DNA of 33,542 nucleotides from Deltaproteobacteria bacterium. Its GTDB lineage: Bacteria; Desulfobacterota; Syntrophia; Syntrophales; UBA2210. Shown here one piece after another: positions 1-33,542 of this stretch. Made by a program: the position numbers and the translations under genes. The stretch spans positions 1 to 33,542 of the forward strand of contig JAPLJO010000114.1 of NCBI GenBank assembly GCA_026388515.1, written 5' to 3'. Every line of letters starts with the position of its first letter. Position 1 is the first letter of the stretch. A model generated the notes under the pieces. That model worked only from the letters and a program-made list of their open reading frames with translations. It had not been told where the DNA came from and did not search any database.

Positions 1-471
1 TGAGACCGTGTCTCCCGGCGTTCCCCGTATTTCGCGGCGATCCTTCACGATGAAGTGTTCGCACGCCTCATCGCGGATCACTGCATCCACGCCGCACTCG
101 CCCGCCATGACAAGGAGTGAGATATTCGCCAGTGTATGGTCAATGCGCCCGCCGAGGGCGCCGAGAATGACGATGTGATCGGGCTTCATCTCAAGGGCGC
201 GCGCGAGGGCAAGCTCCGTATCCGTTTCATCCTTGTGCACGGGATGACGCTCGATACGGCTTCCCCTCTGCATGAAACCATCGAGTGTCGTTTTATCCGC
301 CGAATCCATATCGCCCACAATGAGGTCGGGAACGATGCCGGTCCCGACAAGGTGACGGAGCCCGCCGTCGGCGCAGATGATCACCGGGCCTCCAAGTAGA
401 GCGATTGTCCGCGAAATGAGTCCGGCGTCCTTGATGGCGCCTCCCGAAATGATGACCACGTTTTTTTTCAT
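1..471 (-). CDS. thiN: Thiamine pyrophosphokinase (thiamine diphosphokinase), C-terminus runs off the left edge
   Basis: Minus-strand translation from ATG at 471: MKKNVVIISGGAIKDAG...VIICADGGLRHLVGTGIVPDLIVGDMDSADKTTLDGF...DETDTELALARAL...ILGALGGRIDHTLANISLLVMAGE. CADGG, GDMDS, DETDTELAL and GGRIDHTLANI are TPK motifs. Missing from the ORF track because it is partial. Confidence 0.9.
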   Translation of the reverse strand, partial: MKKNVVIISGGAIKDAGLISRTIALLGGPVIICADGGLRHLVGTGIVPDLIVGDMDSADKTTLDGFMQRGSRIERHPVHKDETDTELALARALEMKPDHIVILGALGGRIDHTLANISLLVMAGECGVDAVIRDEACEHFIVKDRREIRGTPGDTVS

Positions 472-495
472 GGAGCCTCCGGGTACTGCAAAATG

Positions 496-531
496 AAAAA
501 AGGGCACGCCCTCAACGGGTAATGCCCTTTA
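496..531 (-). terminator. Intrinsic terminator / riboswitch expression platform
   Basis: Minus strand AAAGGGCA-ttacccgttgagggcg-TGCCCTTTTTT: GC-rich stem followed by a T-run, between the TPP aptamer and the thiN start. Confidence 0.75.
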
Positions 532-544
532 ACAGATCATTCAC

Positions 545-614
545 GACCTCCCTACGCTGGCATTACCCAGATCAGGTTCAAAGGGTATTATCTCAGCCGC
601 AACGGCACCCCTGA
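545..614 (-). promoter_or_regulatory. TPP (THI element) riboswitch aptamer
   Basis: Minus strand ATCAGGGGTGCCGTTGCGGCTGAGATAATACCCTTTGAACCTGATCTGGGTAATGCCAGCGTAGGGA contains the conserved thi-box segments GGGGTGCC, GGCTGAGA, ACCCTTTGAACCTGATCTGGGTAATGCCAGCGTAGGGA. Confidence 0.95.
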
Positions 615-727
615 TACACTATTCCGATTTGCGATGTATCGTACGCGAAGCGCTCCCGGGAATCAAGAAAATACTTGACGTGTCGGCACTGGTAAAAGAC
701 TTGCCGTGGTGGAGTATATTGCCCTGG

Positions 728-1504
728 TCAGGGCTTAAGAACCGCCAATCCGAATACTTCCCTCGCATTCCTGGTTGTCACACGGGCCACTTCTTCATAG
801 GAAACGCCCTTTATAGTGGCCACCGCCCGGGCCGTCACTGTCACGTACAGCGGCTCATTTCTTTTGCCTCTCTTCGGTTCGGGCGTAAGAAAGGGGCAGT
901 CCGTCTCCACGAGCAGGCGGTCCAGAGGAGTCTTTCTCACCACATCCCGGAGGATGGAGGAGTTTTTATAGGTGACGGTGCCGGGAACGGAAATATAATA
1001 CCCCATGTCGAGACACCGCTTCGCCATGTCATAGTCACCGGAAAAACAGTGGACGATTCCCCTCACGCTTCCGTTCCACTTCTCCAGCATGGTTACAATT
1101 TCTCCGTGGGCGTCCCGGTCATGGATGATGACGGGCTTGCCAAGCTCACAGGCCAGTTCCATCTGTTCTCCAAAGCACCGGATCTGAACGTCCCGCGGTG
1201 AGAGGTTTCTGAAAAAATCGAGCCCTATCTCGCCATAGGCAACCACCTTCCCGTGGGCGGCAAGCGCTCGTAACGTATCATAGGTTTCCTTTTTTATATA
1301 TTTCACGGAGTGAGGATGAATACCCACGGTGGCAAAGACCATCTCGTATTTTTCCGCCATGGCTATTGCTTTGCGGCAATCGGGAAGATCGATCCCCACG
1401 GTGACAATGCACTCCACACCGCCTTCCTGTGCCCGCCGGATCACCTCATCCCTGTCCCTGTCAAACTCTTTCAGCTCTATATGAGCGTGCGAATCTATAA
1501 GCAT
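728..1504 (-). CDS. TatD family metal-dependent hydrolase
   Basis: MLIDSHAHIELKEFD..., GIHPH, GEIGLDFFRN, PVIIHDRDAHGE, HCFSGD, LLVETDCPFLTPEPKRGKRNEP: complete TatD DNase motif set. Confidence 0.93.
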   Translation of the reverse strand: MLIDSHAHIELKEFDRDRDEVIRRAQEGGVECIVTVGIDLPDCRKAIAMAEKYEMVFATVGIHPHSVKYIKKETYDTLRALAAHGKVVAYGEIGLDFFRNLSPRDVQIRCFGEQMELACELGKPVIIHDRDAHGEIVTMLEKWNGSVRGIVHCFSGDYDMAKRCLDMGYYISVPGTVTYKNSSILRDVVRKTPLDRLLVETDCPFLTPEPKRGKRNEPLYVTVTARAVATIKGVSYEEVARVTTRNAREVFGLAVLKP

Positions 1505-1506
1505 CC

Positions 1507-2158
1507 TTACTCCCTCAGGCGCGGGTCAAGGGAATCCCGAATCCCTTCGCCGAGAAGATTATAGCCCATGACCGTTATCAGGATGGCAAGACCGGGGTAC
1601 AGTGAAAGCCACCATGCGATATCGATGTTGTCCTTTCCCGCCGTGAGAATATTCCCCCAGCTCGGCGTGGGCGGCTGCACACCGATGCCCAGGAAACTGA
1701 GCGCGGACTCGGTAAGTATGGCCCCCGCCACCCCGAGCGTTGCGGCAACGAGGACGGAAGACATGGCATTCGGCAGGATATGCCTGAAGATGATGCGGAA
1801 ATCCCCGGCGCCGATGCCCCGTGCCGCCTGTACGAAATCCCTCTCCTTGAGGGATATGAAATCGGCTCTCACGAGGCGCGTGATGCCCATCCATCCCGTG
1901 AGGCCGATGACAATCATGATATTCCATATGGACGGCTCAAGAAATGCAATCACGGCGAGAATGAGAAAGAACGAGGGGAAGCAGAGCATGATGTCCACGA
2001 AACGCATGATGACCGCATCAACCCATCGTCCATATCGCGTTCGGATCAAAGGGCGATATCCACGGCGAGAGAAAGGAAACAACGAAAAGGAACACCACGA
2101 TGACGCCGCCCGCCACGGCCATTTTGTTTTTTAAGAATCGGTTCCGGAAATCATCCAT
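1507..2158 (-). pseudogene. DppC/OppC-type ABC transporter permease, disrupted by internal deletion plus frameshift
   Basis: N-terminal frame from ATG 2158 reads MDDFRNRFLKNKMAVAGGVIVVFLFVVSFLSPWISPFDPNAIWTMG* (stop at 2018-2020). The C-terminal part continues in another frame as RYGRWVDAVIMRFVDIMLCFPSFF...LIRDSLDPRLRE-type sequence. The usual LGTDxxGRDVLSR...SLxVG segment is absent. Confidence 0.8.
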
Positions 2159-2164
2159 ACTGCT

Positions 2165-3139
2165 TCACTTCACCCGTATCCGGGGATCGGCCACGGCATA
2201 GGATATATCCGCAATCAGGTTTCCCAGGAGCGTGAGTATCGCCCCGATAAAGAGGACGCCCATGATCACCGGGTAGTCCCTCGACATGACGGACATGTAG
2301 AAGAGCTGTCCCATGCCGGGTATCGCAAAAATCGTCTCGAAAATCACACTCCCGCCGATAAGCCCGGGCACGGAGAGCCCGAGAATCGTAATCACCGGGA
2401 GCAGCGCATTTCTCAGGGCGTGCTTGTAGATGACGGTCCTTTCGGAGAGACCCTTGGCCCGTGCAGTGGTGATGTAGTCCTGTTTGATCACCTCCAGCAT
2501 ATTGGAGCGCATGTACCGCGAGAGACCCGCAAGACCGCCGAAGGCGGAGAGCAGGACCGGCAGAAGCAGGTGTTTCGCCATATCAAAGAGTGCTGCAAAA
2601 AAAGACACCTCCCCGTAGCCGATCGAACGGAGCCCGGAAATGGGAAGCCAGTTCAGCTTCACACCGAACAGAATCATGAGAAGGAGGGCCAGCCAGAAGG
2701 TCGGTACGGCAAAGCCTATAAAGACAAAGACCGTGGTCGCTTTGTCGAAGAGGGAATCGCGGTGGACCGCCGAGAGAACGCCGATGGGTATGGCAATGAC
2801 GATAATCATGAAAAGTGACAGCACGTTGATGACAATCGTAATGGGGATACGCTCCATTACCTTGTCAACGACGGGCCGGTGATCCGATGAAAAGGAAGTC
2901 CCCAGATCAAAGAGGGCGAGCTTTTTCAGCCACAGCAAGTACTGGACATGGAGCGGCTTGTCGAGATCGTACATCGCCTTCAGGCGCTCCTTTGCCTCAG
3001 CGGAAACCTGGGGATTGAGATCCGTCTGGAGGTCCGTGGGCGATCCCGGAGCGAGATGGATCACGACAAAACATATGATGGTGATTCCGAGGAGAAGCGG
3101 AATCATAAGGATAAGCCGTTTTGCGATATATTCAGGCAT
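2165..3139 (-). CDS. DppB/OppB-type ABC transporter permease
   Basis: [34 protein letters not shown]...[30 protein letters not shown]...[37 protein letters not shown]; classical DppB motifs. Confidence 0.93.
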
Positions 3140-3158
3140 ATGCGCCCGCCTCAGTGTC

Positions 3159-3959
3159 TCATTGTGACTGCCCGAAAAGCCCCATGGACTTGATGTTTTT
3201 CATGGTCCGCCTGAACGCCGCCTCATTGTGGGGCTCCAGCGTGATGAGCGGCAGCGAATCCATCGTCTTCAGATACTGGAAGAGTTCTCGGAAAGGAAAT
3301 GTCCCCTCGCCCACGGGCAGATGATCATCGCGGGAGCCGCTATTATCGTGGAGGTGAACCTGCCGAATCGCGGAACCGAGCCTGTCCAGCCACGCCTTGA
3401 GCGGTTCTTCTGAAAAGACATTGAAATGCCCCGTATCAAAGCAGAAAGAGAGATTCGGCGAGGCCGGCAGGGCTTCGATGAGCCGTGCGATGTAGTGAGG
3501 GCCCCCTTCGTACACATTTTCCAGGGCGATGACCGTATTCATCTCTTCCGCGAGCGTAAGGAAATACGCCCAGGTATCACGGCTGTTCTCGAGCCACGCC
3601 TCCTCGTTCGACACATAATACCGCTCATCATATGAGGGATGGCAGACCACGCTCAACGGCTTGTAGTACGGGATGAGGTCAAAGACCTGCTTCAGCCGGT
3701 CCTTCGTCACCTCCCTCACTTTTCTGTCCAGGGCGCCCGGCCTAAGGTCAAAGAACGGGGCATGAAACGTCACGTTCACCCCTGCACCGGAAAGTATACG
3801 GGCCGTCTCGATGAAATCGCCAGTGGTAAACCGGTCGAGTACGAAACAGTTGAAGCCGATTTCGGGATTCAGTTTTTCGCGGATGACGAGGGGAAGATGC
3901 TCATCAATGAGCATCTGGTAGGGCATGTTCACCTGGACTTTCCGCATCACGTCACGCAT
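3159..3959 (-). CDS. Sugar phosphate isomerase/epimerase-like TIM-barrel protein (AP endonuclease 2 superfamily)
   Basis: [84 protein letters not shown]: metal-binding motifs of the xylose isomerase-like barrel. Confidence 0.85.
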
Positions 3960-4050
3960 AACCCACCGTCACACACGCAATTCACGCGCATTCCTCTACC
4001 ATATCGACACTGATTCCACAACGGCGCCGGGATGACGTCATAAATTTTTC

Positions 4051-4080
4051 TTGACAGGGGCGGAACGAAAAGAATATAGT
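4051..4080 (+). promoter_or_regulatory. Predicted sigma70-type promoter of the aromatic supra-operon
   Basis: TTGACA (4051-4056), 18 nt spacer, TATAGT (4075-4080), 29 nt upstream of the leader-peptide ATG. Confidence 0.7.
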
Positions 4081-4109
4081 GCATCACTTTTTGAAAAAGG
4101 GAGTTTTCG

Positions 4110-4196
4110 ATGGGCAGTACCACTCACGCAACCTACTTTTATTTTAGCTACTATTATAGCGTGGGTTCGGTGTGCCCGTCGCCCGTGAGTAGCTAA
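4110..4196 (+). CDS. Tyr/Phe-rich leader peptide (attenuator): MGSTTHATYFYFSYYYSVGSVCPSPVSS
   Basis: AAGGGAG Shine-Dalgarno 6 nt upstream of ATG at 4110; codons TAC TTT TAT TTT AGC TAC TAT TAT give YFYFSYYY; followed by alternative hairpins and a terminator before the DAHP synthase gene. Confidence 0.85.
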   Translation: MGSTTHATYFYFSYYYSVGSVCPSPVSS

Positions 4197-4267
4197 CTCT
4201 TTCAAAACTACGAAACGCAGGCCATGGGTAAACCGAACGGTGTACACCATGGCTTTTCTGTTTCTGA

Positions 4268-4307
4268 GCCATGGCGAACGAAAGGTCCCATGGCTTTTTT
4301 ATTTTTT
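4268..4307 (+). terminator. Attenuator terminator upstream of DAHP synthase
   Basis: AGCCATGG-cgaacgaaaggtc-CCATGGCT followed by TTTTTATTTTTT. Confidence 0.85.
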
Positions 4308-4366
4308 AGGAATGCAGCGCAACGCAGAAGATGGACTTTTTACGAAGCCATCTAAGGAGGTGTACG

Positions 4367-5395
4367 GTGATTATTGTAATGAAACGAAGTGCGACGGACC
4401 AACAGATCGATGCAGTCGTCCAGTGGATTGAATCGCTCGGCTACAAGGTTCACCTGTCGCGTGGCACTGAGCGTACTATTATCGGCGCTGTGGGCGATCA
4501 GCGCGGCAAGGAGAATCTCCGTCTCGTCGAGTCGCTCCCGGGGGTGGAAAAAACAGTACCCATCCTGAAGCCCTACAAGCTCGCGAGCCGCGAATCAAAA
4601 GAAGGCAATACCGTCATCAGGGTAAAAGACGTTCAAATAGGCGGCGGCACGTTCGTCGTCATGGCCGGGCCCTGCGCCGTGGAGAGCGACGAGCAGATGA
4701 TGGAGAGCGCCTATGTGGTAAAAAAGGGCGGCGCCGATATCCTGAGAGGCGGCGCCTTCAAGCCGAGAACGTCGCCGTACAGCTTCCAGGGAATGGAAGA
4801 GGAAGGACTCAAGCTCCTGAAACGGGCGCGTGAAAAGTCGGGATTGCCCATCATCACCGAGGTCGTCAATCCCGCCGACGTGGACCTTGTGGAGGAATAC
4901 GCAGACGTGTTCCAGATAGGCGCGAGAAACATCCAGAACTTCGCCCTTCTCAAGGAAGTCGGCAGGGCGAAGAAACCGGTGCTCATCAAGCGGGGCATGA
5001 TGACGACCATCGAGGAACTCCTCATGTCCGCAGAGTATATTCTTTCCTCAGGCAACAGCGAGGTCATCCTCTGCGAACGGGGTATCAGGACCTTCGAGAC
5101 TGCGACGCGAAACACCCTCGACATCAGCGCCGTGCCCGTCCTTAAGGAACTGACCCACCTGCCTGTCATCGTGGATCCGAGCCACGCCTCGGGCAACTGG
5201 AAATACGTGCGGCCGCTGGCCAAATGCGCGCTGGCCGTGGGTGCCGACGGCATCATGATCGAAGTGCACCCGGATCCTGAAAAGGCCTTCTCCGATGGAA
5301 AGCAGTCGCTCAAGCCGGAAAAGTTCTATGAGCTTATGGAAGAGCTGCGGCTCATGGAGAAGTTCATCATGAAAGAGACGGTGGTGGTGCAATGA
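4367..5395 (+). CDS. aroF: 3-deoxy-7-phosphoheptulonate (DAHP) synthase, type I-beta with N-terminal regulatory ferredoxin-like domain
   Basis: [80 protein letters not shown]. The ORF is open from 4331, but the likely start is GTG 4367 behind AAGGAGG. Confidence 0.95.
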
Positions 5396-6486
5396 TTAAA
5401 ATCAAAGTGAACCTCGACCGGTACGCCCCCGCGTCCTACGATATCTGCATCGGGAGCGGCATTCTTGACCGCGTCGGTCTTCTCATCGGGAACGGAACTC
5501 CCGCAACGCGCTACATCATTGTGAGCGATACGACAGTCGCCTCGCTCCACGGTGAAAAACTGAAGGTACTCCTCGGCGGCATGGGATATGACGTTCACCT
5601 GGTCACCTTTCCGCCGGGCGAACGGTCAAAAACGCTTGGCACCGCACTTGCCGTCATCTCCTCGCTCCTCGAACTCGGGGCCGACCGCGCTTCGATGCTC
5701 ATCGCACTGGGCGGAGGAGTGACGGGAGATCTCGTGGCGTTCATCGCCTCCGTCTACATGCGGTCCGTGCCGTATGTCCACATACCGACGACGCTCATGG
5801 CGCAGGTGGACAGCAGTATCGGGGGGAAGACGGGAATCGATCTTCCCGAGGGGAAAAATCTCCTGGGCACCTTTTACCAGCCCAGGGGCATCTTCATCGA
5901 TCTTGATCTCCTCTCCACTCTTCCCGACGAAGAATTCAGAAACGGGCTCGCCGAAGTCCTCAAGTACGGCATCATCGAAGACCTTCGCCTTTTCGACCTT
6001 CTCGAAGGAAGCGCCGGCGAGGTGATGGCACGGAACCGGGCGATTCTCGAAACCATCGTCACGTCGTCCTGCACCATCAAGAAAGGGATTGTCGAAATCG
6101 ATGAGCGGGATACCGGTGTGAGAAGGGTGCTCAACTTCGGCCACACCGTGGGTCATGCCATCGAGGCGGAATCGGGCTACACCATATCCCACGGCAATGC
6201 CGTGGCGGCGGGAATGGTTGCCGCGGTGCGCATATCAGAAAAAGGAGGACACCTCCTCCCACAGGACCGGGAGCGCATCGAGGGGCTTATCAGGACCTAC
6301 GGACTTCTTGACCGCATACCGGCTTCGATTTCGACAGATAGCCTGATGGCACGAATGACAAAGGACAAGAAAAAGAAGGGCGATGCGATTCACTTCGTCC
6401 TCCTCAGGAAACCGGGGATACCTTTCATTCATGCCTCGGTGAAGCAACGCATAATCCGTGACACCCTGGAGGAGATGCACGCATGA
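5392..6486 (+). CDS. aroB: 3-dehydroquinate synthase
   Basis: [103 protein letters not shown]. Confidence 0.97.
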
Positions 6487-7565
6487 AGAATTCAGAGCTC
6501 ACACGGCTGCGTCACAGGATACGGAAGACCGATGAAATGCTTGTCGAAGTATTGAACGAGAGGTCGCGCCTTTCCATTGATATCGGCAAAATCAAGAAGC
6601 GCCGCCACATGGATGTGTACGATCCCGCCAAGGAAATGGCCGTCTACCGCCACCTTGACGAAATGAATGCCGGACCTCTTCCGCCCCGGGAGCTGCACCA
6701 CATCTTCAGGGAAATCATTTCTTCATCGCGCGCGCTCCAGGCCCCGGTATCGGTTGCCTGCCTGGGGCCCGAGGCGTCATTCTCCCACCTCGCCGCCCGG
6801 CATCATTTCGGGGAGGCGGCGCAGTATGTCTCGCTTCCCACCATCTCAGATGTCTTCGACCGGGTGGAGCGCAAGCAGGTCGCCTGCGGCGTAGTACCCA
6901 TCGAAAACTCCCTCGAAGGTTCCGTCGCCATGACGCTTGACCACCTTCACACGACGCCGCTCACCATCAGGGCCGAAATCCTGCTCCCCATCCAGCACTG
7001 CCTGCTCTCGGCGGCGGCGAAAATCAGGCCCCTCAGGCAAATCTACTCACATCCCCAGGCGCTTGCCCAGTGCCAGCAATGGCTCACCACTCACCTGCCC
7101 CGCTGCGACCGTCACGCCGTGGAAAGTACCGCAGTAGCGGTCCAGAAGGTTGCCGGCGACCGCGAAAGTGCCGCCATAGGAAGCAGGGAGGCCGCTACCC
7201 TTTACGGGCTGAATGTTCTTTTCGAAGGGATTGAAGACTACCACACGAATGTGACCCGTTTCATCGTCATCGGCGAAGGACTCACCGCGCGCACGGGGAA
7301 CGACAAGACTTCCATCCTTTTCGGGACCCGCCACGAGCCGGGTGCCCTCTTTCACGCGCTGGAACCGTTCGCGAAGAAAAAAATCAATCTCGTCAGGATT
7401 GAATCGCATCCCATAAAGGGGACCATGTGGGAGTATCTCTTTTTCGCGGACTGCACCGGAAGCATTGCCGATCGCACGGTCCGGTCGTGCCTCGCGGCAT
7501 TGAAGAAAAAAACGACTTTTTTCAAGATTCTTGGTTCATACCCCGCAGGAGAAATCCCGGCATGA
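6483..7565 (+). CDS. pheA: Bifunctional chorismate mutase / prephenate dehydratase with ACT domain
   Basis: N-terminal AroQ-type chorismate mutase (LRHRIRKTDEMLVEVLNERSRLSIDIGKIKK); PDT motifs LGPEASFSHLAA, GVVPIENSLEGSV, IYSHPQALAQCQQWL, GLNVLFEGIEDYHTNVTRFIVIG; ACT region GALFHALEPFAKKKINLVRIESHPIKGTMWEYLFFAD. Confidence 0.95.
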   Translation: MKNSELTRLRHRIRKTDEMLVEVLNERSRLSIDIGKIKKRRHMDVYDPAKEMAVYRHLDEMNAGPLPPRELHHIFREIISSSRALQAPVSVACLGPEASFSHLAARHHFGEAAQYVSLPTISDVFDRVERKQVACGVVPIENSLEGSVAMTLDHLHTTPLTIRAEILLPIQHCLLSAAAKIRPLRQIYSHPQALAQCQQWLTTHLPRCDRHAVESTAVAVQKVAGDRESAAIGSREAATLYGLNVLFEGIEDYHTNVTRFIVIGEGLTARTGNDKTSILFGTRHEPGALFHALEPFAKKKINLVRIESHPIKGTMWEYLFFADCTGSIADRTVRSCLAALKKKTTFFKILGSYPAGEIPA

Positions 7566-8248
7566 TATGCCTTTCGATATTGAAACGGACACACGAAGAG
7601 GCCCTCGCACTCATGGAGCGATATACCGGCCTCTGCGATATTGTTGAACTGAGGCTCGATTCCATGGTGAATCCCGACCTGAAGAAATTGTGCAGCTCCA
7701 GGAAGTGTCCCGTCATTGCGACGAACAGGAAAAAGGGTGAGGGGGGGTACTTCGAGGGTACGGAGCGCGCGTGTGTTGCACTTCTGTGCGAAGCCGTGGA
7801 ACGCGGTGTGGATTTCGTGGATATGGAACTGCGTACCGGCACGGAGGGGGCGCAGATGATTGCGGATGCGCGCGCACGTACAAAGAAGCGGACACAACTC
7901 ATCGTCTCGTACCATGATGTCGAGGGAACCCCGTCTCTCAGACGGCTTCAAGCGATTGCGTCGCGGTGCAGGGCGCGTGGCGCCGATATGGTAAAAATCG
8001 TCACCCGCGCGAGGGTGATTGAGGACACAATATCAATACTGCAGCTTCTCCATCACGCCCGGGCAACGGAGACTGCAATGACGGCGTTCTGCATGGGTCC
8101 GGAAGGGCGATTGAGCAGGATTGCGGCGCCCTTCTTCGGCTCCCGTATCAGCTACGTCGCCGCCGGCGAGGCCGATGATACGGCACCGGGACAACTCACC
8201 ATCAAAGAAATGAACACCGTCATGGAGATACTAAGGCGACGAACATGA
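7562..8248 (+). CDS. aroD: 3-dehydroquinate dehydratase, type I
   Basis: MICLSILKRTHEEAL...CDIVELRLDSM...PVIATNRKKGEGG, VDFVDMELR, LIVSYHDVEGTP, ADMVKIVT, TAFCMGPEGRLSRIAAPFFGSRISYVAAGEADDTAPGQLTI. ATGA overlap with pheA supports start 7562 rather than 7427. Confidence 0.93.
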   Translation: MICLSILKRTHEEALALMERYTGLCDIVELRLDSMVNPDLKKLCSSRKCPVIATNRKKGEGGYFEGTERACVALLCEAVERGVDFVDMELRTGTEGAQMIADARARTKKRTQLIVSYHDVEGTPSLRRLQAIASRCRARGADMVKIVTRARVIEDTISILQLLHHARATETAMTAFCMGPEGRLSRIAAPFFGSRISYVAAGEADDTAPGQLTIKEMNTVMEILRRRT

Positions 8249-9054
8249 CACGCGACCTCTATGCACTTTTTGGCAACCCTGTCTCGCAGAGCCTTTCACC
8301 GCTCATGATGAACACGGCATTCGCGAAGCTCAATATGCCGGCCCGGTACGCGGCGTTCCAGGTGGATCATGCAGCCGACATCAGAAAACGCATGGATACC
8401 CGTTCGCTCCGCATACGGGGAGCGAGCGTTACCATACCCCACAAGGTGGCAGTGATGGACTGCCTTGACGGTCTGACGGAAAGTGCGGGGGCCATCGGCG
8501 CCGTCAATACCATCATCCGGGCGGATGACAGGCTCACCGGCGACAACACGGACTGGATAGGCATCATCCGGGCTCTATCGGAGCATATGGAGATTGCGGG
8601 AAGCACGTTTCTTATCGTGGGGGCGGGCGGCACCGCGAGAGCGGCGCTGTACGGCATTATCTCGAAAGGCGGCATCCCCTCCGTCACCAGCCGTTCCGCC
8701 GTAAAGGGCGAAGCACTGGCGAAGGAGTTCGGGTGCGACTTTCTCCACCCCGACGACCTGCCCGGCGTCATTGCAGATTGCCTCATCAATACGACACCGC
8801 TCGGCATGAAGGGATACGGCGATGCATCACCCGTTCCGTCGGGAATACTTGAGCGCTTTGCTTCGGTGATGGATGTCATCTACAATCCCCCGGTCACGAA
8901 GCTTCTCAGCGATGCAGCGGCGCGCGGATGCACCACGATTTCGGGTGTCTCCATGTTCGTCAGCCAGGGCGCTGAGCAGCTGAGGCAATGGACCGGCATG
9001 ACGCCCCCTGAAGAACTGATGAAACAGGTGGTCATGGAAAAACTCACAATATGA
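8245..9054 (+). CDS. aroE: Shikimate dehydrogenase
   Basis: LYALFGNPVSQSLSPLMMNTAF, GASVTIPHKVAVMDCLD, GAIGAVNTII, GDNTDWIGI, LIVGAGGTARAALYGI, LINTTPLGM. Confidence 0.96.
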   Translation: MTRDLYALFGNPVSQSLSPLMMNTAFAKLNMPARYAAFQVDHAADIRKRMDTRSLRIRGASVTIPHKVAVMDCLDGLTESAGAIGAVNTIIRADDRLTGDNTDWIGIIRALSEHMEIAGSTFLIVGAGGTARAALYGIISKGGIPSVTSRSAVKGEALAKEFGCDFLHPDDLPGVIADCLINTTPLGMKGYGDASPVPSGILERFASVMDVIYNPPVTKLLSDAAARGCTTISGVSMFVSQGAEQLRQWTGMTPPEELMKQVVMEKLTI

Positions 9055-10313
9055 TTACGATACAGCCACTGCACAACCTCGACGCCACGGTACGCGCACC
9101 CGGCTCGAAGAGCCTGACACAGCGCGCGCTCGTGATTGCCTCGCTCGCCGCGGGGACCTCGACGATTACCCATCCGCTCATCGCGGACGACACGCGCTGC
9201 CTCATCGAAGCACTTCGCCTGCTGGGGGCGCACATTGATGAAGATGAGAACTCGCTCCGCGTTACCGGCACGGCGGGCCGGATACAAAATCCCGGCACCA
9301 GGCTTCTTCTCGACAATAACGGCACGGCGCTCCGTTTCCTGGTATCGGTTGCCACCCTCGGCGTGGGACGTTATATTATCGACGGGAGTGACCGGCTGAG
9401 GGAACGCCCCGTGAAGCCTCTTCTCGATGCCCTCGCGGTACTCGGTGTCGAGAGCCGGACCGTCGAGAACTGCGGCTGCCCGCCGGTGGTGATACAGGGG
9501 CGGGGAAGACTGGAAGGCGGCACCGTTACGTTCAGGAATTCCGAAAGCAGCCAGTACATCTCGTCGCTGCTCATTGCCGCGCCCTGTGCCGCGGGCCCCA
9601 TCGAAATCAGGGTCGAGGGGGATATGGTGTCGAAGCCTTACATTGATATGACCATGGATGTAATGAAACGGTTCGGCGTGGAAGCAGCCGCGCATGAAGG
9701 TGCATATCGTGTGAACGCACCACAGCACTACCTTCCCTGTGAGTTCGCCGTTGAGGGTGATATTTCGAGCGCCTCATATTTCTTTCTTGCCGCGGCCCTC
9801 TGCCGGGGAAAGGTACGGGTTGAAAATCTGAACGCCGGCACCATCCAGGGAGACCGGCGGGTTCTTGATATTTTTCAGCGTCTCGGCTGCCGTGTTTCGA
9901 AGGGAGACGGCTGGATTGAGGTCAATGGAGATGTGACCTCCGCGGGCGATTTTCTTTTTGACATGGCCGACATACCGGACATGGTTCCCACCGTCGCCGT
10001 CCTCTCGGCATTCCGTCGGGGACGGACGGTCATTTCAAAGGTTCCCCATCTCCGGGTGAAGGAGAGCGACCGCATTGCCGCCCTTGTCACCGAACTCAAC
10101 CGGATCGGCGTCAGTGCGGATGAACGTACCGACGGCCTTGTCATCGAAGGAGGTTCTCCCCACGGAGCGGTCATTGAGACCTATGGGGATCACCGCATCG
10201 CCATGAGCTTCGCCGCGGCAGGTCTGGCCATGGAAGGCATCAGCATTAAAGATGAAGAGTGCGTCAGAAAATCCTTCCCGGATTTCTGGAAAACACTCGG
10301 GGAGCTCTCTTGA
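9051..10313 (+). CDS. aroA: 3-phosphoshikimate 1-carboxyvinyltransferase (EPSP synthase)
   Basis: APGSKSLTQRALVIASLAAG, LDNNGTALRFLVSVA, DGSDRLRERPVKPLLDAL, SSQYISSLLIAAP, EGDISSASYFFLAAA, LRVKESDRIAAL, YGDHRIAMSFAAAGL. Confidence 0.97.
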   Translation: MITIQPLHNLDATVRAPGSKSLTQRALVIASLAAGTSTITHPLIADDTRCLIEALRLLGAHIDEDENSLRVTGTAGRIQNPGTRLLLDNNGTALRFLVSVATLGVGRYIIDGSDRLRERPVKPLLDALAVLGVESRTVENCGCPPVVIQGRGRLEGGTVTFRNSESSQYISSLLIAAPCAAGPIEIRVEGDMVSKPYIDMTMDVMKRFGVEAAAHEGAYRVNAPQHYLPCEFAVEGDISSASYFFLAAALCRGKVRVENLNAGTIQGDRRVLDIFQRLGCRVSKGDGWIEVNGDVTSAGDFLFDMADIPDMVPTVAVLSAFRRGRTVISKVPHLRVKESDRIAALVTELNRIGVSADERTDGLVIEGGSPHGAVIETYGDHRIAMSFAAAGLAMEGISIKDEECVRKSFPDFWKTLGELS

Positions 10314-10864
10314 TGAAGCATATTGTTCTTATCGGATACCGGGGCACCGGGAAATCCACGGTGGGAAGAAACCTGGCGGCGAAACTTGACCTTCCCTTCG
10401 TCGATACCGATGACCTCATCCGGCAGGAGACCGGCAAAACAGTGCGTGAACTCGTAGAAGAAGGAGGCTGGCCGCTCTTCCGTTTCCACGAAAAACAGGT
10501 TATACAGAGACTCGCGGAGAATGCCGCACCCGGCACTGTAATCGCCTCGGGGGGCGGCGTCTTCGATGACGGTGAATGCAGAGGTCTCATGCAGTCGAAA
10601 GGAGTATTCGTCTGGCTCTATGCCGACCTTTACACCATCATTGAGAGAATCGCGGGTGACACGGAAGGAGCGGACCAGAGGCCACCGCTCGATGGCGCCG
10701 ACGCTGTGCGCGAGGCGGCTGCAGTTCTCGAACGAAGAATCCCCGTCTATCGGAGTCTTGCCGATATTACGGTCAACACGGAGGGTAAAACGATCGGGGA
10801 GATAGTCTCAGAAATACACATCTGTCTCGCCATGAGGGAATGCCAATGTCAGGAAACACCATAG
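10313..10864 (+). CDS. aroK: Shikimate kinase
   Basis: MKHIVLIGYRGTGKSTVGRNLAAKLDLPFVDTDDLIRQETGKTVRELVEEGGWPLFRFHEKQVI...VIASGGGVFDD; Walker A and DTD motif. Start 10313 overlaps the aroA stop (TGATG). Confidence 0.95.
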   Translation: MKHIVLIGYRGTGKSTVGRNLAAKLDLPFVDTDDLIRQETGKTVRELVEEGGWPLFRFHEKQVIQRLAENAAPGTVIASGGGVFDDGECRGLMQSKGVFVWLYADLYTIIERIAGDTEGADQRPPLDGADAVREAAAVLERRIPVYRSLADITVNTEGKTIGEIVSEIHICLAMRECQCQETP

Positions 10865-11928
10865 GCGCCATATTCAAGCTCACCACGTGGGGCGAATCAC
10901 ATGGTCCCGCCGTCGGGGCAGTGATAGACGGCTGCCCGCCGGGGATTTTCCTCACTGAGGCGGAGATCCAGGCCGAACTTGACAGGCGGCGGCCGGGCAC
11001 GCTCTCCTCCGGCTCGCCCAGAGAAGAAGAGGACACCGTGGAAATTCTCTCCGGCACATTCAAAGGTGTCACCACTGGAACGCCGATTGCACTCATGATA
11101 CGAAACCGGGACGCGAAGAGCTCCGACTATGAAGACATGAAAAACATCTTCAGGCCCGGACACGGGGATTACACCTATTTCAGGAAGTACGGCATGCGTG
11201 ATCACCGTGGCGGCGGGCGCGCGTCGGGACGCGAGACGGCGGCCCGCGTGGCGGCGGGGGCCATCGCACGGAAAGTGATTGCGGAAAGCGGCATTCACGT
11301 CATCGCCTATACGAAGGAACTAGGCGGCATTGCGGCGGAGACACTTGATCTCGCGGAGAAAGAAAAAAACCTCCTCCTCTGCCCCGATCCGAAGGCAGTA
11401 CCCCTCATGGAGGCAAAACTCAAGGAAGCGCGGGAAAAAGGCGACACGCTGGGGGGCATCGTGGAGATTGTGGTGACGGGATGCCCGGCGGGACTGGGGG
11501 AACCTGTTTTTGATAAGATGGATGCGGATTTTGCAAAAGCCCTCATGAGCATCGGCACCGTCAAGGGAGTTGAAATCGGCGCCGGTTTTGATGCCTCGCG
11601 CATGACGGGCTCCACATGCAACGATCCCCTCACCTCCGAGGGGTTTCTCACCAACAACGCGGGCGGAATACTTGCAGGCATCACGAACGGCGCGGACATT
11701 ATCCTGCGTGCCGCCTGCAAACCGATACCATCCATCTCGCTGCCGCAGCAGACCATGGACACCGAGGGAAACCCTGCCACCATCAGCATTTCAGGCCGGC
11801 ACGACATATGCGTCATTCCACGCATCATCCCCGTCTGCGAGGCAATGGTGTGCCTGGTACTCGCAGATCATCTCCTTCGCCAGCGGGCACTTAATAAAAA
11901 TATTGACAGCAGCGAAAAACCCTGTTAG
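10846..11928 (+). CDS. aroC: Chorismate synthase
   Basis: MSGNTIGAIFKLTTWGESHGPAVGAVIDGCPPG, RRPGTLSSGSPREEEDTVEILSGTFKGVTTGTPIALMIRN, RPGHGDYTYFRKYGMRDHRGGGRASGRETAARVAAGAIA, GITNGADIILRAACKPIPSI. ORF opens at 10840. Confidence 0.97.
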   Translation: MSGNTIGAIFKLTTWGESHGPAVGAVIDGCPPGIFLTEAEIQAELDRRRPGTLSSGSPREEEDTVEILSGTFKGVTTGTPIALMIRNRDAKSSDYEDMKNIFRPGHGDYTYFRKYGMRDHRGGGRASGRETAARVAAGAIARKVIAESGIHVIAYTKELGGIAAETLDLAEKEKNLLLCPDPKAVPLMEAKLKEAREKGDTLGGIVEIVVTGCPAGLGEPVFDKMDADFAKALMSIGTVKGVEIGAGFDASRMTGSTCNDPLTSEGFLTNNAGGILAGITNGADIILRAACKPIPSISLPQQTMDTEGNPATISISGRHDICVIPRIIPVCEAMVCLVLADHLLRQRALNKNIDSSEKPC

Positions 11929-11931
11929 TCG
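11903..11931 (+). promoter_or_regulatory. Candidate internal promoter for the trp half of the operon
   Basis: TTGACA (11903-11908) inside the last codons of aroC, 17 nt spacer, then TAGTCG (weak -10), ~31 nt upstream of the Trp leader ATG. Confidence 0.35.
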
Positions 11932-11961
11932 GGTGCAGCATACAGCAACGGGAACGTCATA

Positions 11962-12036
11962 ATGATTTCACAATTCAGCATAAAGAATAACTGGTGGTGG
12001 TATCCGGACATACTGAAGGGGTTCGTCCACCGCTGA
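11962..12036 (+). CDS. trpL: Trp leader peptide (attenuator): MISQFSIKNNWWWYPDILKGFVHR
   Basis: Short ORF with three consecutive TGG codons, located between aroC and trpE and followed by two competing hairpins. Confidence 0.88.
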   Translation: MISQFSIKNNWWWYPDILKGFVHR

Positions 12037-12054
12037 TCTTTACCGTCAATGCAT

Positions 12055-12094
12055 AAAAGGCCGTGGGGAATCTCCTGAATCCCCACGGCCTTTT
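12055..12094 (+). promoter_or_regulatory. Trp attenuator 1:2 hairpin
   Basis: AAAAGGCCGTGGGGA-atctcctgaa-TCCCCACGGCCTTTT, 15-bp perfect stem. Confidence 0.85.
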
Positions 12095-12123
12095 ATATTT
12101 GTACCATCATAGGGATTAACATG

Positions 12124-12153
12124 AAAAGGCCGTGAGTCATCACGGCCTTTTTT
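12124..12153 (+). terminator. Trp attenuator 3:4 terminator hairpin
   Basis: AAAAGGCCGTGA-gtca-TCACGGCCTTTTTT, perfect 12-bp stem with T-run directly upstream of trpE. Confidence 0.88.
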
Positions 12154-12171
12154 ATTGGCGAAAGGAGCACT

Positions 12172-13650
12172 ATGTACTACCCGTCACTCAATGAATTTAA
12201 AACTCTTGCCACGCCGGGACGCATGGTTCCCGTCTTCAGGGAAATCCTCGCCGACATGGAGACACCCGTCTCGGCCTTTCAGAAACTCGCAGGAAAACAA
12301 TATGCCTTTCTCCTCGAAAGCGTGGAAGGCGGGGAGAAATGGGGCCGCTATACATTTCTCGGCGCGGACCCGAGAATGGTCCTCACGGTGCGGGGAACGA
12401 AGGTGCTCATACGGGAACGGGGCAGGACCCGATCGTACGACCACGACGGGCAGCCGCTCGCGTTCCTGAAAGAAATCATCGAGCGGCACACTCCTGTCCA
12501 GGTGTCCGGACTTCCCCGGTTCTACGGCGGCGCCGTCGGATATTTCGGTTACGATATGGTGAGATATTTCGAGCGGCTTCCCGCCCATGCGACAGGCTCG
12601 CCGGTGACCGATGACGCAGTATTTCTCGTTACCGACACACTCATCATCTTCGATAACGTGCGACACACCATCAAGGTGGTCGCATGTGCATTTGTAAATG
12701 ACGGTGACGATACGGAGAGCCTGTACCATGATGCCACCCGGAGCATCGACGGCATGGCACGTCTTCTCATGCGTCGGAAGGCCATCGCGGGACGCCGTGA
12801 GGAGACTCCGAGGCTCCCGTCTTTTACGGCCAATATGTCCCGCTGGGAATATACCAATATCGTCGCACAGGCAAAAGAGTACATTGCCGCCGGCGATATC
12901 ATCCAGGTGGTGCTTTCCCAGCGTTTCACGGGAACATCCCCCGCGCCTGCGCTCGATCTCTACCGTGCGCTCCGCTTCATCAATCCATCGCCCTACATGT
13001 TCTTTCTGAAACTGGGCCGCCTCACCCTCATCGGCTCGTCACCGGAGGTCATGGTGCGGCTCGAAGAGGGAGTTGTTGAGTTGAGACCCATTGCCGGCAC
13101 ACGACGACGCGGCGGGAGCGAACAGGAAGACAGGAAACTCGCCTGCGACCTTCTGCAGGACCCCAAGGAACGGGCCGAGCACGTCATGCTCGTCGATCTG
13201 GGAAGAAACGATCTGGGAAGAATAGCCCGCACCGGCTCCGTGCAGGTAACGCAACTCATGGCAGTGGAGCGCTACTCCCACGTGATGCATCTCGTCTCCA
13301 CCATCAGGGCGGAACTCGCCGCCGGGAAGGACTTCACCGATGTCATCAGGGCAACATTCCCGGCAGGCACGCTCTCGGGAGCGCCCAAGATCAGGGCCAT
13401 GGAAATCATCGACGAGCTGGAGCCGTCCGGGAGGGGGCCCTACGGCGGCGCCGTGGGATACATCGGATATTCGGGCAACATGGATCTGTGCATCACCATA
13501 AGAACCATGGTGCTCGAACGCGGCATCATACACATCCAGAGCGGGGCGGGCATCGTCGCCGACTCCGATCCCGACTCGGAGTACGAAGAAACGAAGAGCA
13601 AGGCACAGGGACTCATACAGGCCGTCCAGATGGCGGCATCAGGCCTGTAA
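12172..13650 (+). CDS. trpE: Anthranilate synthase component I
   Basis: GAVGYFGYDMVRYFERL, AKEYIAAGDIIQVVLSQRF, PSPYMFFLKLG, IGSSPEVMVRLEEGVVELRPIAGTRRRG, HVMLVDLGRNDLGRIARTGSVQV, TFPAGTLSGAPKIRAMEIIDELEP, GGAVGYIGYSGNMDLCITIRTM. Confidence 0.97.
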   Translation: MYYPSLNEFKTLATPGRMVPVFREILADMETPVSAFQKLAGKQYAFLLESVEGGEKWGRYTFLGADPRMVLTVRGTKVLIRERGRTRSYDHDGQPLAFLKEIIERHTPVQVSGLPRFYGGAVGYFGYDMVRYFERLPAHATGSPVTDDAVFLVTDTLIIFDNVRHTIKVVACAFVNDGDDTESLYHDATRSIDGMARLLMRRKAIAGRREETPRLPSFTANMSRWEYTNIVAQAKEYIAAGDIIQVVLSQRFTGTSPAPALDLYRALRFINPSPYMFFLKLGRLTLIGSSPEVMVRLEEGVVELRPIAGTRRRGGSEQEDRKLACDLLQDPKERAEHVMLVDLGRNDLGRIARTGSVQVTQLMAVERYSHVMHLVSTIRAELAAGKDFTDVIRATFPAGTLSGAPKIRAMEIIDELEPSGRGPYGGAVGYIGYSGNMDLCITIRTMVLERGIIHIQSGAGIVADSDPDSEYEETKSKAQGLIQAVQMAASGL

Positions 13651-13675
13651 TACTACCTACAGGGAGAAGATTCAC

Positions 13676-14260
13676 ATGATTCTCATGATAGACAATTACG
13701 ATTCCTTCACCTTCAACCTTGTCCAGTACATTGAACAACTCGGAAGGGAAGTCACGGTGGAACGGAACGACACCATTACCACTGACGACATCGAATCGAT
13801 GCAGCCGGAGGCAATCGTCATTTCTCCGGGTCCCGGCGGTCCCGCCGGCGCAGGCATTACCGTCGATGTAATCAGGCGTTTTTACGAACAGACCCCCATT
13901 ATGGGAATATGCCTCGGCCACCAGGCCATCGGATACAGTTTCGGCGCCGAAGTAGTCCGGGCAGGCTCCCTCATGCACGGGAAAACGTCGGAAATCCTCA
14001 ACGACGGGAGAACCATCTTCAAGGGACTGCCCTCACCTTTTGTTGCAGGCCGCTACCATTCTCTTCTTCTTAAAAGGGATACCATACCGGATTGCCTCGA
14101 AATCAGCGCCGAGACCGGCGAGGGTGAAGTCATGGGGGTCAGGCACCGCCGTTATCCCGTCGAGGGAATCCAGTTTCATCCCGAATCGATACTGACGCCA
14201 AACGGAAAGCGCATCATCAGGAATTTTCTGGAAATCGCCGATCTCTATCGTCATTCATGA
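13676..14260 (+). CDS. trpG: Anthranilate synthase component II (glutamine amidotransferase)
   Basis: [82 protein letters not shown]. Confidence 0.96.
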
Positions 14261-14277
14261 ATGAAAGGAGTGTCACC

Positions 14278-15288
14278 ATGATCAGGGAAGCCATCGAAAA
14301 GTTCGTGCAACGCATCAACCTCACGGAACAGGAAATGATACGCGTCATGGAGGAAATCATGACGGGAGAGGCGACATCGTCGCAGATTGCCGCGTTCATC
14401 ACCGCGCTCCGAATGAAGGGGGAAACAGTGGACGAGGTCACGGGGGCGGCGCGTGTCATGCGCCGGAAAGCAGTCCGGATCGACGCCCGCTCATCCGTCG
14501 TGGTGGATACCTGCGGTACCGGCGGCGACGGCATGCACACCTTCAATATCTCCACCACCACCGCCTTTGTCGTGGCCGCGGCGGGCATCACCGTCGCCAA
14601 GCACGGGAACCGCGCCGTGTCGAGTGGTTGCGGGAGCGCCGATGTGCTCGAGGCACTCGGCGTGAATATCGACGCACCGCCGGAAGTCGTCGAGGAATGC
14701 GTGCAGACCGCCGGCATCGGATTTCTCTTCGCACCCCGCCTTCACGGCGCCATGAAGTACGCCGTCACACCCCGGAAAGAAATCGGCATCAGGACCATAT
14801 TCAACATGCTGGGGCCTCTCACCAACCCGGCGGGCGCCACGTCACAGCTTCTCGGCGTCTACGACGCGACACTCACCGAGGCATTCGCCGGTGTCCTGAA
14901 GAATCTCGGCACGCGCCGGGCCTTTGTCGTGCACGGTTTTGACGGCCTCGACGAAGCGACCGTCACGGCGGAGACGCGCGTCTCGGAACTGAAAGACGGC
15001 ATTATCAGCACCTATAACATCGACCCGGTACGTTTCTTCGGCGACCGCTGCCACATCGACGATTTAAGAGGCGGCGACGCCTCGGTGAACGCCGAGATTC
15101 TCACGCGTGTGCTTGCCGGACACGACGGGGCATGCAGAAAAGTCGTGCTTCTCAACGCCGCGCTCGCCATCATGGCGGCGGAGAAAACCGGCACCATGGA
15201 GGAAGGCCTCGCCATTGCGGGAGAATGCATCGAAAGCGGTGCCGCTCTTAAGAAGCTGAAGGTGCTGATAGACATGAGTAACGGATGA
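14278..15288 (+). CDS. trpD: Anthranilate phosphoribosyltransferase
   Basis: [99 protein letters not shown] opens at 14257 (overlapping trpG); AAAGGAG favours ATG 14278. Confidence 0.96.
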
Positions 15289-15297
15289 AAATACACC

Positions 15298-16086
15298 ATG
15301 ATACTGGATCGTATACTTACACATAAAAAGAACGAGGTGGAAGAACTGAAGCGTTCCACAGGACGTGCGTCTCTTGAACGGGCCGTCCGGGATCTTCCCC
15401 CAACGCGAGATTTCGCCGTAGCGCTCCGAAAGCGCGAGTGTGCCGTCATTGCTGAGATCAAGAGTCGTTCCCCATCGGCGGGCACCATCCTTGACAACTT
15501 CGATCACCGGACCATCGCCGCGATCTACGAATCACACGGCGCCGCCGCCATATCGGTCATCACGGACAGGCATTTTTTCGGCGGTGACCGCTCCTTTCTT
15601 GCCGATATACGAAGCACCGTCTCACTGCCCCTGCTCCGCAAGGATTTCATCATCGATGACTGCCAGATCATAGAGACGCGTGCACTCGGAGCCGATGCCG
15701 TGCTGCTCATCGCGATGATACTTGATGCACGCACGCTTCGAAGCTTCATCATGCGTGCGGAGTCGCTTGGAATGACGCCGCTCGTTGAAGTGCATTCCAA
15801 TGAGGACGTAAAGAGAGCGCTCGCTGCCGGCGCCCGTGTGATAGGCATCAATAACCGTGACCTGCAAACCTTCAAAACCGATATCACGGTAAGCGCGAAC
15901 CTCGTGCCTTTCATACCGGAAGATATTCTTGTGGTGAGTGAAAGCGGGATTCGCACACGAAATGACATCGACACGCTCATGGCAGTGGGTATCCGGGCAT
16001 TTCTCGTGGGCGAGGCACTTATGAAGGCTGCTGATAGAGGCGGGACGCTCCGCACGCTCCTCGGAAGAGACGACTACAATGCCTGA
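15298..16086 (+). CDS. trpC: Indole-3-glycerol phosphate synthase
   Basis: MILDRILTHKKNEVEELK, VIAEIKSRSPSAGTI, AAAISVITDRHFFGG, LPLLRKDFIIDDCQIIETRALGADAVLLIAMIL, VIGINNRDLQTFKTD, VVSESGI. Confidence 0.96.
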   Translation: MILDRILTHKKNEVEELKRSTGRASLERAVRDLPPTRDFAVALRKRECAVIAEIKSRSPSAGTILDNFDHRTIAAIYESHGAAAISVITDRHFFGGDRSFLADIRSTVSLPLLRKDFIIDDCQIIETRALGADAVLLIAMILDARTLRSFIMRAESLGMTPLVEVHSNEDVKRALAAGARVIGINNRDLQTFKTDITVSANLVPFIPEDILVVSESGIRTRNDIDTLMAVGIRAFLVGEALMKAADRGGTLRTLLGRDDYNA

Positions 16087-16759
16087 AGTAAAAATATGCG
16101 GAATCACCAGGATTGAAGATGCCCTCGCCGCTGTGGAATGCGGCGCCGATGCCCTGGGTTTCGTCTTTTACCGCAAGAGCCCCCGGTGTATTCATCCCGA
16201 AGCCGCCAGGCGCATCATAGATGCTCTACCCCGCACCGTTTCCTCAGTAGGGGTGTTCGTCAACGAAGACATAGGGATCGTTACCAGCACGATGGAGTTC
16301 TGCGGGCTTTCCATGATTCAGCTTCACGGAAATGAATCGCCGGATTATTCGAGGATGTTTCCTCTCTCGAGGATAATCAAGGCTTTTTCACCGTCTTCCG
16401 AAGAAGATCTTGATGCCGCCCTTCGCTATCCATGCCGTGCCGTACTCATCGACGCCAGTGTCCCGGGACAATACGGCGGCACCGGGAAAAGGGCCGACTG
16501 GGAACTCGCGGCGAGACTGCGGGAAGCGCGCCCCCTTATAATCTCCGGCGGGCTCTCTTCAGAGAACATCATCGAGGCGATCCGGGTACTATCGCCTGAC
16601 GCGGTGGACGCAAGCAGCGGTGTCGAGATCACACCCGGCCTGAAAGATATCGATAGAATGGAGACATTCATTAAAGCCGTTCGAACCGCCGAGGAGTCCG
16701 GTACTGTTCGGCGGCACACAATTTTCACCATCACTGCATCCGGAGAGACACAACAATGA
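16079..16759 (+). CDS. trpF: Phosphoribosylanthranilate isomerase
   Basis: [127 protein letters not shown]. Confidence 0.95.
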
Positions 16760-17955
16760 AAAAAAGACTGCCTGATAAAAAAGGACATTTCGGGATTTTC
16801 GGAGGACGGTACGTTGCGGAAACACTCATTCCGGCCCTCGTGGAGCTGGAGGCATCATATAAGAGTGCGAAAAAAGACCGGGCATTCACGCGGGAGCTGG
16901 CCCATTATTCCCGCGATTATGCGGGGCGAGAGACACCTTTGTACTTCGCGTCACGCATGACGAAGGCGCTTGGCGGCGCGAGAATCTACCTGAAGCGGGA
17001 AGACCTCTGCCACACGGGCTCCCACAAAATTAACAATACCCTCGGCCAGGCGCTCCTGGCACGACGCATGGGGAAAAACCGCGTGATCGCCGAGACGGGC
17101 GCCGGCCAGCACGGTGTCGCCACCGCCACCGTCGCGGCCCTTTTCGGCATGACCTGTCGCGTGTTCATGGGAACCGAGGATGTGGCGCGTCAGTCATCCA
17201 ACGTGCTCCGGATGCGGATGCTGGGCGCGGAAGTGGTTCCCGTGGAGAGTGGCACGAGGACCCTCAAGGACGCCATGAATGAAGCGATGCGCCACTGGGT
17301 ATCCCATGTGAGAGACACCTTTTATGTCATCGGCACGACGGCAGGTCCGCACCCCTACCCTGCCATGGTAAGAGATTTCCAGAGCGTGATCGGTCGGGAG
17401 ACGAAACGCCAGATCATGCAACAGGAAGGCAGCCTTCCCGATTTTCTTATCGCCTGTATCGGCGGCGGCAGCAACGCCATGGGGCTTTTTCATCCTTTTC
17501 TTCATTACCGCGGTGTGCATATGATCGGCGTCGAAGCGGCGGGCGCGGGAATCCATACGGGCATGCATGCAGCGAGCATCACCGCTGGGAAGTTAGGCGT
17601 CCTTCATGGCAACAAAACCTTCCTTCTCCAGGATGATGACGGGCAGATCCAGGAAACTCACTCCATCGCGGCGGGACTGGATTACCCCGGCGTCGGGCCG
17701 GAACATGCCTACCTCCATGACACGGGCCGCGCGGACTACGTCGCTGTCGATGACGATGAGGCGGTCAAGGCGGCGCTCTTCCTTTCACGACACGAGGGAA
17801 TCATCCCGGCCATGGAAAGCGCCCACGCCCTTGCCTATGTCATGAAACTGGCGCCCCGGCTTCGCAAAGACAAAATCATCATCGTCAATCTCTCGGGAAG
17901 AGGTGACAAGGACGCGGGCATTATCGCCGCGAGAATGAAGGAGCGGGTTGCATGA
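16756..17955 (+). CDS. trpB: Tryptophan synthase beta subunit
   Basis: [130 protein letters not shown] (PLP lysine in HTGSHKINN). Confidence 0.97.
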
Positions 17956-18755
17956 AACGGCTGGAAACGACATTCTTCAAACTTCGTGAACGGAACGAAA
18001 AAGCGCTTGTGGTGTATCTGACCGCCGGCGATCCGAACCTCACCACCACCCTTGACATACTGCGAGTGCTCTCCGAGAGCGGCGTGGATATCATCGAGGT
18101 CGGCGTTCCCTTTTCCGACCCCACGGCCGACGGGCCCGTCATCCAGGCCGCGTCACAGAGGTCTCTCCGGAACGGAACGACACTTTCCGCCGTCCTTGAT
18201 ATGATTACCTCATTCAGAAAAATCTCTGAAACCCCCGTGGTGCTCTTCGGATACTACAACCCCGTCTTCCGCTACGGCAACGCCCGCTTCGCAAGAAACG
18301 CCTCAAACGCGGGCGTGGACGGCGTTCTCATCGTTGACCTTCCGCCGGAAGAATCACAGGAACTAAGACAATATACCGACCGCGCGGGCATCGATTTCAT
18401 CTCGCTCATCGCCCCCACGACACCCACCGGGAGGATCCGGACGATTGCACGCGCCTCTTCCGGCTTCCTCTACTATATCTCCATCACGGGCATCACGGGA
18501 ACGGCAAAACCAGATTCTTCCTCGGTCAAGAAGGAGGTGAAACGGATACGGGAGGTCACCAACCTGCCCGTGGTCGTCGGCTTCGGCATATCCACCGCCG
18601 GACAGGCGGCGGATCTTTCACGGCATGCCGACGGCATCGTCATCGGAAGCGCCCTTGTCCGCCTCGTGGGCACGCATGGCACGAGCAGGAAGTTGATGCA
18701 GATCGTCGGCTCTTATGTTAAGGAAATCAAAAATTCCATGAGAATGAAGCGGTAG
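17952..18755 (+). CDS. trpA: Tryptophan synthase alpha subunit
   Basis: [110 protein letters not shown]. Confidence 0.96.
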
Positions 18756-18779
18756 CGCCGGTACGAAAGATCCACGGGG

Positions 18780-19553
18780 ATGGGTGATATGAAACACGTG
18801 ACAATCGGCATCATAGGAGGCACGGGCGGCATCGGCAGGTGGTTCGCCCGCTTTTTCGAGGAACAGGGCTTCACCGTGCATGTCGCGGGGAGAAAATCGG
18901 GAATGGACATACCGGCAATGGCAAAAGCTTGTTCCGTCGTCATCGTGAGCGTCCCCATCGGCGCGACCATCGGGGTAATTAAAAAAATCGGCCCATACAT
19001 GAAGCGCAACTCTCTTCTCATGGACCTCACCTCCCTCAAGGAAGAACCGGTAAAGGCGATGCTTGCATCCTCCCGCTCAGAGGTCACCGGGCTCCATCCT
19101 CTCTTCGGCCCTTCCGTGCGCTCCCTGAAAAATCAGAATATCGTGCTCTGCCCCGCACGCGGCAAACATTGGCTCACCTGGCTCAGAGCAATTCTCGAAA
19201 AGAAAGGTGCGCACATCGTTGAAACAACGCCTGAGGACCATGACGAGATGATGGCCGTTGTCCAGGGACTTACCCACCTCAATACCATGACGATGGGTAT
19301 CATGGTCCGTGAATCCGGTATCGACCGGGCGGGACTGGAGAAGTTCTCAACGCCCACCTTCCGGAAGAAACTCAAACTCATCGACAGGGTATTTTCCCGC
19401 CCGGGGCTCTACGCGGAAATCATCACGGGGAATCCGGCACTGCGGCCGCTGGCGCGTCGCTATGCGCACATTGCCGCACAGCTGAAAAAAGTGACGCTGC
19501 AAAAGGACAGGGATTTACTCGTCGCGCTCATCACCGGACGCCGCCGCCCGTGA
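18780..19553 (+). CDS. tyrA: Prephenate dehydrogenase
   Basis: IGIIGGTGGIGRWFARFFEEQGFTVHVAGR, VVIVSVPIGAT, LLMDLTSLKEEPVKAML, GLHPLFGPSVRSLKNQNIVLCPARG, DEMMAVVQGLTHLNTM. No fused chorismate mutase domain. Start may be 18789. Confidence 0.92.
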   Translation: MGDMKHVTIGIIGGTGGIGRWFARFFEEQGFTVHVAGRKSGMDIPAMAKACSVVIVSVPIGATIGVIKKIGPYMKRNSLLMDLTSLKEEPVKAMLASSRSEVTGLHPLFGPSVRSLKNQNIVLCPARGKHWLTWLRAILEKKGAHIVETTPEDHDEMMAVVQGLTHLNTMTMGIMVRESGIDRAGLEKFSTPTFRKKLKLIDRVFSRPGLYAEIITGNPALRPLARRYAHIAAQLKKVTLQKDRDLLVALITGRRRP

Positions 19554-19660
19554 GCGGGAATCTCACGGAGCATCCGTACCTTATCCGGCATCGTGCACCC
19601 ATTTTCTTCTTGACGCCCAAAAGGCTTCCTGCTACGAAGTGACCCTTCAAAAAACATCGC

Positions 19661-19737
19661 GGGCCGTTAGCTCAGACCGGTAGAGCAGCGGACTTTTAAT
19701 CCGTTGGTCAGGGGTTCAATTCCCCTACGGCCCACCA
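19661..19737 (+). tRNA. tRNA-Lys (anticodon TTT), CCA encoded
   Basis: GGGCCGT acceptor pairs with ACGGCCC-A-CCA; anticodon arm GCGGA-CTTTTAA-TCCGT; T arm AGGGG-TTCAATT-CCCCT. Confidence 0.95.
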
Positions 19738-19743
19738 GTAATT
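19694..19743 (+). repeat. 50-bp direct repeat, copy 1 (tRNA-Lys 3' end; candidate att site)
   Basis: TTTTAATCCGTTGGTCAGGGGTTCAATTCCCCTACGGCCCACCAGTAATT is identical to 31226-31275. Confidence 0.93.
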
Positions 19744-19744
19744 T

Positions 19745-19788
19745 CAAGGGGTTGCAATCGTATCATTGCGACCCTTTGCTGCTTTTTT
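19745..19788 (+). terminator. Probable tRNA-Lys transcription terminator
   Basis: CAAGGGGTTGCAAT-cgtatc-ATTGCGACCCTTTG 14-bp stem (two GT wobbles), followed after a few nt by TTTTTT. Confidence 0.55.
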
Positions 19789-20496
19789 AGGCAAAATGTA
19801 GCCAAAATGTAACCATCGTAACCGAAATAATTCTATAGGTTATCCAAAGTGTCCTCCATAAGTTCTTGATATATATATCACCCAAAATAGACAAATATTA
19901 ATTTTCATCTCAATAAATACCATAAAATCCGATGTGCACCCTGTTGATGTAACTAAAACATTAGTCCAGGAATTTATTATTATTTTGACGTCTTAAATAA
20001 GGAGGTTAGAGTGAGTCGGAAGTAATTCATTAATTATTTCCATTAACGCGGATTGCCAGTTGAAAGATTGAATGTTGAGATAGGAAGATGGACACACTCT
20101 TTCGTGCACAAATCTTTTAAAACGACACTTGGATAAAGTTAAAGATTATCGATAGAAATGTTGTTAAACGACACCTTCTCCGCATACGTAAAACTGACTC
20201 ATCAATTACATAATCGTATCTCAAATAACATAAGAATACAGAATAGTAATTATCATACAAATGATACTTATCAAAAACACCAACATTCCTTAATGATTAT
20301 AGTGACTTATTTTCTCCCCAATTATTCCTATCAAGGAATGACTCTTGCAATAGTAAACTGATTAATCTCTTGTAATACATAGGAAGTTCTCATAATCTTT
20401 GTACCATTGAAAATTTATTGTAAGGGTTATCAGCATAAATAAGTGCCATGAGTTGTTGAGCCTCACAACATTACTATGATTTAATCAGAGGCACTA

Positions 20497-22203
20497 ATGA
20501 TCATCACCGACTTGATACCAGTTTTGGTTTTGCCTTGTGTCCTCACAGTTCTGGCCATTTTCTTAGGCGAATACATGGCAAAGGTGTTTAATGGTGAACG
20601 CACTCTCCTTACGCCCCTTCTGAACTCGCCGGAGCAATTTCTTTATAAAATATTCGGTGTCAATAAAAATGATGAGATGTCATGGAAGACCTACTCATGG
20701 GCATTTATTGTATTCAATATTATTGGTATTGTGGCGCTTTTTCTTCTTCAAATATTGCAGGGGTTTCTTCCATTTAATCCCCAGAAGTTAGGGCCTGTTC
20801 ACTGGGATATTGCGCTGAATACTGCGATATCGTTTGTGACTAATACAAACTGGCAGGCGTACAGCGGTGAGCAGACCATGAGTTATTTGACCCAGATGAT
20901 GGGGCTTACCGTACAGAATTTTCTTTCCGCTGCTGTTGGAATTGCTCCTGCCATTGCACTCATCAGGGGATTTGCACGTAAAGAAACTTCTACCTTAGGC
21001 AATTTCTGGGTCGATCTCACACGCTCCATTATATATATTCTGTTGCCGCTGACGCTCATCTGGTCCCTTGTCTTTGTTTCACAGGGTGTCGTTCAAACGC
21101 TTCATCCTCAAATAGATGCCCTGACTCTTGAAGGACAGAAGCAAATTATATCAGTGGGGCCTGTTGCATCACAGGAAGCTATCAAACAACTTGGCACTAA
21201 TGGTGGCGGTTTTTTCAACGCCAACTCATCGCATCCTTTTGAAAATCCCACTCCTCTCACGGATTTTATGGCTGTGCTGGGACTTCTTTTAATTCCTGCC
21301 GCATTGCCGTTTACTTTCGGAGCTATGTTGAAAAATCGCAGACAGGGCTGGGCCATATACGCTTCCATGTTGATGCTCTTCATAATAGGTGTGGGTCTTA
21401 TAATCGGAACGGAGGTGCAGGGAAATCCACTCCTGGAAAAAATAGGCGTCATGGGCGGTGTAAACATGGAAGGGAAAGAAGTGCGATGCGGCATTATCAA
21501 TTCCGTATTATTTGCACAATCGACAACTGCAACTTCGTGCGGAGCCGTCAACAGTATGCATGACAGTCTCATGCCCCTCAGCGGACTGATACTGATTTTT
21601 AATATTGCGATAGGCGAGGTAATCTTCGGAGGCGTCGGCACCGGACTGATCAGCATGCTGGCCTACGCGGTACTTACCATGTTCATCGCAGGCCTGATGA
21701 TTGGAAGGACACCAGAATTCATCGGGAAAAAACTCGAATCGTTCGAGATGGTGATGTCCATCATCATTATTCTGTCCCCGGCGTTACTGCTTCTCGTGTT
21801 GTCAAGTATCGCAATCTCAACACAGGCCGGACTTAGCAGTCTCAATAATATGGGATCTCATGGACTTTCAGAGATACTGTATGCGTATGCGTCGACAGCC
21901 GGCAATAACGGTTCTGCCTTTGGTGGATTAAATGCCGGCACGCTGTTCTACACTCTTACCACCTCCCTCGCCATGCTGGTGGGAAGATTTTCCACAGTCA
22001 TTCCGGCGCTCGCCATTGCAGGATTCCTCGCGACGAAGAAAATAGTTCCCGCTGGCATTGCTACTTTTCCCACGACGGGCGTACTCTTTATCGTGATGCT
22101 GGTGAGTGTGGTTGTCATTGTCGGTGCATTAACTTTCTTTCCTGTATTAACACTAGGACCCTTTATCGAACACCTTCAGATCTTTGCGGGGAAGGCGTTC
22201 TGA
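20497..22203 (+). CDS. kdpA: K+-transporting P-type ATPase subunit A
   Basis: YMAKVFNGERT, AISFVTNTNWQAYSGEQTMSYLTQM, LGTNGGGFFNANSSHPFENPTPLTDF, TTATSCGAVNSMHDSLMPLSG, YAYASTAGNNGSAFGGL. Confidence 0.97.
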   Translation: MIITDLIPVLVLPCVLTVLAIFLGEYMAKVFNGERTLLTPLLNSPEQFLYKIFGVNKNDEMSWKTYSWAFIVFNIIGIVALFLLQILQGFLPFNPQKLGPVHWDIALNTAISFVTNTNWQAYSGEQTMSYLTQMMGLTVQNFLSAAVGIAPAIALIRGFARKETSTLGNFWVDLTRSIIYILLPLTLIWSLVFVSQGVVQTLHPQIDALTLEGQKQIISVGPVASQEAIKQLGTNGGGFFNANSSHPFENPTPLTDFMAVLGLLLIPAALPFTFGAMLKNRRQGWAIYASMLMLFIIGVGLIIGTEVQGNPLLEKIGVMGGVNMEGKEVRCGIINSVLFAQSTTATSCGAVNSMHDSLMPLSGLILIFNIAIGEVIFGGVGTGLISMLAYAVLTMFIAGLMIGRTPEFIGKKLESFEMVMSIIIILSPALLLLVLSSIAISTQAGLSSLNNMGSHGLSEILYAYASTAGNNGSAFGGLNAGTLFYTLTTSLAMLVGRFSTVIPALAIAGFLATKKIVPAGIATFPTTGVLFIVMLVSVVVIVGALTFFPVLTLGPFIEHLQIFAGKAF

Positions 22204-22212
22204 GACAAGAGT

Positions 22213-24249
22213 ATGAAGGCACAAAAACCGGGAATATGGCAATCAGGACTCATTTTGGAGGCTATGAAGGATTCGGTGATCAAACTGAATCCCGTGTCCA
22301 TGATGAAAAATCCCGTTATGGGTATCGTAGAAATTGTAACGCTCATAACCTCTTTGATTGTGCTGGGGGATCTCTATTCAGGGAAGAGCTTTTCATATGA
22401 TGGCCAGATAACGTGCTGGCTGTGGTTTACGATCATATTTGCAAATTTTGCAGAGGCCCTCGCAGAGGGTCAGGGCAGAGCGCAGGCAGAGTCTCTGAAA
22501 AAGAACCGCAGTGAAGCGTTTGCGAAGAAGTTACATGCCGATGGTAGCAGTGAAAGAATCCCGGCGCTACAGCTGCGTAAAGGAGATATTGTTATTGTCG
22601 AGGACGGAGACCCTGTGCCGGGGGATGGTGATGTGGTGGAAGGTGCGGCGCTCATCGACGAATCGGCTATTACTGGTGAATCAGCACCTGTGATCAGAGA
22701 AGCGGGGGGTGACCGTTGCGGTGTGACCGGAGGGACCCGGGTTCTTTCGGGCACAATAAAAGTTAAAATTACGACCAATCCAGGAGAAACGTTTCTTGAC
22801 CAGATGATAGCCATGGTCGAGGGTGCGAAACGTCAGAAGACACCTAATGAAAAGGCATTGAACATTCTTCTCATTGGACTGACTGTGACGTTCATCGTTG
22901 TTGTCATTACATTAAAATATTTTGCAGGATACATGAATGTCATCGTGGGGATATCAACACTTATTGCATTGCTCGTGTGCCTCATGCCGACGACGATTGG
23001 GGGCCTCTTGCCAGCTATCGGTATTGCCGGGATGGATCGTTTATTACGGCATAACTTCATCGCCACGAGCGGACGTGCTGTGGAAGCGGCAGGCGATGTT
23101 GATGTGGTGCTTATGGATAAGACCGGTACTATCACTCTTGGTAACAGGGTAGCGACAGATTTTCTTCCCGCTGATGAGAGTGATAAAAAAACCCTTGTAA
23201 ATGCGGCATTACTTTCGTCTCTTGCCGATGAAACGCCCGAAGGCCGAAGTATAGTGATTCTCGCAAAAGAGCAACTTGGCGTGAGAGGACGTGACATACG
23301 TGCGCCTGAGGGCGCCATATTCTTCCCATTCAGCGCAGACAAGCGCATGAGCGGTATCAACTGGAATGGCCATAAGATCATGAAGGGTTCTTCGGCTGCT
23401 ATTCATGATTTCGTGATTTCAAATAACGGTCGGGTATCTGAAAAGATACAAAAGATAACTGCAGATGTCTCTCGTGAAGGATCAACGCCGCTCCTTGTCG
23501 CAGAAGATGATAAGGTCCTTGGTGTCATTCGATTGAAGGATGTTCTGAAAGAGGGCATCAAAGGAAGAATTTCTCAACTTGGTCAAATGGGAATAAAATC
23601 AGTTATGATTACTGGAGATAATCCATTGACGGCAGCTACCATAGCCGCTGAAGCTGGTATCGATGATTTTGTGGCCGAAGCAAAACCAGATATCAAGCTT
23701 GATCTCATCAGAAAGTACCAGTCAAAAGGACATCTTGTCGCAATGATAGGCGACGGCACTAATGACGCGCCCGCGCTGGCTCAGGCTGACGTCGCCGTTG
23801 CCATGAATGCGGGAACGCAGGCAGCACGAGAAGCGGCGAACATAGTCGATCTTGACTCCAATCCAACAAAACTCCTCGATATTGTCGAAATCGGAAAACA
23901 AATATTAATTACCCGCGGCTCGCTGACGACGTTCAGCGTAGCAAATGATGTGGCAAAATACTTTGCAATCATCCCGGCGATATTCGTGACCCAGTATCCG
24001 AACCTCAGCGTGCTCAACATCATGAATCTTTCGAGTGCCAATAGCGCGGTGTTGTCTGCGGTCATCTTCAATGCCATTATTATACCAATGTTGATTCCCC
24101 TGGCGCTCCGCGGTGTGCGATACAAGCCGGCAACTGCTTCGACGCTTCTTCGCCGAAATCTTTTGATTTATGGTCTTGGAGGGTTGGTAGTACCTTTTGC
24201 AGGGATTAAACTGATTGATCTCATCATATCATCACTAGGACTGGTGTAG
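22213..24249 (+). CDS. kdpB: K+-transporting P-type ATPase subunit B
   Basis: [31 protein letters not shown] (DKTGT phosphorylation site), [53 protein letters not shown]. Confidence 0.97.
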
Positions 24250-24261
24250 GGGCAGTATTCA

Positions 24262-24849
24262 ATGTTACAGGTGAAGCGTGCCGTCATCGTTTTTGTCTCA
24301 TTTTCTCTCCTGTGCGGTCTCGTCTACCCACTTGGTATTACCGCAATTGCCCAGATACTCTTCCCTTATCAATCAAGAGGAAGTTTACTAATCAGTGGTA
24401 ATCAATGCATCGGTTCAGAACTTATCGGTCAAATGTTCACAAGCCCGAAGTACTTTCATGGAAGACCATCGGCAACAGATCCTGCCTATAATGCCGGTGG
24501 CTCAGCCGGGAGCAATCTCGGACCTTCCAGCGCACAGCTCCTTGAGCAAGTTAAAGAGAGAATAGCAGAGATGCGTCGTGAAAACGGATTGTCTCCCGCA
24601 ACACCAGTTCCTGCCGATATGGTTCTTGCATCGGCAAGCGGACTTGATCCCCATATCAGTATGCGGTCCGCCATGCTTCAGGTTCGCCGCGTCGCCGGTG
24701 AGAGAGGGCTGCCGGAAGCGGAGGTTGAGTTGCTTCTGAGGCACTATGTTGAAACGCCCCTTCTGCGGATGTGGGGACAGGAAAGGGTCAACGTTTTGAG
24801 ACTTAACATGGCTTTGGATACGCGGGGGAATAACCATACTATAAATTAG
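24262..24849 (+). CDS. kdpC: K+-transporting ATPase subunit C
   Basis: LLCGLVYPLGITAIAQILFPYQSRGSL, LIGQMFTSPKYFHGRPSATDPAYNAGGSAGSNLGPSS, PADMVLASASGLDPHISMRSAMLQVRRVA. Confidence 0.96.
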   Translation: MLQVKRAVIVFVSFSLLCGLVYPLGITAIAQILFPYQSRGSLLISGNQCIGSELIGQMFTSPKYFHGRPSATDPAYNAGGSAGSNLGPSSAQLLEQVKERIAEMRRENGLSPATPVPADMVLASASGLDPHISMRSAMLQVRRVAGERGLPEAEVELLLRHYVETPLLRMWGQERVNVLRLNMALDTRGNNHTIN

Positions 24850-24892
24850 GAAACGCGTTACTATCACCGGATCCTTTATTTGAAGAAGTGAA

Positions 24893-26914
24893 ATGGAATT
24901 AAAAAGACCTAGCCCTGACGCGCTCTTGAAGGAAGTGGAGCGTGAGGAGAACAATAAGGGGAGATTGAAAATATTTATCGGATACTCCCCCGGTGTCGGA
25001 AAGACCTACACCATGCTCAATGAAGCGCATGTCTTGAAGAGTCGTGGTGTGGATGTGGTGGTCGGCTTTGTAGAGACTCATAACCGCGTCGAAACGGAAA
25101 CACTGCTTACCGGGCTTGAAGTTATACCCCGACAGCAATTTGAATACAGGGGAATCACACTCGGAGAACTTGATCTTGATGCCATTCTTGCCAGGCATCC
25201 CTCAGTAGTGCTTGTTGATGAACTTGCCCACACAAACGCGCACGAAAGCAAGCATCCAAAACGATATCATGACATCGAAGAGCTGCTTAAAAGCGGCATT
25301 GATGTATACACCACGGTCAATATCCAGCACTTTGAAAGCATGAATGATGTGGTGGCAAAAATTACGGGAGTGCGCATGCAGGAAACCATTCCCGACTCGT
25401 TTCTCGATCATGCGGACGAAGTACAGGTTATCGACATTCCCTGGGAAGAGCTGTTGCAGCGATTGAAAGAGGGGAAGGTATATGTTCCCGAACAGGCGCG
25501 GCATGCCATGGATAATTTCTTTCAGCGCGGTAATTTATTTGCCCTTCGGGAACTTATGCTTAACCTTGTTGCACGCAAGGTGGACAGCGAACTTCTCAAT
25601 TACATGAGAGCACGAGCGATTCCCGGTTCATGGCCCGCGTCAGAAAGATTAGTGGTGTGTATCGCTGCGAGCCCGTATGCAAAACAGCTCATTCGAAAAG
25701 CATACACAATTGCCAAGGATACACACGCAGAATGGTATGCCGTATATGTGTCAGCGACATCACTCTTGGATCAGTCGGGGGCTGAGCAGACCTATTTAAC
25801 GGAGGCACTGAATCTGGCGGAAGAACTGGGTGCAAAAGTTATCACGCTGACGGGAACGGATATCGCCGATGAAATTCTGCGTTTTGCCCGCGAACACAAT
25901 ATTACCCATATTGTAATCGGTAAACCGCTCAGGTCGATATTTGTCGGCTTCTTTAGGGGTTCTCCTGCATCTCGTCTTCTCCATACTCAAGGCGAGTTCG
26001 AACTTCACCTCATTTCACCAACGATTGAAAAAAGAGCGGCGGAATTGAAGGTCCCCCCAAAGCAATTCACTTTTTCACTAAAAGAGTACATCCTTTCACT
26101 CGCTATCGTTGCCGCGATCACACTGGTTAATTTTTTCATCCTCCAAAGGATGCTCAATCCTACATCGCTTTTATTCATTTATCTTATTGCAACAATTGCA
26201 TGCGCACTGTTTTATGGTACAGGACCTTCTCTCTTTGCCTCCATTATAAGTATGTTGGTTTTTGATTATTTTTTCACTGTGCCTAAATTCAGTTTTTCAA
26301 TGTATATTGTTCATGATGTGATTAACGCCTCTGCATTCTTTTTTGCATCAATTGTTATTGGTCAGCTTGTAAAAACAATTCGAAGACAGCATCTGGCACT
26401 GCAGTTACGGCTCGAACGTGTTTCACTCGCTGAGGATATGAGCAGGGAATTAATGACACTTCCGCCGGCTGAGCAATTGGTAGAAGAACTGGCCAGTTGT
26501 TCAAGCGAGACGACCAACATCTTAACGCTCCTGCGCACAACGATACTCAATGACATTAGCCAGTTAATGATCAAGTATGTGGCAAGGATCATTAACGCCC
26601 CCTCGGTTGTACTTTTTCGAGCAAAAGATGGCGGACTCCAAGTATGGGCGCGAAGCAATCCAGAATTGGAGATCAGTCAGAATGAAAAGGCCGCGGCCGA
26701 ATGGACATATTCACACGGGGAGATTGCGGGTTCCGGCACGGGAACCCTTTCAGGTATCGCATATTTATTTATGCCAATCAAATCCCAAGATACAACAATT
26801 GGTGTTATGGGCATTCAGTATGATTACAAGAATCTCTTCCCTGAACAACGCCAACTGCTGGGAACAATATCCAATCTCACGTCTCTCGCGGCTTCAAAGT
26901 GGATTAAAATATGA
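24893..26914 (+). CDS. kdpD: KdpD-like K+ sensor protein lacking the histidine kinase domain
   Basis: KdpD N-terminal domain (IFIGYSPGVGKTYTML Walker A, VVLVDELAHTN), Usp-like domain, DUF4118 transmembrane block, GAF-like end; stops at SLAASKWIKI* with no H-box, N-box or G-box. Confidence 0.9.
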   Translation: MELKRPSPDALLKEVEREENNKGRLKIFIGYSPGVGKTYTMLNEAHVLKSRGVDVVVGFVETHNRVETETLLTGLEVIPRQQFEYRGITLGELDLDAILARHPSVVLVDELAHTNAHESKHPKRYHDIEELLKSGIDVYTTVNIQHFESMNDVVAKITGVRMQETIPDSFLDHADEVQVIDIPWEELLQRLKEGKVYVPEQARHAMDNFFQRGNLFALRELMLNLVARKVDSELLNYMRARAIPGSWPASERLVVCIAASPYAKQLIRKAYTIAKDTHAEWYAVYVSATSLLDQSGAEQTYLTEALNLAEELGAKVITLTGTDIADEILRFAREHNITHIVIGKPLRSIFVGFFRGSPASRLLHTQGEFELHLISPTIEKRAAELKVPPKQFTFSLKEYILSLAIVAAITLVNFFILQRMLNPTSLLFIYLIATIACALFYGTGPSLFASIISMLVFDYFFTVPKFSFSMYIVHDVINASAFFFASIVIGQLVKTIRRQHLALQLRLERVSLAEDMSRELMTLPPAEQLVEELASCSSETTNILTLLRTTILNDISQLMIKYVARIINAPSVVLFRAKDGGLQVWARSNPELEISQNEKAAAEWTYSHGEIAGSGTGTLSGIAYLFMPIKSQDTTIGVMGIQYDYKNLFPEQRQLLGTISNLTSLAASKWIKI

Positions 26915-27331
26915 CAGACGGATGAAACAAATCGAAATGCTGCTTAATTGAGCACACTTGATATTTATAGAAATCGATGAACACCATCATTTCCACTTGA
27001 AAGCGCGCATTTGGTGAAAATTGCCAGATGCACAATTATCAGGAAGCTATGCTTCCCACGTCACCGTCTTTCCGTGTAAGTGTTGATCAGGGCAATCTGG
27101 AAGCTGCCTGCCCGATCACATAATCCTGCTTGTCGATTTAAGGTAGATCCTGACGTTTGACTGTCTACTCACCTGAATAAAAAAGACAATGTTGTTGCCT
27201 TCTCATCAAAAGCAAATAACTCTTCTCGCTTTGAACAATTCTGTACCATCATCATTCTGAATATACAATTCTGTATGATTTTCAGTAAACCCCCCTTTTA
27301 TAAGTTATTATAAATAAACCCTAATTCATCA

Positions 27332-27347
27332 TGGCAAGGTACTTGCT
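27332..27347 (+). promoter_or_regulatory. Predicted sigma54 (-24/-12) promoter of amtB-glnK
   Basis: TGGCAAG-GTAC-TTGCT matches TGGCACG-N4-TTGCW with correct GG-GC spacing, 39 nt upstream of the amtB ATG. Confidence 0.7.
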
Positions 27348-27386
27348 AAAAAACATGCAATTTACTTGAGAGGATGGAATATCATT

Positions 27387-28610
27387 ATGAATCAGATCAG
27401 CGCAGGCGACACCGCGTGGATTCTCGTGTGTTGTTCTCTGGTGTTATTAATGACGCCGGCTCTGGCACTTTTTTATGCGGGGATGGTGAGGAGGAAGAAC
27501 GTCCTCTCCACGTTAACCATGAGCTATGTCTTTATGGCTCTTATCGGTGTTCAGTGGGTGCTGTACGGTTATTCCCTGGCCTTCGGAGCAGACATCAATG
27601 GGCTCATCGGCGGGCTGAATTTTGTGGGATTCAACGGCGTGAATGCGCTGCCTAACGCAGATTACAGCACGACCATCCCGCAGTCACTTTTCGCAGCTTT
27701 TCAGATGATGTTTGCGATCATCACCCCCGCATTGATTACCGGTGCCTTCGTGGAAAGGATAAAATTCAAAAGCTTTCTGCTGTTCAGTCTTCTCTGGGCG
27801 ACGCTGGTCTATGATCCATTGTGCCACTGGGTCTGGGGGCAGGGCGGCTGGCTGAAAACAATGGGTGTTTTGGATTTTGCCGGGGGGACTGTGGTCCATA
27901 TCGCCGCCGGCTTTTCGGCTCTCGCCTTTGCGCTGGTAATAGGTCCCCGCAAGGGCTACGGCAGGTGCCCCATGGAACCGAACAATATTCCGCTGACGGT
28001 CATCGGGGCCGGCTTGCTCTGGGTGGGCTGGTTCGGCTTTAACGCTGGTAGCGCCCTGGGAGCCAATGGCGTCGCTGTGAATGCCCTCCTGACCACCAAT
28101 ACCTCGGCGGCGACAGCGGGACTCGTCTGGATGCTGCTCTCCTGGCTGGACGGACGGCCGAGCACACTGGGGATCGCCACCGGGATGGTGGTGGGCCTGG
28201 CGGCAGTCACACCGGCCTCGGGCTACATCACCCCATTGGCATCGATGGTTGTCGGGGCGGTTGCCGCGCCAGTGTCATATTACACCATGCGTTTTCGGGA
28301 CAGACGCAAGCTGGACGAGTCGCTGGATGTATGGGCCTGTCATGGCATGTCAAGTTCATGGGGAATGATTGCCACCGGTCTCTTCGCCACCGTGGCCGTT
28401 AACAGTAGTGGCGCCAACGGACTGTTTTTCGGCAATCCCGGGCAGATAGGAATCCAGATTCTTGCCGTGATCGTCACCATCGTTTTTTCTTTCGGGATGA
28501 CCTATTTACTGGCCAAGATGCTGAGTGCAAGCATCGGATTAAGGGTAACTGCCATAGAGGAAGAAATCGGCCTGGATATCAGTTCTCACGGAGAGAGGTC
28601 CTATTCATAG
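27387..28610 (+). CDS. amtB: Ammonium transporter (Amt/MEP/Rh family)
   Basis: GDTAWILVCCSLVLLMTPALALFYAGMVRRKNVLSTLTMSY, FAAFQMMFAIITPALITGAFVERIKF, FAGGTVVHIAAGFSALA, WVGWFGFNAGSAL, ACHGMSSSWGMIATGLFA. The ORF track starts at TTG 27366; ATG 27387 has an upstream GAGAGGA. Confidence 0.96.
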   Translation: MNQISAGDTAWILVCCSLVLLMTPALALFYAGMVRRKNVLSTLTMSYVFMALIGVQWVLYGYSLAFGADINGLIGGLNFVGFNGVNALPNADYSTTIPQSLFAAFQMMFAIITPALITGAFVERIKFKSFLLFSLLWATLVYDPLCHWVWGQGGWLKTMGVLDFAGGTVVHIAAGFSALAFALVIGPRKGYGRCPMEPNNIPLTVIGAGLLWVGWFGFNAGSALGANGVAVNALLTTNTSAATAGLVWMLLSWLDGRPSTLGIATGMVVGLAAVTPASGYITPLASMVVGAVAAPVSYYTMRFRDRRKLDESLDVWACHGMSSSWGMIATGLFATVAVNSSGANGLFFGNPGQIGIQILAVIVTIVFSFGMTYLLAKMLSASIGLRVTAIEEEIGLDISSHGERSYS

Positions 28611-28672
28611 ACCTGATTCCCCGGTCACATGAGCCATTGCAATAGTCCATTTCATATGTGGGAGATGCCATT

Positions 28673-29077
28673 ATGCTGAAAAAGATTGAAGCCATTATTC
28701 GTGAAGATAAGGTCAACGATGTCAAGGAAGCTCTGGCCGAAATCGGCATTGTGGGTATGAATATGTTCGAGGTCCGCGGTCATGGACGCCAGGGAGGTAT
28801 CCAGCTGGTGGGCCGCGCCGGTACTTACCAGGTCAACATGCTGCCGAAAATACAGATCAATATTGTCTTGAGCGACCGTAATCTGGAAGATGTGATTGAG
28901 ACCATCCTGAAGTCAGCCTATACCGGGGAAACGGGAGATGGCATCATATTCGTCTACCCGGTGGAAGAGGCAATCCGCGTCCGGACCCGCGAACGGGGAC
29001 AGGGCGCCATGATGTATCCCGACGATATTGACGCAAAAAGGGACGGATTAAAGACTGACGACAGATCTTTGCCATAA
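28673..29077 (+). CDS. glnK: P-II family nitrogen regulatory protein (GlnK-like)
   Basis: MLKKIEAIIREDKVNDVKEALAEIGIVGMNMFEVRGHGRQGG...LPKIQINIVLSDRNLEDVIETILKSAYTGETGDGIIFVYPVEEAIRVRTRERG; directly downstream of amtB. ORF opens at 28658. Confidence 0.93.
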   Translation: MLKKIEAIIREDKVNDVKEALAEIGIVGMNMFEVRGHGRQGGIQLVGRAGTYQVNMLPKIQINIVLSDRNLEDVIETILKSAYTGETGDGIIFVYPVEEAIRVRTRERGQGAMMYPDDIDAKRDGLKTDDRSLP

Positions 29078-29106
29078 GTCATTCTGTATAGAAGGATAGT
29101 CATACT

Positions 29107-29859
29107 ATGCACAGCCAGAGAATAATTCCATGCCTCCAGTTAAAAGGGATGGAACTTGTAAAAACATATCAATTCAAAACACCTCAACTCATCGGTGATC
29201 CCATAAGAGCCATTCGTGTATTCAACGAAAAAAAAGTAGACGAACTGATTATTCTCGATATTCAAGCGACGATGAAACAAAGAAAGCCCAACTTGCAGCT
29301 CATCACTGATATCTTGAATGAATGTTCTATGCCAGTCATGTATGGCGGCGGCATTCACAGCCTCGATGACATAAAGAGTATAGTGGACATCGGCGTTAAT
29401 AAAGTAATCCTGAACTCCTATGCAGCCGAAAACCCTCAGGCAGTCAAGATGGCAGCAGAAGAATTCGGAAGTAACCGTATTGTGGTATCCATGGATGTAA
29501 AAAAGAATTTTTTCGGCAGATATGAAGTGTGGACACATAGCGGCACGGTGAGCACAAGAATGAGCCCCATACGATATGCTGTCGAGATGGAACATATGCT
29601 ATGTGGTGAGCTGTTCCTGAACTCAATAGACAGAGATGGAACGCGTCAGGGATACGATCTGGATTTAATCAGAGAGGTATCTGAAGCGGTATCAATACCG
29701 GTGATTGCATGTGGTGGCGCAAGTAATGTGTCTGATATCATGGAAGCGCTTGAAATGAGTGGCGCCTCGGCGATTGCCGCGGGGAGTATGTTTTTGTATG
29801 ATGAAAGACGAAGAACCATATCAATAACTTTTCCCGCCTTTCAGGAACTGCACGTTTAA
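29107..29859 (+). CDS. HisF-like TIM-barrel protein (WbuZ/HisF2-type, possibly surface polysaccharide amidation-associated)
   Basis: RIIPCLQLKGMELVKTYQFKTPQLIGDPIRAIRVFNEKKVDELIILDI, VMYGGGIHSLDDIKSIVDIGVNKVILNSYAAENP, VVSMDVKKNFFGRYEVWTHSG, LFLNSIDRDGTRQGYDLDLI, VIACGGAS. Confidence 0.85.
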   Translation: MHSQRIIPCLQLKGMELVKTYQFKTPQLIGDPIRAIRVFNEKKVDELIILDIQATMKQRKPNLQLITDILNECSMPVMYGGGIHSLDDIKSIVDIGVNKVILNSYAAENPQAVKMAAEEFGSNRIVVSMDVKKNFFGRYEVWTHSGTVSTRMSPIRYAVEMEHMLCGELFLNSIDRDGTRQGYDLDLIREVSEAVSIPVIACGGASNVSDIMEALEMSGASAIAAGSMFLYDERRRTISITFPAFQELHV

Positions 29860-30054
29860 TTCAAGACAAATTATTTTTCCTCCGAAAATCACAACGATAA
29901 AGCCAAATTATGTATTATTGAAGATGTAAATCTTTTCATAGAATGTGAGATTGGTGCCTTGTTGATTAGTTGTAGAAAGCGTGTATTTTGGGAAAATAGT
30001 TCGACGCACGATTTCAGGAAAGCATGATGATTTTACTCCTTGTATAAAATCTGT

Positions 30055-30361
30055 TTAGTACAAGGAGAAGTTTATTATTCTGATACTGTATCCTGAGAAA
30101 TATCGGTCGTCTTGAAACACTGTGTCGCCATCATTAGGCTGGTACTTATTGTAATTTTCTTTTGTCCTGTCTCGGAATATCGTGGTCTGGAGTGAAGAAA
30201 GAACTACCTGCCCTGTAGTCAATACAATCACACTTCTTGTTTTATGACCGGATGTGGCGTTAATAAGTATCCCCTTCTTCGTCGCATCTTGGCGAAGTTT
30301 TTTTCACATGGGCACTGTCTGGTTTCAAAATTTAAACTAAACCGTGAGTGATCGTTTTCAG
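30055..30361 (-). pseudogene. Decayed RemA-like (DUF370) extracellular matrix regulator homologue
   Basis: Minus strand: KTITHGLV*ILKPDSAHVKK(frameshift at A7)LRQDATKKGILINATSGHKTRSVIVLTTGQVVLSSLQTTIFRDR. This aligns without gaps over ~50 residues to remembered RemA sequence [53 protein letters not shown], if one A is removed. AAGGAGG lies upstream. RemA-like core 30166-30361; the frame stays open to 30055. Confidence 0.65.
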
Positions 30362-30572
30362 TACATTACCTCCTTACTGAAATCGTTAAATCTGCTCTTA
30401 CCATAGAAATATAAGACTTCAATTGGATTTATATAGAAATGGCTCTCACAGACAATAGGAGCCCTCAAAATCGCGGAACCCTAACTCTAAATGTGGTACA
30501 CTTATCGGGGGCAGACCACCCTCTTCTTGGGGAACTTTTGACAATACCTCGTCACGGAAAGGAGGATAGGAT

Positions 30573-31139
30573 ATGAAGGTTATCAGCTTCAACGGCAGTC
30601 CAAGGAAAGACGGCAACACCACCACGTTGATAGGCTATCTCTTACGGGAAGTCGAGAAAGAGGGCATTGAAACGGAACTCGTTCAGCTCTCGGCAAAAGC
30701 AATTCACGGGTGCATTGCCTGCTACAAGTGTTTCGAGAATCAGGACCAGCGGTGCGCCGTGAAGAACGACGCGGCGAACGAGTATATCGAAAAGATGACA
30801 ACGGCTCAGGGTATCGTTTTGGGATCTCCCTCCTATTTTCAGGATGTAACAGCGGAGATGAAGGCCTTGATCGACCGGGCGGGCTTCGTTGGACTGGCAA
30901 ATGGAAGGATCTACAAGAACAAAATCGGGGCTTCCCTGTGCTGTTTTCGTCGCTCTGGAGGGATGCATACAATAGAAACCATGAATCATTTCTTTTTTGG
31001 TAACGAGCTTATCATCGCCGGTCGAGCATTGTGCGTTGCCAGAGACAAGGGAGATGTAGAAAAAGATGAGGAAGGCGTCAAGACCGCACAAACCCTGGGG
31101 CAAAAGATCGCTTGGATGGTGAAGAAGCTCCATAGCTGA
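30573..31139 (+). CDS. NAD(P)H-dependent FMN reductase / iron-sulfur flavoprotein-like (flavodoxin fold)
   Basis: MKVISFNGSPRKDGNTTTLIGYLLREVEKEGIETELVQLSAKAIHGCIACYKCFENQDQRCAVKNDA...GIVLGSPSYFQDVTAEMKALIDRAGF: FMN phosphate-binding loop and CxxCxxC-like motif. Confidence 0.9.
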   Translation: MKVISFNGSPRKDGNTTTLIGYLLREVEKEGIETELVQLSAKAIHGCIACYKCFENQDQRCAVKNDAANEYIEKMTTAQGIVLGSPSYFQDVTAEMKALIDRAGFVGLANGRIYKNKIGASLCCFRRSGGMHTIETMNHFFFGNELIIAGRALCVARDKGDVEKDEEGVKTAQTLGQKIAWMVKKLHS

Positions 31140-31225
31140 AAGCGTGCGTCACTGCCGTTTTTGATTTATACACTCTTTCAAGTTATCGTAGCTAAGGGAA
31201 TCAGGCGCGGCCTGAAGATTCGTGG

Positions 31226-31275
31226 TTTTAATCCGTTGGTCAGGGGTTCAATTCCCCTACGGCCCACCAGTAATT
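31226..31275 (+). repeat. 50-bp direct repeat, copy 2 (3' fragment of tRNA-Lys; candidate att site)
   Basis: Exact copy of 19694-19743, without the 5' half of the tRNA. Confidence 0.93.
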
Positions 31276-31396
31276 AAGAAGGGGTTGCAGAAATCAAATG
31301 CAACCCCTTTCGCTTTGCAGGGCAAGTTATCCCTACTCTTTCCACGTATTTTATTACTGTGTGCAGTCAAGTATCGGATAAAAGGTTTTGATTTGA

Positions 31397-31621
31397 TCAG
31401 AGTATTTTCCGGAGCTCATCCCGAAAGAGTTCGCAATCTCGCAGGATTTGAGCAAGGAGTCCACGCCCAATCGTCTCGCCGAGGTGTACCGGTATGACTG
31501 TGCTCCTGCCATCCGGATGGCGCAAGAAATGGTGACTGCCCTTCGTACGGATCACTTCAAAACCAAGTTTCCGAAGGGCTTTGATAAGTTGGGAACCTGT
31601 GACTGAAAGAAATCTACTCAT
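31397..31621 (-). CDS. hicA: HicA-type mRNA interferase toxin
   Basis: MSRFLSVTGSQLIKALRKLGFEVIRTKGSHHFLRHPDGRSTVIPVHLGETIGRGLLAQILRDCEL; GSHHFLRHPDGR...VPVH...L..IL is the HicA signature. Confidence 0.93.
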   Translation of the reverse strand: MSRFLSVTGSQLIKALRKLGFEVIRTKGSHHFLRHPDGRSTVIPVHLGETIGRGLLAQILRDCELFRDELRKIL

Positions 31622-31827
31622 GAGGAGACGGCCACACGCTGAATGCCAATGAATTCGTTTGATACGGGTTCCTCAACCTCGAGACAGAGCTGTATAGCTT
31701 CTTTCACTCGTTTCATCAGCACATCAAGGGATTTAGCTTGTGTATGGCATCCTCGCAGCTCGGGGACAGAGGCAACAAAATAGCCGTCTTCATCCCTTTC
31801 TATTACCACATTGAATTCTCTGGTCAT
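31618..31827 (-). CDS. hicB: HicB-type antitoxin
   Basis: MTREFNVVIERDEDGYFVASVPELRGCHTQAKSLDVLMKRVKEAIQLCLE; 4-bp overlap with hicA. Confidence 0.92.
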   Translation of the reverse strand: MTREFNVVIERDEDGYFVASVPELRGCHTQAKSLDVLMKRVKEAIQLCLEVEEPVSNEFIGIQRVAVSS

Positions 31828-32005
31828 CTTTGAAAACCTCCATCAACATTATATTGTGGGAAGTATATCATGGGGTGTGAAACATTTCATTTTTTTCTTG
31901 ATCGAACGTCAGCGTTGAGGCGCGCGGTTTGCCCGCGTCGCCTGAACCGGATGGTTCGGATTTGCTTTCCCTGATTTTTACCATAAAGATGCAGGAAGTC
32001 GATGG

Positions 32006-33346
32006 TTATTTAATGACGGTTGCGATTCGATCCCTGACCGGTATATTCTCGGATTGAAGTCCGGGGGATTGTCCGTGCAACTCGAATTTCAATTTGACGT
32101 GTGGCCTGAAAATCATGCAATGGGTGGATCCGCCAAAGTGGAACATTCCCAGTTGCTCGCCCTTTTTTACATGCTGCCCCTCATGGACGGTTATGTCGTT
32201 GGATGACACTTCAGCCATGCCGACAAAAATGATGCACATCAAACCGATGTCCGGATTGTCGGCCTCGATGAAGATCAATGCTCTGGACGCCACCTGCGTA
32301 ATGTAGCCCTGGGAATCATTGGGGCCCGCCGGGTCAAAACCTTCAGACAGGGCTTCAGCATAATACGAGCCGTCAATCAGGCGGGTTTTTACAATTCTTC
32401 CGCTGACAGGACTGTGCCAGCGGTGGTAGCTCAACGCGCTCAGAAAAGCCTGATACACCGTGCCGCCCGCAAACTGTCCGGCAAGGGGGTCCATCGCCAT
32501 AATATGCTGCAACGAATAAGGCTGGGCTTTGATCCAGAACATGTCCGCAAGTTTCACGTCTTTTGCTATCCTGTATGGAGCGGATTCACAGGCGTTCGCG
32601 ATAACCGCATCATCATCAGGGCGCGCCACAGGACGCCGCTCCTCCCGAATTTTTCTGGTGAAAAAATCATCCCATGAGGAAAATCCATAGTAGGGCAAAT
32701 TGGGATCGCATATAAAATCCTTCACAAATAAAGGCATCGCCGCTTTGGCGTCTCGCCCGAACCATCCTTTCTCGGGATCGTCATTTAACACATAGCGGGA
32801 GTCCGCCGAACTCAAGAATATGGCCCATTGATTCAATATTTTTTTTAACTGTCGGTTCACCTTTTCATTCAAGAAAGCCGTGGTTCCGGCAGGCGTACCC
32901 ATGGGCCAGTCAAGGATGGCATTGATAGGAAAACCAACCAGGCCGGTTTTATTGAATTCAGGTGCAATGGTCAAAATCCGGTTCATTACCTGAAGCATCT
33001 GGCGATAGTTTTTTATCTGGGGCTTCCCGGTAGGGTCCTTGCTGAAAGATTTATTGTGCGGCACTTGATCAAACATCTGATTGAACAACATATATAATTC
33101 CGGGTCTTCTTCTATTATCTTTTTGAATTCCTGAATGACAGGCAACAATGGTTCTTTTGCGGATTCCGTTCCCTCGGTCAGCTTTGCCATCCATTGATCG
33201 AAAAACAACTGATCTGACGGCAGCCATTGTCCCACGCTGTAAGGCGCAGAATTTTCAGGCGATGCGGCAACCGCTTTGTATCCGGGAAACAGGCAGATAA
33301 AAGCCAGCACCAATGAGGTAACGAAAAATAAGGTATTCCTTTTCAT
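32006..33346 (-). CDS. Phosphatidylserine decarboxylase-family protein with N-terminal extension and predicted signal peptide
   Basis: N-terminal MKRNTLFFVTSLVLAFICLFPGYKAVAA (Sec-like); DDFFTRKIREERRPVARP, LSALSYHRWHSPVSGRIV, GMAEVSSNDITVHEGQHVKKGEQLGMFHFGGSTHCMIF (GGST-type self-cleavage motif of the PSD family). Confidence 0.87.
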   Translation of the reverse strand: MKRNTLFFVTSLVLAFICLFPGYKAVAASPENSAPYSVGQWLPSDQLFFDQWMAKLTEGTESAKEPLLPVIQEFKKIIEEDPELYMLFNQMFDQVPHNKSFSKDPTGKPQIKNYRQMLQVMNRILTIAPEFNKTGLVGFPINAILDWPMGTPAGTTAFLNEKVNRQLKKILNQWAIFLSSADSRYVLNDDPEKGWFGRDAKAAMPLFVKDFICDPNLPYYGFSSWDDFFTRKIREERRPVARPDDDAVIANACESAPYRIAKDVKLADMFWIKAQPYSLQHIMAMDPLAGQFAGGTVYQAFLSALSYHRWHSPVSGRIVKTRLIDGSYYAEALSEGFDPAGPNDSQGYITQVASRALIFIEADNPDIGLMCIIFVGMAEVSSNDITVHEGQHVKKGEQLGMFHFGGSTHCMIFRPHVKLKFELHGQSPGLQSENIPVRDRIATVIK

Positions 33347-33428
33347 GTAGCTACGCCTCCAAAAGGATTTTGCTTCAGCAAAGTATTTTCATTTTTCCGT
33401 TTTCATTATGTGTCCGAACGCTTGAGCA

Positions 33429-33542
33429 TCACCGGTCCCGTGAGGGGCGCTTGCGAACCTTACTGGGTACGGTGGATGCTTTTGTTCGGGCTGCCTTTTT
33501 TGTAATCCTTTCCGGTTTCTTGGTGGAGACCACGGCTTGTTG
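33429..33542 (-). CDS. Possible C-terminus of a Lys/Arg-rich protein (partial, right edge)
   Basis: Minus-strand frame open from the window edge: QQAVVSTKKPERITKKAARTKASTVPSKVRKRPSRDR*. Composition only; no family recognised. Confidence 0.3.
   Translation of the reverse strand, partial: QQAVVSTKKPERITKKAARTKASTVPSKVRKRPSRDR

Follow-up and report, generated by a model that had tools for sequence, protein, structure and literature searches.

A candidate leader-peptide attenuator with tandem terminators at the head of an aromatic supra-operon in Syntrophales

Attenuation by a leader ribosome is an established mechanism, and in Corynebacterium a Phe/Tyr leader is already known to precede DAHP synthase. 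In the pheL and trpL leaders of Escherichia coli, four RNA segments serve one terminator and the control codons lie within segment 1. In Corynebacterium glutamicum, according to the accessible part of a review, the Phe-Tyr-Phe leader aroR precedes the aroF (DAHP synthase) operon (Neshat et al. 2014, reviewed in PMC11802643) and a separate Trp leader, trpL, precedes trpEGDCFBA; the same text has aroR responding to limitation of Phe, not of Tyr (PMC11802643). Two adjacent Rho-independent terminators occur in one leader in ermK of Bacillus licheniformis (PMC4335068). A broad survey of premature terminators covers leader peptides in Proteobacteria, Actinobacteria and Firmicutes and does not mention Geobacter or aroG (PMC2965389), nor does a reconstruction of delta-proteobacterial regulation mention an aromatic leader (PMC545781). 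Our literature search, incomplete for subscription papers, found no report of an aromatic leader in Deltaproteobacteria/Desulfobacterota and no description of a double-terminator chain in a biosynthetic operon.

We analyzed a stretch of 33,542 nucleotides (the window; contig JAPLJO010000114.1, assembly GCA_026388515.1, order Syntrophales) in which a leader precedes an aromatic supra-operon. Judging from the sequence, it is probable (roughly 0.8) that this leader is a cis-acting, ribosome-mediated transcription attenuator of the supra-operon and that a Trp-codon attenuator of the same build gates trpE-tyrA. With pheL and trpL, the leader shares control codons in a leader peptide, a mutually exclusive antiterminator and terminator, and the charged-tRNA logic. 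It differs in that its control codons (4134-4157) precede segment 1 (4164-4183) and in that its chain of pairings would throw two terminators; the four-segment PheL/TrpL layout, with one terminator, a 1:2 pause hairpin and codons in segment 1, was not found in the window leader. A preliminary description of the locus had proposed PheL-type attenuation by charged tRNAs: the attenuation is supported by the conserved leader, segments and terminators, but the layout is not that of PheL/TrpL.

The C. glutamicum pair, aroR and trpL, follows the same two-level logic as the window's two leaders in a different phylum; for aroR, the accessible part of the review reports neither a double terminator nor a three-amino-acid run (PMC11802643). 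ermK is likewise a leader-peptide attenuator with two terminators (PMC4335068), a likeness drawn from its description only; two terminators and exclusive pairings were found in the window leader. However, the ermK attenuator serves a resistance gene and its induction comes from ribosomes stalled by macrolides, whereas the window leader has amino-acid control codons.

The leader upstream of aroF and its relatives

The features at the head of the supra-operon are as follows.

4051-4080, forward strand: promoter-like site TTGACA-18-TATAGT, 11 of 12 consensus bases
4097-4103, forward strand: leader ribosome-binding site AAGGGAG
4110-4196, forward strand: leader peptide ORF MGSTTHATYFYFSYYYSVGSVCPSPVSS, 28 amino acids, conserved in Syntrophales loci
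4134-4157, forward strand: control codons YFYFSYYY, 5 Tyr and 2 Phe in 8 residues
4367-5395, forward strand: aroF, type Ib DAHP synthase, GTG start, Shine-Dalgarno sequence AAGGAGG at 4354-4360

Inspection of the sequence placed the promoter, the Shine-Dalgarno sequence, the 28-residue ORF with its YFYFSYYY run and the hairpins where the preliminary description had put them. The leader RNA (4087-4330) folded at -85.9 kcal/mol, with a z of -4.95 against shuffles. The start of aroF is most likely the GTG at 4367 behind AAGGAGG, rather than the ATG at 4331. Between the second terminator and the aroF ribosome-binding site lies a copy of an interspersed repeat (4309-4352; GATGGACTTTTTACGAAGCCATC hairpin), which has approximately 30 matches in the genome and was not seen at the corresponding place in relatives. 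Elsewhere in the window, a TPP riboswitch was identified on the reverse strand at 532-622 (Rfam RF00059, 75.2 bits).

Related genomes, in which the preliminary description had suggested seeking Tyr/Phe codon runs upstream of the DAHP synthase, have them: a Y/F/W-rich leader precedes the gene in 107 of the 113 usable Syntrophales loci. Similarly, the leader ORF and hairpins, on whose presence in close relatives the proposal had been staked, are kept there. Within the window's family, each of the 14 full aroF loci (7 genera, counting the window's own locus) has an ORF of the same build, and terminators lie behind most leaders. Outside the order, 24 of 60 sampled DAHP synthase loci of other Desulfobacterota have such a leader, the Geobacteraceae being among the named ones. 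At least 7 aromatic residues in any 10 occurred in 108 of 130 real upstream regions of relatives versus 0.15% of 3,900 dinucleotide shuffles, so the run is not due to chance.

Tyr and Phe codons were present in 107/107 Syntrophales leaders and Trp codons in 100/107, so the sensor would generally read all three aromatic amino acids. Trp codons are missing from the window's leader and from that of its nearest relative; the sensing of Tyr and Phe alone, as originally suggested, thus fits the window but not most of the order. In 105/107 leaders, a TTGAC -35 element occurred in the 120 nt before the leader start (0.115 expected), at a median of 61 nt from the start codon, while a stricter promoter expression matched only 44/107. 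Close to their 3′ end, 50 of the 107 leader ORFs (e.g., L024, L030 and L184) carry an AGGAGG, which encodes Arg-Arg, resembles a Shine-Dalgarno sequence and might delay the ribosome as it passes segment 1. Leader ORFs rich in aromatic residues, each with a single hairpin, also precede DAHP synthase in records labelled Clostridia, Anaerolineae and Calditrichota (L068, L069 and L096); leader peptides in these taxa would fall outside the usual groups.

This conservation bears on the class of regulator. Antiterminator and terminator folds such as those of the leader RNA are also typical of a T-box, a riboswitch or a protein-bound leader, in which the ORF would be incidental. However, the ORF is conserved in both composition and position. 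In Rfam searches, the window leader matched no family even at E values up to 1, and 16 related loci gave no leader-family match, yielding only chance-like unrelated matches apart from tRNA genes. Together with the conserved ORF, these null results count against such a leader, which we regard as very improbable and as the least likely of the alternatives considered.

Two terminators and a chain of pairings

Between the control codons and aroF, the RNA contains the following elements, with segment 0 at the start of the ORF. ON and OFF designate the pairings predicted to permit and to prevent transcription into aroF.

4107-4117, forward strand: segment 0, start-codon region (ATGGGCA), complementary to segment 1
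4164-4183, forward strand: segment 1 (GGTTCGGTGTGCCCGTCGCC)
4220-4238, forward strand: segment 2, pairs with 1 (ON) or 3 (OFF)
4242-4254, forward strand: segment 3, pairs with 2 (OFF) or 4 (ON)
4266-4279, forward strand: segment 4, pairs with 3 (ON) or 5 (OFF)
4287-4296, forward strand: segment 5, pairs with 4 (OFF)
4220-4254, forward strand: terminator T1 (2:3), followed by TTTTCTGTTT
4266-4296, forward strand: terminator T2 (4:5), followed by a T-rich run to approximately 4307

The leader, its terminator hairpins and the mutually exclusive complementarities are present in the sequence and conserved. Hairpins and a terminator before DAHP synthase had been described previously; they are present, but the terminators are two in tandem, not one. 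When stem-loops with a T-run behind them were sought by folding, at least two terminator hairpins were found behind 107 of 125 leaders and a single one behind the other 18. A simple terminator scan of the window listed neither 4220-4254 nor 4266-4296, probably because their loops and stem irregularities exceed its limits, and it did not list the hairpins of the trp leader; the hairpins were therefore sought by folding. That the terminators belong to the upstream neighbor was ruled out, as that gene (3159-3959) runs in the opposite direction.

Ile-rich leader peptides (e.g., IIIISIIII) were observed upstream of ilvB in the window's family (L279-L293). These also point to leader-peptide attenuation by sequence, but exactly one terminator was present in 11/11 of those inspected, so these genomes do not double their terminators as a rule. 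Upstream of hisG, no His-rich leader was detected in the family at the threshold used.

The pairings were evaluated by comparing the energies of real and swapped partners in 101 distinct leaders. The z values were -7.4 for 1:2, -18.1 for 2:3, -8.2 for 3:4 and -22.1 for 4:5, versus 0.1, -2.9 and -2.8 for the control pairings 1:4, 2:4 and 2:5, respectively; the swap and shuffle controls leave some shared ancestry in, such that these figures represent support and not probabilities. In an alignment of 49 rows (A2), the OFF helices were paired in 93.9% of cells with strong covariation (0/500 shuffles). The ON helices were paired in 93.1% of cells, versus 27-41% when slid, with only modest covariation beyond shuffles because their segments are also used by the OFF helices. 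Segments 0 and 1 paired with a mean of -12.6 kcal/mol, versus -6.8 kcal/mol for control windows (104 leaders).

T1 and T2 share a palindromic CCATGG core, and duplication of a terminator with this core could in part account for the 3:4 complementarity. An ordinary attenuator might thus regulate T1 alone (1:2 versus 2:3), with T2 as a redundant back-up that resembles T1 through duplication, much as one terminator suffices for the Ile leaders and only one was detected in some carriers of the aromatic leader. Yet an unregulated T2 would end transcription even with T1 open. Moreover, with the core held identical, real 3:4 partners still beat swaps (34/41 wins; 6/5000 permutations as low). The complementarity reaches past the core in 40/41 loci in a locus-specific manner, altered cores (L019 and L172) are altered on both sides, and the Trp leader, of different sequence, has the same 3:4 match. 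Regulation of T1 alone is accordingly unlikely in our estimation.

Ribosome position and proposed mechanism

The effect of ribosome position was evaluated by folding the free RNA, using footprint sizes assumed from general knowledge and considering energies only, with kinetics ignored. With the ribosome at Tyr14 (free RNA from approximately 4164), the minimum free energy structure at every later length contained 1:2 and then 3:4, and T1 and T2 were absent. With the ribosome on the stop codon (free RNA from approximately 4209), T1 and T2 formed in folds of the window sequence. With no ribosome, the full-leader fold paired the start-codon region with segment 1, and both terminators were formed.

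We infer termination, stalling, tRNA sensing and the order of folding from these elements, as follows. A shortage of charged Tyr and Phe tRNAs, joined in most relatives by Trp tRNAs, would stall the ribosome on the aromatic codons of the leader and leave segment 1 free. Segment 1 would then pair with 2, releasing 3 for 4, such that neither T1 nor T2 forms and transcription proceeds into aroF. When these tRNAs are charged, the ribosome would reach the stop codon and cover segment 1; 2:3 and then 4:5 would form, and transcription would stop at T1 or, after escape, at T2. Absent translation, segment 0 could pair with 1 and both terminators would again form, a predicted default off state. The aromatic genes would thus probably be read only when charged aromatic tRNAs are short, in a layout that recurs across one order and beyond.

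Conservation of the leader, pairing segments and terminators strongly supports ribosome-mediated attenuation by charged aromatic tRNAs. Every sequence-level defining feature of such attenuators appears to be present: a short ORF with a run of pathway-product codons, above shuffles and in nearly all of the Syntrophales loci counted above (107/113); a Rho-independent terminator between this ORF and the first structural gene, of which fold, T-run and conservation indicate two (T1 and T2); and a conserved antiterminator that excludes the terminator, as evidenced by the 1:2 and 3:4 complementarities and the stepwise folds.

The tail VCPSLRR of the peptide is well conserved in Syntrophales, which would suit TnaC-like arrest by the nascent peptide, with the free aromatic amino acid sensed via a conserved VCP(S)LRR. 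However, the octamer GTCTGCCC in segment 1 is kept, with small variants, in three different reading frames: it encodes Val-Cys-Pro in Syntrophales (frame 0, 99 loci), Pro-Ser-Ala in Geobacteraceae (frame 2) and, in the third frame, LP(V) in G168. Moreover, the V and C of VCP use nearly one codon each (GTC in 68/75 and TGC in 71/75, respectively). What is conserved is therefore the RNA pairing and not the peptide; the reading frames led us to reject the VCP tail as an arrest motif, and we consider peptide arrest highly improbable.

Within ribosome-mediated attenuation, the specific form that we favor, at slightly better than even odds, is a chain of six segments (0:1, 2:3 and 4:5 versus 1:2 and 3:4). 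This chain would be set by one ribosome, throw two terminators together, be off without translation and mostly read Tyr, Phe and Trp, having been kept across Desulfobacterota while the reading frame of the segment-1 peptide changed freely. If this is correct, biosynthetic attenuators would gain a new architecture, one that occurs twice in series within a single supra-operon. The known reach of leader-peptide attenuation would then include the entry step of aromatic synthesis, throughout a phylum that has received little study. A single leader would integrate three end products, and one ribosome decision would be relayed to two terminators in a natural cascade, the relay being the 3:4 pairing. 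It also suggests how Trp could be handled separately in an operon that contains all three branches, to Phe, Trp and Tyr, as well as the common pathway.

The supra-operon and its Trp leader

The gene order is aroF aroB pheA aroD aroE aroA aroK aroC trpE trpG trpD trpC trpF trpB trpA tyrA (4367-19553). Its features downstream of aroF are as follows.

5392-11928, forward strand: aroB, pheA (chorismate mutase/prephenate dehydratase), aroD, aroE, aroA, aroK, aroC
11903-11931, forward strand: trp-leader promoter-like site TTGACA-17-TAGTCG, found by eye and overlapping the end of aroC
11962-12036, forward strand: second leader peptide MISQFSIKNNWWWYPDILKGFVHR, with WWWY, between aroC and trpE
12054-12095, forward strand: trp-leader terminator T1
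12124-12150, forward strand: trp-leader terminator T2
12172-19553, forward strand: trpE, trpG, trpD, trpC, trpF, trpB, trpA, tyrA

The placing of the whole common pathway with pheA, trp and tyrA under one leader, as initially described, is incomplete: a second leader with Trp codons, a double terminator and a promoter-like site precedes trpE. In MISQFSIKNNWWWYPDILKGFVHR, the Trp control codons are at 11992-12000 and the Tyr codon at 12001-12003. The trp leader region (within 11962-12156) folded with a z of -9.2 and contained two terminators; the 5′ arm of its T2, AAAAGGCCGTG, is the exact complement of the 3′ arm of its T1, CACGGCCTTTT. In most relatives, trpE likewise lies behind a WWW leader, together with tandem terminators, 3:4 segments that match and a promoter-like site of the form TTGACA-17-TA. 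A strict consensus scan did not find the window's site at 11903-11931; its spacing and TG-extended -10 pattern are the same in relatives. With its own double terminator before trpE, the trp leader would provide a second attenuator in series in one operon, and the trp block may also start transcription on its own.

In the window (17952-19553) and in relatives, tyrA ends the trp block, which places it behind the Trp attenuator. Tyr supply may thus depend on Trp-gated readthrough. In two relatives (G001 and G004), aroF-aroC is followed directly by tyrA, without a trpE match.

Follow-up and report, generated by a model that had tools for sequence, protein, structure and literature searches.

A tryptophan leader with two predicted terminators in series before trpE, and related leaders across Desulfobacterota

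The region between aroC and trpE in a deltaproteobacterium of the order Syntrophales probably encodes a ribosome-mediated tryptophan attenuator, composed of six RNA segments and including two intrinsic terminators in series. The stretch of DNA analysed (33,542 nucleotides, hereafter the window) contains, by NCBIfam assignment, the neighbouring genes aroF, aroB, pheA, aroE, aroA, an aroK-like gene, aroC, trpE and trpG, and the attenuator element sits between the aroC stop codon (11926-11928) and the trpE start (12172). In the terminating state, segments would pair as 1:2, 3:4 and 5:6, and in the read-through state as 2:3 and 4:5. The features of the element are as follows.

11903..11931, + strand: candidate sigma-70 promoter lying across the aroC stop codon, TTGACA-17-TAGTCG and a TGn motif upstream of the -10
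11950..11953, + strand: possible Shine-Dalgarno sequence of the leader ORF, GGGA, from sequence reading; weak
11962..12036, + strand: leader ORF, MISQFSIKNNWWWYPDILKGFVHR and a stop codon, from translation; relatives have W-run leaders in the equivalent place
11992..12005, + strand: segment 1, the Trp codons UGGUGGUGG and the next bases; 12-bp helix 11993-12005:12019-12031 in the ribosome-free fold
12017..12034, + strand: segment 2, the final leader-ORF codons (GGGGUUCGUCCACCGC); partner of segment 1 or segment 3, with covariation
12053..12076, + strand: segment 3, 5' arm and loop of hairpin A, from folding and inverted repeat
12077..12101, + strand: segment 4, 3' arm of hairpin A and T tract, from inverted repeat
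12053..12101, + strand: hairpin A with T tract, predicted first intrinsic terminator and primary attenuator; -33.4 kcal/mol, T run conserved in relatives
12123..12135, + strand: segment 5, A run and 5' arm of hairpin B; 11-bp pairing with 12084-12094, 4:5 covarying over 100 leaders
12140..12156, + strand: segment 6, 3' arm of hairpin B and T tract, from inverted repeat and conserved T run
12123..12156, + strand: hairpin B with T tract, predicted second intrinsic terminator; -20.8 kcal/mol
12164-12167, + strand: Shine-Dalgarno sequence of trpE, GGAG
12172..13650, + strand: trpE, first gene past the attenuator (TIGR00564 trpE_most, score over the cut-off)

The first-pass annotation had described a Trp leader with a 24-aa ORF and three consecutive Trp codons, and translation of 11962-12036 confirms this, placing WWW at 11992-12000. 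A short ORF with tandem Trp codons, its translation being predicted, is accordingly found 5' of a trp gene, as in ribosome-mediated Trp attenuators. Folding of the region far exceeds that of dinucleotide shuffles (z = -5.8, 0/200). An inverted-repeat search resolved hairpin A (12053-12096; arms 12053-12072/12077-12096, 20 nt, 95% complementary), hairpin B (12123-12152; arms 12124-12135/12140-12151, 12 nt, 100% complementary), and a cross-pairing between the A 3' arm and the B 5' arm (12084-12094/12124-12134, 11 nt, 100% complementary). Within the window AAAAGGCCGTG is confined to these four arms, with 0.03 occurrences expected by chance and four reached in no shuffle, while TGGTGGTGG has 3 copies against 0.25 expected, which by itself is weak evidence. 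Two features absent from the first-pass annotation complete the anatomy, namely the T-rich tract TTTTATATTTG, which also ends hairpin A (12091-12101), and the 12-bp pairing of the Trp codons (11993-12005 side) with 12019-12031 in the fold without a ribosome. A simple terminator scan of the window picked up neither hairpin A nor hairpin B. The GGCCGTG stem pattern of hairpin B has no second site in its own genome; as a generic repeated terminator, GGCCGTG..CACGGCC was rejected, having 1 site in that genome and being found in 41 genomes mainly as these same leaders.

If the growing transcript is folded as far as 12080 and the Trp codons are masked, the result is a 16-bp 2:3 helix (12017-12034:12059-12076) that links the last leader codons to hairpin A (5' arm and loop), while folding with the ribosome absent yields 1:2. 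The Trp codons hence lie in a segment that rivals segment 3 for segment 2, and the predicted 2:3 antiterminator is mutually exclusive with the T-tailed 3:4 hairpin, both as in Trp attenuators. Because the alternative partner of segment 2 is the 5' side of hairpin A together with its loop, hairpin A is the predicted primary attenuator terminator and hairpin B the predicted second one.

In the proposed mechanism, when charged tRNA-Trp is ample translation of the leader would run on to the stop codon, the ribosome would sit on segment 2, and hairpin A (3:4) would terminate transcription; polymerase leaking beyond hairpin A would then encounter hairpin B (5:6). When tRNA-Trp is scarce, the ribosome would stall at the WWW codons and hide segment 1, allowing 2:3 to pair ahead of the synthesis of segment 4; segment 4, so released, would pair with segment 5, both terminators would fail, and trpE would be transcribed. 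Were translation absent, 1:2 would form, and with it both terminators. From the structures we infer termination at both hairpins, Trp as the signal, and a relay acting in time. At -33.4, hairpin A of the window greatly exceeds 2:3 (-17.6) in stability and prevails in every state of the full-length fold, so the relay must be kinetic, with the order of synthesis decisive. Over the Syntrophales leaders, mean duplex energies are near balance (2:3 -23.7 and 4:5 -17.2, versus 3:4 -22.0 and 5:6 -20.3). An A run is placed before B and not before A, as the relay requires (p 8e-10).

The comparison with related genomes that the first-pass annotation had proposed shows the arrangement to be conserved in about 110 of them. 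TrpE of the window was used to reach relatives, whose upstream regions share the same build, and a covariance model built from 27 leaders found matches in 153/155 genomes of the order Syntrophales, about 110 of them strong and located at trp leaders. A W-run leader followed by hairpins A and B precedes trpE in nearly every readable relative; both hairpins were resolved in 97 Syntrophales trp leaders, while 15 leaders went unparsed by the automatic hairpin parse, and L140, whose second hairpin was parsed differently (GCCAGGG stem), was excluded from the statistics. The T run after hairpin A and a run of 5-7 T immediately 3' of hairpin B are each conserved in nearly all relatives.

Covariation is observed in all four helices, 2:3, 3:4, 4:5 and 5:6. 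In most families the segment 2 stretch GGAGGGGUYUGYCYGC encodes EGFVCR/HR; in family f5 (L024, L028, L105) it gives GGVCLLP, and in f9 (L087, L088) GRGLRAAG. Because the motif is kept across three reading frames, on the basis of these explicit examples (an automatic frame count being unreliable), segment 2 is, as judged from the alignments, constrained as RNA and not as peptide. With one leader per family in 25 families, its own 2:3 pairs bind better than shuffled pairs (z -7.7, 0/10000), and among 100 aligned leaders 2:3 double changes number 67 versus 29.9 expected from shuffles (67 being reached in 0/500), although such shuffle tests are inflated by the relatedness of the sequences. Helices 3:4 and 5:6 are together paired in 98% of cells. 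For 4:5, in the same 100-leader alignment, 92.1% of cells are paired and covariation is over all 500 shuffles. Helix 3:6 is a fitting control, because it would pair equally well were A and B mere copies; there 75.1% of cells are paired and covariation is not over the shuffles. Reduced to one leader per family (25 families), 4:5 reaches z -4.3 and 3:6, at z -3.8, exceeds chance too, with 4:5 better than 3:6 in 19/25 families (p 0.019). At the variable core position in Syntrophales, 4:5 is A-U in 66, G-U in 17, G-C in 5 and A-C in 0 (mismatches 0/88), whereas 3:6 has C-A mismatches in 9/88. In L019 the core pair of hairpin B is itself C-A, yet the B 5' arm pairs with the A 3' arm. Outside the order the arms change together, the A 3' arm CCAUGGCC with the B 5' arm GGCUAUGG in f28, GCCUGCGG with CCGCAGGC in L217, and GUCCAUGGC with GCUGUGGAC in L225. 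The resemblance of A to B is partly implied by the conservation of both 3:4 and 5:6; the 4:5 relay is well supported, though not proven, by sequence.

The main competing explanation, which is possible but unlikely, keeps hairpin A as the sole Trp-controlled attenuator (1:2, 2:3, 3:4) and treats B as an uncontrolled back-up or as part of a tandem double terminator. Tandem terminators are common, Trp leaders with one hairpin exist, and A and B are related through 3:6 as well as 4:5; however, an uncontrolled strong terminator right before trpE would shut the operon when it is required, and the covariation in 4:5 but not 3:6 of the 100-leader alignment, the position of the A run before B, and a nearly invariant B stem that these genomes nonetheless do not use as a generic terminator all argue for coupling of the two hairpins. 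Hairpin B might instead serve mainly to stabilise the trpE message at its 5' end or as a site where that message is processed. Its position just 5' of the trpE ribosome-binding site would suit such a role, but the conserved run of T directly after it is typical of intrinsic terminators, and we consider this explanation very improbable.

Least probable of all, and already contradicted by the anatomy, is the four-segment trpL architecture of the first-pass annotation, in which 12055-12069/12080-12094 would be the protector and 12124-12151 the only terminator, with a ribosome on WWW masking 12055-12069. Every pairing that it named is present (hairpin A, hairpin B and the 11-bp cross-pairing), but the segments were misnumbered. 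The footprint of a ribosome halted on WWW reaches some twelve bases downstream, here to about 12012, and the segment taken as the first, which begins 18 nt beyond the stop codon, is 54 nt away from the last Trp codon and too distant to be masked. The supposed protector itself forms a hairpin whose T run is conserved, and the conserved system of Trp codons, segment 2 and segment 3 lies upstream: the true segments 1 and 2 (11993-12005 and its partner 12019-12031) had been missed, and segment 2 covaries with the 5' side of A. What had been called the 2:3 antiterminator is the 4:5 helix of the A 3' arm with the B 5' arm, and instead of four segments there are six, with two predicted terminators. 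The broader reading of the region as a ribosome-mediated Trp attenuator before trpE is nonetheless supported.

The same annotation placed the attenuator inside a supra-operon, where it would uncouple trp expression from the upstream shikimate genes. The location between aroC and trpE holds, and uncoupling is plausible, but the account is incomplete given a probable promoter of trp itself. In the window TTGACA at 11903, with TGTTAGTCG, lies across the last aroC codons; its -10 match is poor, and a promoter scan of the window did not pick it up. TTGACA-17-TA is found 76-106 nt 5' of the Trp run in 93/100 Syntrophales leaders, the window copy being at 89 nt, and because of this conserved spacing to the Trp codons, a promoter of its own is probable for trp besides aro read-through, which is then probably not its sole source of transcription. 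The C-terminal tail of AroC, NKNIDSSEKPC, extends past the end of the family profile and is encoded by the trp promoter region (window 11896-11928).

The closest known system is the enteric his attenuator, in which A:B, C:D and E:F form in the off state versus B:C and D:E in the on state (PMC4046918, PMC10989985). The Salmonella/E. coli system shares the relay logic, the stalling of a ribosome on a run of cognate codons, and the six segments (PMC4046918, PMC10989985), and the present element likewise has three hairpins for the off state and two alternative helices for the on state. In his a U run is described after E:F only, whereas here 3:4 and 5:6 are both T-tailed, giving two predicted terminators; with its conserved T run on hairpin A, the element departs from the his pattern in which the last hairpin alone is the terminator. 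The off and on helices are therefore already known from his, and it is the terminator at the middle hairpin that differs, along with the amino acid, the sequence and the taxa; the element has no Rfam His_leader match. E. coli trpL (Rfam Trp_leader) shares the short ORF, the tandem Trp codons over segment 1, the 2:3 antiterminator, the 3:4 terminator and the position before trpE, but lacks segments 5 and 6, the 4:5 helix and the second terminator. Rfam Trp_leader gave no match at the gathering score, nor at E <= 10 in 11900-12200, a low threshold giving chance matches only. No T-box or other Rfam riboswitch was found at the leader, the only Rfam matches in the window being one tRNA and a TPP riboswitch (532-622, - strand, 75.2 bits). 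The rimP leader of some Gammaproteobacteria shares tandem terminators and a possible antiterminator, but belongs to a different gene, and the accessible part of that report describes neither a leader peptide nor a relay between the hairpins (PMC2965389). The mgtCBR leader of Salmonella also combines two attenuators, but uses two ORFs and senses two signals independently, in contrast to the one ORF, one signal and two coupled terminators proposed here (PMC3641672). A putative attenuator before the Desulfovibrio vulgaris aro-trp supra-operon was listed in a 2005 table (PMC1173090); the open literature on Trp attenuators in Deltaproteobacteria or Syntrophus yielded no description of the present structure, though a mention in older papers is possible.

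Beyond the order, a phylum sample gave covariance-model matches in 142/297 genomes, Trp leaders and tandem hairpins occurring in many of the families, and weaker matches are further members with the same 2:3 logic (GGUCUGCCC with GGGCAGACC). Phe-run leaders (such as FFSFFSFF) with tandem hairpins precede livK-type ABC transporter operons in L061 (734-877, G000:C136, the window's own genome), L063, L072, L074 and L078, the L061 leader being less regular than the others, and Phe-run leaders precede an acyl-CoA ligase gene in L064 and L068. An acyl-CoA ligase gene also follows the transporter operon in L061 and L063; the combination of Phe leader, transporter and ligase suggests that an aromatic acid is taken up and activated as a source of Phe. 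Branched-chain (LVLVVVL-type) leaders with tandem hairpins precede ilvB (L066, L067, L069, L157, L160), where the B stem GCCGC matches the A 3' arm GCGGC.

Hairpin B is not universal, since some Trp-run leaders before iorA have a single hairpin (L200, L211, L216), and a Trp-run leader precedes a phenylacetate-CoA-ligase-like (PaaK-like) gene in L225, these genes being named by sequence reading; such leaders hint that Trp is made from indoleacetate. W leaders also precede DAHP synthase (L183, L202, L206, L213, L222) or a second trpB (L071, L197, L198, L209, L215), and Tyr-rich leaders an aroA'-like gene (L218, L226). In L075 (G124:C28), the gene behind a WWWW leader with tandem hairpins probably encodes an outer-membrane or secreted protein and is not a trp gene.

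Taken together, it is somewhat more probable than its negation that these leaders form a phylum-wide and undescribed class of attenuators for Trp, Phe and branched-chain amino acids in Desulfobacterota, in which one stalled ribosome would disarm two terminators, through 2:3 and then 4:5. Such a domino class would provide tighter off-states than a single terminator while still relying on one sensor, and offers a compact and testable case of serial termination control by one ribosome acting on two coupled terminators. The element, conserved but undetected by Rfam, would serve several amino acids in a phylum with little-studied gene regulation, and it may flag operons that the cell counts among its sources of Phe, Trp or branched-chain amino acids. 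Among these are transporter, aryl-CoA-ligase and iorA operons, which would be difficult to place in biosynthesis by other means.
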